A stretch of DNA of 64,000 nucleotides, taken from positions 186,001-250,000 of the forward strand of contig NZ_FOXI01000001.1 of assembly GCF_900115675.1 (NCBI RefSeq). Reading direction: 5' to 3'. Of the stretch, positions 1-64,000 are shown piece by piece. The position numbers and the translations under genes were made by a program. Below the pieces are notes generated by a model, which searched no databases, was not told where the DNA came from, and was given only the letters and a program-made list of their open reading frames with translations. Source of the stretch: Halolamina pelagica (lineage in GTDB: Archaea; Halobacteriota; Halobacteria; Halobacteriales; Haloferacaceae). The first letter of the stretch is position 1, and every line of letters starts with the position of its first letter.

Positions 1-1
1 C

Positions 2-841
2 CGGTTCGACATCGGCGCCGCCGTCACGGTCGTCGCGCTCGCGGCGCTGGGGCGTCTCGACCGGCCGACCACCCGCGCCGACTTGGGGGCGATCGTCGTC
101 GCCGCCTCGCTGCTGGTGTTCGCCAACGTGTTCTTCCTGTTCTTCGGCCAGCTCTACACCTCCGGCTCGATCGCGTCGGTGGTGTACAGCCTCAACCCCG
201 TGCTGACCGTCGGCTTCGCCGCCGTACTGCTCTCGGGTGGCGGGCTCGGCCCCCGTGACGCCGTCGGGATCGTGCTCGGGCTGCTCGGCGTCGTGCTGAT
301 CGCGCGCCCCTCGCCGACCGCCGTTGCCGAGCCGCCGGCTGGCGCGCCCGCCGTCCTCGACGGCGCCTTCGCGCTGTTCGGTCCCGACGGGCTGGGCGCG
401 CTGCTGGTGTTCTGTGCGGTTATCGCCGTCGCCGCGGGCAGCGTGCTGCTGCGTCGGGTCGACGCGCCGATGGCGAGCCTCCCGACCACGGGCTGGGCGA
501 TGGCGCTGGGCGCGCTCATGCTCCACGCCGCGAGCCTTGGGATCGGGGAGTCGGTGATGCTCCCCTCGGGGACCTGGACGTGGGTCGCCGTCGGCTACGT
601 CGGCGTCGTCGCGAGCTCGGTGGGCTACGGCGCCTACTTCACGCTGATGCGCCGCCGGGGGCCGTTCACCGCCAACCTCGTGAGCTATGCGGTCCCCGCG
701 GTCGCGTCAGTCACCGGGTGGGCGCTGCTTGACGAACAGTTGCCGCCGCTGGCGATCGCCGGGTTCGTCTGTATCCTCGCCGGCTTCCTCGTTCTGAACC
801 GGACCGTCGTCGCGGAAGAACTCCGGACGCTTCGCGCCTGA
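2..841 (+). CDS. EamA/DMT-family membrane transporter, 5' end cut
   Basis: The reading frame is open from the first bases of the window, so the true start lies upstream; 279 residues are visible against about 290-300 for the family. The visible part is a chain of hydrophobic segments in two halves with an inner loop rich in Pro and Ala around residues 105-120, the duplicated EamA layout of about ten helices. Such carriers export or import small metabolites across the cell membrane, and the substrate cannot be read from sequence. The gene converges on the peroxiredoxin that follows, with a 13-base gap. Confidence 0.85.
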   Translation, partial: RFDIGAAVTVVALAALGRLDRPTTRADLGAIVVAASLLVFANVFFLFFGQLYTSGSIASVVYSLNPVLTVGFAAVLLSGGGLGPRDAVGIVLGLLGVVLIARPSPTAVAEPPAGAPAVLDGAFALFGPDGLGALLVFCAVIAVAAGSVLLRRVDAPMASLPTTGWAMALGALMLHAASLGIGESVMLPSGTWTWVAVGYVGVVASSVGYGAYFTLMRRRGPFTANLVSYAVPAVASVTGWALLDEQLPPLAIAGFVCILAGFLVLNRTVVAEELRTLRA

Positions 842-854
842 CCCGTCGACGGAC

Positions 855-1316
855 TCAGGCCAGATCGAGATCGCCGAGGATCTCGTCGGCGTGGTTCTCG
901 GGGTCGACACCCTCGTAGACGGCGACGATCTCCCCGTCGTCGTCGACGACGAACGTGTTGCGGAACACGCCCGTCACCTCGTTGCCGAAGACGTTCTTCT
1001 CGCCGTAGGAGTCGTACGCCGCCGACACTTCGCCGTCCTCGTCGGAGAGCAGGTCGAACGGGAGGTCGTACTTCTCGCGGAAGTCGGCGAGGTCCTCGAC
1101 GGGGTCGTCGCTGATCCCGACGACCGAGACGCCGGCGTCCTCGTAGGCGTCCCAGTCGTCGCGGAACGAGCAGGCCTCGGTTGTACAGCCGGGGGTGTCC
1201 GCACGGGGGTAGAAGTAGACCACCGCGTGCTCGCCGGGGAGGCCGTCGAGCGACACGTCGTCGCCGTCCTGGTTCGGGAGCGAGAACTGGGGTGCGTCGT
1301 CGCCGGGTTCGAGCAT
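855..1316 (-). CDS. bcp: Bcp/PrxQ-type thiol peroxiredoxin
   Basis: This 153-residue protein is predicted to reduce hydrogen peroxide and organic peroxides in the cytoplasm. The AhpC/TSA fold is clear: a YFYPRADTPGCTTEAC stretch (residues 34-49) carries the peroxidatic Cys44 and a second Cys49 five residues later, the spacing of atypical 2-Cys Bcp enzymes. The length is normal for the family. It begins at an ATG at 1316 and is transcribed divergently from the serine acetyltransferase. Identification of the family is firm; the reductant is unknown. Confidence 0.92.
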   Translation of the reverse strand: MLEPGDDAPQFSLPNQDGDDVSLDGLPGEHAVVYFYPRADTPGCTTEACSFRDDWDAYEDAGVSVVGISDDPVEDLADFREKYDLPFDLLSDEDGEVSAAYDSYGEKNVFGNEVTGVFRNTFVVDDDGEIVAVYEGVDPENHADEILGDLDLA

Positions 1317-1390
1317 GGGCTAACGTGTGGTCGGCGGGGACTAACGCTTTCCGCTACCAGCGGCGTGAACGCGCACGCTCACCGATCGGG

Positions 1391-1418
1391 GGAGCCACTA
1401 AAGGGATTACGCGGCTCC
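1391..1418 (+). promoter_or_regulatory. Promoter of serine acetyltransferase with 6-bp inverted repeat around the TATA-like box
   Basis: GGAGCC (1391-1396) and GGCTCC (1413-1418) flank a TATA-like CTAAAGG, about 32-38 bases before the start codon at 1436. The box position fits an archaeal promoter with a very short leader. The flanking inverted repeat could be an operator or chance, since its arms are short. Confidence 0.4.
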
Positions 1419-1435
1419 ACGAAGGGGTGTACGAA

Positions 1436-2305
1436 ATGGCTTACGAGTACGACGGTGACGCACACACGGCCCTCGTCGAATCGTACCGCGCGGACGAGTC
1501 CCCGTTCCCGACGGGCGCGCCGGCGGACTACCCGCCCCGGGACTCCCTCCGCGAGGAGCCCCCGCTGCTCAAGCGACTCCTGTTCCCGCGGTGCTGGAAC
1601 GGGGACGAGCTGCTGGACGACCCGCGAGCGACGCGCGACCTGCTGACCGAGCTGGGGCGCCGTCTCCGCCGGGGGATCGAGGCCTACTCGGGGGGAGAGG
1701 CGTCGGCGACCGCGATCGTCGACGAGACGCTCGACCGGCTCCCGGCGGTCAGGCGGACGCTGAAGCGGGACGCCGAGGCCGCGTACAAGGGCGACCCGGC
1801 GGCGACGCGGTACTGCGAGATCATCCGGTCGTACCCGGGGTTCCACGCGATCCTCACACATCGCGTCGCTCACGGACTCTACGAGCAGGGATGCGTCGGT
1901 TACGCCCGCGAGCTCGCCGAGTACTCGAAGTCGGAGACGGGGATCGACATCCACCCCGGTGCGGAGATCGGGGAGTACTTCTTCGTCGATCACGGGACCG
2001 GGACGGTGATCGGCGAGACGGCGACGGTCGGCGACTGGGTCCGGATCTACCAGAACGTCACCCTCGGCGCGCTGCACTTCGAGGCGGAGGAGGGGGAGGA
2101 ACACATGCTGGCGAAAGGGTACAAGCGCCACCCGGACATCGGCGACCACGTCGTGATCGGCGCCGGGAGCAACGTGCTCGGAACGGTCTCGGTGGGCGAC
2201 CACGTGAGCATCGGCGCGAACTCGTGGGTGACGGAGGACGTCCCGGACGACACGAGCGTGTTCGTCGCCGAACACCCCGAACAGGAACGGAAACCGAACG
2301 GGTGA
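1436..2305 (+). CDS. cysE: Serine O-acetyltransferase (EpsC/CysE type)
   Basis: This 289-residue enzyme is predicted to transfer acetyl from acetyl-CoA to L-serine, giving O-acetylserine for cysteine synthesis. The N-terminal helical domain contains the DPAA signature (120-123). The C-terminal left-handed beta-helix of hexapeptide repeats runs from about 165 to 270, with the FVDHGTG active-site stretch (His186) and an insertion near residues 215-230. I chose the ATG at 1436 because a promoter-like box precedes it and the protein then starts in the family's usual way; upstream sequence in frame is basic and not protein-like. The long N-terminal domain resembles EpsC more than E. coli CysE. Confidence 0.88.
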   Translation: MAYEYDGDAHTALVESYRADESPFPTGAPADYPPRDSLREEPPLLKRLLFPRCWNGDELLDDPRATRDLLTELGRRLRRGIEAYSGGEASATAIVDETLDRLPAVRRTLKRDAEAAYKGDPAATRYCEIIRSYPGFHAILTHRVAHGLYEQGCVGYARELAEYSKSETGIDIHPGAEIGEYFFVDHGTGTVIGETATVGDWVRIYQNVTLGALHFEAEEGEEHMLAKGYKRHPDIGDHVVIGAGSNVLGTVSVGDHVSIGANSWVTEDVPDDTSVFVAEHPEQERKPNG

Positions 2306-2327
2306 GTCCCCGGCGGGGTGGCCCTCG

Positions 2328-3182
2328 CTACCAGAGTTCCTCGGCGGCCTCGCGCTGGAGCAACGCCTCGGCGTTGTCCTCGGGCAGCGAGACCACGTCC
2401 TCGCTCCTGAGTTCGTACTCGCGGTCGTCGACGCCGAGCAGTCGGCCCACGTCCTCGGTGACGCGGACGGTCGTTCGGTCCGCGTCGGCCTCCTCGCCGC
2501 CGGTCGACCGGGTGTCGGCCGTAACCCCGCCGTCGGAGCGCGGATCCGCCGCCTCCTCGGGCGGCGACGGCGCCTCCTCGGCGTCGCGGGGCGGCGCCGG
2601 GGGAACGTCGTCCGGCTCGTCGGGCGCGGCGGCGGGCGAGTCGGCCGCCGTCGTGCCGGTGCCGACTGCCGGCTCGTCGCGGGAGGGAGGGTTCCGGTCG
2701 TCGCTCGTCGGGGACGGCTCGTCGGTCGCCGTCGACTCGGTCTGCTCGGGCCGGGTGCCGGGGGCACCGCCGGACGACGCGGGCGCGCTGTCGCCCTCGC
2801 CGGCGAGGATGTCGAGCACCCGCGAGCGGTTCTCGCCGATGCGGCCGACCATGTCCTCGAACAGGTCACGCTCCTGGGTAGTCAGCCCCTCCTCCTCGAC
2901 GGGCATGTCCGCGGCCGCGAAGGAGGCCATCTTCACGACCTTGCCGACCCGGCGCTCGTAGATGGCCTCGACGACGTCCTCCGCGCGCTCGATGTCGTCG
3001 GTGAGCCGGGAGACCTCCGGGTCCGAGAACGGGTCGTCGGTCTCGTCGGCGACGCGCTTGCGCTCCTGTTTCAGCTCGTCGATGTAGGCGGCCACGTCCT
3101 CGTAGAACGAATCCCGCAGGTGCTGGAGGCTGTCCTTCTGGCGCTCCTTGCTCTGGACGGTTTGGAGTTCGTCGATGTCCAT
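2328..3182 (-). CDS. GINS complex subunit (Gins51/Gins15 family)
   Basis: This 284-residue protein is the archaeal GINS subunit that joins MCM and GAN/Cdc45 in the replicative helicase. The N-terminal helical A-domain (about residues 1-125) has the typical run ending in GLTTQERDLFEDM. A long disordered acidic, Pro-rich linker (about 130-230) follows, then a small C-terminal B-domain (about 235-284) ending in a Leu-rich helix. The linker is longer than in many archaea but usual for haloarchaea. It lies 46 bases downstream of priS on the same strand, a conserved archaeal pairing. The ATG at 3182 was preferred over upstream candidates because the conserved A-domain begins there. Confidence 0.85.
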   Translation of the reverse strand: MDIDELQTVQSKERQKDSLQHLRDSFYEDVAAYIDELKQERKRVADETDDPFSDPEVSRLTDDIERAEDVVEAIYERRVGKVVKMASFAAADMPVEEEGLTTQERDLFEDMVGRIGENRSRVLDILAGEGDSAPASSGGAPGTRPEQTESTATDEPSPTSDDRNPPSRDEPAVGTGTTAADSPAAAPDEPDDVPPAPPRDAEEAPSPPEEAADPRSDGGVTADTRSTGGEEADADRTTVRVTEDVGRLLGVDDREYELRSEDVVSLPEDNAEALLQREAAEELW

Positions 3183-3228
3183 GTGTGGTGTGTTCGCGCG
3201 TGTACCGGGGGGCTGCGGGCCTGTTCGA

Positions 3229-4404
3229 CTACTCTGTGGCTTTCTCGGCGCGTCCCCTCGCCATGAGGAACACGCCGACGTACTCTTCAACTGATTGCGG
3301 ACCGGGGTCCATAGCTGTTTCGGCGCCAACGTCGACCGGTCCCGGCTCGGTGACGTTCACCATGATCCGCTGGCCGCGGAAGCGGTCGGCGACCCCGTCC
3401 TCCAGGGGATCGAACGCGTCGAGGTCGTCCGGAGCTATCGGTTTCACGACGAACCCCGTGCCGCCGTGGAGCGTCCCGGGCAGGCGGATCAGCCGGCGCA
3501 CGTCGGTCGTGACCGGCTCGTCGATGGGCGCGGTCTCGTTCTGGATCACCCGTGCGGTCAGTGCTTCGACCAGCTTCCGGAGGCCGGGGCCGCCGGCCTC
3601 GACGTTCCCGTCGCGGATCGCGCCGGGGTTGCGCTCGACGGCGTCGAGGATGGTCCCCGCGCGGCCGTCGCCGATCCCGTCGAACGCGGTGAGTTCGTCC
3701 GTCGCGTCGTCCTCGTCCATCTCCCGCAGTTCGGCGACGAACTCGACGAGTTCGCGGTGGACCCGGCGGCCCCACCCGCCGCCGGTCTTGAGTTCGCGGC
3801 GGGTCGTGCCGCCGTGGGAGACCGTGCGGATCAGGTCGTCGCGGTCGAGGTCGACCGCGCGAAGGTAGTCGACGACCTCGCGGCGCGCCTCGCTGTCGAG
3901 TTCGAGCAGCGCGTCGTTGCGCACGTGGACGTGGTAGCCCCGGCCGCCGGAGAAGACGATCAGCAGGTCGTCGTTCGCGAAGCCGAAGTCGTCCCGGAGC
4001 AGGTCGAGCAGGCGTTGCAGGGCGTCCTTGCAGGCCGAAAGCATCTCGGCGTAGCTGGCTTCGTCCTCGTCGACGCCGGGGAGGTGGTCGGCGTCCAAGT
4101 CGAACACGAGGTCCGCACCGCGCCAGCCCTTCTCGGCCATCTGCCGGGCGCCGGGGTCGTCGTAGCGCGCCGCCGAGAAGTAGGCGTGTCGGGGCGCCTC
4201 GCGTTCGAGGAACTCCCGGATCGACTTGGCGTCCCCGCCCATGTCGAGCAGCGAGCGGTGGCGCACCATCGTCGTCCCCGCGCTCTCGGTGTAGGGGATG
4301 TGACCCCACTCGCGGGCGTCGGGCACTGGCGGGACCGAGAGCTCGGCGTCGGCGTAGTAGTCGCCGAAGCGCCCCCGGAGGTAGTTGCGCGTGCGGTCCT
4401 CCAT
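3229..4404 (-). CDS. priS: DNA primase small (catalytic) subunit PriS
   Basis: This 391-residue protein makes RNA/DNA primers at the fork with PriL. The catalytic aspartates are in FDLDAD (Asp102, Asp104), and the SGGRGYHVHV motif at 152-161 binds nucleotide; a late TDVRRLIRLPGTLHGG stretch is also typical of archaeo-eukaryotic primases. The start at 4404 places the conserved YLRGRFGDYY just after the N-terminus. It heads an apparent operon with the GINS gene and is divergent from the L1 operon across a 250-base spacer. Confidence 0.95.
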   Translation of the reverse strand: MEDRTRNYLRGRFGDYYADAELSVPPVPDAREWGHIPYTESAGTTMVRHRSLLDMGGDAKSIREFLEREAPRHAYFSAARYDDPGARQMAEKGWRGADLVFDLDADHLPGVDEDEASYAEMLSACKDALQRLLDLLRDDFGFANDDLLIVFSGGRGYHVHVRNDALLELDSEARREVVDYLRAVDLDRDDLIRTVSHGGTTRRELKTGGGWGRRVHRELVEFVAELREMDEDDATDELTAFDGIGDGRAGTILDAVERNPGAIRDGNVEAGGPGLRKLVEALTARVIQNETAPIDEPVTTDVRRLIRLPGTLHGGTGFVVKPIAPDDLDAFDPLEDGVADRFRGQRIMVNVTEPGPVDVGAETAMDPGPQSVEEYVGVFLMARGRAEKATE

Positions 4405-4560
4405 CTCTGTGCCCGCTTGTGCAGTTCGGGGTTTAGGCCTTGCTGTCGGTCGCGCGCTCCGGCCTCCCCCGAGCTGTCGTCGACGCCGCCCCACGGGACG
4501 CGGTCACAGGGTCCGAGACGGCGCAGTCCGGGGGTTTCGACGGCTCTCCAGTTCGACGGC

Positions 4561-4651
4561 TTTAAGTCTAGCATCGCCGTCTTCTCCGACGAGACAGGCG
4601 TAGCCTGTTTCACTCACCCGTAGGAGCCGCCTACGCGTACTACGGAGGTGA
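4561..4651 (+). promoter_or_regulatory. Promoter and structured leader of the L1-L10-L12 operon
   Basis: A TATA-like TTTAAG at 4561-4566 predicts transcription from about 4588, giving a leader of about 65 bases. The leader can form two hairpins: ACAGGC/GCCTGT (4594-4608) with a 3-base loop, and CGTAGG/CCTACG (4619-4635) with a 5-base loop. A full Shine-Dalgarno GGAGGTGA sits at 4644-4651, 3 bases before the ATG. In haloarchaea and methanogens the L1 leader is known to carry an L1-binding element for feedback control; whether either hairpin is that element is inference. Confidence 0.55.
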
Positions 4652-4654
4652 AAG

Positions 4655-5293
4655 ATGGCAGATTCAATAGAGGAAGCAGTATCCCGCGCACTCGAGGACG
4701 CCCCGGCTCGGAACTTCACCGAGACGGTCGACCTCGCGATTAACCTGCGCGACATCGACCTGAACGACCCGTCCAACCGGGTCGACGAAAGTGTCGTTCT
4801 CCCGTCCGGTACCGGACAGGAGACCCGTATCGTCGTCTTCGCGACCGGTGAGACCGCCGTTCGTGCGGAGGACGTCGCCGACGAGGTGCTCGGCCCCGAC
4901 GAGCTCGAGGACCTCGGCGACGACGACGACGAGGCCAAAGACCTCGCCGACGACACGGATTTCTTCATCGCGGAGGCCGCGATGATGCAAGACATCGGCC
5001 GCTACCTCGGGACCGTGCTCGGTCCGCGAGGGAAGATGCCGACCCCGCTCCAGCCCGACGACGACGTCGTGGAGACGATCGAACGGATGAAGAACACCGT
5101 TCAGATCCGCTCCGGCGACCGCCGGACGTTCCACACTCGCGTCGGTGCCCAGGACATGACGCCCGAGGATGTCTCGAACAACATCGACGTGATCGTCCGA
5201 CGGCTCGAGGCTGACCTCGAGAAGGGGCCCCTCAACATCGACTCCATCTTCGTGAAGACGACGATGGGGCCGGCCGTGGAGGTGCCCGCATGA
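4655..5293 (+). CDS. rpl1: 50S ribosomal protein L1 (uL1)
   Basis: This 212-residue protein forms the L1 stalk that moves deacylated tRNA out of the E site, and in archaea it also represses its own operon. The family signature [17 protein letters not shown] is visible at about residues 115-131, and a two-domain layout fits the length. It has an ideal Shine-Dalgarno site and overlaps the L10 start by 4 bases (ATGA), so translation of the two is probably coupled. L11, which often precedes L1, is not here: the next gene upstream is priS on the other strand. Confidence 0.97.
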
Positions 5294-6351
5294 GCGAAGC
5301 TCAGGACGTCCGCAAGACCGAGACGGTTCCCGAGTGGAAGCAGGCGGAGGTCGACGAGCTCGTCGACTTCCTCGAGCGCTACGACGCCGTCGGCGTCGTC
5401 GGCGTCACGGGCATCCCCTCGCGACAGCTCCAGAGCATGCGCCGCGGGCTCCACGGCACCGCCGAGGTGCGCATGAGCCGCAACACGCTCATGACCCGCG
5501 CCGTCGAGCAGGTCGACGAGGGCCTCGAACAGCTCGCCGCCGAGATCGCCGGCGAGGTCGCCTTCGTCGGCACGAACGACAACCCGTTCGGGCTGTTCAA
5601 GGAGCTCGAAGCCTCGAAGACCCCGGCGCCGATCGGCGCCGGCGAGACCGCGCCCAACGACATCGTCATCCCCGAGGGTGACACCGGGATCGACCCCGGC
5701 CCGTTCGTGGGCGAACTCCAGTCGATCGGCGCGTCCGCGCGGATCATGGAGGGCTCGATCAAGGTCACCGAGGACTCGAAGGTGCTCGAGGCCGGCGAGG
5801 TCGTCGACCAGGACCTGGCGAACGTGCTCGCCGAGATGGGTATCGAGCCCAAGGAGGTCGGCCTCGACCTGCGCGCCGTCTACGCCGACGGCGTGCTGTT
5901 CGAGCCCGACGAGCTCGCCATCGACGTCGACGAGTACCGCGAGGACGTGCAGGCTGCCGCCGCGGCCGCCCGCAACCTCTCGGTCAACGCGGCCTACCCG
6001 ACCGCCGGGAACGCGGGCACGCTGCTCGCGAAGGCGGCCGGCGAGGCCAAGTCCGTCGGCCTCGAGGCGACGATCGTCAACGAGGAGCTCGCTCCCGACC
6101 TGATCGGCAAGGCGGACGCACAGCTGCGTGCGCTGGCGGCCCAGATCGACGATCAGGAGGCGCTCCCCGAGGAGCTGCAGGGCGTCGAAGCGCCGGCAGC
6201 GGCCGAGGAGACCGACGAGGAGACCGACGAGGAGGACGCACAGGACGACGAAGCAACGGACGCCGAGGACGCCGACGACTCCGAGCCGGCGGACGACTCC
6301 GACGACGACGAGAGCGACGGCGGCGAAGGGCTCGGCGAGATGTTCGGGTAA
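5290..6351 (+). CDS. rpl10: 50S ribosomal protein L10 (uL10, P0)
   Basis: This 353-residue protein is the base of the ribosomal stalk: its N-terminal domain binds 23S rRNA with L11 and its C-terminal helices carry L12 dimers. The N-terminal SRNTLMTRA (about 60-68) and a mid-region with repeated L12-binding helices fit archaeal P0. After an acidic low-complexity run the protein ends in [10 protein letters not shown], nearly identical to the L12 tail that recruits elongation factors. It starts inside the last codon of L1 and lies 9 bases before L12. Confidence 0.97.
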
Positions 6352-6360
6352 CTCAGTACA

Positions 6361-6699
6361 ATGGAATACGTTTACGCTGCACTCACGCTGAACGAATCGG
6401 GCGAGGAGATCAACGAGGAGAACGTCACGGCGGTGCTCGAAGCCGCCGGCGTCGACGTCGAGGAGTCCCGCGTCAAGGCCCTCGTGGCCGCGCTGGAGGA
6501 CGTCGACATCGAGGACGCTATCGAGACGGCTGCCGCTGCGCCCGCCGCGGGCGGTGCGGCCGCCGGCGGCGCCAGCGAGGGCGACGCCGAGGCCGACGAG
6601 GAAGCGGACGAGGCCGACGAGGAGGAGGCCGAGGCCGAGGAAGAGGACGACGAGGAAGAAGAGGACGGCGGCGAAGGCCTCGGCGAGCTGTTCGGTTAA
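6361..6699 (+). CDS. rpl12: 50S ribosomal protein L12 (P1)
   Basis: This 112-residue acidic stalk protein dimerises through its N-terminal helical domain (about 1-58) and binds GTPase factors through its C-terminal tail. An Ala/Gly hinge (about 58-75) and a long Glu/Asp run precede the [10 protein letters not shown] end. The size and layout are exactly archaeal. It is the last gene of the L1 operon; a T-rich run at 6735-6742 follows. Confidence 0.97.
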
Positions 6700-6734
6700 C
6701 CGGCTCTCCGCTCTCGACCGCTCCGACAGTGCCG

Positions 6735-6742
6735 TTTTCTTT
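6735..6742 (+). terminator. T-rich probable terminator of the stalk operon
   Basis: A TTTTCTTT run lies 36 bases after the L12 stop codon. Archaeal RNA polymerase stops at such oligo-T runs without needing a hairpin. It precedes a convergent small gene. Confidence 0.4.
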
Positions 6743-6777
6743 CGACGCCGACCGGGGAGTGGCGACGCTGCTCGGAG

Positions 6778-6954
6778 TTAGCGAAGCCACGCGATCGCCG
6801 CCAGCACCGCGCAGGCGACGCCGATGGCGATCGGGACTGGATCGTCGAACCCGCCGAACTCCCAGCCGAGCTGTGTCGTGCCGACGAGCGCGACGACGGC
6901 GACGACGAGGCCGAGCAGCCACAGACCGGGAGCGGTACTGGAGCGTCCGGGCAT
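6778..6954 (-). CDS. Small two-helix membrane protein, unknown function
   Basis: This is a 58-residue protein with two hydrophobic segments (about residues 10-25 and 40-57) separated by a short polar loop with Gly, Phe and Asp. The ATG at 6954 gives a short polar N-terminus before the first helix; a longer upstream start is possible. It converges on the L1 operon. I do not recognise a family; small membrane proteins of this kind are common and mostly uncharacterised in haloarchaea. Confidence 0.55.
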   Translation of the reverse strand: MPGRSSTAPGLWLLGLVVAVVALVGTTQLGWEFGGFDDPVPIAIGVACAVLAAIAWLR

Positions 6955-7013
6955 GGCTGTGGGTTTCGGGCTCGTGACGGATAGGTTCACAGGACGGCGC
7001 GACCGCTCCGGAG

Positions 7014-7211
7014 TTAGCGTTCGGAAGTCCTGTCCGGGTGATGCCCCGAAGGGGGATCACCCGCCTCGATCCGTGGTCGGTTGATCACGAGTGCGACGCG
7101 GTAGCCACGACTCGACCGGATCGAGTACACGTGCTCCCCAGCACCTGATACGCTCTCCTCCTCGCCGGCTATCTCACGGAGATCGCGTCGATTGAGGAGC
7201 TTTCGACCCAG
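7014..7211 (-). pseudogene. Possible coding remnant
   Basis: A 65-residue open frame ends at 7014 and has no ATG or GTG start; it is open only after a stop just upstream. It contains a protein-like stretch (REIAGEEESVSGAGEHVYSI, then RVALVINRPRIEAGDPP). An adjacent frame upstream (ATG near 7303) also reads as protein-like. Together they suggest a broken gene with a frameshift. No family is recognised. This is the only content I can see in the 443-base gap from 6955 to 7397. Confidence 0.28.
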
Positions 7212-7397
7212 TTAGGTGCACCAGGATCCGAGATCCGGTGATCTCTCTCCCCGGGATTCCGATGGGGGTATCCCGGAGGGATTGTCCGTTCGTTAGGAGC
7301 CATGGGCTGATTCGCCGACGGGAGTGAACGGACGAACTGGTCGACAGCGGTACGATGCGTTGCGTGAGGCGGACGCAACGGCCGTCGTCTCGCGCCC

Positions 7398-7946
7398 TCA
7401 GTGCTCGGAGTTCTTTTCACCGGCTTCGATCGGGACGTCCAGCCAGTTCTCCATCGGCGGAAGCGGACACTCGTACCGGTCGGAGTACGCACAGGTCGGG
7501 TTGTACGCCTCGTTGAAATCGAGGACCCACGTTCCCGCGTCGGTCCGGTGGTGGTCGGGTTCGAGGTCGATGTACCGGCCCGCGCCGTAGGTCTCCTCGC
7601 CGCTGGTCGCGTCCCGGAACGGCACCCAGAGCCGATCCTCCTCAGGATCACCCTTGTAGGCAGTCACGGTGACCGGTTCACCGTCGAGATCGACGGTGAA
7701 CTCCCCCCACGCGAGATACTCCTGTTCGCCGTCAGTGCTGGTTCCGACGACGACCAGTTCGGGGTCGTCGTAGGCGTCGAACTCCACCTCGAACCGGTAG
7801 TCCGGGTCGACCGGGTAGTAGTTCAGCCCGTCGAACGCCGCCCGCTCGTCCTCGGGGATCGGTGACCGCGGGTCCTCACCGAAATACCGGTCTTTCTGGC
7901 GTCGCTGTGCCTCGATGTCGTCGATCCAGTCCTGGGCGCGGTCCAT
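7398..7946 (-). CDS. DUF1684 family protein
   Basis: This 182-residue protein has the DUF1684 C-terminal hallmark: a Tyr/Phe-rich beta region, then FNEAYNPTCAYSDRYECPLP (about 144-163) and a PENWLDVPIEAGEK-like end, with two conserved Cys. The function of the family is unknown; some members are annotated as possible lipid or heme-binding proteins without proof. The N-terminus is a charged helix (RRQKDRYF) also seen in the family. An AT-rich promoter (TTTTTCGTATATA, reverse strand about 7963-7979) precedes it. No operon partner is visible. Confidence 0.88.
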   Translation of the reverse strand: MDRAQDWIDDIEAQRRQKDRYFGEDPRSPIPEDERAAFDGLNYYPVDPDYRFEVEFDAYDDPELVVVGTSTDGEQEYLAWGEFTVDLDGEPVTVTAYKGDPEEDRLWVPFRDATSGEETYGAGRYIDLEPDHHRTDAGTWVLDFNEAYNPTCAYSDRYECPLPPMENWLDVPIEAGEKNSEH

Positions 7947-8077
7947 GCACTACGGTTTTGTGCTATATACGAAAAAGTGCGTCGCCCGGGACACCGTGTG
8001 AAACTGATTTTTGACCCTCTCTATTGGATCGAGTCGTAAGGATTCTCGGTACGAGCTGCGGAGCCGCTCTCCATTAC

Positions 8078-8106
8078 TATTGTGAAATAATCACAATACT
8101 TTATTA
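8078..8106 (+). promoter_or_regulatory. Palindromic operator and TATA box before the CoA-disulfide-reductase-like gene
   Basis: TATTGTGA (8078-8085) and TCACAATA (8091-8098) form an 8-bp perfect inverted repeat with a 5-base AATAA spacer. A TATA-like CTTTATTA follows directly at 8099-8106, 24-31 bases before the ATG at 8130, so the transcript is probably leaderless. The palindrome covers the site where TFB contacts DNA upstream of TATA, a usual place for archaeal repressors or activators to bind. The regulator is unknown. Confidence 0.6.
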
Positions 8107-8129
8107 GCGGTGCGGTCGTAGCCTCTCGT

Positions 8130-9530
8130 ATGACAGCACCAGTAGTCGTGGTCGGCGGTGACGCGGCAGGGATGAGTGCTGCGAGCAAGTTCAAACGTGA
8201 CGCGCCCGACCGGGAGGTCGTCGTGTTCGAGCGCGGCGAGTGGGTCTCCTACGGCGCGTGTGGCCTGCCCTACTACGTGAAGGGCGCAGTCGAGACGCTG
8301 GAGGACCTCGTCTCGGTGACGCCCGAGGAGTTCGTCGAGGAGCGCGGGATCGACCTCCGGACGAACCACGAGGTGACGGCCATCGACCGCGGGGCCCGGA
8401 CGGTGACCGTCGACGGCCCCGACGGCGAGTTCGAGCAGTCCTACAGCGACCTGCTGGTCGCGACGGGGGCCCGCGCCGTCGAGCCCCCGCTGGACGGGAT
8501 GGACAAGGCGGGGGTGTTCACCCTCCACAGCATGGGTGCGGGGGCCGACATCAGGCAAGCGCTCGGTGTCGAGACCCCCTCAGTGGACTCCCGCGAGGCG
8601 GCGGCGGACTACGCCGACGCCGAGTCCCCCGAGTCGGTCGGGATCATCGGCGGCGGCTACGTCGGCATCGAGATGGCCGAGGCCTTCGCCGAGCGCGGGC
8701 TCGACGTCCATCTCTTCGAAATGTTGCCCCACACGCTCCAGCCGTTCGGGGCCGAGGCGGCCGCCACCGTCGAGGATCACCTCCGCGAGCAGGGGATCGA
8801 CCTGCATCTGGACACGGCGGTCGACGGGATCCGTGGCGACGAGCGCGTCTCCGCCATCGCCGCCGGCGACGCGGACGTCCCCGTCGACCTCGCCCTGGTC
8901 GGTGTCGGCGTCGCACCGAACACGGAACTCGCCGAAGAAGCGGGCATCGAACTCGGCGACACGGGCGCGATCGCGACCGACGAGTACGGGCGAACCAACG
9001 ACGAGCACGTCTACGCCGCCGGTGACTGCGCCGAGGCGACCCACGCCGTGACCGGCGAGCCCGATCACGTCCCCCTCGCGCTGACCGCCAACCGCGCCGG
9101 CCGCGCCATCGGCCGGACGCTCGCCGGCGACCCGACGCCCGTCGGCGAGATCGTCGGCACGGCCGCGGTGAAGGCCTTCGACCTCGAAGTCGCCCGGACC
9201 GGGCTGATCGACGCGGAGCGGGCCCGCGAGGCCGGCTTCGATCCCGCCTCGGTGACGATCACCACGCGCTCGCGCGCCCACTACTACCCCGGCGGGTCCG
9301 AGATCGAGATCACGATGCTCGGGGACCGCGAGAGCGGTCGCGTCCTGGGGGCGAGCATGGTCGGCCGTGAGGGCGTCGCCAAGCGGATCGACACGGTCGC
9401 CGCGGCGCTGCACACCGAGATGACGGCTCACCAGCTCTCCTACCTCGATCTGGCGTACGCGCCCCCGTTCAGCCCGGTGTGGGATCCGGTTCTCACCGCC
9501 GCGAAGGTCCTGGAGGGAAAACTCGAATAG
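8130..9530 (+). CDS. CoA-disulfide reductase-like FAD/NAD(P)H oxidoreductase
   Basis: This 466-residue flavoprotein belongs to the pyridine-nucleotide-disulfide reductases with a single redox Cys. The FAD motif VVVGGDAAGMSAA is at 6-18, and YGACGLPYY (41-49) holds Cys44, as in CoA-disulfide reductases and NADH oxidases. A second nucleotide motif, GIIGGGYVGIEMAE, lies near 172-185, a YAAGDCAE flavin motif near 295-302, and a C-terminal dimerisation domain follows. It likely reduces CoA disulfide or oxygen/peroxide and helps thiol balance. Substrate and NADH/NADPH preference cannot be told. A palindrome in its promoter suggests it is regulated, possibly by redox state. Confidence 0.85.
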   Translation: MTAPVVVVGGDAAGMSAASKFKRDAPDREVVVFERGEWVSYGACGLPYYVKGAVETLEDLVSVTPEEFVEERGIDLRTNHEVTAIDRGARTVTVDGPDGEFEQSYSDLLVATGARAVEPPLDGMDKAGVFTLHSMGAGADIRQALGVETPSVDSREAAADYADAESPESVGIIGGGYVGIEMAEAFAERGLDVHLFEMLPHTLQPFGAEAAATVEDHLREQGIDLHLDTAVDGIRGDERVSAIAAGDADVPVDLALVGVGVAPNTELAEEAGIELGDTGAIATDEYGRTNDEHVYAAGDCAEATHAVTGEPDHVPLALTANRAGRAIGRTLAGDPTPVGEIVGTAAVKAFDLEVARTGLIDAERAREAGFDPASVTITTRSRAHYYPGGSEIEITMLGDRESGRVLGASMVGREGVAKRIDTVAAALHTEMTAHQLSYLDLAYAPPFSPVWDPVLTAAKVLEGKLE

Positions 9531-9681
9531 GCGACGTCCTCGGTGGCCGCCCGACGGAGCATCCCCTCGGAGCCCTCACCGGCCAGAAGCAGGTTCGTCC
9601 CGAACGGGCGGACGAGCATGACGGCGTCATCGTCGTCCGTGTCGGCGCGGACGTGGAACGCGTTGGTCCGTCCGCGCGTCG

Positions 9682-9765
9682 AGGTGGGGCCGGTCCGAGG
9701 AAGTGCCGGGCATCCCGGACGAACTCCTCGAACAGGCGGTCGACTTCCACACCTACGACGACTGA
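9682..9765 (+). pseudogene. Possible C-terminal gene remnant
   Basis: One frame ends in a stretch that reads like a genuine haloarchaeal C-terminus (VPGIPDELLEQAVDFHTYDD, then TGA at 9763-9765), yet nothing upstream continues it convincingly. On the other strand at about 9540-9640 a different protein-like stretch (VMLVRPFGTNLLLAGEGSE) also appears without good ends. The 383-base gap 9531-9913 therefore looks like decayed coding DNA. No family is recognised. Confidence 0.25.
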
Positions 9766-9881
9766 ACGAGGAGGCTCCGTTGAAGTTTTCAGCTGTTGAT
9801 CGACTTGGAGAGAATCGGTAAGTCCAGCTCGTCCACTCCGCACTTCTGACGTATTCCCACGATGTAAGAATCCATCGGTTC

Positions 9882-9887
9882 TTTATT
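9882..9887 (+). promoter_or_regulatory. TATA-like box of the 57-residue zinc-finger gene
   Basis: TTTATT at 9882-9887 lies 27-32 bases before the ATG at 9914, the spacing of a leaderless haloarchaeal promoter. It supports the reality of the small gene that follows. Confidence 0.45.
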
Positions 9888-9913
9888 GGTAATCGGTAAC
9901 AAACCGCAAATGT

Positions 9914-10087
9914 ATGCCACCCCACCGCCACTGTCCCTGGTGTCAGGTGCATCCCCACGGAAACTGGCCCCAGCACAGCCAAGCTCAGCCGAACGAACGA
10001 CCCGTCGATTCAGAGATCGCGGAACTGGCGGCAGCTATCGAAAGGCTGAACGAGCGTATCGACCAGTTAGAACAGGCTGAAGAGTAA
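9914..10087 (+). CDS. 57-residue CPWC zinc-finger/coiled-coil small protein
   Basis: The first 21 residues hold HRHCPWC (4-10), then His13, His15 and His21, a plausible Cys2-His2 zinc site. After a polar linker, residues 33-56 form an amphipathic heptad-like helix (EIAELAAAIERLNERIDQLE) that could dimerise. I preferred the ATG at 9914 over one four bases earlier in another frame because only this frame gives the zinc motif and the helix. A TATA-like box sits 27 bases upstream. Haloarchaea encode many such small CxxC proteins, some of which affect swarming and biofilm; this one is not identified. Confidence 0.62.
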   Translation: MPPHRHCPWCQVHPHGNWPQHSQAQPNERPVDSEIAELAAAIERLNERIDQLEQAEE

Positions 10088-10202
10088 TCCGGTCCCGTGA
10101 TATTTGCTAAACGGAGCCGCGTTTCCCCGGATACGCAAATTCCCCCTCCTGATCGTTCTTCATACCGTGACAAGGGTGTGCGCTACTCTCGAGAAGTGCA
10201 GG

Positions 10203-10724
10203 TTACAGTTGAAGCGCGTAGACGATCGTCGAATACGAACGTCCCGCAATATCGTACTCTCCCACGTCCGTCCGTTCGAACCCCTTTGACTCGTAGAACT
10301 GACTTGCGATGTCGTTTTCCGCAAACGTTTCAAGTCGTACTGTATCAATCGACTCGGGAAGAATCTCCAGCCCTCGTTCAAGTAGGGCTGTACCGGTCCC
10401 TTCTCCCCACCAATCCGGATCCACATAGATCGCCTTCAAACCGGCTTCGTCATCCCCGACAAACTCTTTCGTCTCGGAATCACCCCATCGAACGTCTACG
10501 AACCCTCGAACGACTCCCTCGTCGTCGGCGGCAACCAGAACACCCTCCTGGTTCTCACGCAGCGCTTCCTGCCACTGCTGTACGTCCTCCTCGGTTGGGG
10601 TAATGGTCTGGTCTTGGAGGATCTCGGGAGGGAGCAACCCATCGTACGCTTCTCGCCACGCCGATCCGTGTACCCTAATAATGCCTCCCACGTCGGCTTG
10701 CCGTTCGATACGGCGTACTTGCAT
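10203..10724 (-). CDS. GNAT-family N-acetyltransferase
   Basis: This 173-residue protein has the GNAT acetyl-CoA site: a beta strand AIYVDPDWWGEGTGTALLE (about 100-118) with the R/Q-x-x-G-x-G/A-type loop, and a late FYESKGFERT that is typical of RimI-like members. It transfers acetyl from acetyl-CoA to an amine; the acceptor is unknown. The ATG at 10724 was chosen because a T-rich TATA-like box (about 10748-10758, reverse strand) lies about 28 bases upstream. The DNA is less GC-rich than the neighbourhood, a hint of recent acquisition. Confidence 0.85.
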   Translation of the reverse strand: MQVRRIERQADVGGIIRVHGSAWREAYDGLLPPEILQDQTITPTEEDVQQWQEALRENQEGVLVAADDEGVVRGFVDVRWGDSETKEFVGDDEAGLKAIYVDPDWWGEGTGTALLERGLEILPESIDTVRLETFAENDIASQFYESKGFERTDVGEYDIAGRSYSTIVYALQL

Positions 10725-10818
10725 ATCACTGCGCTCGAGACACGGTATTAAAAAAGGTGACCAATTGACAGACAGACCATCCGGAACGGTAGATGTGCAA
10801 CCAAACTTATCGGCTGCT

Positions 10819-11256
10819 TCACCGCGGATCGTGGCTGGCCAAGAGGGCTTCAACCGGGCCAACAAGGAACGTGGCTCTCCAACGGCGGTCGTCAATCCCG
10901 TAAATATCTCCCCGGACGTCGTCGACGAACGTGACGAGGTTCCGTGCCGCGGCGGGGTCGAGGACGACAACGGTCCCCGATCCGTCGTCGCGCGGGAAGT
11001 GGAACGAGACCCGCGCCTCGAAGACGCGGACCGTGGCTCCCTCGTAGCGGTCGGCGAGCGTGCTTTCCCGGCGTTGGCGACCGGCTCGGATCTCCTCCAG
11101 CACTTCCGTCTCCAGTTCTGAGCCGTGGAGATCGCCCACGTCCTCCCGCCGGTAGAGGTCGCGGTGGCTCTCGCCGTCGTAGACGATCACCGCTTGGAGC
11201 GTCTCGCCGGCGTGGGAGTGCCGGCGATCGACGATACCGGCGGCATCGTGAGCCAC
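10819..11256 (-). CDS. Conserved haloarchaeal protein of unknown function
   Basis: This 145-residue soluble protein starts at a GTG (11254-11256); the nearby ATG is out of frame. It has an N-terminal GETLQAVIVYDGESHRDLY strand region, a charged middle, and a C-terminal part with FHFPRDDGSGTVVVLDP, a mixed alpha/beta layout. It resembles short haloarchaeal proteins that I believe are grouped as DUF7522, but this is from memory. Base and codon use fit a real gene. No operon partner is apparent. Confidence 0.6.
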   Translation of the reverse strand: MAHDAAGIVDRRHSHAGETLQAVIVYDGESHRDLYRREDVGDLHGSELETEVLEEIRAGRQRRESTLADRYEGATVRVFEARVSFHFPRDDGSGTVVVLDPAAARNLVTFVDDVRGDIYGIDDRRWRATFLVGPVEALLASHDPR

Positions 11257-11317
11257 ACCGCCATGCTCGTATCGCTCCTCGATTCCGTCTGTGGGGTCCC
11301 GGAACGGGATTTAGAAC

Positions 11318-11467
11318 CTATCTCCTACCGGTCCCGTCGGGCCGGTCGGTCGGGTGGCCGTTCAGCGTGTCCGCAACAGTGTTCGCCGCGACGGCCGGGG
11401 AGACGAGCTCCCCGAGTTCGTGGTCGTCGAGCGATCCAGCGTCGCGCAGGGCGTCGACGTACGTCAT
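11318..11467 (-). pseudogene. Possible fragment of a carboxymuconolactone decarboxylase/AhpD-like protein
   Basis: A frame ending in TAG at 11318 can start at an ATG at 11467 (49 residues) or a GTG a little upstream. Its text, with LRDAGSLDDHELGELVSPAV preceded by a NNPDVLPV stretch, resembles the helix before the CxxC of CMD/AhpD-fold proteins. The Cys-containing helix that should follow is missing. It overlaps nothing and lies just after the SDR gene on the same strand. It could be a decayed gene or a tiny real one. Confidence 0.3.
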
Positions 11468-11630
11468 ACGGACAGGAAGCACGTCGGGGTTGTTCACGAC
11501 TGCCCGGGCGAACAGCGACGACTCACCGTACGGTTCGGCGTCGGCCGCGAGCAGGTCGCCGACTCGGCCGTCACGTCGTCGAGTAGCGTGCTGCCACTGG
11601 GCCGAGGACCTCGATGACGGTGACGGCGCG

Positions 11631-12350
11631 TCAGATGAACTCGGTCGTGTTCGGGCCGTTGGTGATGTGGACCTCGAACGGCTGGGTGCTCACGTCGTCC
11701 TGTTCGACGAGGTGCCAGTAGGTCTCGGCCATCTCGTCCGGATCGAGGAACGTCTCCGGATCGCGGTCGGGCGCTCGGTCGCGGGCACCCGGTGTGTCGA
11801 TCTGCCCGTCGATGACGACGTGAGCGACGTGCACGCCCTCCGGCCCGAACTCCTGGGCGATGTCCATCGCCATCCCCCGGGCCGCGAACTTCGCGGCCGT
11901 GAACCCGATCGCGCCCCCGCGGCTCCGGACCGCGGAGGTCGCACCGGTGAAGATGACCGTCCCGCCGCCGGTGTCGAGCATGTCGCCGACGGCCTCCTGC
12001 GAGCAGACGAACGCGCCGCGGCCGTTGACCGCCCAGGCCCGCTCGAAATCCTCGACGCTCGTGTCCATCAGCCCCGTCCACGAGGCGGCGCTGGCGTGGT
12101 TCACCAGCACGTCGACCGGCCCGAACGCGTCCCGGACCGCGTCGAACCCCGCCCGGATCTGGTCCACGTCGGTGAGGTCAGTCTCTACGGCAACCCCCTC
12201 GCCGGGGTCCGGGAGGTCGTCGGCGAGCTCCTCGATGTAGTCCGCCGAGCGAGCGAACAGCGCGACCTGACAGCCCTCGGCGGCGAACTTCCGCGCGAGC
12301 GATTCGCCGAGCCCCGGGCCGACGCCGGCGACGACGACTGTTCGAATCAT
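11631..12350 (-). CDS. SDR-family oxidoreductase lacking the catalytic tyrosine
   Basis: This 239-residue Rossmann protein has the dinucleotide motif GVGPGLGESLA near the N-terminus (9-19), an LVNHASA strand (the NAG equivalent) and the helix with AAK. The YxxxK motif reads FTAAK, so the usual catalytic Tyr is Phe, and the usual PG turn reads VIDGQIDTP. A subfamily of bacterial SDR proteins has the same FxxAK and HVVIDG features, so this is probably a family trait rather than a mutation. It may bind NAD(P) and act differently from classical dehydrogenases. The ATG at 12350 starts directly at the Rossmann strand. Confidence 0.85.
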   Translation of the reverse strand: MIRTVVVAGVGPGLGESLARKFAAEGCQVALFARSADYIEELADDLPDPGEGVAVETDLTDVDQIRAGFDAVRDAFGPVDVLVNHASAASWTGLMDTSVEDFERAWAVNGRGAFVCSQEAVGDMLDTGGGTVIFTGATSAVRSRGGAIGFTAAKFAARGMAMDIAQEFGPEGVHVAHVVIDGQIDTPGARDRAPDRDPETFLDPDEMAETYWHLVEQDDVSTQPFEVHITNGPNTTEFI

Positions 12351-12850
12351 ACAGCCTGGTACGCGTCGTGTCGGTAAAACCGTGGTGACGGCGGTGGACC
12401 ACTCGGTACAGCCGCTCATCGTCGCCGTGTCGCGACGGAACGACTGACGGGCCCGTTTGAACGCCTCGCTGAACGTCGGGAGTCGTCGACGACATCGCGG
12501 CCGAGGCCGTCGACATGGGTTCTGACAACAGACGCGTTGTCACGGTACCTTTGCCGTAGCGGTCACTCCGGATTCTTACGGCCTGCTGACGAACAGACCC
12601 ACGACGCAACCGTCGGCGAGGACGTCGATAGTGCCCGGAGCGGGAGTGAGGAGGCCCTCTCCGATCTCACGATCGGCAGCGCCGACGACTTGATGGGCAA
12701 CCCCGAGGCTATCGACGCCAAGTCACGGGCCGTAATCGACCAACTCGAGGCACGTAATGCGGAGGTCGGTGCGTCTCCATCCGCGACGGCATCGGCCAAC
12801 AGGGCCGTCGAAGCAAATCACACCGCGATGGGTCCCCTAGCTGTTCTCGT
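12351..12850. other. 500-base stretch without a clear gene
   Basis: On the + strand about 12640-12780 reads as protein-like (DLTIGSADDLMGNPEAIDAK, continuing with a helix) but runs out of frame into the next gene and has no convincing start. The rest shows no gene, tRNA or repeat that I can support. I read it as probable coding debris. Confidence 0.35.
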
Positions 12851-13585
12851 ATGTCAACGCCGACCGGCGCCAGCGTGCAGTTGGTTCGCCACGCTACGCT
12901 CCTCCTGGACGTTGGTGACACGACGTTCCTCGTCGACCCGACCTTCGCGGACCCGGGTGACGATCCACCCGTACCGAACACGCCGAACGATCGCCGAAAC
13001 CCGCTCGTGCCGATGCCCGCTGTCGAGTTGTCCTACGACGCCGTCGTCGTCACGCACCGCCACACCGATCACTTCGACGAGGCGGCCAAAGCGGCACTCG
13101 ACGCCGACGTCCCGCTGTTCTGCCAGCCCGAGGAGGCCGAGGAGTTCGTCGAGGAGGGCTTTACTGACGTGCGCCCGGTCGACGACGAGGCCTCGTTCGC
13201 AGCGGTCGCCGTTCACCGGACCCCCGGTCGACACGGCCACGACGAGTTAGCCGAGGACATGGGGCCGGTCTCGGGGTTCGTGTTCGAGGCCGACGAGACG
13301 GTGTACGTCGCGGGTGATACGATCTGGTACGAGGCGGTCGCGGACACGCTCGACCGGTTCGAACCAGACATGGTCGTCCTCAATGGTGGCGAAGCACGCT
13401 TCGAACAGGGTGAACCCATCACGATGGGCATCAACGACATCTCGGCTGTCCGTGACGCGACCGATGCCACGGTCGTCGTCGTCCATATGGAAGCCGTCAA
13501 CCACTGCTTGCTTTCCCGTGACGAGCTCCGGGCGGCGATAGCGGACGTTCACGTCCCAGAAGACGGGGCGCGGGTCAGGCTCTAA
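12851..13585 (+). CDS. Metallo-beta-lactamase-fold hydrolase (UlaG-like)
   Basis: This 244-residue protein carries the zinc motif HRHTDH (His69, His71, Asp73, His74), a second ligand region GRHGHDE near 131-137 and an AGDTIWY stretch near 157 providing the bridging Asp. The N-terminus ATLLLD...TFLVDP is typical of the UlaG/YycJ-like branch (L-ascorbate-6-phosphate lactonase relatives). Proteins in this branch are often of unknown substrate, so I would not name a lactonase. It begins at an ATG at 12851 and is transcribed alone. Confidence 0.87.
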   Translation: MSTPTGASVQLVRHATLLLDVGDTTFLVDPTFADPGDDPPVPNTPNDRRNPLVPMPAVELSYDAVVVTHRHTDHFDEAAKAALDADVPLFCQPEEAEEFVEEGFTDVRPVDDEASFAAVAVHRTPGRHGHDELAEDMGPVSGFVFEADETVYVAGDTIWYEAVADTLDRFEPDMVVLNGGEARFEQGEPITMGINDISAVRDATDATVVVVHMEAVNHCLLSRDELRAAIADVHVPEDGARVRL

Positions 13586-13640
13586 GCCGAGAGCGGCCGC
13601 CCCTGATCGAGATTGTCGTCGGTGACCTCGACGGCCAGGT

Positions 13641-13739
13641 GAGCGGTGCCTCGCCGGTCGACGCCGTGCCACAGACGCGGTAACCGGCGCCTTCGTCACA
13701 TGCGCCCACCCCACACGAAGTGGAGCGGTGCCTCGCCGG
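13641..13739. repeat. 17-bp perfect direct repeat in a gene-poor gap
   Basis: GAGCGGTGCCTCGCCGG occurs at 13641-13657 and again at 13723-13739. On the reverse strand both copies fall in short protein-like ends containing GEAPL. The region 13586-13856 holds no intact gene; the repeat may come from a duplicated and decayed coding segment. Confidence 0.5.
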
Positions 13740-13856
13740 GACCGACATCTGCCTCGAGGCAGAACGGCGGCGTTGAACCGTGGGAACCGCCCGCGGCTCG
13801 TGCCGCCCACCCCGCGGTAGATGGCGGACGCTGGCGGATCTGTACCGTTAGGAGAG

Positions 13857-13941
13857 TGCGTGGGACCGGATTTGAACCGGCGGACCTCTACAGGACAGCG
13901 CCCTCAACGCTGCGCCGTTGGCCTAGCTTGGCTACCCACGC
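13857..13941 (-). tRNA. tRNA-Leu (anticodon GAG)
   Basis: On the reverse strand 85 bases fold as a class II tRNA: acceptor GCGTGGG/CCCACGC with discriminator A, anticodon stem CAGCG/CGCTG around loop TTGAGGG (anticodon GAG, reading CUC and CUU), a long variable arm, and a T-loop with GGTTCAAATCC. No CCA is encoded. Its 3' end faces the accessory stretch 9.5-13.8 kb; I found no copy of its 3' end there. Confidence 0.95.
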
Positions 13942-14093
13942 TCGCGTGTGCTTGCTGCACTCCATCGTTGCCGTCGGGCCAGTAAAAGGGCTTCCCTTTC
14001 CCCTCGGGCGACGGCGCCACCGGGAGGGCCGGTCGACCGCTCCGTCGATGCCGTCGCCACACGTTTAATCCCCGCTCGGTCCGACGGTTCGGT

Positions 14094-14657
14094 ATGAACC
14101 TCCGTGCCGCCGTTCGAGACCACACGCTCGGTACCGCGACGGCCCTCTCTGCCGTCGCGCTCGCACTGGTCTTCGCCGCCGCGTTGCGGGTCGTCCCGGC
14201 CGACGCGTTGCCGCGTGCGCCCGCGGCCGTCGTCGACGCCATCCCGCACGTCAACGCCGCAGTCAGTGTCGTCGCGTTCGTCCTGATCGTCCTCGGCGTC
14301 CGCGCCATCCACGAGGGGAACGTCGAAGGCCACCGGAAACGAATGGGCTCGGCGTTCGGCCTGTTCGCGGTCTTCCTCGTCGGCTACCTCTACCGGGTCG
14401 CGCTGATCGGCCCGACGGAGTTCCCCCGGACGGGACTGATCGAGACCGTCTACTTCGCGATCCTCGGCATCCACATCACGCTCGCGGTGGTCTGTGTGCC
14501 GCTCCTGTTCTACACGCTCCTGCTCGCCTGGAGCCACCCCGTCAGCGAGATCCCGTCGACGAACCACCGGAAAGTGGGGAAGGTCGCGGCGCCGCTCTGG
14601 GCGACCTCCTTCGCCCTCGGCGTCGTGGTGTACCTGATGGTGTACGTCCTCGGGTAG
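14094..14657 (+). CDS. DUF420 family membrane protein
   Basis: This 187-residue protein has five hydrophobic helices and the DUF420 pattern: HVNAAVS in helix 2 (about 52-58), a polar loop with EGHRKRM (about 78-84), GIHITLA in helix 4 and a late STNHRKVGK loop. Conserved His residues in the helices recall heme-copper oxidase assembly proteins (the CtaM/YozB group of Bacillus), so a role in cytochrome oxidase maturation is likely but inferred. It is divergent from the tRNA and convergent with purF. Confidence 0.87.
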   Translation: MNLRAAVRDHTLGTATALSAVALALVFAAALRVVPADALPRAPAAVVDAIPHVNAAVSVVAFVLIVLGVRAIHEGNVEGHRKRMGSAFGLFAVFLVGYLYRVALIGPTEFPRTGLIETVYFAILGIHITLAVVCVPLLFYTLLLAWSHPVSEIPSTNHRKVGKVAAPLWATSFALGVVVYLMVYVLG

Positions 14658-14670
14658 AAGCGACTGCGAC

Positions 14671-16158
14671 TCAGTCGTCGGCGACGACGGCGCCGTCGAT
14701 GTCGGGCCGGGTCACGTCCCGGTCCGTCTCCTCGCCGTCGATGTCGTAGGGGTACTCCCCCGTGACACAGCCCAGACAGAGGTCCGCGCGTGACTCGCCG
14801 AGCACCTCGGCGACGCCGTCGACCGAGAGGTAGGCGAGCGAGTCGGCGCCGACGGTCTCGCGGATCTCGTCGGTGTCCTGCTCGGCCGCGATCAGCTCCT
14901 CCCGTGAGGCCATGTCGATGCCCATGTAGCAGGGGGCGACGATCTGTGGCGCGCCGATGCGGAGGTGAACCTCCGCGGCGCCGGCGTCCTCGAGCAGCGA
15001 GACCAGCTGGGTCGATGTGGTCCCGCGGACGATGCTGTCGTCGATGAGCGTGACCGACTTCCCCTCGACCGTCGAGCGGATGGGGTTGAGCTTCAGCCGC
15101 ACCGCCTGCTCGCGCTGGTCCTGGGTCGGCATGATGAACGTCCGGCCGACGTAGCGGTTCTTCATCAGCCCCTCCGCGAACTCCGGGGCGTCGTCGCCGA
15201 GTTCGTCGGCCGCGGCCTCCGCGTAGCCGGCCGCGAACGCGCGGCCGGAGTCCGGCACGGGCATCACCACGTCGCTCTCGACGCCCGACTCGTCCCAGAG
15301 GCGCGCGCCGAGATCACGGCGCGTGTCGTAGACGAGTTCGTCGTCGATCACCGAGTCCGGCCGGGCGAAGTAGACGTGCTCGAAGAAGCAGTGGGCCGAG
15401 TTCTCCTCCTCGACCAACTGGTAGCTCTCGTAGCCGTCGCCGTCGGGGTCGAGCAGGACGAGCTCGCCCGGCTTCACGTCCCGGACCAGGTCGCCGCCGA
15501 GCGTGTCGATCGCCGCCGACTCGCTGGCGAGCACGTACCCGTCGTCGAGTTTCCCGAGACAGAGCGGGCGGTTCCCCTGCGGGTCCCGAATCCCGAGGAC
15601 GGTCTCGTCGTGCATCACCGTCAGCGCGTAGGAGCCGTGGATGCGGTCCATCGTGCGCTTGACCGCGCGCACGAGGTCCGAATCGAGCAGGTTGCGCGCG
15701 AGGTCGTGAGCGATCACCTCGGTGTCGCCGTCGGAGGTGAACGCGTGGCCCTCGCCGGCCAGCTCCTCCCGGATCTCGCCGGCGTTGACTAGGTTCCCGT
15801 TGTGGCTCAGCGCCAACGAGCCCGAGCGGAAGGAGACCGTAAAGGGCTGGGCGCAGGCCTCGTCGACGCTGCCCGCCGTGGGGTAGCGGACGTGGCCGAC
15901 GCCGTTCTCGCCCTGGAGGCCGTCGAGGTCGTCCTCCTCGAACGCCTCGCCGACCAGCCCCATCTCGACGTGGTCGTGCTGTTGGAACCCGTCGTGGGTC
16001 ACGATGCCCGCCGACTCCTGCCCGCGGTGCTGGAGCGCGTACAGCCCGTAGTAACAGGGGCGGGCGGCCCCGCGGTCCTCGAGCGCGACGCCGACGACGC
16101 CGCATTTGTCTCGCATCCCGTCCTCGCCGGCCGGCCTCTCAGCCGAACCCTCGTGCAT
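14671..16158 (-). CDS. purF: Amidophosphoribosyltransferase
   Basis: PurF starts purine synthesis by making phosphoribosylamine from PRPP and glutamine. The N-terminal Ntn glutaminase domain has CGVVGV with nucleophile Cys19, exposed after propeptide removal, and RGQESAG soon after. The C-terminal phosphoribosyltransferase domain has the PRPP loop LIDDSIVRGTTS. The length is 495 residues from the ATG at 16158; a second ATG at 16116 would place Cys five residues from the start and is a real alternative. It is not in an operon with purM (38 kb) or guaB (45 kb). Confidence 0.95.
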   Translation of the reverse strand: MHEGSAERPAGEDGMRDKCGVVGVALEDRGAARPCYYGLYALQHRGQESAGIVTHDGFQQHDHVEMGLVGEAFEEDDLDGLQGENGVGHVRYPTAGSVDEACAQPFTVSFRSGSLALSHNGNLVNAGEIREELAGEGHAFTSDGDTEVIAHDLARNLLDSDLVRAVKRTMDRIHGSYALTVMHDETVLGIRDPQGNRPLCLGKLDDGYVLASESAAIDTLGGDLVRDVKPGELVLLDPDGDGYESYQLVEEENSAHCFFEHVYFARPDSVIDDELVYDTRRDLGARLWDESGVESDVVMPVPDSGRAFAAGYAEAAADELGDDAPEFAEGLMKNRYVGRTFIMPTQDQREQAVRLKLNPIRSTVEGKSVTLIDDSIVRGTTSTQLVSLLEDAGAAEVHLRIGAPQIVAPCYMGIDMASREELIAAEQDTDEIRETVGADSLAYLSVDGVAEVLGESRADLCLGCVTGEYPYDIDGEETDRDVTRPDIDGAVVADD

Positions 16159-16349
16159 ACCTGCCGCTCCGGGTTCTGGAACCAAAAACCCCCGCTATCG
16201 TGCTACATGTTCGCCGATATCTCTGTAGAGTGTACAGGAACGTGTATATTCGCCCGTCGACGACGCGGTCGCCGTGGGACGCCGTCGACTACGTGCCCGC
16301 CGGTGAACGCTGCCGCTACGGAACCGGAGAACGGCCGCAGAGAGAACCG

Positions 16350-16526
16350 TTAGTTGTCGCCGCTCTTCGACTGCCACGCGTAGTCGCGTCGCTTCGCGGA
16401 CTTCCCGAAGCCACACGACGAGCATACCTTCTTCTTGGTGTGGTAGGATTTCTCGCCGCAGCGACGGCACTTCGTGTGGGTCGTGGTGTTCTTCTTCCCC
16501 TGGCTCGGTGTTCCTGCGCCGGTCAT
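16350..16526 (-). CDS. rpl37e: 50S ribosomal protein L37e
   Basis: This 58-residue basic ribosomal protein has a C4 zinc ribbon: CRRCG (20-24) and CSSCGFG (35-41), and the typical YAWQ near the end. Its start overlaps the end of the LSm gene by 4 bases, so the two are translationally coupled. The LSm-L37e pair is a known haloarchaeal operon. Confidence 0.97.
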
Positions 16527-16753
16527 AGAGTTACCGAAACGACGTTGTCCCCACGGATAATCGTTGTGTTGTCCACGTCCTCGACGTCGAGTTCGCCCAG
16601 CACGGCGTCGCTCGCGTCGGCGCTTTCGAGCACGACGTTCATGTGCTGATCGTAGCCCGCGAGCGTCCCGTAGAAGGACTCGCCGTCCTTCAGATGGACC
16701 GTCACCGGCTCCGTGAGCGATTCCTCGAGCACGTCGAGCGGGCGTCCACTCAT
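16523..16753 (-). CDS. lsm: LSm/Sm-like archaeal RNA-binding protein
   Basis: This 76-residue protein carries both Sm motifs: Sm1 ([22 protein letters not shown], residues about 21-42, with the Asp and Asn that contact RNA) and Sm2 ([10 protein letters not shown], about 65-74). It should form a heptameric ring that binds U-rich RNA and sRNA. A GTTTATTT TATA box (reverse strand, about 16776-16784) lies just upstream. It heads the operon with L37e, tying RNA handling to ribosome synthesis. Confidence 0.97.
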
Positions 16754-16833
16754 GGTCAGTCAAACCCAAGTGCCGGAAATAAACGTACCGAACCGCCGAC
16801 GCCGCGTGAGTCGTCCGGCTGGCGTCGATCCGG

Positions 16834-17637
16834 CTATTCGATGGTGCCGACCGCCTCGGCGGCGTAGCCGAAGATGTCGTCGTACCCCTCCGCGGAGAGC
16901 AACACCGGATAGAACGGCTCCTCGGCGGTCAGTGCCTCGCCGTCGGCCAGCGCGAACCGCTCGCCGGCCTCGACGCGCTCGAAGTTCGGGACGACCACGT
17001 CGTACTCCCGTCCCGGGGGTTTGGCGATGGGGCCGTCGAGCCGGAACACCTGCACCTCGTCGCGGCCGGGCTGGGCGAGCCGGTCGTCCGAGGTCGGCAC
17101 CGACAGCGCGTTCGTGGCCGAGAGGAACGACCGCGTGAGCCAGTAGGCGTTGTCGGCGGCCTCCTCGCTACCCTGGAGGCCACACTCCAGTTCGATCGTG
17201 TGAGCGTGTTCGACCAGTCGGCCGTCGGTGTAGTTGTCCGTCTCGACCAGCACGTCGACGGGGAGCAGCGGCGCGAGCGAGCGCGCGATCTCGTCGACGG
17301 TGTCGATGACCGCGATGGGGTCGGCGGAGGACTGCGTGGAGTGCAGCGCCAGCACCGTACAGCCCTGCACCTCGCGGGCGAGTTCGTGGGCCAGCCGTGA
17401 CTCGTGCGTGTCGCCGTCGAGATCGCCCGGGAACGCCCGGTTGAGGTCCTCCTCGAGGAACCGCTCGCCGGCCGCCAGCGCCTCCTCGTTCGCGACGATC
17501 AGCTTCACCGGCCGCTCGACATCGGGGTCGTCGGCGACGAGGCGCTCGACGGCCTCGACGCCGCAGGGCTCGTCCCCGTGGATCCCGGCGACGACGGCCA
17601 GTTCGGGCTGTCCCTCGCCCAACTGGTGGATCTGCAT
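16834..17637 (-). CDS. Succinylglutamate desuccinylase/aspartoacylase-family zinc hydrolase
   Basis: This 267-residue protein has the family zinc motif GIHGDE (18-23; His20, Glu23) and the second ligand in LALHST (about 98). [14 protein letters not shown] stretch (about 68-80) is the substrate-binding loop. The enzymes remove an acyl group from N-acyl amino acids or similar; the exact substrate is open. It is followed on the same strand, upstream, by an M42 peptidase gene with a 75-base gap. Confidence 0.88.
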
Positions 17638-17712
17638 ACCTGTGGGACGGGGTGGACGGGCAAGAAGGGCTCGGCTCCGGACTGCGTCGCCGCCAGTGGG
17701 CGGCCCGCGGTG

Positions 17713-18741
17713 TCAGTCGACCAGCTCGCCGGTCCGTTCGAGCGCCGCCGCGAGCAGGTCGACCGTCGCGGTCAGATCCTCGCGGTGGGCAGTCTCGATC
17801 GGCGAGTGGTGGTAGCGCACCGGGATCGAGAGCGCCCCGGACAGCACTGCGCCGCCCGCGTTCTGGAGCGCGCCGGTGTCGGTGCCGATGTTCCACGCCA
17901 CCTCGCGCTGGTGCTCGATCGTCTCGTCCTCGGCCACGTCCGTCAGCCAGTCGACGACCGTCGGGCTCGGGATCACGGAGGCGTCCTTCCGCTTGATACC
18001 CACACCGTCGCCGAGCGTCGTGATCGTCTCGGCCTCGTCGACGTCCGGGACGCTCCGTTCGAGCGTCCCGTCGAGCGCGATCACGAGGTCCGGATCGAAC
18101 CGGTCGTCGGTCGCGACCGCGCGGGCGCCGCGCAGGCCGACCTCCTCCTGCACCGTGGCACAGAAGTGGACCGTCGCGTCCGGGTCGGCGGCGCGTGCGG
18201 CCGCGAGCATCGCGTACACGCCCGCGCGGTCGTCGAGCGCCTTCCCGGTCACGCAGTCACCGAGGACGCGGGGCGTCGCGTCGAGGCTGATCACGTCGCC
18301 GACGGCGACCGCGTCGGCGGCGTCGTCGCCGTCGAGCCCCAGGTCCACTGCGAGGTCGTCGACCCCCTCCACGTCGTCCTCGTCGCGCGTGTGGGCCGGT
18401 TCGGCGCCGATGACGCCCGGAACCGTCCCGTCCTCGGTGTGGACGGTCACGGGCTGGGCACGCAGGATCTGGGCGTTCCAGCCCCCCAGCGAGTCGAGTT
18501 GGAGGAACCCGTCGTCGGTCACCGCCGAGACCATGAAGCCGATCTCGTCGACGTGGGCGGCGACGACGACCTCGCGGTCGCCGTCCCCTTCGACCGTCCC
18601 CACGACGTTCCCCATCGCGTCCGTCTGGAGTCGGTCGACGTCCGGCGCGAGCGCCTCGCGGACCACCTCGCGGACGCCGTCCTCGTAGCCCACGGGGCCG
18701 GCCGCCGCGGAGAGATCGAACAGGAGTTCGCGGTCGTGCAT
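17713..18741 (-). CDS. M42-family aminopeptidase (TET-type)
   Basis: This 342-residue peptidase has the two-zinc active site of M42: AAHVDEIGF (61-69; His63), the bridging Asp in GKALDDRAG, the general base in QEEVGLRGA, and RYHHSPIE near the C-terminus. Family members form dodecameric cytosolic tetrahedra that finish peptide breakdown after the proteasome. Length and start are normal. It sits between the aspartoacylase-like hydrolase and a GNAT gene on the same strand, a possible loose operon of peptide and amino-acid turnover. Confidence 0.92.
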   Translation of the reverse strand: MHDRELLFDLSAAAGPVGYEDGVREVVREALAPDVDRLQTDAMGNVVGTVEGDGDREVVVAAHVDEIGFMVSAVTDDGFLQLDSLGGWNAQILRAQPVTVHTEDGTVPGVIGAEPAHTRDEDDVEGVDDLAVDLGLDGDDAADAVAVGDVISLDATPRVLGDCVTGKALDDRAGVYAMLAAARAADPDATVHFCATVQEEVGLRGARAVATDDRFDPDLVIALDGTLERSVPDVDEAETITTLGDGVGIKRKDASVIPSPTVVDWLTDVAEDETIEHQREVAWNIGTDTGALQNAGGAVLSGALSIPVRYHHSPIETAHREDLTATVDLLAAALERTGELVD

Positions 18742-18798
18742 ACCCGAGGCTGTCCCGGCCAGGCCAAAGGCGCTCCGGTCGGGGCGACCGTCGCCGGC

Positions 18799-19575
18799 TC
18801 AGGGGAGCCGGGCGAACCGCCAGAGGGCGTTGTTCCGGACGAATCCGAGTCGCTCGTAGAACTCCGCCCGATCGGCGGTCGCACAGACGACGATGCGGTC
18901 GGCGGGCAGCGGACACCGATCGACGACTGCCCGGACCAGCGTCGATCCCACGCCCTCGTTCTGTACTGCGGGCCGGACGCCAACGTGGGTCAGCCGAGCC
19001 ACCGGATCGTCGGCGCCTCCGTGGATATACCAGCCCGCCGCCCCCACCGGATCGCCGTCACGGAACGCGACCACCTCCTGGCCTCCGAGTGCGCTCGCGA
19101 CCTCGGCCGCGTACGCGACGCCCGCGGGGTCCCGACCGACGGACTCGTGAACGGTCCCGGCGGCGTCGCTGCCGTGGGACCGCGTTTCGAGACGGCGTTC
19201 GTCCGGGATCGCCGGGGCGTCGACGCGGTGGGCGGCCAGCGCCCAGTAGTCCTCCCGCTCGTAGCCGCGCGCCCGGGCCAGCGGCGCGAGCCGGGCGGCC
19301 GTCCCGGCGTCGACGCCGGTGACGACGCGGTGAGGGCGCTCGTGGCGGTCGAACAGCGTGTCCAATCGGGCGAGAAGCGCGCGGGCGGCCGGATCGCGCT
19401 CCGGCGGGTTCGGCGCGTCGGCGGGCGGCAGTCGCGCGTCGAGCAACTGGGTCGCCGCCGCGCGGTCGGCGTGGGCCGGGTCGTGGACGAACGTGCCGAA
19501 CCGTGTGTCGGTTCCCTCGGCGAGCACGCGTCGTTTGGCGTATTCGGCGGCCGCGACGCGGTCCGGCGCCAGCAC
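18799..19575 (-). CDS. GNAT-family acetyltransferase, two-lobed
   Basis: This 258-residue protein begins at GTG (19573-19575), one base after the stop of the DUF309 gene, so the two are likely coupled. The N-terminal half (about 1-120) is poorly conserved. The C-terminal half holds the GNAT core with the acetyl-CoA loop VGVRPAVQNEGVGSTLVRAV (about 199-218) and ends in FYERLGFVRNN. The acceptor is unknown. The N-terminal half may be a degenerate second GNAT lobe; this is inference. Confidence 0.82.
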   Translation of the reverse strand: MLAPDRVAAAEYAKRRVLAEGTDTRFGTFVHDPAHADRAAATQLLDARLPPADAPNPPERDPAARALLARLDTLFDRHERPHRVVTGVDAGTAARLAPLARARGYEREDYWALAAHRVDAPAIPDERRLETRSHGSDAAGTVHESVGRDPAGVAYAAEVASALGGQEVVAFRDGDPVGAAGWYIHGGADDPVARLTHVGVRPAVQNEGVGSTLVRAVVDRCPLPADRIVVCATADRAEFYERLGFVRNNALWRFARLP

Positions 19576-19576
19576 G

Positions 19577-20074
19577 TTACCCCAGCCCCGCCGCGTACTC
19601 GTAGTCGGCGGGGTAGGCGTCGGGGGTGTGGTCGTCGATGGCGATGCGCCAGTCGTCGATCAGGGTCGGTTCGAAGATCGCGACGAGGAGGCGTCGCCGG
19701 ACGGCGGCCACGTCGACGCCGTAGAAGTCGTCGGGGACGCCCCGGAGGTAGTCGAGTGCGGTCGAAAAGAGCGACCGCATCCCGGTGTCGCCGGCGTCGG
19801 CGCCCCGGCCGCAGTCGGCGGCGTGTTTGTGCGTGCCGGCGGCGACCTGCTGCATCCCGTGGCAGAACGCCGACTCCGCGGTGCCGCGGCCGTAGTTGTA
19901 CCACTCGAACTTGAAGCAGTCGTAGCTCTCGGTGTAGGCGCCGTCGTTGTAGAGCCGGACGCCGTGTTCGGCCGCCCGGCGGAGCGTCGCGTGCTCCCAG
20001 CGCCGGTCCTCGCGCCACCCGGTGGGGTTCCCCAGCGGCGGCGCGACGCCGGGGTCTCGGGTGTGCTCGTCCAT
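19577..20074 (-). CDS. DUF309 family protein
   Basis: This 165-residue helical protein has the DUF309 core LYNDGAYTESYDCFKFEWY (about 41-59) and MQQVAAGTHKHA (about 74-85), the layout of a small TPR-like helical bundle with conserved Glu, Trp and His. The function of the family is unknown. It precedes the GNAT gene by a TAA-CG-TG junction. Its promoter region consists of a 34-bp tandem repeat. Confidence 0.85.
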   Translation of the reverse strand: MDEHTRDPGVAPPLGNPTGWREDRRWEHATLRRAAEHGVRLYNDGAYTESYDCFKFEWYNYGRGTAESAFCHGMQQVAAGTHKHAADCGRGADAGDTGMRSLFSTALDYLRGVPDDFYGVDVAAVRRRLLVAIFEPTLIDDWRIAIDDHTPDAYPADYEYAAGLG

Positions 20075-20100
20075 CGTCGGCGGGTAGTACCGGGGAAGGT

Positions 20101-20186
20101 GTGAAACTATCGGCGGACCGGGCAGGCGGCGAGTGTGAAATTATCGGCGGACCGAGCAGGCGGCGAGTGTGAAACTATCGGCGGGC
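20101..20186. repeat. 34-bp tandem repeat, about 2.5 copies, in a promoter
   Basis: Two full copies (20101-20134 and 20135-20168, two mismatches) and a partial third (20169-20186) start TGTGAAAYTATCGGCGG. On the reverse strand each copy presents a TAGTTTCACA element. The one in the first copy lies about 27-36 bases before the DUF309 start at 20074, where a TATA box would be. The unit may be a multiplied promoter. Confidence 0.8.
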
Positions 20187-20248
20187 CCGGGAGGAGTCGG
20201 CCCGAACCGGTGGCTTAAACCACGATGGGCCGTTTCCCCAGACTGCGT

Positions 20249-20332
20249 GCGAGGGTAGCCAAGCTGGGAAACGGCGGCGGACTCAAGATCCGCTCCTGTA
20301 GAGGTCCAAGGGTTCAAATCCCTTCCCTCGCA
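20249..20332 (+). tRNA. tRNA-Leu (anticodon CAA)
   Basis: This 84-base class II tRNA has acceptor GCGAGGG/CCCTCGC, discriminator A, anticodon stem GCGGA/TCCGC around loop CTCAAGA (anticodon CAA, reading UUG), a long variable arm and a GGTTCAAATCC T-loop. No CCA is encoded. A TATA-like GCTTAAAC at 20213-20220 lies about 30-36 bases before the mature 5' end. Confidence 0.95.
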
Positions 20333-20379
20333 CTGGCACACAGTGCGGGAGGGCGCTCACAGAGCGTTCTTCCCTCGCA
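20322..20379 (+). repeat. Duplicate of the tRNA-Leu(CAA) 3' end
   Basis: CTTCCCTCGCA, the last 11 bases of the tRNA (20322-20332), recurs at 20369-20379. Between them lies a short inverted repeat CGCTC/GAGCG. The pattern could be an old attachment-site scar or part of a termination structure. Confidence 0.4.
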
Positions 20380-20429
20380 AAATTCCGGAACCACCCACCA
20401 GCGACAGCCCCGTCCATCGCCGTCGACGC

Positions 20430-21065
20430 CTACTCGATCCGGCCGGCCGAGGGCTTCCCACACAGCGTGAAACGGGTGAGCCGTAGGATCGACAGCGTCT
20501 CGAAGGGGTAGGACTCCTGCCGGACCTCCTCGGGGACGAAGCCGTCGTCGCGGGCGAGCTCCTCGACCTCCTCGTAGCCCGCGAGCGAGGAGACCAACAG
20601 CAGCGCCTGCCCGCCGGGTGCGAGCACGCGCCCGAGGTCGTCGAGGAACGGTTCGATGAGCTCGCGGCCGCTCTCGCCGCCGGAGAGCGCCTGCTCCATC
20701 CAGTCGTCCCACTCGTTCTCGGGATCGGTCGGGAGGTACGGCGGGTTGAACAGCACCGTCTCGAAGCTCCCGTCGGCGAACGCGTCGGTCAGGTTCGTTC
20801 GAACCGTTTCGATGCCGCGCTCGCGGGCCTGCCGGCAGGCGTGGGGGTTCACGTCGGCGGCGACGACTTCCGGGACCTGGGGGGCGACCTGCTCGGCGAC
20901 CCAGCCCGAGCCGGTGCCGACCTCCAGCGTCCGCCCGCGGGCGAACTCCTTGGCGGCGTCGGCGAGCAGTCCCGAGTCCTCCGCCGGCTGGTACACTTTC
21001 GTCTCCTGCCCGCGGCGCTCGGCGAGGTCGGTCGCCGTCGTCCCGTCGTCGACCTCGTCGGTCAT
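20430..21065 (-). CDS. HemK2/Mtq2-type protein methyltransferase
   Basis: This 211-residue SAM enzyme has the Rossmann motif LEVGTGSGWVAEQ (47-59) and the catalytic NPPY (107-110) shared by enzymes that methylate glutamine or adenine amines. The short form without an N-terminal domain is the archaeal-eukaryotic HemK2 type that methylates the Gln of the GGQ motif in release factor aRF1 with help from Trm112. It overlaps the mscS gene by 4 bases and ends the L21e-rpo4-DUF655-ksgA cluster, whose translation theme fits. Confidence 0.9.
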   Translation of the reverse strand: MTDEVDDGTTATDLAERRGQETKVYQPAEDSGLLADAAKEFARGRTLEVGTGSGWVAEQVAPQVPEVVAADVNPHACRQARERGIETVRTNLTDAFADGSFETVLFNPPYLPTDPENEWDDWMEQALSGGESGRELIEPFLDDLGRVLAPGGQALLLVSSLAGYEEVEELARDDGFVPEEVRQESYPFETLSILRLTRFTLCGKPSAGRIE

Positions 21066-22270
21066 TGGTCCCCCGTGTCGCCGCCGGCGCCGTCCGCGGC
21101 GGCGTCCTCTCGTTCGACGCGGTCGTCGGCGTCGCCGGTCCCGTCAGCGTCGGCCGTCTCGCTGTCGGCCACGGCACCCGAACTGATTCCCGAGACCGCG
21201 AGGTCGCCGCCCTGGGGGCGTCCGGAGAGTTCGCGCTGGGGGAACGGGATCTTGATGCCCTCGGTAGCGAAGGCCTCGTTGACCGCCGCGATGACCTCCG
21301 TCCGGGCCTTCCACATCTTCCGGGCGCTGGGGTTGTCGATGTAGTAGCGCAACCGGAGGACGATGCTGGAGCCGCCGAACTCCGCGAGCACGACGTTGGG
21401 ACCGGGACGCTCCATCGGCGTCTCGGTCCCGGCCATCGCCTCGGCGGCGACGTCCATCGCGTGTTCGACGTCGGTGTCGTAGTCGACGCCCACGTCGGTC
21501 TCGATGCGGAGCCGACCCTTTCGGGAGCGGTTGCGGACCTCCGTGTCCGTGACGATGTCGTTGGGGATCATCACGTACTCCTCGTCGAACGTCCGGATCT
21601 GGGTGTTGAACACGCTGATGTCGGTGACGATCCCCTCCTCGTCGCCGATGATGACCCAGTCGCCGAGATCGAACGGCCGGGAGAACAGGACGACGAACCC
21701 CGCGAGCACCGCGCCGAGGGTCTGCCGGGCTGCGAGACCGATCACGATCCCGGCGGCCCCGGCGCCGAGCAGCAGTTGGCTCGGATCGACCCTCCAGATC
21801 CCGAGCACGACGAGCACCGCCAGCCCGAAGATGAGCAGTTGGACGATGTGGTGGGCGACCTCCTGCTGGTGGTCGGTGATGGCGCCGCGCTCCTTCGAGA
21901 GCCGCCGGATGCTGTTCTTGGTGAACCGCGTCAGCAGGTACGCGGCGACGAAGATGACGCCGCTCAGCACGATCGCGACGACCTGCTGTCTGGAGGGGTC
22001 GATCTGGGCGAACCCCTGTTCGAGCAGCCAGCCCGCCCGCCAGACCGTCACCAGGAACATCGCCGTCAGTGCGGTCGCGAGCGCGACGACGGTCGCCTGG
22101 ACAGAGTCCGCGACGGCGTCGTCGACGTACTGCTTCAACCAGGCGTCGAGCGACCGGCCCCCGACGCTGACGCCCGCGAACAGAGCCAACACGAGGACCG
22201 TCGCCAGGATCCGGGCCTCCGTCGACACCGTCGCCGCCCAGATCAGCTCGCGGAGGGAGTGCGTGGACAT
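21062..22270 (-). CDS. MscS-family mechanosensitive channel, four-helix N-terminus
   Basis: This 402-residue channel opens under membrane tension and protects against osmotic down-shock. It has about four N-terminal helices before the pore region (GAGAAGIVIGLAARQTLG, about 165-182), the beta domain with FDLGDWVIIGDEEG, and the alpha/beta end finishing in GIKIPFPQRELSG (about 335-347), after which comes a 55-residue acidic tail. It starts right after ksgA and overlaps hemK2 by 4 bases. An ion channel in the middle of a translation operon is odd. A shorter paralog lies at 55660-56571. Confidence 0.9.
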   Translation of the reverse strand: MSTHSLRELIWAATVSTEARILATVLVLALFAGVSVGGRSLDAWLKQYVDDAVADSVQATVVALATALTAMFLVTVWRAGWLLEQGFAQIDPSRQQVVAIVLSGVIFVAAYLLTRFTKNSIRRLSKERGAITDHQQEVAHHIVQLLIFGLAVLVVLGIWRVDPSQLLLGAGAAGIVIGLAARQTLGAVLAGFVVLFSRPFDLGDWVIIGDEEGIVTDISVFNTQIRTFDEEYVMIPNDIVTDTEVRNRSRKGRLRIETDVGVDYDTDVEHAMDVAAEAMAGTETPMERPGPNVVLAEFGGSSIVLRLRYYIDNPSARKMWKARTEVIAAVNEAFATEGIKIPFPQRELSGRPQGGDLAVSGISSGAVADSETADADGTGDADDRVEREDAAADGAGGDTGDQ

Positions 22271-23140
22271 TCAGCCACCTCCCCCGACGACGCCGGGGTC
22301 CACCCGTCGAGCCAGCGCCGCCAGTTCGGCGAACTCGCCCGGCGAGACGGTCCCCGCGCGCCGGCTCATCAGCGATTCCTCGGCCGCATCGACCACCGCG
22401 TCCGGGTCCTCGAGCCCGGAGATGTGGGCGGTGTTGCGGACCGCGTTGCGCATCGTCTTCCGGCGCTGCGTGAACAGCGCCTTCACGAACCGCAGGAAGA
22501 ACTCCTCGTCGGCCACCTCGTACTCGGGGTCACGCGGCGTGCAGCGCACGACTGCGCTGTCGACACGCGGCTGCGGGTCGAACGCCTCGGCGGGCACGTG
22601 CTCGACGATCTCCACGTCGGCGTAGTGCTGGGCCGAGACCGAGAGCCGCCCGTAGTCGTCCTCGCCCGGTTCGGCGATCATGCGCTCGGCGAACTCCCGC
22701 TGGAACATCAACACCAGCGGGCGCTTGCGGGGCAGCAGGTCGAACGCGATCTCCGAGGAGGCGCCGTAGGGGAGGTTCGACACCGATGCCGAGAAGTCGG
22801 GGAGCTCCACGTCGAGCGCGTCGCCCGCGATCACGGTCAGGTCGCCGGCCCCGATGGCGTCGGCGAACTCCTCGCGCAAGAACGCGACGAGGTCCGGGTC
22901 GCGCTCGACGACGGTCACTTCGCCGCCTCCGGGCGCGGCCGCGAGCAGTCGATCGGTGAGCGCCCCCGTCCCGCCGCCGATCTCCAGCACGTGTGCGCGG
23001 TCGGCGGACTCCGGGAGGTAGTCCGGGAGCCGGTCGAGCACCCGGTCGTCGACGAGGAAGTGTTGGTCGAACTCCGGGTTCCCTCGTTTGGCACGGCGGA
23101 TGAGGGCGTCGGGGTCCCGGGGGTCGTCGGGCCCAGTCAT
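22271..23140 (-). CDS. ksgA: 16S rRNA dimethyladenosine transferase
   Basis: RsmA/KsgA dimethylates two adjacent adenines at the 3' end of 16S rRNA during late small-subunit assembly. The 289-residue protein has the SAM motif LEIGGGTGALT (about 48-58) and the NLPYG catalytic motif (about 121-125), and a C-terminal helical domain with FTQRRKTMRN. Its start follows an acidic N-terminus typical of haloarchaea. It stands between DUF655 and mscS, in the conserved archaeal cluster. Confidence 0.95.
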   Translation of the reverse strand: MTGPDDPRDPDALIRRAKRGNPEFDQHFLVDDRVLDRLPDYLPESADRAHVLEIGGGTGALTDRLLAAAPGGGEVTVVERDPDLVAFLREEFADAIGAGDLTVIAGDALDVELPDFSASVSNLPYGASSEIAFDLLPRKRPLVLMFQREFAERMIAEPGEDDYGRLSVSAQHYADVEIVEHVPAEAFDPQPRVDSAVVRCTPRDPEYEVADEEFFLRFVKALFTQRRKTMRNAVRNTAHISGLEDPDAVVDAAEESLMSRRAGTVSPGEFAELAALARRVDPGVVGGGG

Positions 23141-23224
23141 TACCCGCGATAGCGTGCCGCCGGCGTTAAAAGCCCCGTTCCGGCGTCGTTCGATCTGTTC
23201 GCCGGCTGTCAGAGTCGCGGGGAA

Positions 23225-23830
23225 CTACTGCTCCTCCCCGACGAAGGCTCGGTACTTCACGTCCTCGGTGAGTTCCTCGATGATCCGCTCGACGACGACG
23301 CCTTTCGCGTCGTGGAGCCCGGAGATGCGCTCCTCCAGGTCCTCGAAGCTCTCGAAGGGCCCCTCGCGCTTGCGGCTCTCGAGCATGTCGTCCCGGAGCT
23401 TGTCGCCGATCCCGGGGAGGACGTTGAGCTGGTGGAGCCGCAGCGTCAGCGGCTGGGCGTCGTTGAAGTAGTCGAGGAAGCGCTGCGGGTGGCGGTCGAC
23501 GATCTCCTCGATCACGTACTCGAGTTCCTGTTCGGCGCCTCTGGAGAGGTCGTCGTGGTCGATCTCGCGGTAGCGATCGACCAGATCGCGGTCGGCGTCG
23601 GGGGCGACGACGATCCGGTCGCCGATGCTCACGTCGGCGCCCTCGGCGAGCGTGAGTTCGAACAGGTCGAACTGCCCCTCGCCGACGGCGTAGGCGATCT
23701 CGGGTTTCTGGTGCTGTGGCCGGTCGTCGTCGGGGCGACCGTAGGGGAGGTGGTCGAGCACGACCGCGTGCTCGACGGCTGCGTCCTCGGCCGCGTCCTC
23801 GGCCGTGTCGGACTCTTCGGCATCGCTCAT
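23225..23830 (-). CDS. DUF655 family RNA/DNA-binding protein
   Basis: This 201-residue protein starts with an acidic tail, then an OB-like beta domain (about 22-95, ending near GDRIVVAPDAD) and a C-terminal helix-hairpin-helix region (LPGIGDKLRDDML, about 135-147) that normally binds nucleic acid. The family is archaeal and always found beside L21e, rpo4 and ksgA; a role in ribosome or rRNA work is inferred from that context. Nothing unusual in length. Confidence 0.9.
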   Translation of the reverse strand: MSDAEESDTAEDAAEDAAVEHAVVLDHLPYGRPDDDRPQHQKPEIAYAVGEGQFDLFELTLAEGADVSIGDRIVVAPDADRDLVDRYREIDHDDLSRGAEQELEYVIEEIVDRHPQRFLDYFNDAQPLTLRLHQLNVLPGIGDKLRDDMLESRKREGPFESFEDLEERISGLHDAKGVVVERIIEELTEDVKYRAFVGEEQ

Positions 23831-23893
23831 GCCCCTGATAAGTCACCGCGACGGATAAACTGTTGCCCGGTGTGGGACCGGGTCCGCGAGGAG

Positions 23894-24250
23894 TCAGGCG
23901 TACTCGGCGACGATGTCGAGGATCGCGTCGAGCTCCTCGCCCGACAGCGAGTAGCGCTCCTGTGCGTACACCGTCCGGAGCTCGTCCCGGTCGCGGGGCA
24001 GCAGATCCGCGATCTTGTGGGCGGTGGCGTCGTCGACCTTGTCGAGCTCCTTCAGGCGCTCGACCAGCTCGCGTGACTCCTCGGCGTCGAGGAGTGCGAA
24101 CCGGTTCACGTGCTCGATGGCGCGCGCGAGCTCGTAGCGGAGCTCACGGTCGTCCTCCGCCGCGCGCTGTTCCTCGACGTCCTGGAGCTCCTCCTTGACC
24201 TCCGCGGCCGTGAGGTACTCCTCGTCGAGCTTCTCTTTGAAGATCGTCAT
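23894..24250 (-). CDS. rpoF: RNA polymerase subunit Rpo4 (F)
   Basis: This 118-residue subunit pairs with Rpo7 to form the polymerase stalk. The all-helical layout is right: an N-terminal helix with LTAAEVKEEL (about 13-22), and a C-terminal HRDC-like bundle with LLPRDRDELRTVYAQERY (about 83-100). Its ATG overlaps the L21e stop codon by one base (TAATG), so it is coupled to L21e. The conserved order L21e-rpo4-DUF655 supports the call. Confidence 0.93.
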   Translation of the reverse strand: MTIFKEKLDEEYLTAAEVKEELQDVEEQRAAEDDRELRYELARAIEHVNRFALLDAEESRELVERLKELDKVDDATAHKIADLLPRDRDELRTVYAQERYSLSGEELDAILDIVAEYA

Positions 24251-24543
24251 TACTCCTCCTGTGCGCGAAGGTGGGCGGCGCTGGCGATGATCGTCTTCTC
24301 CTTGCCGCCGTCGGTGATCTGGACCTTGAACGCGTCGCCCTGCGTGCCGATGACCTCGCCGGTGTGACCGCTGAAGCGGGCGTGGAACCGGCCGTCCTCG
24401 ACCGACGGGTCGAGCACGAGGTGGACCTTCTGCCCCTCGTCGTACTCGGCGATGGCGCGCTGGGGCGGCGACGTGCCGCGGTCCCGGGGGTGGTTGGACA
24501 GCTTGTCGCGAGTGCCAGTGTTGGGCCCGTTGGAGCTAGGCAT
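24250..24543 (-). CDS. rpl21e: 50S ribosomal protein L21e
   Basis: This 97-residue ribosomal protein has a basic N-terminus with [21 protein letters not shown] and the SH3-like core ending in [17 protein letters not shown]. The ATG at 24543 was chosen because the family starts there and a TTTATA box lies at about 24570-24577 on the reverse strand, giving a leaderless transcript. It is the first gene of the rpo4-DUF655-ksgA-mscS-hemK2 operon. Confidence 0.96.
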
Positions 24544-24688
24544 GGTCTTGTTCCCGCGTACTGGCGGTCGGCGTATAAACGATGCGTTCTCGGGTCGGGG
24601 CTGCGACCTGCTCGGCGGACCGACTGGACTCCCCACCGACCCACGCCGGAAGCGGAACTATGACGCCCCCACCGCCCGAGGCACCGGT

Positions 24689-25861
24689 ATGAGCGACGAC
24701 CGCGGCGACGACGAACGCATCGAGACCCGGGCCATCCACGCGGGCCAGGAACCGGACGAGGAGACCGGCGCGCTGATGACGCCGATCTACGCCAACTCCA
24801 CGTACGAGCAGGACGCGCCGGGCGACCACCGCGGCTACGAGTACTCCCGGACGGGCAACCCGACCCGGACCGACCTGGAGGAGAACCTCGCAGCCCTCGA
24901 AGGCGGGGAGTTCGGCCGCGCGTTCTCCTCCGGGATGGGTTCGATCAACACCGTCCTCAACCTGCTCGAATCCGGCGACCACGTCGTCGCCGGCGACGAC
25001 GTGTACGGCGGCACCCACCGCATCTTCACGCAGGTGTACGAGGACTACGACCTGGAGTTCGACTTCGTGGACACCACCGACCACGAAGCAGTGCGAGACG
25101 CGATGTCCGAGGACACGGAACTGCTCTGGGTCGAGACGCCGACCAACCCGCTGCTGAACGTCAACGACATCGACGCGCTGACGGACATCGCCGAGGAGTA
25201 CGGCGCGCTCTCGGCGGTCGACAACACGTTCGCGACGCCGATGCTCCAGCGCCCCCTCGAGCACGGGGCCGACATCGTCTCCCACTCGCTGACGAAGTAC
25301 CTCGGCGGCCACTCGGACGTGGTCGGCGGCGCGCTGATCGTCGACGACCCCGAGCTCGACGAGCGAATCGGCTTCTACCAGAACTCCGTCGGCGCGACGC
25401 CGTCGCCCTTCGACTGCTTCCTCGTCCTCCGCGGGACGAAGACGCTCCCGGTGCGGATGGACCGCCACTGTGAGAACGCGAGCGAACTGGCGGGCTGGCT
25501 GCAGGACCACGACGCGGTGGCCCGCGTCTACTACCCCGGACTGGAGAGCCACCCGGACCACGACCTCGCGGCCGAGCAGATGGACGACTTCGGCGGGATG
25601 CTCAGCTTCGAACTCGACGGCACGCTGGAGGAGGCCCAGACGGTCGTCTCGGAGACCGACGTGTTCACGCTCGCCGAATCGCTCGGCGGCGTCGAGAGCC
25701 TGATCGAGCAGCCGGCGACGATGACCCACGCCGCGATCCCGAAGGCGGAGCGCGAGGCGGCGGGGCTGAAGGACGGCCTGATCCGCGTGAGCGTCGGCGT
25801 CGAGCACGTCGACGACCTGAAGGGCGATCTGGAGCAGGCGTTCGAGGAAGCGCTGGAGTAG
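24689..25861 (+). CDS. Cystathionine gamma-synthase/lyase family PLP enzyme
   Basis: This 390-residue enzyme belongs to the Cys/Met metabolism PLP family. The TRAIHAGQEPDE start (about 14-25), YSRTGNPTRTDLEE (about 56-69), and SHSLTKYLGGHSD with the PLP-binding Lys (about 201-213) are clear. Family members make or split cystathionine or form homocysteine, and sequence alone does not separate these. With the serine acetyltransferase at 1.4 kb it points to sulfur amino-acid synthesis. The ATG at 24689 is the start usual for haloarchaeal homologs. Confidence 0.93.
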   Translation: MSDDRGDDERIETRAIHAGQEPDEETGALMTPIYANSTYEQDAPGDHRGYEYSRTGNPTRTDLEENLAALEGGEFGRAFSSGMGSINTVLNLLESGDHVVAGDDVYGGTHRIFTQVYEDYDLEFDFVDTTDHEAVRDAMSEDTELLWVETPTNPLLNVNDIDALTDIAEEYGALSAVDNTFATPMLQRPLEHGADIVSHSLTKYLGGHSDVVGGALIVDDPELDERIGFYQNSVGATPSPFDCFLVLRGTKTLPVRMDRHCENASELAGWLQDHDAVARVYYPGLESHPDHDLAAEQMDDFGGMLSFELDGTLEEAQTVVSETDVFTLAESLGGVESLIEQPATMTHAAIPKAEREAAGLKDGLIRVSVGVEHVDDLKGDLEQAFEEALE

Positions 25862-25871
25862 TTGGGGGAGC

Positions 25872-26564
25872 TTACCCCAGCGTCTCGACCAGTCTGAACA
25901 GGTAATAGACGCCGACGTAGCTCGCGTTGATCGTAACGCCGATCCCGAGCCCTCCCACGAGAGCACTCCGTCTCGCCCAGTAGTAACTGGACGCGAACAT
26001 CACGGCTTCCGCGACGACGATGAACAGGGGCGCGTGGCCGATCCACCCCAGCGGCGCGCTCGCGTAGATCCAGCCGCCGCCCTGGCTCGCGAGGGATTCG
26101 AACCCGCTCTCGGCCACGAACGCGAACACTGCCGGCCCGAGGTACGCGGCGGTGGTGCCGATCTCCTCGTGGAGGCGGATCCCCACATAGCCCATGAACG
26201 AGATGAGGATCGCCCACGCGAACGGCATGTATGCGGGGGAACTCAGCAGGACCGGGTAACCCGATGGATACACGAGAGTCCCGGCGACGTGGACCAGAAA
26301 GTGGTCCCCAAGGAGCTCCAGAACCCCGCCGATCGTCCCGATCGCGAGCAGATGGCGAACTCTTTCGTCGAACGTTGCGTACGCCACTCCGACCCCATAG
26401 AAGACGAACGCGTAGAGGTAGGAGAGCACCGTCGATCGGAGGAAAAGGAAGTTGTGATAGTACGCGAGGACCGTCCCGAGCATCCAGACACCGACGAGAC
26501 CATCCCGCGCGGTAATGTGGCTACGGAGGCGTGAAACCCCTGAAAGCGCGACGGTGTCACGCAT
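25872..26564 (-). CDS. Haloarchaeal multi-helix membrane protein
   Basis: This 230-residue protein has about seven hydrophobic helices and short loops, with conserved-looking HNFLFLR after helix 1, GDHFLVH, and SGFESLASQGGGW in the middle. A Shine-Dalgarno-like GGAGGGGAAGG lies just before the ATG at 26564. It resembles haloarchaeal proteins I recall as DUF6989, which is not certain. The function is unknown. It converges on the PLP enzyme gene. Confidence 0.65.
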   Translation of the reverse strand: MRDTVALSGVSRLRSHITARDGLVGVWMLGTVLAYYHNFLFLRSTVLSYLYAFVFYGVGVAYATFDERVRHLLAIGTIGGVLELLGDHFLVHVAGTLVYPSGYPVLLSSPAYMPFAWAILISFMGYVGIRLHEEIGTTAAYLGPAVFAFVAESGFESLASQGGGWIYASAPLGWIGHAPLFIVVAEAVMFASSYYWARRSALVGGLGIGVTINASYVGVYYLFRLVETLG

Positions 26565-27082
26565 TACCTTCCCCTCCGTCGGATGCGTGCCAGTTGACAG
26601 CAGTCGAGCAATCCGGTTTCGACCGGTAGTGGGGCGAGTAGTGGTCCGGGAACGGAGAGCCAGTTGGAGATTCGAGCGGCCGGTTGGAGGGTGTTGGATC
26701 GAACCGCCTCGAAGTGCGCATGCGGAAACCTTCGGGCGGACTCGCTATTGCAGTTTTCACTCAGAATCACAAACACGTCGGGAGACCGATCCCGACGGCG
26801 TTCGAGTCGTGTGACGGGGCTCTCCCGTGACAGGTCTCGGTTCCGAATTATCGAAACGGAGATAGCACCGGCGTTTCCTGAAGAATCGAAAAATGCCACC
26901 ATCCGTGAGTGATGAGAGGAACGCTCACTGTATTGAATCGGTCCGGATGTCCGGACATAGGTCGGAGAGCACTGGTCACCACGGCCGAGCGAAGCGAGTG
27001 AGGGTGGCGACGACGCTCATGCTGACAGGGATCGAGGGTTCCGGGCAGCAAACGAGAGATCGCTGGCTTCTGGTGAGGACCG
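26565..27082. other. 518-base gap without a recognisable gene
   Basis: Neither strand holds a protein-like frame with a start signal. The stretch is less GC-rich in places (26740-26900). A GGCCGAGCGAAGCGAGTGAG string near 26983-27002 is of a low-complexity kind common in haloarchaeal spacers. I see no tRNA or clear hairpin. Confidence 0.4.
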
Positions 27083-27559
27083 TTACCGACGGACGAACTC
27101 CGACAGCTTCTCCGAGAGCGACCGGTCCTCCCCGAGTTTGAGGTAGTAGGCGTCGCCGCCGTCCTCGTAGTAGTTCTCGATCCGGCGGACGTCCTCGAAG
27201 CCGATGTGGCGGTAGAACGCCAGAGCCTGGTCGTTGGTCGCCCGGGCGTGGCAGGTGACCGAGTCGTGGTCCTCGGCGATGGCGGCGACGAGCCGCTCGC
27301 CGAACCCCTCGCCGCGGTAGTCGGGCGAGACTGCGAGAAAGAGGATGTAGCCGTCCTGGCGGGCCGAAACGAAGCCCGCGAGCTCGTCGTCGACGAACAG
27401 CAGTCGGCAGTCCGCGCGGCGGTAGGCGTCCCTGAAGAAGCTCCGGCGCTGCTTCAGCACGCCCTCCTCTCTGCGGATCTGCTCTTTCAGTTGCCACGCC
27501 TCGGACTCGTAGGTCGCGTCGCCCCGCGGGTCCCGGCGCGTCTCGACGGTCGCGCTCAC
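27083..27559 (-). CDS. GNAT-family acetyltransferase (RimI-like)
   Basis: This 158-residue GNAT protein has the acetyl-CoA loop VSPDYRGEGFGERLVAAI (about 77-94) and a FYRHIGFEDVRR end (about 115-126). RimI-like enzymes acetylate protein N-termini, but the substrate is not proven. The GTG at 27559 was chosen because a TTAAAT TATA-like box (reverse strand, about 27584-27590) lies 25-31 bases upstream; a longer frame continues upstream without protein-like text. Confidence 0.83.
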   Translation of the reverse strand: MSATVETRRDPRGDATYESEAWQLKEQIRREEGVLKQRRSFFRDAYRRADCRLLFVDDELAGFVSARQDGYILFLAVSPDYRGEGFGERLVAAIAEDHDSVTCHARATNDQALAFYRHIGFEDVRRIENYYEDGGDAYYLKLGEDRSLSEKLSEFVRR

Positions 27560-27764
27560 GCTTGGCGGCAGTAGTCGTGACGGGGATTTAACTCCGTCGT
27601 CGGTGGGGGGTGGAAACAGCGGGAGTACGGTGTACCGGGATCGAGCTTCGTCGCTCCAGCGGAGGCCGGAGCCGGACGCTCGCCGTGAACGCTCAAAACA
27701 CGTCTGCGGCATCGAGTTCCGTGCAGCGACTCGACGGTCGCTGCTGATCACGCGCCGCCGACGG

Positions 27765-28199
27765 TCAAAACACGCTGTCGGCGGTGGCCGCCCCCACAAC
27801 CGCGAAGACGGCGCCGATACTCACCGCCTTCGCCGTCTGGGACAGATCCGCCCCGAACGCCTCCGGGGCGGCGAAACTGAACGCCAGCACCAGCACCGAG
27901 CCGAAGGAGACGAGCATCAGCGTCAGGAACCGGTAGGGGATGCCCGCGACCTCCGTCTCGTCGTCGGCGTCCCGGTCGCTGTCGGCGCGATAGAGCGCCC
28001 CCCATCCGATTGTGAACACCATCGCGACCGTCACCGCCCACTGGACGCCGTTCATGAACCCTGCGAGCACCCAGACCTCCTCGGTCACGACGAACGGCCC
28101 CGCGAGCAGGAAGCCGCCGACGACCTGCTGAGCAACGTCGGCCGGCCTGAACTCGCGGTTGAACAGGCGCCGGAGGAGGCTACGCGGGACCGAGATCAT
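27765..28199 (-). CDS. DUF2391 family membrane protein
   Basis: This 144-residue protein has four hydrophobic helices; the first contains QQVVGGFLLAGPFVVTEEVW (about 24-43), the typical DUF2391 start, and an acidic loop (SDRDADDET) separates helices 2 and 3. The function is unknown. The ATG at 28199 was preferred over a GTG nine bases upstream because an archaeal promoter-like element lies about 25 bases before it. Confidence 0.75.
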   Translation of the reverse strand: MISVPRSLLRRLFNREFRPADVAQQVVGGFLLAGPFVVTEEVWVLAGFMNGVQWAVTVAMVFTIGWGALYRADSDRDADDETEVAGIPYRFLTLMLVSFGSVLVLAFSFAAPEAFGADLSQTAKAVSIGAVFAVVGAATADSVF

Positions 28200-28302
28200 A
28201 CCGATCACTGGCCCGCGGGGTTCTTTACTCCGACGGGTACGCCCCGGTGGCCCCGTGACGGAACTTCACACGGCGCCGACTGCCCGTCGTCGACGCCTCG
28301 GT

Positions 28303-29517
28303 TCAGAAGATGTTCGCCTGCCGGTACACCGAGATCCCCTCGTTGGTGATCTCGTAGGGTTTGGTCTCGCGGGAGTGGTTCGCGTCCCGGATCTTCTGGA
28401 TCTCGACGGCGAGTCTGGTCTCCCGGAAGTCGGAGGGGCGCACGTACTGGAGGATGAACACCGCGTCGACGAGGTACTCGATGATCCCGTACCGCGAGGT
28501 GTAGGCGTCGTCGCTGCTGGCCTCGGAGGTGAGCATCGTCGTCACCCCCGCCCGCTTGAGCGAGCGCGCGAAGTCGAACACCTCCGAGCGGCGCTGGGCG
28601 GGGTGGTCGTACATCATCTCCAGCAGCGACACCGAGTCGAGCACGAGCCGGTCGGCGCTGAACTCCTCGACCAGCCGCGAGATGTCGTTCCGGATCGACG
28701 ACAGCGAGTTCGCCATCTCGATGGGGTCCATCGAGACGATGGCGAGGCGCCCGTCGTCGCGCCACTCCCGGAACGGCCAGCCCTTCTCCTCGGCGGTCGA
28801 GAGGATCGCCTCGCGGGACTCCTCCAGCGTGATGTAGATCGCCCGCCCCTCGTCCTGCAGCGTCTCGGTCAGGAACTGGAGGCCGAACGTGGTCTTCCCG
28901 GTCCCGGCGGCGCCGATGGCCACCATCAGCGACCGTTTGGGGACGCCGCCGAGGATCATCTCGTCGAGCCCCTCGATACCGACGTTGACGCGGTCGATGT
29001 CCGACTCGAGTTCGGCGTCCTCGAACGACTCCTGTCCGCCGCCGAACCCCTCGCCGCTGCCGCCGAACCCTCCCTCACCGTCGCCGAACCCTCCTTCACC
29101 GCCCCCGAACTCTCCCTCACCGCCGCCGCCGAACCCCCCCGGAGCGTCGTCGGTCCCCTGCTCGCCACTACCCCCTCCCTCGCCGAACCCGGGGGCGTCC
29201 CCGAACGGGTCCGTTCGCTCCCCGCTGCCGGCGACGCCACCGAAGGGGTCCGACTCCGACTCGGTCCCTTCGTCCGGGCTGTCGCCGCCGAACGGGTCCC
29301 CCTCGTCCCCCGCGCCGCTCTCACCGCTGTCGCTGAAGGGGGTCGACGACGGGGTTTCGTCGGCCGCTTCCCCCGTCAACGCCTCGCCGTCGGTCGGCGT
29401 CCCGTCGTCGATGTCGGCGTCGTCGGCGGTCTCCTCCGTCGTCCCCTCCTCGTTGGACGTCCCCTCGGTCTCACGCATCGCCCGCTCGAACCAGTCTTCC
29501 TCCTCGTCGTCGCTCAT
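28303..29517 (-). CDS. KaiC-like RecA-superfamily ATPase with long Gly-rich N-terminal extension
   Basis: This 404-residue protein has a disordered acidic and glycine-rich N-terminal 165 residues followed by one KaiC/RadA-like domain. The Walker A GAAGTGKT is at 202-209, the Walker B-like RLVLDSVSLLEMM later, and EASSDDAY near 335. The extension holds three DPFG motifs (74-77, 90-93, 103-106) and a GGFG-type repeat (about 127-160). KaiC-like single-domain ATPases in haloarchaea act in signalling and motility, for example ArlH, but this protein is not ArlH by layout. It diverges from nadK. Confidence 0.87.
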   Translation of the reverse strand: MSDDEEEDWFERAMRETEGTSNEEGTTEETADDADIDDGTPTDGEALTGEAADETPSSTPFSDSGESGAGDEGDPFGGDSPDEGTESESDPFGGVAGSGERTDPFGDAPGFGEGGGSGEQGTDDAPGGFGGGGEGEFGGGEGGFGDGEGGFGGSGEGFGGGQESFEDAELESDIDRVNVGIEGLDEMILGGVPKRSLMVAIGAAGTGKTTFGLQFLTETLQDEGRAIYITLEESREAILSTAEEKGWPFREWRDDGRLAIVSMDPIEMANSLSSIRNDISRLVEEFSADRLVLDSVSLLEMMYDHPAQRRSEVFDFARSLKRAGVTTMLTSEASSDDAYTSRYGIIEYLVDAVFILQYVRPSDFRETRLAVEIQKIRDANHSRETKPYEITNEGISVYRQANIF

Positions 29518-29641
29518 GTGGGCGCGTCCACCCCCGCGAGGCGTCCAGTCATTGTCGGACTCTCGGCGCGCCCGCAAATGAAGGTTGTCCGTGGCGCGGC
29601 GGATCCGCGCGCTTTTGCCGGCGGGGTTGGAACCGCGACCC

Positions 29642-30463
29642 ATGCTGGTCGGCATCGTCGCGAAGCGGGGCAACAGGCGGGCGTCGTTCCTGGCGGCGGA
29701 CATCCGTGACCGCCTCCGGGAGGCCGACGTGGAGGTGTGGCTGGACGAGGCCACGGCCGAGGAACACGAACAGTCGGGCCGTCCGGTCTCGGCGATGGAC
29801 GCGTGTGACCTCGTCGTCGCCATCGGCGGCGACGGGACGTTCCTGTTCGCGGCCCGCGGCGTCGGCGACACGCCGATCGTCGGCGTCAACCTGGGCGAGG
29901 TCGGCTTCCTCAACGCGATCGGGCCCGAGGACGCGGTCGAGAAGGTGCTGAACGAGGCCGAGGCGCTCCGCACGGGGGAGCTCTCGGTCCGCGAGGCTCC
30001 CCGGCTGGTCGCCGCCGGCGACGACTGGGTGAGCCCTGCCGCCGTCAACGAGATCGTCCTGCAGGGCGCCCAGCGCGGCCCAGCCGGCGGTGTCGACCTC
30101 GAGATACGCGTCGACGGGTCGCTGTTCTCCTCCGGTCGGGCCGACGGCGTCCTCGCGGCGACGCCGACGGGGTCGACCGCGTACAACCTCTCTGAGGGCG
30201 GGCCGCTGGTCCATCCCGATGTCGAGGCGGTCGTCCTCAACGAGATGTGCGCCGAGGCGGGGATGCCGCCGCTGGCGGTTGGGTTGGACAGCGAGATCAC
30301 GGTCCGGCTCACGGGGACGCCGGAGGCGCACGTGATCGTCGACGGGCGCGTGACCCGGAGCCCGGACCCGCCGACGACGGTGACGATCCGGACCGCCGAC
30401 ACGCCGATCCGGCTGGCCGGGCCGGACGCGGAGTTCTTCGACGCGCTGAACAAACTGGAGTAG
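29642..30463 (+). CDS. nadK: NAD kinase
   Basis: This 273-residue enzyme phosphorylates NAD to NADP. The GGDGTFL motif (62-68) and the [16 protein letters not shown] loop (about 172-187) are diagnostic, and the N-terminal Rossmann strand GIVAKRG begins right at the ATG at 29642. It is a normal length for archaeal NadK. It lies divergently to the KaiC-like gene with 124 bases between, and 31 bases from the end of carB on the other strand. Confidence 0.94.
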
Positions 30464-30494
30464 CGTTCGACCCCTCCCGGTCAGTCCGTCGCCC

Positions 30495-33400
30495 TCAGCC
30501 CCAGTTCTCCTCGCGCGTCGGACGGTCCGACAGCGCGGCCACGTCGACGCCGGCCAGCGAGCCGTCGGTCTCCGCGCCCGCATCGAGCGCCGCGAGCGCC
30601 GCGCGGGCCGACGCCTCCGTCGAGAGGTAGGGGACCTCCTCGTCGACGGCGGTTCTGAGACTGTCACGCTCCGTCGAGAGCAGGAAGTCGACGCTGCCCT
30701 CCTTGAGCGCCGTCTCGAGGTCGTCGGGCTCGACGGCGTCGAGGTAGTCGGTGAAGCCGTCGATCACGGCCGCGGGCCAGTCGCCGTCGACTGCGACCGT
30801 CCCGGAGGCCGGGATCTCGTTGTCCGCGGCGATCTGTGCCTTCCCGTAGGCCACCCCGAAGCTGTCGGCGGTGCCCATCACCTCGCCGGTGGACTTCATC
30901 TCCGGGCCGAGGCGCGGGTCCGAGTCCGGCAGGCGGTCGAACGGCAGCACGACCTCCTTCACGCTCGGCTGCTCGGGGATCTGCTCGGCGGCGTCGATCT
31001 CGGCCAGCGACTCGCCGGCCATCGCGCGGGCGGCGAGTTTGGCGATCGGGACGCCCGTCGCCTTCGAGACGAACGGGACGGTGCGCGAGGAGCGGGGGTT
31101 CGCTTCGAGCACGTAGACGCTCGCCTCGCCGTTCTCGTCCTCCTGGACGGCCAACTGGACGTTCAGCAGGCCGACCGTCGAGAGCGCCTCGGCGATCTCC
31201 TCGACGACCTCGCGGACGCGGGTCAGCGTCTCGTCGTCGAGCGAGCGCGGCGGGATCACGCAGGCGGAGTCGCCCGAGTGGACGCCCGCGCTCTCGACGT
31301 GTTCCATCACGCCGCCGATCAGCACGTCCTCGCCGTCGGCGACGGCGTCGACGTCGAGTTCGACCGCGTCCTCGAGGAACGAGTCGATCAGGACCGGCTT
31401 CTCGGGGGAGACGCGGACCGCCTCCTCGACGTACTCGCGGAGTTCGTCGTCGCCGTGGACGACCTGCATCGCGCGTCCGCCGAGCACGTAGGACGGGCGC
31501 ACGAGCACGGGGTAGCCGATCTCGTGCGCCAGATCGAGCGCCTCAGCCTCACTGGTCGCCGAGCCGCCGGCGGGCTGTTCGATCCCGCGCTCGGCCAGCA
31601 GGCGGTTGAAGCGGTCGCGGTCCTCCGCGAGGTCCATCGCGTCGACGCCGGTGCCGAGGATCTCGCAGTCCAGCCCGCGGCGGTCGAGTTCCGTCTCCAG
31701 CGGTTCACCGACGTCGACGGAGGTCTGCCCGCCGAACTGGACCATCACGCCGTCGGCGTCGGTGGCCTCGATCGCGTCGGCGACCTCCTCGGCGGTGATC
31801 GGCTCGAAGAACAGGCCGTCGGAGGTGTCGTAGTCCGTCGAGACCGTCTCCGGGTTGTTGTTGACCACGTGGGCGTCGATGCCCAGTTCCTCCAGCGCGC
31901 GGACCGCGTGGACCGCGCAGTAGTCGAACTCGACGCCCTGCCCGATGCGGATCGGGCCGCCGCCGACGACCACGACGCTCTCCACGTCGGTGTCGATCTG
32001 GAGTTCGCTCCTCGCGCCGGGGTCGTCGAACAGCTCCGGGCGGCGCGCGGAGTAGTAGTACGGCGTCGACGCCGCGAACTCGCCGGCGCAGGTGTCGACC
32101 TGCTTGAACGAGCGGTCGGGCGTCTCGCTCGCGACCTGCTGGGGCGTCACGTCCGTGGTGCCGCCGTCGGCCGCCGCGGGCTCCTGCGTTCCGGGTTCGG
32201 AGGCCGGGATCCAGGACGCGTGGGTGTCCGGGAACTCGCCGCCGGCGACGGCGGCGATCTCGTTGTCGGTGAACCCCACTTCCGCGGCCGCGGTGTAGTC
32301 GCCTTCGGCGGCGTCGATCGCCGCCTCGGCGACGTGCCGGTAGCGCTCGACGTACCAGTCCTCGATTCCGGTGAGGTCGGCGACCTCCTCGACCGAGAAG
32401 CCGCGGACGAACGCCTCGAGCATCGCGTAGGGGCGATCCGGGCTCGGTCTGAGGAGGTACGACTCGGCGAGTTCGTCGTCGTCGACGCTCGTCCAGTCGA
32501 CCGCCGGGTCGTACTCGGAGCTCCGGAGCGCCTTGAGCAGGCTCTCCTCGAACGTGCGGCCGATCGACATCGCCTCGCCGGTGGACTTCATCGCCGTCGA
32601 GAGCGTGAAGTCGGTCTCGGGGAACTTGTCGATGGGCCAGCGCGGCACCTTCGTGACCACGTAGTCGATCGCCGGCTCGAAGGCGGCGGTGGTCTCGCCG
32701 GTGATCTCGTTGTCGATCTCGTGGAGGCGCTTGCCCAGCGCGACCTTGGCGGTCACGCGGGCGATCGGGTAGCCCGTCGCCTTCGACGCCAGCGCCGAGG
32801 AGCGCGAGACGCGCGGGTTGACTTCGACGACGCGGTACTCGCCGCCGGGGGTGCCGTCGTCGCGCCACGCGAACTGGATGTTACAGCCGCCCTGGATTCC
32901 CAGGTCGCGGATGACCTCCAGCGCCGCGTCGCGCATCTCCTGGTGGCCGTCGTCGGGGATCACCTGCGACGGCGTGACGACCGTCGACTCGCCGGTGTGG
33001 ATCCCCATCGGGTCCAGGTTCTCCATGTTGCAGATGATGATGCAGGAGTCGCCCGCGTCGCGCATCACCTCGTACTCCAGTTCGACCCAGCCCGAGATGG
33101 ACTCGGTGAGCAGCACCTCGTCGTTGCGCGAGAGCCTGAGCCCCTTGCGCGTGCGTTCGAGCAGTTCGTCCATCTCGCCGACGACGCCCGAGCCCGAGCC
33201 GCCCAGCGTGTAGGTCGTGCGGGCGATCACGGGGAGGCCGCCGACCTTTTCGACGCCGGCCTCGACGCGCTCCTTGAGTGCCGCCTCACTCATCTCCGTC
33301 GCCGACTCGTCGTCGGCGAGGCTGATCGTGGTCGACTTGGGGACCGGCTGGCCGAGCTCCTCCATGCGCTGGCGGAACAGGTCGCGGTCCTCGGTCGCGT

Positions 33401-33848
33401 AGATCGTGTCCAGCGGCGTCCCCATGATCTCCACGTCGTGTTCCTCGAGGACGCCCTGCTCGGCGAGTTCGGCGGTGACGTTCAGCCCGGTCTGGCCGCC
33501 GAGGCCGGCGATGACGCCGTCCGGGTTCTCCTTCCGAATGACCTCCGCGATGGCGTCGGGGGTGATCGGCTCGACGTACACCCGGTCGGCGGTCTCCGGA
33601 TCGGTCATGATCGTCGCCGGGTTGGAGTTGACGAGCACCACTTCGGCGCCCTCCTCCTGCAGCGCCCGGCAGGCTTGCGCGCCGGAGTAGTCGAACTCGG
33701 CGGCCTGGCCGATCTGGATCGGGCCGCTACCGATCAGCAGGATGGTCCGGTCGGCGCCCGCGTCGCCGTCGTCCGACGCAGCCGCGCCGCCGTCCGTGAC
33801 TGGTTCCGGGGCGATCGTCGCTCCGTCGTCACTGCCGGTCTCCGTCAT
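30495..33848 (-). CDS. carB: Carbamoyl-phosphate synthase large subunit
   Basis: CarB makes carbamoyl phosphate from bicarbonate, ammonia and two ATP for arginine and pyrimidine synthesis. The 1117-residue protein has two homologous ATP-grasp halves, the first beginning LLIGSGPIQIGQAAEFDYSG (about 36-55), and a repeat at about 630. A C-terminal MGS-like allosteric domain follows. It is about 45 residues longer than E. coli CarB, mostly from an acidic N-terminus and an inserted linker near 555-600. The small subunit carA is not next to it. A promoter with repeated palindromes precedes it. Confidence 0.96.
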   Translation of the reverse strand: MTETGSDDGATIAPEPVTDGGAAASDDGDAGADRTILLIGSGPIQIGQAAEFDYSGAQACRALQEEGAEVVLVNSNPATIMTDPETADRVYVEPITPDAIAEVIRKENPDGVIAGLGGQTGLNVTAELAEQGVLEEHDVEIMGTPLDTIYATEDRDLFRQRMEELGQPVPKSTTISLADDESATEMSEAALKERVEAGVEKVGGLPVIARTTYTLGGSGSGVVGEMDELLERTRKGLRLSRNDEVLLTESISGWVELEYEVMRDAGDSCIIICNMENLDPMGIHTGESTVVTPSQVIPDDGHQEMRDAALEVIRDLGIQGGCNIQFAWRDDGTPGGEYRVVEVNPRVSRSSALASKATGYPIARVTAKVALGKRLHEIDNEITGETTAAFEPAIDYVVTKVPRWPIDKFPETDFTLSTAMKSTGEAMSIGRTFEESLLKALRSSEYDPAVDWTSVDDDELAESYLLRPSPDRPYAMLEAFVRGFSVEEVADLTGIEDWYVERYRHVAEAAIDAAEGDYTAAAEVGFTDNEIAAVAGGEFPDTHASWIPASEPGTQEPAAADGGTTDVTPQQVASETPDRSFKQVDTCAGEFAASTPYYYSARRPELFDDPGARSELQIDTDVESVVVVGGGPIRIGQGVEFDYCAVHAVRALEELGIDAHVVNNNPETVSTDYDTSDGLFFEPITAEEVADAIEATDADGVMVQFGGQTSVDVGEPLETELDRRGLDCEILGTGVDAMDLAEDRDRFNRLLAERGIEQPAGGSATSEAEALDLAHEIGYPVLVRPSYVLGGRAMQVVHGDDELREYVEEAVRVSPEKPVLIDSFLEDAVELDVDAVADGEDVLIGGVMEHVESAGVHSGDSACVIPPRSLDDETLTRVREVVEEIAEALSTVGLLNVQLAVQEDENGEASVYVLEANPRSSRTVPFVSKATGVPIAKLAARAMAGESLAEIDAAEQIPEQPSVKEVVLPFDRLPDSDPRLGPEMKSTGEVMGTADSFGVAYGKAQIAADNEIPASGTVAVDGDWPAAVIDGFTDYLDAVEPDDLETALKEGSVDFLLSTERDSLRTAVDEEVPYLSTEASARAALAALDAGAETDGSLAGVDVAALSDRPTREENWG

Positions 33849-33861
33849 TACACCATGGGAA

Positions 33862-33926
33862 TACGCGAATCGTAATAAACTCGGCGGATAGCTACGAGTT
33901 CCGAAGTAGCATTACGAATTTCGTAA
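33862..33926 (-). promoter_or_regulatory. carB promoter with repeated TACG-N5-CGTA palindromes
   Basis: Two perfect TACG-N5-CGTA sites (33862-33874 and 33913-33925, the second inside a 15-bp palindrome TTACGAATTTCGTAA) and one near match (TACG at 33893-33896, then CGAA) lie before the gene. On the reverse strand the TATA-like TTTATTA at 33874-33880 overlaps the first site. The arrangement looks like a multi-site operator; the regulator is unknown. Confidence 0.6.
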
Positions 33927-34023
33927 CTAGGCTGCGGCCTCACCACTCGCGTGTGTTGTTCGTCGACGAAAGGCGACCGCGAAAACGGCGGTCCGAGCCC
34001 GGTCGCGTCCCCACTCGGTCCAG

Positions 34024-34992
34024 TTAGCGATCCGGTTCCGGGACCAGCCAGCGCGGGACCACCCGCGTCAGCGTGACCATCCCTGCGAGCTCGACCAGTG
34101 TTTGCGTGACGACGACGGCCGGGGCGAGCTGGTAGGCCGCGGGGAGCGCGAGTGCGAGCGGCAACACGACCAGCGAGTTCCGCGTGACCGACGTGAACAC
34201 GAGCGCCCGACGCTCGGCGACGGGGAGGTCCAGCCGCGCGCCCACGGACCGCGCGACGAGCGGCATCACGACGAGAAACGCGACGTACACCGGAACGACC
34301 GCGGCGATCTGTCCGATCGAGTCCTGCACGCGCGTGAGCTGTGAGGCGATGACGACGAACAGCGTCACGGCCAGCATCGGCACCGGGAGCCAGCCCATCG
34401 CCGTCTGCCACGACGCGCCGCGGCGGGAGCGCTCGGCCCACGCCTCCGTCAGCCACGCGAGCGCGAGCGGCAGCGCGATGATGAGCAGGAACGCCTCGAC
34501 GAACGGCCGGGGCTCGATCGCGGACGCGACGGTCGGCCCCACGAACAGCCAGAGGTACGCCGGCAGCGCAACGAGTTGGGCGAGCAGCAGCGCCGGCGTC
34601 GCCGCCGTGACCTGTTCGGCGTCGCCGCCGGCGAGGTCGGTGAAGGTGATGACGTAGTCGACACAGGGCGTCAACAGCACCATGAACGCGCCGACCAACA
34701 GCGCGGGCCGGTTCGGCAGCGGTCGCGTCAGCAGCCAGACCACGACCGGGACGACGAGGAAGTTCGTTCCCAGCGCCCCCGCCATGAACCGGCGGTTCCG
34801 GAACGCGCGCCGGAGCCGGACGAAGGGCACCTCGAGGAACGTGACGTAGAGCAGCAGCGCCAACACCGGGTCGATGAGCTCCTCGACAGCCGGGGCGACA
34901 GCGGGGCGGCCGACGCCGACGCCCACGGCGAGTGCGACGCCGACGGCGTAGACGGCGACCTGCCGGCGCTGGAGCCACGCCTTCGCGTCCAT
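34024..34992 (-). CDS. ACR3-like arsenite/bile-acid-fold carrier
   Basis: This 322-residue membrane protein has about ten helices and the ACR3/bile acid:sodium symporter fold: LLLYVTFLEVPF in helix 2-3, NFLVVPVVVW, and LTPCVDYVITFTDLAGGDAE with one conserved Cys (about 117-136). In ACR3 proteins that region, with a Cys, moves arsenite. The motif around Cys differs from the canonical form, so arsenic export is likely but not proven. The ATG at 34992 starts with a basic MDAKAWLQRR before the first helix. Confidence 0.8.
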   Translation of the reverse strand: MDAKAWLQRRQVAVYAVGVALAVGVGVGRPAVAPAVEELIDPVLALLLYVTFLEVPFVRLRRAFRNRRFMAGALGTNFLVVPVVVWLLTRPLPNRPALLVGAFMVLLTPCVDYVITFTDLAGGDAEQVTAATPALLLAQLVALPAYLWLFVGPTVASAIEPRPFVEAFLLIIALPLALAWLTEAWAERSRRGASWQTAMGWLPVPMLAVTLFVVIASQLTRVQDSIGQIAAVVPVYVAFLVVMPLVARSVGARLDLPVAERRALVFTSVTRNSLVVLPLALALPAAYQLAPAVVVTQTLVELAGMVTLTRVVPRWLVPEPDR

Positions 34993-35156
34993 GGCCCCGG
35001 TTCGGCGCTTCGGGGGAAAACTGCGGCGCTCGGAGCTCCTCCGGATAGTGGTACTTTTAGCCCCGGGGCGCCGCGTAGTAGGTATATACCCGTCCGACGC
35101 GTCGTCCCCGTCTGTCAGCGAGGACGACACCACCCGTCCGCAGTCGGGGACCCACC

Positions 35157-36593
35157 ATGACTGACACCGATCTCTCGAACGTCGTGCTGGTCACGGTCGA
35201 CTCGCTTCGTGCCGACGCGCTGGGCGCCTACGACGACGACCGCCACACGCCCGTGCTCGACGGGCTCGCCGACCGGGGGACGACGTTCGACCGCGCGTTC
35301 GCGACCGGCAACTGGACACCCTTCTCGTTCCCGTCGATCCTGGCCTCACGCCCCGTGTTCGCCGACGACGGTCGCATCGGCGTCGACGGCGTCGAGACGC
35401 TGGCCGAGACGCTCTCGGAGGCCGGGTTCGAGACGGCGGGGTTCAACGCCGCCAACGGCTTCCTCACTTCCCACTGGGGCTACGACGACGGCTTCGACGA
35501 GTTCGAACCGTTCGTCGCCAGCGTCGGGTCCAGCATCTACAGCAAGTACCTCGCCACCCACCCGACGGTCGAGGCGTGGCTCCAGTTGGCCACCTCGCCC
35601 GTGCGACGGTTCGGCTCGTGGCTCCGCGGCGGCACCGACGAGCGCCCGTTCCTCGACACCTCGCGGATGTTCGACGTGGAACACGCCGCGACCGACTTCA
35701 TCGAGGACGCCGAGGAGCCGTTCTTCCTCTGGATCCACTACATGGACGCCCACACGCCGTACGTCCCGGCGCCGCGGTACATCCGTGAGGTGTCCGACGG
35801 CCTGCTCGGCACCCACCGGATGATCCACGCCCACACCCGGACTGGGCTGGGCTGGAACGTCGGCGAACGGACGCTCGCGGACCTCCGCACGCTCTACCAG
35901 GCGGCGGTCCGACAGGTCGACGCCAGCGTCGGGCGCGTGCTCGACTCGCTGGAGACCGCCGGGGTCGACGACGAGACGGCGGTCGTCGTCGCCGGCGACC
36001 ACGGCGAGGAGTTCCAGGAGCACGGCCACCTCGCGCACTACCCCAAACTCTACGACGAACTGATCAACGTCCCACTGATCGTCGACGTGCCCGGCACCGA
36101 CGGCGGGCGCGTGGGGGGACAGGTCGGCCTCGACGCCGTTCCGCCGACGGTGACCGATCTGCTCGGCCTCGATGCGCCGACAGCGTGGACCGGCTCGAGC
36201 GTCGCCCCGAGCGTCATCGACGGCGAGGACCCGGCGGGCGAGCCCGTGGTCTCCGTGACGGTTCGCGGGGAGGAGGTGACCAGCCAACCCATCCCGCGCT
36301 CGCTCGACGACGGCGACCTGCTGGTGAGCGTCCGCGACCGCGACTGGACCTACGTCGAGAACGTCGATGCGGCGGGCACCGAGGCGGCCGAACTGTACCA
36401 CCACCCCGACGACCCGACCCAGCAGACGAACCTGGCCGGCGATCCGACGGCCGAGCAGCGCGACGTGATCGAGGAGTTCGCCCCGATCATCGACGCCCAC
36501 GCGGACCTGCTCCGCGGCCACGGGGACGCCGACGCCGCGGCCGAGGTCGACGAGGACCTCGAACACCGACTCGAGGCGCTGGGTTACCGCTAG
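35157..36593 (+). CDS. Sulfatase-like alkaline-phosphatase-superfamily hydrolase or transferase
   Basis: This 478-residue protein has the superfamily metal ligands in VTVDSLRAD (about 12-20) and VAGDHGEEFQEHGHLAHY (about 279-296). The nucleophile position reads GNWTPFSFPSI (about 50-60) and lacks C/S-x-P-x-R, so no formylglycine can form. Thr in this place suggests a phosphotransferase- or phosphodiesterase-like member, as in LtaS-type enzymes. It is immediately followed by a GtrA gene, pointing to cell-surface glycan or lipid work. No signal peptide or membrane helix is visible, so it may be cytosolic. Confidence 0.8.
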   Translation: MTDTDLSNVVLVTVDSLRADALGAYDDDRHTPVLDGLADRGTTFDRAFATGNWTPFSFPSILASRPVFADDGRIGVDGVETLAETLSEAGFETAGFNAANGFLTSHWGYDDGFDEFEPFVASVGSSIYSKYLATHPTVEAWLQLATSPVRRFGSWLRGGTDERPFLDTSRMFDVEHAATDFIEDAEEPFFLWIHYMDAHTPYVPAPRYIREVSDGLLGTHRMIHAHTRTGLGWNVGERTLADLRTLYQAAVRQVDASVGRVLDSLETAGVDDETAVVVAGDHGEEFQEHGHLAHYPKLYDELINVPLIVDVPGTDGGRVGGQVGLDAVPPTVTDLLGLDAPTAWTGSSVAPSVIDGEDPAGEPVVSVTVRGEEVTSQPIPRSLDDGDLLVSVRDRDWTYVENVDAAGTEAAELYHHPDDPTQQTNLAGDPTAEQRDVIEEFAPIIDAHADLLRGHGDADAAAEVDEDLEHRLEALGYR

Positions 36594-37022
36594 ATGCTCC
36601 GCTCGTTCCTCCGCAACCTCCTGGGCGGGCCGATCGCCGTCCAGCTCCGGCGGTACGTCATCGTGGGATCGACGACGGCGGGCGTCCAGATGTTGCTGCT
36701 CTGGCTGTTCGTCGATGCCGGCGACGTGAACTACCTCCTGGGGGCGACCGTCGCGATCGAGATCACGATCGTGATGACGTACGTCCTCAACAACGCCTGG
36801 ACGTTCGCGTCGATGCGGAACACCGGCTGGACGGACTATCTCACCGGGCTCCTGAAGACGAACGTGGTGCGCGGGACGGCGATCCCGATCCAGTTGGCGG
36901 TGTTGTACGCGCTGGTCGACTGGCAGGGGATCCAGTACCTGCTGGCAAACGCCGTCGCGATTCTCGTCAGCGGCGTCTATCGGTACTTCTTCGACGTGAA
37001 GTGGACGTGGGGACGGACCTGA
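36594..37022 (+). CDS. GtrA-family membrane protein
   Basis: This 142-residue protein has four membrane helices and the GtrA pattern: RRYVIVGSTTAGVQMLLLW (about 18-36), NNAWTFAS (about 64-71), and YRYFFDVKWTW at the end. Such proteins move lipid-linked sugars across the membrane or help glycosyltransferases. Its ATG directly follows the stop codon of the sulfatase-like gene (TAGATG), so the two are probably coupled. Confidence 0.9.
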   Translation: MLRSFLRNLLGGPIAVQLRRYVIVGSTTAGVQMLLLWLFVDAGDVNYLLGATVAIEITIVMTYVLNNAWTFASMRNTGWTDYLTGLLKTNVVRGTAIPIQLAVLYALVDWQGIQYLLANAVAILVSGVYRYFFDVKWTWGRT

Positions 37023-37095
37023 GTGGCGGTCGCGGTTCCCGGAACTCGTCGGCACGCTTCGCTGGAGTTAACGTGCACAGGCCACTGGAACCAGT

Positions 37096-37461
37096 ATGAG
37101 CAACTATCACGTCGTGATGGAGGCTGCGTGGCTGGTGCGAGACGTCGAGGACATCGACGACGCCATCGGCGTCGCCGTCTCCGAGTCGGGCCGCCGACTC
37201 AACGAGGCCGACAAGGAGTACGTCGACGTCGAGGTCGGGCTGACCGACTGCCCGGCCTGTGGCGAGCCGTTCGACTCCGCGTTCATCGCCGCGAGCACCG
37301 CACTCGTCGGACTGGTGCTGGAGATCGAGATCTTCAACGCCGAGAACGAGGAGCACGCCACCCGTATCGCCAAGAGCGAGGTCGGCGGCGCGCTCCGTGA
37401 CGTCCCGCTGGAGGTCATCCAGACCGTCCAGACCGAGGAAGGCGAGGAAGAGGAAGCGTAA
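37096..37461 (+). CDS. DUF555/UPF0212 family protein
   Basis: This 121-residue protein has the family pattern YHVVMEAAWLVRDVE (about 4-18), DCPACGEPFDSAF with a CxxC (about 51-63), and EIFNAENEEHA. It is archaea-specific and of unknown function; the CxxC could bind zinc. The acidic C-terminal tail (EEGEEEEA) is typical of halophiles. It is transcribed alone 73 bases after the GtrA gene. Confidence 0.9.
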   Translation: MSNYHVVMEAAWLVRDVEDIDDAIGVAVSESGRRLNEADKEYVDVEVGLTDCPACGEPFDSAFIAASTALVGLVLEIEIFNAENEEHATRIAKSEVGGALRDVPLEVIQTVQTEEGEEEEA

Positions 37462-37602
37462 CGCTCTCCGTCGGGGTCCCCCCGCTCGCGTCGCGTGGCC
37501 GTCTCCCAGTCGTTCTCGACGTCGTGCGGGATCGGTGCGCCGTCCATCCCGCTGGCCCGCCGGCCCCACGCAGCTGTGCGCGGCGGGCCGAAACCACTTA
37601 GT

Positions 37603-37619
37603 GATTACCTACGGTTATC
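37603..37619 (+). promoter_or_regulatory. Inverted repeat before the helix-turn-helix-CBS regulator
   Basis: GATTACC (37603-37609) and GGTTATC (37613-37619) are inverted copies with one mismatch and a 3-base spacer. They lie between a TATA-like ACTTAGTG (about 37596-37603) and the ATG at 37627, where a repressor would block initiation. Autoregulation by the gene product is a reasonable guess. Confidence 0.45.
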
Positions 37620-37626
37620 CCCGACC

Positions 37627-38166
37627 ATGGAACTGCCGACACCCGAGGACCTGCGCGAACGGCGGAACACGGTGGGGATGACCCAGTCGGCGCTGGCGGA
37701 ACGCGCCGACGTCTCCCAGCCGTTGATCGCCCGCGTCGAGAACGACGACGTGGACCCGCGGCTCTCGACGCTCCGGCGCATCGTCGAGGCGCTCGACGAG
37801 GCCGAGGGCGAGGTCGTCCGCGCGACGGACCTGATGCACGAGGAGGTCGTCAACGTCGGCCCGGACGACTCCGTCAGCGACGCGGTCGAGCTGATGGACG
37901 AGGAGGCCTACTCACAGCTCCCGGTGATCCAGAACGGCGTCCCGGTGGGCTCGATCTCCCAGTCCGACGTGGTCCACGCCGGCGAGAACGTCGGTGACCT
38001 CCCCGTCGCCGAGGTGATGAGCGAGTCGTTCCCGACCGTCGGCGCCGACGCGACCGTCGACGAGATCCGGAACCTGCTCGACCACTACAAGGCGGTGATC
38101 GTCACCGACGGCGGCGAGGCCGTGGGGATCATCACCGAAGCGGACATCGCGAGTCACGTCTCCTAG
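37627..38166 (+). CDS. XRE-type helix-turn-helix regulator with two CBS domains
   Basis: This 179-residue protein has an XRE helix-turn-helix (about 5-60, with MTQSALAERADVSQPLIARVE) followed by a CBS pair (about 65-175). The CBS modules likely sense adenine nucleotides and tune DNA binding. The family is common in archaea and often controls metabolic genes. The start at 37627 begins right at the helix-turn-helix domain. It lies 23 bases from the end of purM (convergent), which may hint at a purine link, but this is speculative. Confidence 0.9.
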   Translation: MELPTPEDLRERRNTVGMTQSALAERADVSQPLIARVENDDVDPRLSTLRRIVEALDEAEGEVVRATDLMHEEVVNVGPDDSVSDAVELMDEEAYSQLPVIQNGVPVGSISQSDVVHAGENVGDLPVAEVMSESFPTVGADATVDEIRNLLDHYKAVIVTDGGEAVGIITEADIASHVS

Positions 38167-38189
38167 CGCGTTCCTCGCCTCCCGGACCG

Positions 38190-39170
38190 CTACAGCTCCA
38201 GCCCGCGGATCGCGACGCCCTCGCCCTCCTCGACGTGGCCGATCACGCGCCCCTCGGTCTCCCCGACGAGCGAGTCGGCCGCGTCCGGGTCCAGCGCCGC
38301 GACGAAGCCGGTCCCCATGTTGAACGTCCGGTGCATCTCCTCGTCGCTCACGTCGCCCAGATCCTGGACGAAGTCGAACACCGGCTGTGCGGGCCAGGGG
38401 TCGTCGACGACGTAGCGGTGGTCGCCCAGCCGTTCGAGGTTCGTCCAGCCGCCGCCGGTGACGTGTGCGGCGGCACGGACGCCGTGCTCGCGCATGGGGT
38501 CCAGCAGGTCGGTGTAGATGCGGGTCGGCTCCAGCAACGCGTCCCCGACGGCGTCGTAGCGCTCGCCGGGGTAGGGGTCAGTGTACTGGTACTCGCGGGT
38601 GACCGCCTCGCGGGCGAGCGTGAGTCCGTTCGAGTGGATGCCGGAGGACTCCCAGCCCACCAGCGCGTCGCCGGGTTCGGCGCTGCCGGGGAAGACGGCG
38701 TCTTTCGCCGCCAGCCCCGCGCAGGTGCCCGCGAGGTCGAGCCCCTTCACGACCTCCGGCATCACCGCCGTCTCGCCGCCGACGAGTTCGAGGTCCGCGG
38801 CGTCGGCGCCGGCCGCGAGCCCCTCGCCGACCTGTTCGGCGAACGTCTCGTCGGGTTCGTCGACCGCGAGGTAGTCGACGAACGCAACCGGGCGCACGCC
38901 CGCGGCCACGAGGTCGTTGGCGTTCATCGCGATGCAGTCGATGCCCACCGTCGAGTAGTCCGCCATCGCCTCGGCGACGAGCAGTTTCGTCCCGACGCCG
39001 TCGGTCGCCAGCGCGAGGTAGCGGTCGCCGATGTCCAGCAGGCCGGCGTAATCGCTGTCGGTGCCCTCGCCAGCGGCGCCCGCGGCCCCGACCAGCGCGG
39101 CCGTCGCCGCCTCGCTCTCGGCGATGTCGACGCCCGCGTCGGAATAGGTCAGCCCCTCCTCCTCGGTCAT
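38190..39170 (-). CDS. purM: Phosphoribosylformylglycinamidine cyclo-ligase
   Basis: PurM closes the imidazole ring to give aminoimidazole ribonucleotide. The 326-residue protein shows the family's LTYSDAGVDI start, ATDGVGTKLLVAEAM (about 55-69), the NDLVAAGVRPVAF and GGETAVMPE motifs, and SSGIHSNGLTLAR near the middle. The ATG at 39170 starts five residues before the conserved TYSDAGVD. It is apart from purF, so the purine genes are scattered. It is downstream of the site-2 protease gene on the same strand, 60 bases away. Confidence 0.95.
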   Translation of the reverse strand: MTEEEGLTYSDAGVDIAESEAATAALVGAAGAAGEGTDSDYAGLLDIGDRYLALATDGVGTKLLVAEAMADYSTVGIDCIAMNANDLVAAGVRPVAFVDYLAVDEPDETFAEQVGEGLAAGADAADLELVGGETAVMPEVVKGLDLAGTCAGLAAKDAVFPGSAEPGDALVGWESSGIHSNGLTLAREAVTREYQYTDPYPGERYDAVGDALLEPTRIYTDLLDPMREHGVRAAAHVTGGGWTNLERLGDHRYVVDDPWPAQPVFDFVQDLGDVSDEEMHRTFNMGTGFVAALDPDAADSLVGETEGRVIGHVEEGEGVAIRGLEL

Positions 39171-39230
39171 GGCTGAAGCGGCGGGAGGGTCGCGCAAAAG
39201 TCCTCCGCTCCGCCGCGCCCGGCGGCCCGG

Positions 39231-39923
39231 TCAGAAGCCGATCCCGAGCACGAAGACTACGTACACCGTCACCGCGATGCTAGGCAGGAACACGGCCGCC
39301 CAGACCGCCTTGCTCCAGCCGACGATCGTCTTCCCGTCGAGCGCGCCGATGGGGATCATGTTGAACGCCGCGAGGAACAGGTTCACCGCGAGCCCGCGTC
39401 CCCCCAGCAGTTCCAGCGGATCGACGCCGAGGGCGACGCCGGCGATCCAGAGCGGGACGAACACCGCCGCGAGGGCGAGGTTCACTGCCGGCCCGGCGAG
39501 CGCGATCAGCCCGTGCTGGCGCGCGGTGAGCCGGCCGCGGTGGTGGACCGCCCCCGGCGCGGCGAAGATGAAGCCGAGGAAGGCGCTCATGATCGCCAGA
39601 AAGAGCATGTTGTACTCCGCGCGGAACGCGGCGACGTTGTCGTACCGGACCGCCATCACCTTGTGCCCGAGTTCGTGGAGCAGGAACCCCACGCCCGCGG
39701 TCAGCAGCGAGACGACCAGCGCGACCGCGAACGTCGTCGGGCTCCCCGTCACGAGTGCGATCGCGCGCTGCCCGCCGCCGGCGAAGAAGATCGCGAACGC
39801 GACCCCGAGTGCGAGCCACGCGATCAGCAGGTCCTGGATCTCCTGTGCCGAGAACCGTAGCGAGGGCTCGGGCTCGAAGCGGCCGCCGCCCGCGCCGCCC
39901 CGCCCGCCGTCGGGTGCGCTCAC
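39231..39923 (-). CDS. Site-2 protease-family membrane metallopeptidase (M50)
   Basis: This 230-residue protein has about six membrane helices, the zinc motif HELGH (83-87) in a helix, and the third ligand in FNMIPIGALDG (Asp196). It lacks PDZ or CBS domains. Such proteases cut substrates inside the membrane. The start is GTG at 39923, inside the stop codon of the TraB-family gene (GTGA overlap), so the two are made together. Its substrate is unknown, and adjacency to TraB suggests membrane peptide or protein control. Confidence 0.92.
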   Translation of the reverse strand: MSAPDGGRGGAGGGRFEPEPSLRFSAQEIQDLLIAWLALGVAFAIFFAGGGQRAIALVTGSPTTFAVALVVSLLTAGVGFLLHELGHKVMAVRYDNVAAFRAEYNMLFLAIMSAFLGFIFAAPGAVHHRGRLTARQHGLIALAGPAVNLALAAVFVPLWIAGVALGVDPLELLGGRGLAVNLFLAAFNMIPIGALDGKTIVGWSKAVWAAVFLPSIAVTVYVVFVLGIGF

Positions 39924-41590
39924 GCGACCCACCCCCAGATGGTTCGGGCGCTGTTCTGTGCGCCCTCGATCAGGAGCCGTGGAACGGCACTGACGCCGCC
40001 GATGTCGCCGAAGAAGGGCGGGAGGACGTACAGCGCGAACAGGAAGGAAGCGATGAAGCTCCCGACGTTCGTCAGCGCGACGATCATGATGAGCTTGAAC
40101 AGCGGCACCTCGAACATCCGGTCGATCAGCTCCATCAGCGGCGTCTCCTGGTCGTCGAGCAGCGCGTTCAGCGTCTCGATGTCGCCGACGTTCACGGTGG
40201 TGTACCGGAGTTCGACGTAGCCCGCGAACCAGCCCGGCGCGAGCAGGGGGTTGACCGAGGTGAGCCAGGCGACCGAGCCGCCGACCAGCGCCGAGGGCCA
40301 GTGGGCGCCGACCAGCCGGGCCAGCCCCGCGGCGAACACGCCGTTGACGACGAACCACGCCGCGAACAGTTCCAGCAGGAAGCGGTCCTCGACGCCGGCC
40401 ATCGCCAGCAGCACGAAGAAGGCGACGAAGGCGCCGGTGATGGCGACGGCGGCGATCTTCCCCCACGGCAGGAGGCGCTCCCGTTGCCCGGTCAGCGACT
40501 CACGCGGCGGCAGTCGCTCGGGGTGGGCGAGGTACTCTTCGATCCCCGCGCGGTGACCGGCGCCGACGATGGCGACCACGTCCTTCCCCTGGGCGCGCAG
40601 GTCGAGCAGGTTGTGCGCGATGAAGGCGTCGCGCTCGTCGATCAGCGCCTCGGCGCCGCCCGGGGAGAACTGCCGGAACTCCTCCATCATCGCGGTCACC
40701 ACGTCGGTGTCCGTCAGCTCGTCCGGGTCGAGCAGCTCTTCCATCTCCTCGTCGGTCGACTCGCCGTCGTCGCCGAACAGGCTCATCGCGCCCGCGACGG
40801 CGACGCCGACGACCAGCCCCGCGGCGAGGCCGAGCGTCATCGACCCCACGGCGCTGATCACGAACCCGCCGAGGTACCCGGTGACCAGCGAGTCGGTCAG
40901 CCCGAGGCCGACGCCGGCGAGGGTGCCGACGGCGAACCCGCCGCCGCCGGCGACCGCGAGCGCCAGCGCGTCGTCCTCGAGGGTGCGGAACGAGAGCTCC
41001 GCGAGCACGTACGCCGAGAGCAGCCCCACCAGTGCGCTCCCGGTGAGGCCGACCAGCAGCGACTGCGTGACGCCGACGGCGCCGCCGAAGACCCCGAGAA
41101 CCGGGCCCAGTACGACTCCGACCAGCAGGCCGAACATCACGCCGGCGATCCGGGGGTCGGTGATCCCGAACGCCAGCGAGCCGACGACCTGTAGCTTCTC
41201 GAACAGCCCCATCCGCGACCAGAACCGACGGATCGTCTCCTGGATGTCCCGGTCGACCAGGGCGACCTCGATGCCCAGGTCCTCCGCGGTCTCGACGGCG
41301 GCGAGCATCTCCGCGCCGGGCTCGATGTCGAACTGATCGCCCAGCCGCGCCTGCACGTACGAGAGCATCCAGTACGCGAGGAACTGGAAGACGGTGTTCC
41401 CCTCGAGCAGGTCGCCCGCGGAGAGGTCCTCGGGCTCCCCGCCCCGCATCTGGCTGTAGCGCCCCTCGTCCAACTCGACGGCGACGACGTCCGGGCGTTC
41501 CTCCTCGATGGTCCCCTCGACCTCCCGGACGCTCTCGGCGGAGACGTGCGCGGTCCCCACGACCTGCACGCTCCCCTCCGATTCACTCAT
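39920..41590 (-). CDS. TraB/PrgY-family membrane protein
   Basis: This 556-residue protein has an N-terminal soluble TraB domain (about 1-150) with GTAHVS (12-17) and VELDEGRY (38-45), a block of about five helices (about 150-290), an acidic soluble part with IVGAGHRAGIEEY (about 345-357), and about five more helices to the end. TraB proteins share the fold of Tiki/ChaN/GumN metal-dependent peptidases. In Enterococcus, TraB and PrgY stop sex-pheromone signalling; the archaeal function is not known. It is the first gene of a pair with the S2P protease. Confidence 0.9.
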   Translation of the reverse strand: MSESEGSVQVVGTAHVSAESVREVEGTIEEERPDVVAVELDEGRYSQMRGGEPEDLSAGDLLEGNTVFQFLAYWMLSYVQARLGDQFDIEPGAEMLAAVETAEDLGIEVALVDRDIQETIRRFWSRMGLFEKLQVVGSLAFGITDPRIAGVMFGLLVGVVLGPVLGVFGGAVGVTQSLLVGLTGSALVGLLSAYVLAELSFRTLEDDALALAVAGGGGFAVGTLAGVGLGLTDSLVTGYLGGFVISAVGSMTLGLAAGLVVGVAVAGAMSLFGDDGESTDEEMEELLDPDELTDTDVVTAMMEEFRQFSPGGAEALIDERDAFIAHNLLDLRAQGKDVVAIVGAGHRAGIEEYLAHPERLPPRESLTGQRERLLPWGKIAAVAITGAFVAFFVLLAMAGVEDRFLLELFAAWFVVNGVFAAGLARLVGAHWPSALVGGSVAWLTSVNPLLAPGWFAGYVELRYTTVNVGDIETLNALLDDQETPLMELIDRMFEVPLFKLIMIVALTNVGSFIASFLFALYVLPPFFGDIGGVSAVPRLLIEGAQNSARTIWGWVA

Positions 41591-41684
41591 TGCGCACGGT
41601 TCGGCGCCGCCGGGCCTTTACCGTGACGAAGCGCGGTTCGGCCCTCCCGAACCGTTTTTGGGCCCTGCCGTCGCGCTCTCCCCC

Positions 41685-43058
41685 GTGTTCCAGAACCGCG
41701 CGATTCACGCACGATCATCCGCCCACGAGGTCGCGCTCGACTGCCTCGCGGCGGGGATCCGCGGCGCCGACCCCGAGCGCGCGACCCGCGACGCGCTCGC
41801 CGTGACCAGCGGGGACCTCGAGATCGCCACGGGGGAGCGATCGCTCGTCGACCTCTCGGCGTTCGACCGCGTGCTCGTCCTCGGCGGCGGGAAAGCGGCG
41901 CCGGGCGTCGTCCGCGCGCTCGAGGCCAGTCTCGGCGACCGGATCTCGGACGGTCTCGTCGTCGTCCCCGATGACCACCCCGACGTGAGCGGCTCCATCG
42001 GCGCCGTCTCGGTCGAGGCGGGCGGCCACCCCGTCCCGACGCCGGCGGGCGCCGACGCGACCGACCGTCTGCTCGACCTGGCCGACGCGGCCGACGAGTC
42101 CACGCTCGCCCTCTCGGTCGTCACGGGCGGGGCGAGCGCACTGCTCGCGGCGCCTGCCGGCGAGTTGGACGTCGACGACCTCCGCGGAGTCACTCGTACG
42201 CTCCTCGACGCCGGCGCCGACATCGAGGAACTCAACGCCGTCCGCAAGCACGCCTCGCGGGTGAAAGGCGGCCGGCTCGCCGCGGCGGCCGCCCCGGCGA
42301 CGGTCGCCGGCCTCGCGGTGAGCGACGTGGTGGGCGACCCGCCGTCGGTGATCGGCTCCGGCCCGACGGCGCCGGACGCGACCAGCTACGACGACGCGCT
42401 CGCGGTGCTCTCCCGGTACGAGGTCGACGCGCCGGCGGTCCGCGAGCACCTCGAAGCCGGGGGCGCCGGCGAGCATCCGGAGACGCCCGGGCCGGGCGAC
42501 CCGGCGGTCGCCGACGTGCCGACCCACGTCGTCGCGGGCGCCCGGACGGCCATCGACGCCGCCGCGGCCGCGGCCGAGGAGCGAGGGTTCGAGCCCTGCG
42601 CGCTCTCCTCGCGAGTGCGCGGCGAGGCGCGCGCGGCGGCGCCGACCCACGTCGCCGTCGCGGAGGAGACGGCCGCCGCAGGCGACCCCGTCGAGCCGCC
42701 CGCGGTCCTGCTCTCCGGCGGCGAGACGACCGTCGACGTACGGGGCGACGGCGACGGTGGCCCGAACACGGAGTTCGCACTCGCCGCGGCGCTCGCGCTG
42801 GGGGCGGGTATCGACCACGTCGGCGACGATGTGGTCGTCGCCGCCGTCGACACCGACGGCCGGGACGGCGCGACCGACGCCGCGGGCGCGCTGATCGACG
42901 CCGATACCGTACCGGACCGGGAGGCGGCCCGCGACGCGCTCGCGCGGAACGACTCGCTCGGCCACCTCGACGGCCGGGACGCGGCGCTCGTGACCGGCCC
43001 GACGGGGACGAACGTGAACGACCTCCGGGTGCTGGTCGTACCCGGACGGTACGACTGA
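41685..43058 (+). CDS. Glycerate 2-kinase (MOFRL/GckA family)
   Basis: This 457-residue enzyme makes 2-phosphoglycerate from D-glycerate. The N-terminal domain carries VLVLGGGKAAPGVVRAL (about 63-79), a mid-region VTGGASALL (about 148-156) and SDVVGDPPSVIGSGPTAPD; the C-terminal MOFRL-type part has LLSGGETTVDVRG (about 344-356) and NTEFAL. The GTG at 41685 was chosen because a TTTTT TATA-like box lies 26-32 bases upstream, making a leaderless transcript. It is divergent from the TraB gene. Confidence 0.9.
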   Translation: MFQNRAIHARSSAHEVALDCLAAGIRGADPERATRDALAVTSGDLEIATGERSLVDLSAFDRVLVLGGGKAAPGVVRALEASLGDRISDGLVVVPDDHPDVSGSIGAVSVEAGGHPVPTPAGADATDRLLDLADAADESTLALSVVTGGASALLAAPAGELDVDDLRGVTRTLLDAGADIEELNAVRKHASRVKGGRLAAAAAPATVAGLAVSDVVGDPPSVIGSGPTAPDATSYDDALAVLSRYEVDAPAVREHLEAGGAGEHPETPGPGDPAVADVPTHVVAGARTAIDAAAAAAEERGFEPCALSSRVRGEARAAAPTHVAVAEETAAAGDPVEPPAVLLSGGETTVDVRGDGDGGPNTEFALAAALALGAGIDHVGDDVVVAAVDTDGRDGATDAAGALIDADTVPDREAARDALARNDSLGHLDGRDAALVTGPTGTNVNDLRVLVVPGRYD

Positions 43059-43128
43059 GCGAGACGTGACAGCCCGGCGAAACGGAAGGGAACAGAGTTT
43101 CAACCACCCGTGTAAAAACGAAGCCTGC

Positions 43129-43824
43129 ATGGTCGACATACTGCCCTCCACCCCGGACGCCGACCCCGACCCGGAACCCCGGGTACTCGGCGTCGACAGC
43201 GACGAGGCGGGCGAGACCCTCGCCGCGCTCTCCTCGGAAACCGCTCGGGGTATGCTCCGCGAGTTCCACGACGACCCGGCCACCCCCTCGGGGATCGCCG
43301 ACAGACTGGACCTCTCGCTGCAGAACGCCCAGTACCACATCGGCAACCTCGAGGATGCCGGCCTGATCGAACCGGTCGACACGGTCTACTCCGAGAAGGG
43401 CCGCGAGATGACGGTGTACGGCCCGGCCGACGCACCGTTGATCGTCTACGCCGGCACCGAGGACGAAACGACCGGGCTGAAAGCCGCGCTCTCGCGGCTC
43501 ATCGGCGCCGTCGCGGCGCTGGGGATCACCAGCCTCCTCGTCCAGGCGTATCTCGGCGATCTCTCGCTCCCGTTCGGGACGGGTGCCGGCGGCACGGCCG
43601 ACCACCAAGCCGGCACGACGGCGACACAGGTCGAAACGGAGACCGAGGGCGGCATGGGGATCGCACAGACCACGTCGACGCCCGAGCCCACGGCGACGCC
43701 GGTGTCCGACACCGTCCGGGCCGCGGAGGACGCGCTCGCGCTGCCGCCGGGGGTGCTGTTCTTCCTCGGCGGGCTGGCGGTGCTACTCGGCGTCGGCGCC
43801 GGCTGGTGGCTGAAGAACCGCTGA
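43129..43824 (+). CDS. Membrane-anchored winged-helix (ArsR-like) protein
   Basis: This 231-residue protein has an N-terminal winged helix (about 25-105) with PSGIADRLDLSLQNAQYHIGNLEDAG, a central hydrophobic helix (about 125-143), a Thr/Gly/Pro-rich polar segment and a last helix (about 205-226) before KNR. Such haloarchaeal proteins are membrane-bound possible transcription factors or sensors of unknown signal. The start at 43129 gives MVDILPSTP. It converges on the DUF5794-like gene. Confidence 0.85.
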   Translation: MVDILPSTPDADPDPEPRVLGVDSDEAGETLAALSSETARGMLREFHDDPATPSGIADRLDLSLQNAQYHIGNLEDAGLIEPVDTVYSEKGREMTVYGPADAPLIVYAGTEDETTGLKAALSRLIGAVAALGITSLLVQAYLGDLSLPFGTGAGGTADHQAGTTATQVETETEGGMGIAQTTSTPEPTATPVSDTVRAAEDALALPPGVLFFLGGLAVLLGVGAGWWLKNR

Positions 43825-43830
43825 GCCGGC

Positions 43831-44808
43831 TCAGAGGTACGGCGGGCGTTCGGGCTCGTCCGACTCCGCGGGCGCCTCGTCCTCCGTTTCGATCATCCCG
43901 CCGTCGGCCGCGCCGACGGCCGATTCGGGGTCGGCCCCGCCGGGGCGACTGGCGGCGGCCAGTTCGGCCGGCAGATCGACCGGGCGGTCCTCGCTGTCGG
44001 CGTCGGGGCTGTACGTCGGCGGCACGTCGTCGGTCGTCGACGCCGTGGTGTCGGTGTCCGCCGAGTTCGGGTCGTAGGAGAGCAGCGCGGTCACCGCGAG
44101 CACTGCGAGCGCGACCGGTTGGTCGGTCACGAGCACCCCGAGTACGTCGACCGCGAGCATCCCCAGCGCGACGGCGCTCCCGAACCGGAAGCGGTCGATG
44201 TCGACCGCGCCTTGCAGCTGGGGCGCGCTGAGTGCCACGCCGAGGGCGAACGCGATCCCCGTGCCGGCGGCGGCCGCGGCGGGCAGTAGCGTCGACAGTT
44301 CGAAACTCATCGAGAGCTCGGCGCCCGAGGGTCGGTAGCTGGCGACGACGCCCAGCGCGACGATCGCGCCGGGGCCCGGGAGGTACGTGCCGACCTCGGC
44401 GCTCGCGGTCTTGGCGGCGATCGCGAGGATCACCAGCCCGGCGAACCGCTGGAACACGTCCGGGTCGAACATCGAGTAGATCGTCTGGGCGAACGCCGCC
44501 TCGACGACGGCCAGCGGGATCAGGCCGAGGCCGATCAGGAGGACGGAGGTGGCCTTCTGGGCCGGACTCCCCTCCATCTCGGCGAGGACCACCGCGACGG
44601 TTGCGGAGCCGCCGAAGATGAGCAGTCCGGTCTGGAGGACGCCCCACGGGTCCATCCCGCCCGCGTCGGTGGTCAGGGCGCCGGCGACGACGAGCGCGGG
44701 GAAGATGCCGTCGACGAGCGGGAGCCCCATCACCGTCGCCAACAGCTTCGTGGCGCCGCCGACGCGCTGTTCGAGGCGTAACGCGATCGGGTGGTCTGAG
44801 ACGCTCAC
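43831..44808 (-). CDS. Haloarchaeal membrane protein (DUF5794-like)
   Basis: This 325-residue protein starts at GTG (44806-44808) with a short polar part, then about seven helices (about 20-245) in which GGATKLLATVMGLPLVDGIFPAL (22-44) is prominent, and ends in an acidic, disordered 80-residue tail. It matches what I recall as DUF5794, a haloarchaeal family of unknown function. Its start lies two bases after the stop of a possible 62-residue frame on the same strand. Confidence 0.75.
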   Translation of the reverse strand: MSVSDHPIALRLEQRVGGATKLLATVMGLPLVDGIFPALVVAGALTTDAGGMDPWGVLQTGLLIFGGSATVAVVLAEMEGSPAQKATSVLLIGLGLIPLAVVEAAFAQTIYSMFDPDVFQRFAGLVILAIAAKTASAEVGTYLPGPGAIVALGVVASYRPSGAELSMSFELSTLLPAAAAAGTGIAFALGVALSAPQLQGAVDIDRFRFGSAVALGMLAVDVLGVLVTDQPVALAVLAVTALLSYDPNSADTDTTASTTDDVPPTYSPDADSEDRPVDLPAELAAASRPGGADPESAVGAADGGMIETEDEAPAESDEPERPPYL

Positions 44809-44810
44809 GA

Positions 44811-44999
44811 CTAGCTCGCGGCCTCACCCGTGGCCAAACGGTGGTGTTCTCCCGAGTCCGGATAGCCGCGACGGCAGTCGAACCGTGTAAACGTCGGGAA
44901 GAGACATCGAACTGTTCGCCACATCGGTTTCGGCTGGTCGACGGCGCTGCAGGGCGACTGGCCGGCGATGCGCGATGCGGCGATACTGTCGACGTCCAT
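44811..44999 (-). CDS. Possible 62-residue small protein upstream of the DUF5794-like gene
   Basis: An ATG at 44999 opens a 62-residue frame that ends two bases before the GTG of the next gene. A GTTTATCGG TATA-like element (reverse strand, about 45021-45030) lies about 22-31 bases before the ATG. The protein is not acidic and has three scattered Cys and no known motif, so reality is uncertain. The remainder of the 436-base gap 44809-45244 holds only the guaB promoter. Confidence 0.28.
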   Translation of the reverse strand: MDVDSIAASRIAGQSPCSAVDQPKPMWRTVRCLFPTFTRFDCRRGYPDSGEHHRLATGEAAS

Positions 45000-45175
45000 A
45001 CCCACTACTTCCCTCGATACGCCGATAAACGTTGCGTGAGAGTGAGCCCCATAACCACGACCGGATCATCGGTGAAACTGGATGCGAGTCGAAGAATCCT
45101 CGCCGGATGGACGGTTGAACTGAAGAAGTGTCGAATCTTTCGATCGACTCCGTGATCGTGGCCGTCGATCGAACA

Positions 45176-45220
45176 GTGTGGGCACCGTGGCCACACGGTT
45201 CCCCGACTCGGAACGTTTTT
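45176..45220 (+). promoter_or_regulatory. guaB promoter with a 21-bp near-perfect palindrome
   Basis: Between 45176 and 45196 nine of ten base pairs match in inverted order: arms GTGTGG and CCACAC with inner CAC/GTG. A TATA-like CGTTTTT at 45214-45220 lies about 18 bases downstream and 25-31 bases before the ATG at 45245. The palindrome is at an upstream-activator or operator position. Confidence 0.5.
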
Positions 45221-45244
45221 GAGGCGAGCCTCACCACCGACTAC

Positions 45245-46732
45245 ATGGCGAGTAACGGATCGGAACCCTTCTCAGAGAAGCTACGAGTGCCGGAGGCGCT
45301 GACGTTCGACGACGTGCTCCTGCGGCCGATGGAGAGTCGTGTCGAACCGGACGCCGCGGACGTGTCCACGCGCGTCTCGACCAACGTCGAACTACAGATC
45401 CCCATCCTCTCGGCGGCGATGGACACGGTCACCGAGGCCGAGATGGCCATCGGGATGGCCCGCGAGGGCGGGCTCGGCGTGCTCCACCAGAACATGACGA
45501 CCGCCGAGATGGAGGCGTCGATCACGCAGGTCAAACGCGCCGACGAGCTCGTGATCCGGCGGGAGAACGTCGTCACCGCCTCTCCCGAGCAGACGGTCAA
45601 CGACGTGGACGCGATGATGGAGCGCGAGGGCGTCTCGGGCGCGCCGGTCGTCGACGACGACGACACCGTGCTGGGGATCATCTCCGGCACCGACATCCGC
45701 CCGTACCTCGAGGTCGGCGAGAGCGACGAGGTGCGCGAGGCGATGACCGACGAGGTCGTCACCGCGGCGGAGGACGTGAGCGCCCGCGACGCGCTCGAAC
45801 TCATGTACGACCACAAGATCGAGCGCGTCCCCATCGTCGACGACGAGGACCACCTGGTCGGCCTCGTGACGATGCAGGGGATCCTCGCGCGCCGCGAGAA
45901 CGAGAACGCGGCCCGGGACGAGGACGGCCGCCTGCGCGTCGGGGTCGCGGTCGGCCCGTTCGACGACGAGCGCGCGGTGGTCGCCGACGAGGCCGGCGCC
46001 GACGTGCTGTTCATCGACTGTGCCCACGCCCACAACCTCAACGTCATCGACTCCGCGAAGGCGATCGCCGAGACCGTCGACGCCGACGTGGTCGTCGGGA
46101 ACGTCGGCACGCGCGAGGCCGCCGAGGCCGTCGTCGACTTCGCCGACGGCGTCAAGGTCGGGATCGGCCCGGGTAGCATCTGTACCACCCGAGTCGTTTC
46201 CGGCGCGGGGATGCCCCAGATCACCGCCGTCGCGCAGGTGGCCGACGTGGCGAGCGGGGCGGACGTGCCCGTGATCGCCGACGGGGGGATCCGCTACTCC
46301 GGCGACGCGATCAAGGCCATCGCCGCCGGCGCCGACGCGGTGATGCTCGGCTCCTACTTCGCCGGCACCGACGAGGCGCCCGGCCGCGTCATCACGATGA
46401 ACGGCAAGAAGTACAAGCAGTACCGCGGGATGGGCAGCGTCGGCGCGATGCAGTCCGGCGGCGGCGAGCGCTACCTCAAGGAGGAGAACGACGAGGAGTT
46501 CGTCCCCGAGGGCGTGGAGGCGGCGACGCCCTACACCGGGACGCTGGGCTCGGAGCTCCACCAGCTCGTCGGCGGGATGCAGTCCGGGATGGGCTACGTC
46601 GGCGCCGAGAGCATCCCCGAGTTCAAGGAGCGCTCGGAGTTCGTCCGGGTCTCCGCGGCCGGGCAGACCGAGGGTCACCCCCACGACGTGATGATCACGG
46701 ACGAGGCGCCCAACTACAGCCCCAACGAGTAA
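45245..46732 (+). CDS. guaB: Inosine-5'-monophosphate dehydrogenase
   Basis: GuaB oxidises IMP to XMP, committing purines to GMP. The 495-residue protein has a TIM barrel split by a CBS pair (about 105-225); TFDDVLLRP is near the start, the catalytic loop [17 protein letters not shown] contains the active Cys, and [14 protein letters not shown] and [10 protein letters not shown] follow. The length is usual. The start at 45245 follows a promoter spaced for a leaderless message. It shares purine synthesis with purF and purM in this window. Confidence 0.97.
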
Positions 46733-46780
46733 GCACGCGGTTTCGATTCGGGGACCGCGAGTCCCGAAGGGGTATTTTGA

Positions 46781-46818
46781 TATAGCCGGCCGCTCGTTTT
46801 TACCTATAGCCAACCGCT
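46781..46818 (+). promoter_or_regulatory. Direct repeat flanking the promoter of the HalX regulator
   Basis: TATAGCCGGCCGCT (46781-46794) and TATAGCCAACCGCT (46805-46818) are 14-base direct repeats with two mismatches, 24 bases apart. A TTTTTAC TATA-like element (about 46797-46803) sits between them, 26-32 bases before the ATG at 46829. Repeated sites around the TATA box suggest regulated expression. Confidence 0.42.
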
Positions 46819-46828
46819 ACCCCTTCAG

Positions 46829-47485
46829 ATGAGTGACGATCGACCTCTCGTGCTCGTGGTCGAGGACGAGTCAGACCTGGCAGACCTCTACGCTGCGTGG
46901 CTCGGCGACGGCTACCGCGTTCGAACCGCCTACGGCGGCCGCGAGGCGCTCGAGAACCTCGACGCCGAGGTCGATATCGTGCTGCTCGACCGCCGGATGC
47001 CGGGGCTCTCCGGTGACGACGTGCTGGACGCGATGCAGGACCGCGGGCTCGACTGTCAGGTCGCGATGGTGACCGCCGTCGAGCCCGACTTCGACGTGCT
47101 CGAGATGGGGTTCGACGACTACCTCGTCAAGCCGGTGGCTCGGGACGAACTGCTCGAGACCGTCGAGAACCTGGAGCGCCGAGGGACGTACGACTCGGGG
47201 GTGCAGGAGCTGTTCTCGCTGGCGTCGAAGAAGGCGCTGCTCGAGGCCGAGAAGACCGAGTCAGAACTCGACGAGAACGAGGAGTACGGCGAGCTCACCG
47301 ACCGGCTCGAGGCGCTCCGCGAGGAGCTCGACGCGACGATCAACGAGATGGGGTCGGGCGACGAGTTCGAGACGCTGTTCCGGGAGTTCGACGACGTCGA
47401 CGGCCAGTTCGCCGACGAGGAGCGAAGCGAGGACCCCTTCGCCGACGAGTCGGAGGAGGACCCCTTCGGCGGCGTGCAGGAGTAG
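46829..47485 (+). CDS. Response regulator with HalX domain
   Basis: This 218-residue protein has a CheY-like receiver with phospho-acceptor Asp54 (LLDRRMPG), Thr82 and Lys101 (DYLVKPV), followed by a HalX helical domain (about 125-180) found mostly in haloarchaea, and an acidic tail with DPFAD (202-206) and DPFGG (211-215). It has no DNA-binding domain, so it may act through protein contacts. No histidine kinase lies next to it. The DPFG motif is shared with the KaiC-like ATPase at 28 kb. Confidence 0.9.
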   Translation: MSDDRPLVLVVEDESDLADLYAAWLGDGYRVRTAYGGREALENLDAEVDIVLLDRRMPGLSGDDVLDAMQDRGLDCQVAMVTAVEPDFDVLEMGFDDYLVKPVARDELLETVENLERRGTYDSGVQELFSLASKKALLEAEKTESELDENEEYGELTDRLEALREELDATINEMGSGDEFETLFREFDDVDGQFADEERSEDPFADESEEDPFGGVQE

Positions 47486-47486
47486 C

Positions 47487-48455
47487 TCAGAGGGCCACGT
47501 CGGTGCCGACGTTCTCCGCGATCGCCCGCTCGAACAGCGCCGTCGCCGCCGTGGCGTCGAGCACCGCCGAACCGACCGACGCGACGACCAGGATCTCCGC
47601 GTCCGACTCCCTCCCGGCTGTGCCTTCGAACACCGCGGAGAGCGGCGTGAACGCCGACGCCCCGTGGTCCGGGAAATCCCCCGTTTCGGCGACCTCCGCG
47701 GGCACGTCGGCGACCAGCCGTGCCGCCCGCGAGACCGTCGCCGCGTCGAGTTCGCGCATCTCGGCTGTGTAGGCGCCGACGGCGACGACGAGCGTCCCCG
47801 GGGCGAGCGCGTCGCCGGGAAAAACTGGTTCGGTCGCGGTGGTCGCCGTCACGACCACGTCGGCGTCCGAGACGGCCGCCCGCGCCGAGTCGACCGCCTC
47901 GGCGTCGATCCCCTCGGCCCGGAGGTCGGCCGCACAGGCCTCCCGCGAGTCGCTGGGGGAGTAGACGCGCGCGGATTCGACGCCCCGTGCGGCCGCGATC
48001 GCGCGGGTCTGCCAGCGCGCCTGCGTGCCGGCGCCGACGACGCCGACCCGGACCGGTCCGTCGCCGACGGCCAGATGCTTCGCCGCCAGCCCGCCGATAC
48101 AGCCCGTCCGCGCGTTGGTGATCCGCGTTCCCGCCAGCAGCCCCGCCGGTACCCCGGTCCGCGCGTCGGTGACCGCGATCTGCGCCTGGACGGTCGGCCG
48201 GCCGCGGTCGGCGTTGCCCTCGTGGACGCTCGCCAACTTCGTGGCGTAGTGCTCGTCGCCGTGGACGTACGCCGGCATCGTGAGCCCCGTCCCCAGCGGT
48301 TCGTCGCCCTCGAGTCCGGTCCCGACCGGGAAGTGCGGTCGTTCCGGGCGCTCGACCTCGCCGCGTCCCTGCTTCAGGAACGCCCGTTCGATCTCGGGCA
48401 GGAGATCGGGGAGGTCGAGCAGGCTCGCGACGTCGTCGTCGGAGAGTACGCGCAT
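47487..48455 (-). CDS. Ornithine cyclodeaminase/mu-crystallin family protein
   Basis: This 322-residue protein has the family's N-terminal half with ATKLASVHEGN (about 72-82) and a Rossmann half with GVVGAGTQARWQTRAI (about 139-154). Members include ornithine cyclodeaminase, archaeal alanine dehydrogenase and other imine reductases; the sequence does not choose. It starts at ATG 48455 and is divergent from an FAD oxidoreductase, and the nearby M20 gene suggests use of amino-acid-like compounds. Confidence 0.86.
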   Translation of the reverse strand: MRVLSDDDVASLLDLPDLLPEIERAFLKQGRGEVERPERPHFPVGTGLEGDEPLGTGLTMPAYVHGDEHYATKLASVHEGNADRGRPTVQAQIAVTDARTGVPAGLLAGTRITNARTGCIGGLAAKHLAVGDGPVRVGVVGAGTQARWQTRAIAAARGVESARVYSPSDSREACAADLRAEGIDAEAVDSARAAVSDADVVVTATTATEPVFPGDALAPGTLVVAVGAYTAEMRELDAATVSRAARLVADVPAEVAETGDFPDHGASAFTPLSAVFEGTAGRESDAEILVVASVGSAVLDATAATALFERAIAENVGTDVAL

Positions 48456-48674
48456 ACGCCCTCCTACGACGCCGCGGAGAAAGCTTCTTGGCCGAGGGTT
48501 CAAGGGCGATGACGGGACCCCCCTCGCCACCGGAACCGCGAGGGAGTCCGGGCGGGAGCGCGACGCGCCCCTCGCGAGCAACCCACGCGTCGCCTGTTCG
48601 CTACCGGCGGGCCAGCCGCGGCCGTCCACGCCGCCCGGCACAACGGTTTTGCCCGCCCCCGGCCGAGTGAGGGT

Positions 48675-49841
48675 ATGCGAGTCGTCGTCGGCGGCGGCGG
48701 GATCGTCGGCCTCGCGAGCGCGTACGCGCTCGCCGACCGCGGGGCCGAGGTCGTCCTCTGTGAACGGGACAGCCTCGGGAACGGGAGCACCGCGCGCGCC
48801 CTCGGCGGAATCCGGTGTCAGTTCTCGACGGCGGTCAACGTCGACCTGTCGCTGGCGAGTCGACCGGTCTGGGAGTCGTTCGAGGATCGCTTCGGCGTCG
48901 ACATCGCGTTCCGGCAGACGGGCTACCTGATGCTCGCGCGGACCGAGGAGACCGCCGCCGGGCTGGAGCGGCAGGTCGACCTCCAGCACGAGCGCGGTGC
49001 CGAGACGGAACTGCTGGCGCCCGAGCAGGTCCCCGACTACTGTGCGGGCGTCGACCCCGATACGGTCACGGCCGCGACGTACAACCCCCGGGACGGCTTC
49101 GCGGACCCGTACCTCGCGCTCCAGGGGTTCGCGGACGCGGCCCGCGAGCAGGGGGTCGATATCCGAACCGGGACCGCGGTCACAGGCGTCCGACTGGAGG
49201 ACGGGCGCGCCGTCGGCGTCGACGTGGCGGGCGACGGCGCCCCGAGCGACGGCCACCTCGCCGCCGACGCGGTGGTGAACGCCGCGGGCCCGTGGGCCGC
49301 CGAACTCGCCGCGATGGCGGGGATCGACGTGCCCGTCGAGCCACAGCGCCGCCAGGCGCTCGTCGTCGACCCGGAGCGCCCGGTCCCCGAGACCGACCCC
49401 CTCACCATCGACCTCGAGACGAGTTCGCACTTCCGGCCGGAGCGGGACGGCGCGGCGGTCGTGGGCGGCTACTTCGACGACGAGCCCGAGACGCCGGACC
49501 CGGACTCGTTCTCCGAGTCCTTCGACGTTGCCTGGGCGGCCGAGACGGTCGAACGCGCGGGCGTCTACTGCGACTACTTCGGCGACGGGACGCGACTGAA
49601 ACGCGGCTGGGCCGGCCTCTACGCGGTCACCCCCGACCACCACCCGATCGTTGAGGAGTCGATCCCGGGGTTCGTGCAGGCGGTCGGCTTCTCGGGCCAC
49701 GGGTTCCAGCACGCGCCCGCGACCGGGCAGGTCGTCGCGGAACTGCTCCTCGACGGCGGGGCGTCGACGGTCGACGTGTCGGACCTCGGGAGCGACCGGT
49801 TCGACCGGGGCGACCTGCTCCACGAGCGCAACGTGGCTTGA
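48675..49841 (+). CDS. FAD-dependent amino-acid oxidase/dehydrogenase (DAO family)
   Basis: This 388-residue protein starts with the FAD motif VVVGGGGIVGLASAYALA (3-20) and has the DAO-family ending GLYAVTPDHHPIVEE and GFSGHGFQHAPATGQVVAEL. It resembles sarcosine oxidase beta and related amine oxidases and would oxidise a secondary amine or D-amino acid. It lies in the same direction and 52 bases before an M20 amidohydrolase, and divergent to the cyclodeaminase-like gene; the three may form a catabolic set. Confidence 0.87.
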   Translation: MRVVVGGGGIVGLASAYALADRGAEVVLCERDSLGNGSTARALGGIRCQFSTAVNVDLSLASRPVWESFEDRFGVDIAFRQTGYLMLARTEETAAGLERQVDLQHERGAETELLAPEQVPDYCAGVDPDTVTAATYNPRDGFADPYLALQGFADAAREQGVDIRTGTAVTGVRLEDGRAVGVDVAGDGAPSDGHLAADAVVNAAGPWAAELAAMAGIDVPVEPQRRQALVVDPERPVPETDPLTIDLETSSHFRPERDGAAVVGGYFDDEPETPDPDSFSESFDVAWAAETVERAGVYCDYFGDGTRLKRGWAGLYAVTPDHHPIVEESIPGFVQAVGFSGHGFQHAPATGQVVAELLLDGGASTVDVSDLGSDRFDRGDLLHERNVA

Positions 49842-49893
49842 CGGATTGCCCGGGACGCCACACTCATCTTCCCGCCGCCCGTCGGGGCTGTCG

Positions 49894-51243
49894 ATGACTG
49901 ACACGGCGGCGCTCAAGCGACGGGTTCGGGAGGCCATCGACGACAACGACGAGGCGATCCGCTCGCTGGCCGAATCGGTCCACGCCGAGCCGGAGCTGGG
50001 GTACAAGGAGACCGAGACGACCCGGAAAGTCGCCGAGGAGTTCCGCGGACTGGGACTGGACGTGGAGACCGAGCTCGCAGTCACCGGCGCGCGAGCACGT
50101 GCTGGCGGGAGCGGTGCGGAACAGGACGACGAGTTCGTCTTCGCGCTCCTCGGCGAACTCGACGCGCTCGTCAACCCCGGCCACCCCGCCGCGGATCCGG
50201 AGACCGGCGCCTGCCACGCCTGCGGACACGAGGCGCAGTTGGCCAACCTCGTCGGCGCGGCCTACGGCCTCGTCGCGTCGGGCGTCGTCGACGACCTCCC
50301 GGGCGCGGTGGAGTTCATCGCCGTGCCCGCCGAGGAGTACCTCGACCTGGAGTACCGCCGCGGCCTGCTCGACGACGGGAAGATCGAGTTCTTCGGGGGG
50401 AAGCAGGAGCTCATCCGCCGGGGCTACTTCGACGACGTGGACTGCGCGGCGATGATCCACGCCGCCTCGGAGACGCCGGAGCGCGAGGTCACCAGCGACT
50501 TCTCCTCGAACGGCTTCGTCGGGAAGACGGTCCAGTACGAGGGTCGGGAGTCCCACGCCGGCGGCGCGCCCGAGGAGGGCGTGAACGCGCTCAACGCGGC
50601 GATGGCCGGGATGAACGCCGTCAACGCCAACCGGGAGACGTTCCCCGACGAGGAGCACGTCCGGGTCCACCCGATCGTCACGAAGGGCGGCGACGGCGTC
50701 AACGTCGTTCCGGCGGACGTGCGCATGGAGTCGTACGTCCGGGCCAAGCGCGTCGACGCCATCGAGGACGCCAACGGGACGACCAATCGCGCGCTGGAGT
50801 CCGGCGCGATGGCCGTCGGCGCGAACGTCACGATCGAGGACTTCCCGGGCTACCTCCCGCTGCGGACCGACGGGACGCTCGTCGCGGCGTTCGACGACAA
50901 CGCCCGTGAGGTGATCGGCGAGGACGCCGTCCACGGCGAACACCAGCACGTCACCGGGTCGACGGACATGGGCGACGTGAGCCAGATCGTCCCCGCGGTC
51001 CACCCCTGGACCGGCGGCTTCGAGGGCGCGGCCCACTCCACCGAGTTCGGCGCCGTCGACGAGGAGATGGCGTACCTCCTCCCCGCGAAGGTGACGGGGT
51101 CGACGGTCGTCGACGTGCTCGCCGACCCCGAGAAGCGCGAGGCGATCCGCGACGCGAAGGGCGGGAAACGCTCCACCGAGGCGTACCTCGAGATCGTCCG
51201 CGGGATGCGGAACACGCTGGAAGGGAGCTACATGGACGCCTAG
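49894..51243 (+). CDS. M20-family amidohydrolase
   Basis: This 449-residue metallohydrolase has ACHACGHEAQLANL (about 107-120) with zinc ligands, a PAEEYL stretch with the catalytic Glu pair, and SHAGGAPEEGVNALNAA (about 225-241) in the dimerisation lid. It resembles IAA-amino-acid hydrolases and aminobenzoyl-glutamate utilisation proteins that split N-acyl amino acids. It is longer than the 390-residue standard members because of added loops. Together with the upstream FAD oxidase it suggests use of N-acyl or N-alkyl amino acids. Confidence 0.88.
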   Translation: MTDTAALKRRVREAIDDNDEAIRSLAESVHAEPELGYKETETTRKVAEEFRGLGLDVETELAVTGARARAGGSGAEQDDEFVFALLGELDALVNPGHPAADPETGACHACGHEAQLANLVGAAYGLVASGVVDDLPGAVEFIAVPAEEYLDLEYRRGLLDDGKIEFFGGKQELIRRGYFDDVDCAAMIHAASETPEREVTSDFSSNGFVGKTVQYEGRESHAGGAPEEGVNALNAAMAGMNAVNANRETFPDEEHVRVHPIVTKGGDGVNVVPADVRMESYVRAKRVDAIEDANGTTNRALESGAMAVGANVTIEDFPGYLPLRTDGTLVAAFDDNAREVIGEDAVHGEHQHVTGSTDMGDVSQIVPAVHPWTGGFEGAAHSTEFGAVDEEMAYLLPAKVTGSTVVDVLADPEKREAIRDAKGGKRSTEAYLEIVRGMRNTLEGSYMDA

Positions 51244-51284
51244 CCCGCCGAAACGACCTTCCGGTGTGGGGTCCAAGCGCGGGT

Positions 51285-51842
51285 ATGGTCGCGAAAGAAT
51301 CCGAGTCCGAACTGGATCGCGGCGACGAGGCACCGTCGTTCTCCCTGCCGGGGACCGACGGCGAGACGTACTCCCTCGACAGCTTCGGCGACAGCGACGC
51401 GCTGTTGCTCGTGTTCACCTGCAACCACTGCCCCTACGCACGGGCGAAGTTCGACCTGCTGAACGACCTGGCCGCCGAGTACGACGACGCCGCGGTCGTC
51501 GGCATCAACCCGAACGACGCCGAGGAGTACCCCGAGGACAGCTTCGAGAAGATGCGGGCGTCCGTCGACTCCGGCGAGATCGCCTACGACGCCTACCTCC
51601 GGGACGAGAGCCAGGAAGTCGCCGCGGCGTACGGCGCTACCTGTACCCCGGACCCGTTCCTGTTCCGGAATGAGGGGGATTCGTGGGTTCTGGCCTACCA
51701 CGGCCGGCTCGACGACGCGCTCAACCCCGACGAGGAGCCATCGGAGTTCTACATCCGCGACGCCATCGACGCCGTCCTCGCCGGGGAGGCGGTCGAGATA
51801 CCCGACCGCCCGTCGCGTGGCTGCAGCATCAAGTGGACGTAA
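51285..51842 (+). CDS. Thioredoxin-fold AhpC/TSA-type protein
   Basis: This 185-residue protein has the TlpA/AhpC-like fold with FTCNHCPYARAKFDLLNDLA (about 45-64): a C-N-H-C centre in place of CxxC thioredoxin, then a cis-Pro region and a late GCSIKW Cys. Members are annotated as thioredoxin-like or peroxiredoxin-like and their partner is unknown. Acidic tails are typical of halophiles. It follows the M20 gene by 41 bases but may have its own promoter. Confidence 0.87.
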   Translation: MVAKESESELDRGDEAPSFSLPGTDGETYSLDSFGDSDALLLVFTCNHCPYARAKFDLLNDLAAEYDDAAVVGINPNDAEEYPEDSFEKMRASVDSGEIAYDAYLRDESQEVAAAYGATCTPDPFLFRNEGDSWVLAYHGRLDDALNPDEEPSEFYIRDAIDAVLAGEAVEIPDRPSRGCSIKWT

Positions 51843-51944
51843 CCGGCCGGCCCGCGTGACCGCTCGGCGGCTCCGTCCGGCGAGCCCGGAGTCCGATGCC
51901 GTGGCCGTGTCGACGACTGAGCGCCCCGTCCCGTCGAGCGCCGA

Positions 51945-52388
51945 TCAGCTCTCGGCCTGTTCGCGAGCCTGCTCCAGCGCCTCGCGCGCGTTCTCGACGG
52001 CCGCGGGCTGTTTCGCGGGGTAGGCTTCGACCTTCGCCCGCAGGGTGATCCCCTCGCCGCGGTCGACCTCGCCCTTGAACGCGTCCTGTTTGTCCAGTCG
52101 GAGGAAGAAGGCGCAGTTGTCGTCGACGCGCTCGTCGAGTTCGTCGATCACGTCCTCGATGTCGGACAGTTCGCTGAGCTGCCGGAGCACGTGGCGCACG
52201 TCGTCGGCGTTGTCGACGCGCGCGGAGAACACGACGATCCGGTCGCCGTGGTGCCCCCGGTTGACTTCGCGCTCGATCTCGTACTCCTCGGGCAGGAACC
52301 GTCGCAGCGCCTGCTCGACGCGCTTCTCGTCCTCGGTGGCGTAGCAGAAGGTCCGCAGGTCGACGTAATGAAACGGGACGCTCGGCAT
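51945..52388 (-). CDS. RNA-binding protein of the COG1325/DUF54 family
   Basis: This 147-residue protein begins PFHYVDLRTFCYATED (about 5-20) and has EVNRGHHGDRIVVFSARV (about 42-59) and a DDNCAFFLRLDKQDAFKG core (about 88-105), the pattern of archaeal proteins annotated as exosome-linked RNA-binding or DUF54. The precise role is not settled. A Gln/Ala/Glu helix ends the protein. It is preceded by a DUF1918-like gene on the same strand. Confidence 0.85.
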   Translation of the reverse strand: MPSVPFHYVDLRTFCYATEDEKRVEQALRRFLPEEYEIEREVNRGHHGDRIVVFSARVDNADDVRHVLRQLSELSDIEDVIDELDERVDDNCAFFLRLDKQDAFKGEVDRGEGITLRAKVEAYPAKQPAAVENAREALEQAREQAES

Positions 52389-52459
52389 GGCTGGTCGTAC
52401 GATGGTCGCGCGCAAAAGGCTTCCTCGACGGTACCGCCGCCCGCCGAGTCAGAACTGCG

Positions 52460-52669
52460 TTACGCCTCGTCTTCGTCGTCGCCGCCCGCTTCCTCGACCA
52501 GTTCGAGCTGGTCCTGTGGGATGCCCGCCTCCTGGCCCTCCTCGAAGACGATCGTGTAGTTGGGGTCGCCGAACATGGTCTCCATGACCTGCGTGATCTC
52601 GCCCTCTTCGCCGTCGAACTCGCTGTGCTCGTCGTTGAGAACGACCACGTCGCCCTTCTCGAAGCTCAT
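52460..52669 (-). CDS. Small SH3/KOW-like acidic protein (DUF1918-like)
   Basis: This 69-residue protein has a small beta-barrel pattern: EKGDVVVLNDEHSEFDGEEG (4-23) then EITQVMETMFGDPNYTIVF (24-42), and an acidic tail. KOW- or SH3-like folds of this size bind RNA or DNA or proteins. It is sometimes annotated DUF1918. A start at 52669 gives MSFEKGD. The function is unknown. Confidence 0.75.
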   Translation of the reverse strand: MSFEKGDVVVLNDEHSEFDGEEGEITQVMETMFGDPNYTIVFEEGQEAGIPQDQLELVEEAGGDDEDEA

Positions 52670-52713
52670 ACCCGTTCGTTCCGCCGGCGTGGGTTTAAGC
52701 GACGTGATTCGGC

Positions 52714-53823
52714 TCACTCCCGAACCGCGGCGTAGATCTCCGCCAACCGGTCGACGGCGTGCTCGACGCTGATCGACGCCCGCCGGTCCAGGCAGTTCTC
52801 CCGGAGGCGCTCACGCTCGGCGAGCGTACGTTCGATCGCGTCGGCGAACCCGTCCACGTCGCCGCGCTCGAAGTGATAGCCGGTCTCGCCGTCGTCGATC
52901 GTGTCGCTCAGCGCGCCGCTGTCGACGCCGACAACCGGCGTGCCGCAGGCGAACGACTCCAGCGCGACCAGTCCCTGGGTCTCGACCGGACTGGGGAACA
53001 GGAAGGCGTCGAGGCTGGCGTAGAATGCCGGCAGCTCCTCCCTGTCGAGGAAGCCGAGGAAGCGCGCGTCCAGCCCGCGCTCCCGAGCAGCCGCCTCCAA
53101 CTCCTCCCGTGCGGGACCGTCGCCGCCGAACACGACGGTCACCTCCCGATCGAGACGGTCGCAGGCGTCGATGATCGCCGGGAGCGACTTCTCGTGGCCG
53201 TGGCGGCCGGTGTAGCCGACGATCGTCCCGTCCTCGGGCAGGCCGTGACGCTCACGGAACGCCGTCGAGTCGACCGGCTGGAACCGCTCGGTGTCGACCC
53301 CGTTCGGGACGATCCGGGGATCCTCGACGCCGAGGGTCTCGCTGACGTACTCGCCGGTCGACGCCGAGGGGACGATCACCGCGTCGGCGGCGTCGAGGAA
53401 CCACGACTCGTAGCGCTGGCTCATCGCCGCGGTCCGATCGCGAAGGGGCCCCCACGAGGAGAGGTAGCTGGCGTACTCCTCGGTCGGCGTGTGGAACGAC
53501 GCAACCAGCGGGAGGTCGCGCTTCCGCGCCAGCCGCAGGCCGGCGAGGCCGATGGCGAACGGCGTGTGGGCGTGGACGAGATCCACGTCGGTGACGGCGT
53601 CGGGGATCCGCGGCAGCCCCAGCCGGTAGCCCGCGTAGATCGGCAGCGGGAGCGATCGGAGGGGGTACTCGTCGGGGTCGGGCGTCCGGTCGGGCGACCC
53701 GGGATAGACGACCGCCATGCGGCCGCCCCGGGCCTCCCAGCGGTCGCGCCAGCTCTGGACGGTGTAGGTGACGCCGTTGACCGTCGGCAGGTAGGTGTCC
53801 GTGAAGGCCGCGACCGACTCCAT
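52714..53823 (-). CDS. GT4-family glycosyltransferase
   Basis: This 369-residue enzyme has the GT-B layout: an N-terminal domain with TDTYLPTVNGVTYTV (about 8-22) and VHAHTPFAIG, and a C-terminal nucleotide-sugar half with GYTGRHGHEKSL and ETQGLVALESFACGTPVVG, with the E-x7-E catalytic motif. It resembles bacterial glucosyltransferases that add sugar to a lipid such as diacylglycerol. The second GT gene is adjacent on the same strand with a 25-base gap, so both may build a glycolipid or glycan headgroup. Confidence 0.88.
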   Translation of the reverse strand: MESVAAFTDTYLPTVNGVTYTVQSWRDRWEARGGRMAVVYPGSPDRTPDPDEYPLRSLPLPIYAGYRLGLPRIPDAVTDVDLVHAHTPFAIGLAGLRLARKRDLPLVASFHTPTEEYASYLSSWGPLRDRTAAMSQRYESWFLDAADAVIVPSASTGEYVSETLGVEDPRIVPNGVDTERFQPVDSTAFRERHGLPEDGTIVGYTGRHGHEKSLPAIIDACDRLDREVTVVFGGDGPAREELEAAARERGLDARFLGFLDREELPAFYASLDAFLFPSPVETQGLVALESFACGTPVVGVDSGALSDTIDDGETGYHFERGDVDGFADAIERTLAERERLRENCLDRRASISVEHAVDRLAEIYAAVRE

Positions 53824-53848
53824 GGGCGAGCGGTTGGCCGAGGTGCCG

Positions 53849-54916
53849 TTAAGGGGTTCCGGAATGGTTCTCCCCCAGCAGGCGCTCGTACTGCTCGACC
53901 AGCCGGTCGCCCACGCGGTCCAGTGAGTGCTCCCGTGCGGTCTCCCGGGCGTTCTCGCCCAGTCGCTCCCGGAGGTCGGGGTTCCCGTCGAGTCGCTCGA
54001 GGGCGGCGACGAACTCCTCGCGGGTCTCGCACTTCAGGCAGTCCTCGCCGTGGGTGAAGAACTCCTCGAACACCGGGATGTCCCGGAGAACGACCGCCTT
54101 CCCGGTGGCCATCGCCTCCAGCGCGGCGATCCCCTGGTTCTCGTCTTTGGTCGGGAACAGGTACACGTCGCCGGCGCCGAAGGCGGCGCGCTTGTCCTCC
54201 ATCCAGCCGGTGAACGTGACGTTCTCGGGCGGGTCGTTCGTCCAGTAGCGCGTCGCCTCGCCGGCGGCGGCGCCCTCCTCGTAGTGGCCGAACCACGCGA
54301 AGTCGTAGTCGGTCCGCTGGGCCACCTCACAGAACGTCGTCAGCCCCTTGCGCTCGAACACTTCGCCGACGCAGAACACCACCATCCCCTCGAGGTCGAA
54401 GCGCTCGCGGGTCTCCTCGCGGAGCGACTCGAACCCCTCGAGGGAGTCGATGTCGACGCCGTTGGTCACCGGCTCGATGGGGGCGGAGACGGGGTACGCT
54501 TCGAGCACCCCCTTCGTGTACTCGCTGGGACAGAGCACCAGGTCCGCCTGCGAGTAGAACCACCGGAGGTAGGGCCGCAGCGCGGGCGCGAGGCGCTCGG
54601 AGAACCGGAACGACTCCCCGAAGTCCTCGGCGGTCACGTGGGCGTGGAGGACGAGCGGGACGTCGTTGCGCGTTGCGTGCCGGGCGACGGCAACGCTCCC
54701 CGGGCCGACGACGTTGCAGTGGGCAACGTCGTACTCGCGGAACGCGCGCCCGCCGGTCAGTCGCGACCGGGCGGCGTCGACGGGCCCGTCGCCGACCCAC
54801 GGCGAATCGACCACGTCGACGCCCGTCCCCTCGAGCGCCTTGCGCTGTTGGCGGGTGGCGGTGACGATGCCGCCGCGGATCCGAGCCTCCTGTTCGAGGT
54901 AGTCGAGGACGCGCAC
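53849..54916 (-). CDS. GT4-family glycosyltransferase
   Basis: This 355-residue GT-B enzyme has an N-terminal domain with VAHCNVVGPGSVAVARHA and a C-terminal domain with NGVDID, VGEVFERKG and ENQGIAALEAMATGKAVV (catalytic E-x7-E). Homologs transfer sugars to lipids or glycans. It precedes the other GT4 gene in one operon, so they likely act in series, as do the enzymes that build diglycosyl lipids. Acceptor unknown. Confidence 0.87.
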   Translation of the reverse strand: MRVLDYLEQEARIRGGIVTATRQQRKALEGTGVDVVDSPWVGDGPVDAARSRLTGGRAFREYDVAHCNVVGPGSVAVARHATRNDVPLVLHAHVTAEDFGESFRFSERLAPALRPYLRWFYSQADLVLCPSEYTKGVLEAYPVSAPIEPVTNGVDIDSLEGFESLREETRERFDLEGMVVFCVGEVFERKGLTTFCEVAQRTDYDFAWFGHYEEGAAAGEATRYWTNDPPENVTFTGWMEDKRAAFGAGDVYLFPTKDENQGIAALEAMATGKAVVLRDIPVFEEFFTHGEDCLKCETREEFVAALERLDGNPDLRERLGENARETAREHSLDRVGDRLVEQYERLLGENHSGTP

Positions 54917-55078
54917 GGGTTTCGTCGTCGTTGGCAGGTCGGATGAATCAACGTTCCGGCTGGCGGGTGCCGGCCCGGTCGGTCACCGTTCCGGCCTGTA
55001 CGCGTCGGCGACACATCGGCGCCCGTGGGCGGTCCCCGAAAGCGATAACCCCGGCGCCCCGTTGGATCCAGACGACCG

Positions 55079-55363
55079 ATGGGCGCCGACATCGCCGCCG
55101 AGCGGATCGAGCGACTCGCCGAGCTGGCGGCGGCGGCCACCGACGAGGGGGAGTTCGATCGCTCGCGGGAGTACGTCCGGTTGGCCCGGCGGCTGGCGGA
55201 GCGCCACCGGCTCTCGCTGCCGCGATCGTTCGCGCGCTCGACCTGCGACGCCTGCGACGTGTACCAGCGCCCGGGAGTGAACGTCCGCGTCCGGGTCCAG
55301 CGCGGGCGCGTGATCCGCCGGTGTGACTGCGGCGCGACCGCTCGCTACCCCTACCGGGACTGA
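55079..55363 (+). CDS. rnp4: RNase P protein component Rpr2 (Rnp4)
   Basis: This 94-residue protein is the archaeal Rpr2/Rpp21 subunit of RNase P, which trims tRNA 5' ends. It has a helical N-terminus (about 1-45) and a zinc ribbon with Cys pairs STCDACDVY (about 54-62) and RCDCGATARY (about 80-89). Length and layout fit. It lies 54 bases before YhbY and MscS in the same direction, a known archaeal order. Confidence 0.92.
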   Translation: MGADIAAERIERLAELAAAATDEGEFDRSREYVRLARRLAERHRLSLPRSFARSTCDACDVYQRPGVNVRVRVQRGRVIRRCDCGATARYPYRD

Positions 55364-55417
55364 GCCGCTGGCGATACCGAAGCTTCAAAGCTTCCCCGGG
55401 GACTGTTTCCGGTAAGA

Positions 55418-55660
55418 ATGTCCGAGGAGTTGCGCAAGCAGGCACACGATCTCGACGTAACCGTCTGGGTGGGGAAGAGCGGTATCGACGCCGTCGTCGA
55501 CGAGCTCGGCGATCAGCTCGCCGACCGCGAACTGGTGAAAGTCAAGTTCCTCCGGTCGGCCCGGGGGACCGACGACGCCGCGGAACTGGCGGCTGATCTG
55601 GCGGACCGCGTCGACGCCGAGGTGATCGAGACGCGCGGGCACACGGCGGTGTTGCACTGA
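55418..55660 (+). CDS. YhbY/CRM-domain RNA-binding protein
   Basis: This 80-residue protein is a single CRM domain (KH-like fold) with VTVWVGKSGIDAVVDELGDQ (about 14-33) and ELVKVKFL. In bacteria YhbY binds precursor 50S subunits; the archaeal protein probably acts in rRNA or tRNA processing near RNase P. Its stop codon overlaps the MscS start by one base (TGATG), so translation is coupled. Confidence 0.9.
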   Translation: MSEELRKQAHDLDVTVWVGKSGIDAVVDELGDQLADRELVKVKFLRSARGTDDAAELAADLADRVDAEVIETRGHTAVLH

Positions 55661-56571
55661 TGCCGATCCTGCAGACGACGCCCGCAGCCGGCGGGTCGGC
55701 CGCCGGCACGAACAAAGTCGTCGCCGCCTTCCTCGACCAGTTCCTCCCGACGGTGCTGGCGAACGCCGTCGGCGCCGCGGTGGTGTTCGCCGTCGTGTTC
55801 GCGGCGGTCTACCTCGCCGGGAAGGCGACGATCACGCCGGTGCTCGGCCGCGTGCTGGAGGCCCGCGGTCTCGATGCCCACGCGCGCCGGCCGATCCGAA
55901 AGGTCACCTCGGTGCTGATCGTGTTCGTGGGGATCACCGTCGCCTTCGGCTTCGCCGGCTTCGGCGACTTCCTCCAGTCGCTCGCCACGATCGCCGCCGC
56001 GGCGACGCTCGCGATCGGCTTCGCGCTGCAGGACGTGATCGCCAACTTCGTCGCCGGCATGTTCATCTACACCGACCGCCCGTTCCGCATCGGCGACTGG
56101 ATCGAGTGGAACGGCAACTCCGGCATCGTCGAGGACATCTCCTTCCGGGTGACTCGGGTGCGGACGTTCGACAACGAACTGCTCACCGTGCCGAACTCCC
56201 AACTCACCAGCGGCGTGATCAAGAACCCCGTCGCGAAGGACACGCTGCGCCTGCAGTTCACGTTCGGTATCGGCTACGACGACGACGTGGAGCGGGCGAC
56301 CGAGATCATCGTCGACGAGGCCGAGCGCCACCCCGACATCCTCTCGGACCCCGAACCGAGCGTACGCCTGACCGAACTCGCGGACTCCTACGTCGGCCTG
56401 CGCTCGCGCATCTGGATCGACAACCCCTCGCGGGCGGACTTCGTGAAGATCCGCTCGGAGTACGTCAGGAACGTCAAGCAGCGCTTCGACGAGGCGGGCA
56501 TCGAGATCCCCTTCCCCCAGCGGGACCTTTCGGGGCAGCTCGAACTGCCGCCCGAGCACGTTCAGGAGTAG
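55660..56571 (+). CDS. MscS-family mechanosensitive channel, short form
   Basis: This 303-residue channel has three N-terminal helices, the pore helix with ATLAIGFALQDVIANFVAGM (about 108-127), RPFRIGDWIEWNGNSGIV in the beta domain, and the end GIEIPFPQRDLSGQ (about 282-295) almost identical to the paralog at 21 kb. It protects against osmotic downshock. It is coupled to YhbY and probably cotranscribed with rnp4. Confidence 0.93.
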   Translation: MPILQTTPAAGGSAAGTNKVVAAFLDQFLPTVLANAVGAAVVFAVVFAAVYLAGKATITPVLGRVLEARGLDAHARRPIRKVTSVLIVFVGITVAFGFAGFGDFLQSLATIAAAATLAIGFALQDVIANFVAGMFIYTDRPFRIGDWIEWNGNSGIVEDISFRVTRVRTFDNELLTVPNSQLTSGVIKNPVAKDTLRLQFTFGIGYDDDVERATEIIVDEAERHPDILSDPEPSVRLTELADSYVGLRSRIWIDNPSRADFVKIRSEYVRNVKQRFDEAGIEIPFPQRDLSGQLELPPEHVQE

Positions 56572-56639
56572 TAACTGCCTTTTCCACTGCTGACGAAAAA
56601 TCGAGAGCCGTCCGCGACGGAGTCCGTACGGCTGCGTGG

Positions 56640-56756
56640 TCAGTCGGTGCCCCCTAACAGCGGCCACACCGACCCGTCCGTCGGTTCGACCTCCGGGGCG
56701 TACACAGTCCTTCCCACGATCCGTGCAGTCGGTGACTCTCCGGTTTCGGATGCCAT
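56640..56756 (-). CDS. Possible 38-residue small protein with its own Shine-Dalgarno site
   Basis: An ATG at 56756 opens a 38-residue frame (MASETGESPTARIVGRTVYA..., ending in LLGGTD) that closes with TGA at 56640. GGAGGTG (reverse strand, + positions 56763-56769) lies 6 bases before the ATG, an ideal Shine-Dalgarno spacing. The text has no known motif but reads as protein. A GTG nine bases earlier is a rival start. The rest of the 352-base gap 56572-56923 holds only its leader and the phosphate transporter promoter. Confidence 0.42.
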   Translation of the reverse strand: MASETGESPTARIVGRTVYAPEVEPTDGSVWPLLGGTD

Positions 56757-56762
56757 CGTGGA

Positions 56763-56802
56763 CACCTCCCGTCCGGGTGGACGCCTCTACCGCCGGTCCA
56801 CC
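56763..56802 (-). promoter_or_regulatory. Hairpin leader in front of the 38-residue frame
   Basis: GGTGGAC (56776-56782) and GTCCACC (56796-56802) form a 7-bp stem with a 13-base loop. A second small stem GGAC/GTCC surrounds the Shine-Dalgarno GGGAGGT. RNA folding might hide the ribosome site. Whether it is regulatory is inference. Confidence 0.35.
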
Positions 56803-56923
56803 TGTCGACCTGGTTGCGGTTCGCGGGGGTTAGGGCTTGGGTCCCGGGCGGCGGGTGACGCCGCTGTGGCGACACCGATCCGACGGCTTTTACAACCTCA
56901 CCGTCCGGCCCGTAACTGACTCC

Positions 56924-57886
56924 GTGCCGTCAGTGCTACTGCTCGCGGTCGGACTGCTCATCTCGTTCGGCGTCGCCGCGGTCACTGGTGCCAGCAGCGT
57001 CTCCGTCTCGATGGCGCCCGCCATCGGGTCGAACTCCATCGGCGTGCTCCGCGGGGCGTTCTTCGTCGGTCTCGTGGGGTTCGTGGGTGCCGTCGCCCAG
57101 GGGGCCGCCGTGACCCGGGGCGTCGGGACCGAAGTCGTCTCCGGCCCGATCTCCTTCGAGATGGGGACGATCGCGCTGGTGGTCATCGGTCTCTACGTCG
57201 GACTGGGGATCTACCTCGAACACTCGATTCCCGTCGCGTTCTCGACGTTCGGCAGCGTCGCCGGCGTCGGTCTCGCGGCGGACTACAGTCCGAACTTCGA
57301 CTACTGGTCGCTCACGCTGAGTTCGTGGGTCGTCTCCGGCGTCGTGGCCGTGGCGCTGGCCTACGGGATGGTCCAACTCATTCGGCGGTACGTGCCGAAC
57401 TCCCCCCGGGCGGACAGGATCACCGACAGGGCGGTGCTGTTTGCGGGCATCGTGTTCTCCTTCATCGGCGGCGGGAGTCAGGTCGGCCTGGCGGTCGGCC
57501 CGCTGGTCGGCACAGTCCAGGAGTTCGGGTTCGGCATTCTCCCGCTCATCGTGTTCGGGGGGGTCGGAATCATGGTCGGCGCGTGGACGAAGAGCCCGGT
57601 GATGCTCCAGGCCGTCGGCCGGCAGTACGCCAGTCTCGGGCAGCGGACCTCGCTCGCAGTGCTCCTGACGGCGATTCCGATGGTGCAGATAATCGCGAAC
57701 GTGCTCGGCGTGCCCATCTCGTACAACCACATCATCATCAACAGCATCGCCGGCTGTGGGTTCGCCGGTGCCGGTTCGGGCGTCGATACGCGGAAGTACG
57801 CCGGCACCCTCGCGAGTTGGCTCGTGACGCTCGTCGGGTCGACGGGTACCGCGTACCTACTGTACGAAGGGATCGAGTTCGTCTGA
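56924..57886 (+). CDS. PiT-family inorganic phosphate transporter
   Basis: This 320-residue membrane protein has about ten helices and the PiT repeat GSNSIGV and GAVAQGAAVTRGV in the first half, with matching FIGGGSQVGLAVGPL and a late HIIINSIAGCGFAG in the second. It is a cation- or proton-coupled phosphate uptake carrier. The GTG at 56924 was chosen because a CTTTTAC TATA-like box lies about 30-37 bases upstream; the 29 residues before it do not look like protein. Confidence 0.88.
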   Translation: MPSVLLLAVGLLISFGVAAVTGASSVSVSMAPAIGSNSIGVLRGAFFVGLVGFVGAVAQGAAVTRGVGTEVVSGPISFEMGTIALVVIGLYVGLGIYLEHSIPVAFSTFGSVAGVGLAADYSPNFDYWSLTLSSWVVSGVVAVALAYGMVQLIRRYVPNSPRADRITDRAVLFAGIVFSFIGGGSQVGLAVGPLVGTVQEFGFGILPLIVFGGVGIMVGAWTKSPVMLQAVGRQYASLGQRTSLAVLLTAIPMVQIIANVLGVPISYNHIIINSIAGCGFAGAGSGVDTRKYAGTLASWLVTLVGSTGTAYLLYEGIEFV

Positions 57887-57903
57887 ACCGAGCCGTCGGG
57901 ACC

Positions 57904-59043
57904 CTACAGCATCCGGTCGGCGATCGTGTTCCGCAGCACCTCGCTGGTCCCCTCGTAGATCTCGTTCAGCTTGGCGTCGCGGTAGTAGCGCTCGACCGGG
58001 AAGTCCTTCGTGTAGCCGTAGCCGCCGTGGACCTGGATCGACTCGTTGGCCACCTCGCGGCTCACCTCGCTCGCGTAGAGCTTGGCCTGTGCGGCCTCCT
58101 TGATGTACTCCTCGTCGCGCATCTTCAGGTCCGCGGCCTTGTGCATCAGCAGCTTCGCGGCCTGTACCTTCGTGTCCATGTCGGCGATCTTGTGCTGGAT
58201 CGCCTGGAACTCCGAGATGGGCTGATCGAACTGCTCGCGGTCGGTGGCGTAGTCGGCGGCGGCCTCCTTGGCCGCGCGAGCGATCCCGACGCCGCGGGCG
58301 GCGATGGAGATCCGACCGCCGTTGAGCGTCTTGAGCGCCTGCACGAACCCGTCGCCCTCGTCGCCGATCAGCCGGTCCTCCTGGAGCCGCAGGTCGTCGA
58401 ACCGGAGCTCGGCCGTCTGACACCCCTTGTCGCCGAGCTTGTGCTCGGTGTTCTCCACGATGAACCCGTCGTCCTCCTCGGGGCGGACGACGAACGAGGA
58501 GATCCCCCTGTTGCCCGCGTCGGGGTCGGTCTTCGCGAACACGGTGACCGTGTCCGCGACCGAGCCGTTGGAGGTCCAGAGCTTGCCGCCGTTCAGGACG
58601 TACTCGTCGCCCTCCTTCTCGGCGCTGGTGGTCATCGCCGGCACGTCGCTGCCGGCGCCGGCCTCGGAGAGCGCGAACGCGCCGAGGTCGTCGCCGGCCG
58701 CGAGCGGCGTGAGGTACTCCTCCTTCTGGGACTCGTCGCCGAACTCGTAGAGCATGTTGCCCGCGAGCGAGGTGTGGGCGGCGACGATGGTGCCGAGGCC
58801 GCCGGAGCCCCGGGAGATCTCCTCGATCCCGATGGCGTAGCTGTGGTAGTCGAGCCCGGCGCCGCCGTACTCCGTCGGGAACGGCATCCCCATCAGCCCG
58901 AGGTCGGCCATCTGGTCGACGAGGTCGTCGGGGTGGTCGTCCGTCTCGTCGATCTCGGGGGCCCGGGGGACCACCTCCTCGTCGACGAACTCGGCGACGG
59001 TGTCGCGGATCTGTCGCTGCTCGGCGTTCAGCCCGAAGTCCAT
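57904..59043 (-). CDS. Acyl-CoA dehydrogenase
   Basis: This 379-residue flavoenzyme oxidises acyl-CoA in beta-oxidation or branched amino-acid breakdown. The FAD and acyl-CoA motifs AFALSEAGAGSDVPAM (about 131-146), QVHGGYGYTKDFPVERYYRD (about 336-355) and the catalytic Glu in YEGTSEV are clear. The start MDFGLNAEQRQIRD is typical. Chain-length preference is unknown; it has no operon partner. Confidence 0.94.
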   Translation of the reverse strand: MDFGLNAEQRQIRDTVAEFVDEEVVPRAPEIDETDDHPDDLVDQMADLGLMGMPFPTEYGGAGLDYHSYAIGIEEISRGSGGLGTIVAAHTSLAGNMLYEFGDESQKEEYLTPLAAGDDLGAFALSEAGAGSDVPAMTTSAEKEGDEYVLNGGKLWTSNGSVADTVTVFAKTDPDAGNRGISSFVVRPEEDDGFIVENTEHKLGDKGCQTAELRFDDLRLQEDRLIGDEGDGFVQALKTLNGGRISIAARGVGIARAAKEAAADYATDREQFDQPISEFQAIQHKIADMDTKVQAAKLLMHKAADLKMRDEEYIKEAAQAKLYASEVSREVANESIQVHGGYGYTKDFPVERYYRDAKLNEIYEGTSEVLRNTIADRML

Positions 59044-59175
59044 ACCCTCGACTCCTTCCGGCGCGGGCTTAGGGTTTTCTACCCCGTCCTGACCCCGAAC
59101 GGGCGGTCGGAAAGGCTTCAGCGACCCGCTTGGGAGAGACTTTTAACGCCGCTCGTCATAGGGTCCACAAACCGA

Positions 59176-60249
59176 ATGCCCGGACCCGACCCCCTCGCCG
59201 ACGTTCCGCCGGAAGACCTCGCGTGGTGTCACGAGGCCGTCCAAGACGTCTCACGCACGTTCGCACTCACCGTCGACGTGCTCGAGGAGCCGATGGACTC
59301 GTACATCTGTCTGGGCTACCTCCTCTGCCGGGTCGCGGACACCGTCGAGGACGCCTCCCACATCCCGCCCGCGGAGCAGGCGGCCCTCCTGCGGACCTAC
59401 GACGCGGTTCTCGACTCGACCGACGAGACGGACGCCGAGCAGTTCGCCGCGGAGGTCACGGAGTGGCTGCCCGCCGAGGGCGAGCGCGACGCCGACTGGG
59501 CGGTCGTCGCGAGCGCGCCCCGCATCGTCGCCACGTTCGAGGCGCTGCCCCGGGACGTTCGCGAGGCGATCACCCCGCCGGTCCGGGAGATGGTCGACGG
59601 GATGGCCGACTTCGTCGAGCGCTACGCCGACGACGGCGGCCTCCGCATCGACGACCAGCGCGAACTCGAGGAGTACTGTTACTACGCCGCCGGCACGGTC
59701 GGGAACCTCATCACCAACCTCGTGACCCGGGGCGAGATCGACGCCGAGCGCGAGCAGACCCTCTACGAGACCGCCGAGGAGTTCGGCCTGCTGCTCCAGC
59801 TGGTGAACGTCTCGAAGGACGTCTACGACGACTACAACGAGGAGAACAACGTCTACCTCCCCGCCGAGTGGATGGCCGAGGAGGGCCTCGAGCAGGACGA
59901 AGTGCTCGATCCCGAGAAGCGGGAGGGCGCCACCTCGGTCGTCCGTCGAACGACCGATCTCGCGCGCTCGTACCTCGACGACGCCGGCACGTACCTCCAG
60001 CACGTGCCGCTCCGGGACGGGAACACGCTCGAGGCGTGGGCGGTCCCCTTCCTGCTCGCGGTGGGGACGCTCCGGGAGGTGCGCGAACACCCCGAGGACG
60101 TGCTGACCGAGTCGGGCGTGAAGGTGTCCCGGAAGGAGGTGTTCGCGGTCGTGAGCGCGATGAGTTCGAAGGGTCGGGACGCGCTCCCCTCCTTCCGCGA
60201 GCGGATCGCGAGCGCGCCGTTCCACCAGCAGCCGACCAGCGCGGACTGA
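59176..60249 (+). CDS. Squalene synthase (trans-isoprenyl head-to-head synthase)
   Basis: This 357-residue enzyme joins two farnesyl diphosphates; the Mg motifs are DTVED (about 55-59) in RVADTVEDA and NVSKDVYDDYNEENNVYLP (about 214-232), and YCYYAAGTVG is the squalene/phytoene synthase signature. The length and YCYYAAG spacing favour squalene synthase over phytoene synthase, though the two families are close. A CTTTTAAC TATA-like element at about 59138-59145 precedes the ATG at 59176. Confidence 0.87.
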   Translation: MPGPDPLADVPPEDLAWCHEAVQDVSRTFALTVDVLEEPMDSYICLGYLLCRVADTVEDASHIPPAEQAALLRTYDAVLDSTDETDAEQFAAEVTEWLPAEGERDADWAVVASAPRIVATFEALPRDVREAITPPVREMVDGMADFVERYADDGGLRIDDQRELEEYCYYAAGTVGNLITNLVTRGEIDAEREQTLYETAEEFGLLLQLVNVSKDVYDDYNEENNVYLPAEWMAEEGLEQDEVLDPEKREGATSVVRRTTDLARSYLDDAGTYLQHVPLRDGNTLEAWAVPFLLAVGTLREVREHPEDVLTESGVKVSRKEVFAVVSAMSSKGRDALPSFRERIASAPFHQQPTSAD

Positions 60250-60338
60250 TCGAACGGTCCCTCGGTTTCGTTCCCGACGCATCGGTAGCGATCGCCGTCG
60301 CTCCGCGGTCGGTCGAAACGGTCGCAGAAGCCGCAGTT

Positions 60339-60782
60339 TCAGTCCTCGAGCGCGTCGGCGATCCGTCGCAGTTCGCGGGTCGCATCGCGGACCTCGTCAC
60401 GGAGCTGGCGCACTTCCCGCACCATGTCCTCGGTGGCCTGGGCCTGCCGGCCGCCGGCGTCGCCGCCCTCCTCGGCGCCCTCGGCGCCCATGCCGCCGGG
60501 ACCGCCGCCCATCCCTGGCGCGCCGCCGCCCATGCCGCCGGGGCCGCCACCGCCGCCCATCATGCCGGACATCATCTGCGCGAAGGGGTTGCCGCCGGGG
60601 CCCTCGCCGCCACCCATGCCGGGCGGGTCGCCGCCCATCCCCTCCGGGCCGGGCGCCTCGCCCTCCTCGCGCTCCTCCTCGCGCCGCTGGCGGATTTCCT
60701 CGACGCGCTCGCGGAAGGACTTCTCCTCCTCGTCACCGTTCTCCTCGACGGCCTCGTCGGTCTCGTCGGGTTCGTCTGCCAT
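60339..60782 (-). CDS. Gly/Met-rich low-complexity protein with coiled-coil end
   Basis: This 147-residue protein has a charged N-terminal helix with RERVEEIRQRREEEREEG (about 24-41), a glycine-, methionine- and proline-rich centre (about 45-110) built from GGMGG- and PGMGGG-like units, and a C-terminal helix with MVREVRQLRDEVRDATREL (about 119-137). Conserved small haloarchaeal proteins of this layout exist, but I know no function. The ATG at 60782 was chosen because it starts the conserved acidic N-terminus. Confidence 0.72.
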   Translation of the reverse strand: MADEPDETDEAVEENGDEEEKSFRERVEEIRQRREEEREEGEAPGPEGMGGDPPGMGGGEGPGGNPFAQMMSGMMGGGGGPGGMGGGAPGMGGGPGGMGAEGAEEGGDAGGRQAQATEDMVREVRQLRDEVRDATRELRRIADALED

Positions 60783-60954
60783 ACCTCCGGGTTCCGGGGC
60801 CACGGCGAAAAGGGTTGTTCTCCCGCGCGACCAAACGCCGTGTCGACGGTATCGGGGCGATCTCCGGGGCCCCCACCGGATCGCGGCCGCGTTGGCGAAC
60901 GGAAACTGAGCGCGACCGGGACGGTTTTCCCCGCCAGCCCCCGAACCCGACCCG

Positions 60955-61635
60955 ATGGTTCCGCCGCTGGCGCTGGACATCGACGGCACGCTGACCACGC
61001 CCGAGCACACGATCGCGCCGCGGGCGTTCCCGCTGCTCGCGGAGTGGGACGCGCCGGTGGTGATCGCGACCGGGAAGGCGTTCCCCTACCCGGTCGCACT
61101 CTGTCAGTTCGCGGGCATCCCCGAGCGCGTCGTCGCCGAGAACGGCGGCGTCGCACTCGCCGACGGCGAGCTGCGCTACGCGGGTGACCCCGAGCGCGTC
61201 GACGCCGCCGTCGAGGCGTTCGAGGAGCGGGGCGGTACGCTCGGCTGGGATGGCGTCGACACGATCAACCGCTGGCGCGAGACCGAGGTTGCCGTCAGCC
61301 GAACCGCCGACGAGGCGCTGCTCCGCGAGGTGGCCGCCGAGTTCGATCTGGAGTTCGTCGACAGCGGGTACGCGTTCCACCTCACCACCCCAGGGGTGAG
61401 CAAGGGGGCGGCGCTGGCGGGCGTCGCCGAGGTGCTGGGCTACGACCCGAGCGAGTTCGTCGCCGTCGGCGACAGCGAGAACGACGCCTCCACGTTCGAA
61501 ACCGTCGGGGAGTCCTACGCCGTCGCCAACGCCGACGAGACCGCTACCCGGGCGGCCGATCATACGCTCGACCGCGGCTACGTCGACGGCACGCTCGACG
61601 CGCTTCGGGCGGTACGGGACGCTGAAACCGAGTAG
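60955..61635 (+). CDS. Archaeal phosphoglycolate phosphatase (HAD family)
   Basis: This 226-residue HAD phosphatase has DIDGTLT with Asp8 and Asp10, ATGKAFPYP in place of motif II, GVSKGAALA with the conserved Lys, and VGDSEND (motif III). The archaeal TA0175-type family dephosphorylates phosphoglycolate. Length and C2-cap are usual. It begins at ATG 60955. The function is inferred from family only. Confidence 0.9.
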   Translation: MVPPLALDIDGTLTTPEHTIAPRAFPLLAEWDAPVVIATGKAFPYPVALCQFAGIPERVVAENGGVALADGELRYAGDPERVDAAVEAFEERGGTLGWDGVDTINRWRETEVAVSRTADEALLREVAAEFDLEFVDSGYAFHLTTPGVSKGAALAGVAEVLGYDPSEFVAVGDSENDASTFETVGESYAVANADETATRAADHTLDRGYVDGTLDALRAVRDAETE

Positions 61636-61645
61636 AACAGCCGCC

Positions 61646-61831
61646 TCAACACTCCTCGGCCGCGGGTGTGGACTCCCGTTTGACCGGAACGAACGCGCCG
61701 TCGATGTCCCACTCGTGGATGCAGTACAGATCGCCGACCCCGTCGGCTCGCCAGACCCCGTCCTCGTAGTGTTCGACACGCCCGCAACGCTCGCAGGTGC
61801 GGCGCTCCGGCGTGCGGAGCAGGTCGCTCAT
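61646..61831 (-). CDS. Small zinc-finger protein with HEWDIDG motif
   Basis: This 61-residue protein has CERCG (13-17), then YCIHEWDIDGAFVPV (about 36-50) and a terminal Cys; the four Cys/His positions could form a zinc site. The HEWDIDG string recurs in haloarchaeal small proteins. A role in regulation or protein contact is likely but unproven. The start at 61831 gives MSDLLRTPERRTC. It lies 10 bases from the stop of the phosphatase gene, convergent. Confidence 0.62.
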   Translation of the reverse strand: MSDLLRTPERRTCERCGRVEHYEDGVWRADGVGDLYCIHEWDIDGAFVPVKRESTPAAEEC

Positions 61832-61939
61832 TGTGGGTCGGAGGCAGGTGAGGGGTATCAACCTTCCGCCGTCGGCAGAGTATTCGTCCGACGGCGCCGC
61901 CTCGACAGCTTTTCGGCGCTCGCGGACCCGAGAGCCGGT

Positions 61940-62203
61940 GTGGCACTCGCCCCGCGCAGGACGTTCTGGCTCGCCCTCTGCTGGCTCGGCGCGACACAGA
62001 GCCTCTCGTGGGCCATCGCCGTCGTCCGCGTCGGCGTCTGGCCGGGCAACGTCGCCGCACTCGCCGGCTTTCTGTTGGTGACGTTCGTCGCGCTGCTCGG
62101 CGTTGCCCGTCCCGAGTTGGCCGGCGGTCCCGAGGACCGAACGCCGATCTGGTGGGCCGCCGTCGTGGCCGCGGCCCTCGGGACGGTCGGGTTACTGCTC
62201 TAG
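61940..62203 (+). CDS. Small membrane protein, unknown function
   Basis: This 87-residue protein has three hydrophobic segments (about 8-26, 32-52 and 68-86) and short polar loops. The GTG at 61940 was chosen because a TTTT-containing TATA-like element lies 27-32 bases upstream. Its stop TAG shares the CTAG at 62200-62203 with the stop of the convergent phosphoesterase gene. No family is recognised. Confidence 0.6.
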   Translation: MALAPRRTFWLALCWLGATQSLSWAIAVVRVGVWPGNVAALAGFLLVTFVALLGVARPELAGGPEDRTPIWWAAVVAAALGTVGLLL

Positions 62204-62973
62204 ACCTCCCGATACGGGCCCAAGCGTGTCCCGTCGGTCAGGTACGCCTCGCCGTCGATCAGTGCGTCGGGGAGGAACGGCGCGAGGAAGGACTCGCCCT
62301 CGACGTTGATCCACGTCCCGCCGGAGCGGTCGTTGAACGCGGGGAAGACCACCAGCTCCGCCCCGTTCCAGGTCAGTCCGTCCGCAGCCTCTCCCAGCGC
62401 CTCGCGGAACGGCTCCCTCCGCAGGGGCCCGCGCAGCCACGCGCGTTCGACGCGGCTCCCGCCGACTTCGTCGGTCAACCGGACCGACGGGTGCTCGTGG
62501 CCCATACAGAGCGTCGACGCCGAGAGCGCCTCGGCCCCGGGCCAGGTGTGGCCGTGGACGAGTCCCACGTCGTCGACCCGGGTCCCCTCGGTCGGGAGCT
62601 GATCGATCCGGTCGGGGAACACGTCGGCGATACCCCCGTCGTGGTTCCCCGTCGCGAGCGTCAGCGGGACGCCCCGCGAGTCGAGCGCGTCGAGCAGGTC
62701 GCGCACCTCCTCGGCCTCCTCGCCGTCGGGTTCGGCGATCCGGTGGACCAGGTCTCCCAGCACGACCACCCGGTCGGCGTCGGTCCGGTCGAGCAGCGCG
62801 AGCAGTCGTCGCCGGCGCTCGTCGGCGTTCGAGTCGAGTTCGACGCCGCGCTCGTAGCGCAGGCCGATCTCGATGCCCGCGTGGTAGTCCGCGATCGCCA
62901 GCGCGCGCTCGTCCCCCAACTCGAGCGTCGCCGCCGGCGCGCCGGGGACGGGTTCGACCGCTGGCTCGCCCAT
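62200..62973 (-). CDS. Calcineurin-like metallophosphoesterase (Rpe-type)
   Basis: This 257-residue enzyme has the metal motifs ADYHAGIE (about 38-45), VVLGDLVHR, ATGNHDG and VHGHTWPG. In Haloferax a phosphoesterase of this type (rpe) is encoded with the RPA3/Rpap3 single-stranded-DNA-binding genes. Its ATG at 62973 overlaps the stop of the upstream RPA-associated gene (TGATG), so it is coupled to it here too. The substrate is unknown, and a role in DNA metabolism is inferred from context. Confidence 0.88.
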   Translation of the reverse strand: MGEPAVEPVPGAPAATLELGDERALAIADYHAGIEIGLRYERGVELDSNADERRRRLLALLDRTDADRVVVLGDLVHRIAEPDGEEAEEVRDLLDALDSRGVPLTLATGNHDGGIADVFPDRIDQLPTEGTRVDDVGLVHGHTWPGAEALSASTLCMGHEHPSVRLTDEVGGSRVERAWLRGPLRREPFREALGEAADGLTWNGAELVVFPAFNDRSGGTWINVEGESFLAPFLPDALIDGEAYLTDGTRLGPYREV

Positions 62974-64000
62974 CAGATCGCCTTGAGCGTGCCGTCGTTG
63001 GGCTCGTAGCACTTCCCGCTCATCATCGCGCCCTGGATCGCGTCGTCGACGGCGTCGGGATCGGCGCCGTGCTCCTCGACGACGCGCTCGACCACCGCCT
63101 CGCGGTCGGCGCCGTCACCGTCGTCCAGCTCGGCCATCGCGTCCACGACGGCGTCCTCGAGGTCGTAATCGAGATCCGCCGACTCCTCCGCCGTGGATTC
63201 TTCGGTGGTCCCGCCCTCCTCGGTGATTTCGGACTCGATCTCCTCGAGCTCCTCCTCGGAGGTCGGCACGTTGATGCCGGCCTCGCCGGGTTCGTCGACC
63301 TCCGTGCCGGTCGAGAAGTCGGTGCCGAACTCCTCTTTGACCTCCCGGCGCTCGCTCTCGGTCAGCGCCTCCTCGTCGTCGACGGTCTCCTCGGGGTCGA
63401 AGTCCTCGAGGTCCTCGGCCTCGTTCTCGACGGTCTCCTGGACCGACTCGCCGGCGTCGAAGTCGCCGAGTTCCTCCTCGCCACTGTCGGCCGCCGCCTC
63501 GTCGGCCGCCGTGGCAGCCGTGGTTTCGGTCGCCGGTTCGTCGTCCGTCGTGTCGTCGGTTTCCGGCTCGGCGTCCGTCTCCCCGGCCCCCGAGCTCGTG
63601 GTCCCCTCACCGTCAGCCTCGCCGCTCGTCGACGCCGCGTCGACCGGCTCGGCGTCCTCGGTCGATCCCGCCGCGTCGTCCGCCTCTGCCGGCGTCGACC
63701 CCTCAGTGGCCGACTCGACCTGCTGTGCCGCGCCGTCGAGGTCGATATCCACCGCGGGGAGCGGGCCCAGTTCGGCGGAGCCTTCCGCCCCGGGTTCGGT
63801 CTCCAGCGCCCCGACAGAATCGCGTTCGCCCGCGACCTGTTCGACCGCCTCGACTGCGAGCGAGCGAACCGCTTCGAGGTAGACCGTGCCGGTGCCGTAG
63901 TGGTCGATGGCCTTCGGGATGCCGGCGGCTAACGAGGCGTCGACGGTCGCGGTTTCGAGCGCCGCACGGAGCTCCTCGCCTCGCAGGTCCGAGTCGAGCG
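62973..64000 (-). CDS. RPA-associated protein (Rpap3-like, COG3390), 5' end cut
   Basis: The frame is open from the window edge to 62973, with 341 residues visible and the N-terminal OB fold missing. The first visible part has HYGTGTVYLEAVRSLAVEAVEQ, the known linker helix of the COG3390 family. An extremely acidic disordered 160-residue stretch follows, and the C-terminal 65 residues form a winged-helix-like domain with DAVVDAMAELDDG and IQGAMMSGKCYEPNDG. The arrangement rpap3-rpe, with the coupled phosphoesterase, is known from Haloferax. It stabilises RPA on single-stranded DNA. Confidence 0.85.
   Translation of the reverse strand, partial: LDSDLRGEELRAALETATVDASLAAGIPKAIDHYGTGTVYLEAVRSLAVEAVEQVAGERDSVGALETEPGAEGSAELGPLPAVDIDLDGAAQQVESATEGSTPAEADDAAGSTEDAEPVDAASTSGEADGEGTTSSGAGETDAEPETDDTTDDEPATETTAATAADEAAADSGEEELGDFDAGESVQETVENEAEDLEDFDPEETVDDEEALTESERREVKEEFGTDFSTGTEVDEPGEAGINVPTSEEELEEIESEITEEGGTTEESTAEESADLDYDLEDAVVDAMAELDDGDGADREAVVERVVEEHGADPDAVDDAIQGAMMSGKCYEPNDGTLKAI

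Follow-up and report, generated by a model that had tools for sequence, protein, structure and literature searches.

A gene of the TraB/PrgY family and a gene for a short site-2 protease (S2P) stand side by side almost without exception in Halobacteria, and elsewhere in the phylum Halobacteriota a second, separate S2P family is found next to the same TraB. The presence of two separate S2P families beside TraB supports an association that is real and old. We tentatively favour, with somewhat less than even confidence, the reading that the pair represents, in haloarchaea, an old TraB-S2P unit of archaeal membrane proteolysis, which would carry out housekeeping turnover rather than cell-cell signalling.

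The gene pair and its two proteins

In the window (the whole 64,000-nucleotide stretch analysed here, part of a contig of at least 250 kb) both genes lie on the minus strand in the order TraB then S2P, and the sequence confirmed both open reading frames. TraB, the first gene of the pair (39920–41590, 556 aa), starts with ATG at 41590 and its TGA stop ends at 39920, while S2P, the second (39231–39923, 230 aa), starts with GTG at 39923 and its stop codon ends at 39231. The start codon of S2P and the stop codon of TraB thus share the bases GTGA (39920–39923, minus strand), and the preliminary description of this DNA was right about the two families and about this overlap. Overlaps of four bases are in themselves frequent in prokaryotic operons. 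There is no space for a separate promoter in front of S2P, and TraB and S2P are therefore likely to be on a single transcript. The probable promoter of the pair is a TATA-like element, CACGGTAAAGG, before the TraB start (41612–41630, minus strand), proposed from its likeness by eye across genera, several of which have GGTAAA-type, TATA-like elements about 25–35 bases before the TraB start, again as judged by eye. The divergent intergenic region before TraB also contains an inverted repeat, CGGTTCGG-5-CCGAACCG, followed by TTTTT (41634–41659); it is operator- or terminator-like, and the single further locus read from this genus does not share it. The next gene on the same strand, adjoining S2P, is purM (38190–39170, minus strand; TIGR00878, 304 bits), a frequent neighbour that we count outside the pair, and on the other side of TraB lies a glycerate kinase gene. 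PADLOC returned no match to known defence protein models for either TraB or S2P, and on this ground an anti-phage defence system was rejected.

The first protein scores 259 bits against TIGR00261 (traB, cut-off 178) and 101 bits against PF01963, and profile and fold searches both place the TraB subunit of Tetrahymena complex IV (7w5z) closest to it. The hallmark of the TraB/PrgY family is two GxxH motifs together with a conserved acidic residue. All of these are present in the window protein and invariant in 48 orthologous sequences: GTAH at residues 12–15 (41546–41557, minus strand; G12 and H15), E39, and GAGH at residues 343–346 (40553–40564, minus strand). Also invariant in the same alignment are R44, D113-R114 and D318-E319-R320-D321. 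TIKI enzymes have a 2His/2Glu active site (PMC6254334); proteolytic activity of the archaeal TraB is presumed here by analogy with its superfamily.

Within the TraB domain, alignment, model and protein lengths delimit an insertion of four predicted membrane helices (residues 146–272; 40775–41155, minus strand), modelled at residues 146–172, 176–203, 207–228 and 242–272. Since the number of inserted helices is even, both halves of the domain would be on one side of the membrane. No signal sequence precedes the TraB domain, which starts at the N-terminus, and nearly all charged residues of the protein are within this domain, the loops of the inserted helices being almost uncharged; the lack of a signal sequence and this charge distribution suggest that the domain is on the cytosolic side. 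The insertion is missing from non-haloarchaeal TraB and from some haloarchaeal proteins (the latter 426–440 aa), and both its length and its presence differ from one haloarchaeal family to another. Three loci (L137, L139 and L152) encode a TraB of only 220–231 aa without the C-terminal membrane domain, and in two of them, L139 and L152, the gene still adjoins S2P genes. Because the membrane part varies and these short proteins keep their S2P neighbours, it is the catalytic domain of TraB, and not the membrane part, that keeps company with S2Ps. Some haloarchaea have a second, shorter TraB-like gene elsewhere in the genome (for example G316:C17:8810-9475 and G324:C1:1696482-1697141, in frames of about 280–290 aa).

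The second protein scores 27.6 bits against PF02163 (Peptidase_M50), barely above the cut-off of 27.2. Its assignment to the S2P family is nevertheless firm, since both catalytic motifs are complete and the solved structure 3b4r (M. jannaschii S2P) is found both by the orthologue profile (E=1.4e-6) and as the top structural match by far of a model with pLDDT 93 (Foldseek probability 1.00), although the superposition itself is loose (Foldseek E=0.04, TM 0.38–0.40). The zinc-binding motif HELGH (residues 83–87; 39663–39677, minus strand) sits in a predicted helix spanning residues 62–93 of the model, and its H83, E84 and H87 are invariant in 49 orthologues. In the second motif, NMIPIGALDG (residues 188–197; 39333–39362, minus strand), the orthologue alignment shows N188, P191, L195, D196 and G197 to be invariant in the same 49 proteins, giving the pattern NxxPxxxLDG. 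NCBIfam NF041501 was disregarded for this protein, as the score is far under the cut-off. These features are best explained by a putative zinc-dependent protease that acts within the membrane and whose active site is intact. It shares with the M. jannaschii protein MJ0392 (3b4r) the intramembrane M50 core with HExxH and NxxP...DG. MJ0392 is, however, of the CBS type, as is the S2P upstream of TraB in methanogens, whereas the window protein belongs to a short form of about 210–230 aa without CBS domains and is only distant kin.

Conservation of the pair in Halobacteria

Searches with each protein across the class (145 Halobacteria genomes, 58 genera) found TraB in all 145 and S2P likewise in all 145. 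For the analysis of gene order we took about 15 kb around TraB from one genome per genus and added the window, which gave 59 loci from 58 genera. S2P directly follows TraB on the same strand in 58 of the 59, the lone exception being G021 (L094/L303), where TraB and the short S2P are on different contigs. An ATG or GTG in the S2P frame overlaps the TraB stop in 49 of the 58 paired loci (by −4 in 46 and by −1 in 3). The idea of a TraB-S2P module in the preliminary description is thus supported, and the two circumstances that it regarded as speaking against a module, a pair confined to this genome and an overlap that is not conserved, do not apply.

The surrounding genes are much less constant. 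Only 25 of the 59 loci have purM no more than 200 bases from the S2P stop, though 49 have it on the S2P strand somewhere in the 7 kb downstream, and the gene on the other side of TraB falls into a common cluster in only 7 haloarchaeal loci. As the TraB-S2P link is broken in a single locus of the 59, whereas purM and the upstream neighbour are frequently found away from the pair, this link is specifically retained, beyond mere inertia of gene order. As a functional partner purM was rejected, immediate adjacency being lost in more than half of the loci.

The preliminary description had also suggested that a third gene, for a small membrane or secreted peptide, might be found near the pair. Clustering of open reading frames of at least 60 aa over the 59 haloarchaeal and 32 other loci, with frames of at least 40 aa included between S2P and purM, revealed no small gene that accompanies the pair consistently. 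In L071, L073, L075 and L084 the opposite strand between S2P and purM encodes a membrane protein of about 82 aa with the motif FWxAVxLPxxYLPLLxGG, which has weak matches in L086 and L097. Being near the pair in only four to six loci, it is too poorly conserved to be the third gene of a module.

S2P families beside TraB in other Halobacteriota

The neighbourhood survey covers one archaeal phylum, with Methanobacteriota, Thermoplasmatota, Asgard archaea and bacteria lying outside it. Of 158 genomes sampled from the whole phylum, 157 have a match to TIGR00261. One contig (L235) is titled Candidatus Nitrosotalea; its TraB is typical of Halobacteriota, the Halobacteriota set came up when its genome served as the centre of a phylum search, and the title is probably wrong. 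Among the 32 non-haloarchaeal loci, the short S2P follows TraB in six (L127, L136, L139, L145, L146 and L153). In 18 of the 32 (L127, L130, L136, L139, L142, L145, L146 and L153 among others), TraB is immediately preceded on its own strand by a second, clearly different S2P of about 365 aa with CBS domains and the motif NLIPAFPMDG, mostly no more than a few tens of bases from the TraB start. All six loci with the short S2P carry the CBS-type protein too, in the arrangement S2P(CBS)-TraB-S2P(short); S2Ps on both sides of TraB are also seen in the metagenome-assembled genomes CSMAG_2293, Yes46-10, Met33H and fen_3. The upstream S2P is present in most named genomes of Methanosarcinia and their relatives (Methanolobus, Methanococcoides, Methanohalophilus, Methanothrix/Methanosaeta, Methanoperedens and Syntrophoarchaeum) and, with a larger gap to TraB, in Methanosarcina. 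In Halobacteria the CBS-type S2P is kept at another genomic site. Several lineages have aspartokinase and purM downstream of the cluster.

Absence of the link was established by genome-wide searches with both S2P profiles, the coordinates of the hits being compared with those of the TIGR00261 matches. By these searches no S2P lies beside TraB in families f13, f15, f17, f20, f22 and f27–f30 or in some genera of f14, and the short S2P is mostly elsewhere in the genome in f13, f15, f20, f22 and f27–f30. These families, together with the haloarchaeal exception G021, indicate that adjacency is not obligatory. The simplest reading of the gene orders would be an ancestral S2P(CBS)-TraB-S2P(short) cluster, from which members appear to have been lost differently by lineage.

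Possible roles of the pair

We found no published description of a TraB-S2P gene pair in the open-access literature, outside of which many journals lie. In the unit that we tentatively favour, one transcript starting before TraB would probably yield both proteins, and the S2P would cut transmembrane or signal-peptide-like segments of its substrates. TraB would keep its hydrolase domain, of the Tiki type, at the cytosolic membrane surface, where it might either digest the released piece or control the S2P's choice of cut, and the unit as a whole would serve everyday membrane-protein turnover and clean-up under stress. Some bearing on this comes from Haloferax volcanii, whose proteome contains four S2Ps, two of them, HVO_1555 and HVO_1862, without an extra domain (PMC9263693), and whose PurM-like AIR synthetase is HVO_1557 (PMC4215014). 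Since HVO_1555 is an S2P without an extra domain and is only two locus numbers away from PurM, we infer from its type and from the order of the locus that it is the orthologue of the window S2P. The chaotrope perchlorate induces HVO_1555 along with chaperones and further proteases (PMC12175516), a response more in keeping with quality control than with cell-cell signalling. On the other side of the balance, the TraB locus of Methanococcus maripaludis was struck in a transposon screen for transformation, but a strain cleanly deleted for TraB was viable and transformed normally (PMC10133366). The same screen hit a separate M50 peptidase, MMJJ_13210, with one insertion each for it and for the TraB locus (PMC10133366); given the defect-free TraB deletion, this double hit may be a coincidence.

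Gene linkage alone does not imply that TraB and S2P act jointly, and the pair could belong to an ancestral cluster, S2P-TraB-S2P-aspartokinase-purM, that was passed down and persists through co-expression or by chance, the two proteins having no joint function. The arrangement indeed has the look of vertical inheritance, the old cluster also includes purM and, in several lineages, aspartokinase, and some families live with TraB and S2P apart. However, the displacement of purM and of the upstream neighbour in many haloarchaeal loci, set against a single broken TraB-S2P pair, and the overlapping start codons in most genera weaken inertia as an explanation, and we consider it unlikely. A rather better candidate, although still on the improbable side, is that TraB is a regulatory or scaffold partner which gates or inhibits the S2P and has no working hydrolase here, like BofA/SpoIVFA acting on SpoIVFB. 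In that system too an S2P is under the control of other membrane proteins, but these have no relation to TraB, and SpoIVFB acts on a bacterial sigma factor. TraB stays beside two different S2P families, as would be expected of an accessory protein common to both; its membrane part is large and variable, and S2Ps with inhibitory membrane partners have been described (PMC9042235). Against a purely regulatory role, the presumed catalytic positions of TraB are invariant across the 48 orthologues, and the helix-free TraB of L139 and L152, with S2P neighbours retained, is hard to square with a purely membrane-embedded gate.

The preliminary description had proposed instead that the S2P frees a membrane-derived signal peptide which TraB then silences, as Eep and PrgY do in Enterococcus. 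The enterococcal proteins come from the same two families as the window pair and work in opposition on one membrane-derived peptide: pheromone precursors undergo processing by Eep, and the TraB homologue PrgY is believed to break the pheromone down outside the cell (PMC7117660). The genetic setting differs, however, as in Enterococcus the S2P gene is chromosomal and PrgY plasmid-encoded, with no gene pair, whereas here the TraB gene is chromosomal and universal in the class, and no pheromone gene is conserved. The enterococcal precursor gene is likewise not beside eep, and so the lack of a local peptide gene would leave a distant precursor possible. Nevertheless, with no conserved small gene (the 82-aa frame being confined to a handful of loci), with both genes universal, chromosomal and beside purM, with the TraB domain predicted to be cytosolic while PrgY is thought to act externally, and with the stress induction of HVO_1555, release and blocking of a signal peptide now appears very unlikely. 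The other option in the preliminary description, editing of a membrane protein, may still apply. We would give about as little credence to a much broader idea, namely that TraB-domain proteins were ancestrally dedicated S2P partners, that S2P(CBS)-TraB-S2P was the original general machine, and that PrgY and TRABD/Tiki are specialised offshoots of it. Human TRABD, plant TRB1/2 and the Tetrahymena complex IV subunit 7w5z resemble the window protein in being TraB-domain proteins at membranes, but they have no described S2P partner and no established protease activity (PMC12329661).

To our knowledge, no physiological substrate or partner is known for any archaeal S2P, although structures have been determined. 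TraB proteins, for their part, are termed proteases mostly by analogy. The conserved overlapping pair, and the two S2P families beside the same TraB, make both the question of S2P partners and that of TraB activity testable, with Haloferax volcanii and Methanosarcina as tractable hosts. If the partnership is real, it would link two families of membrane enzymes that are also present in bacteria and eukaryotes, and Eep/PrgY of Enterococcus would be one instance of a wider relation.
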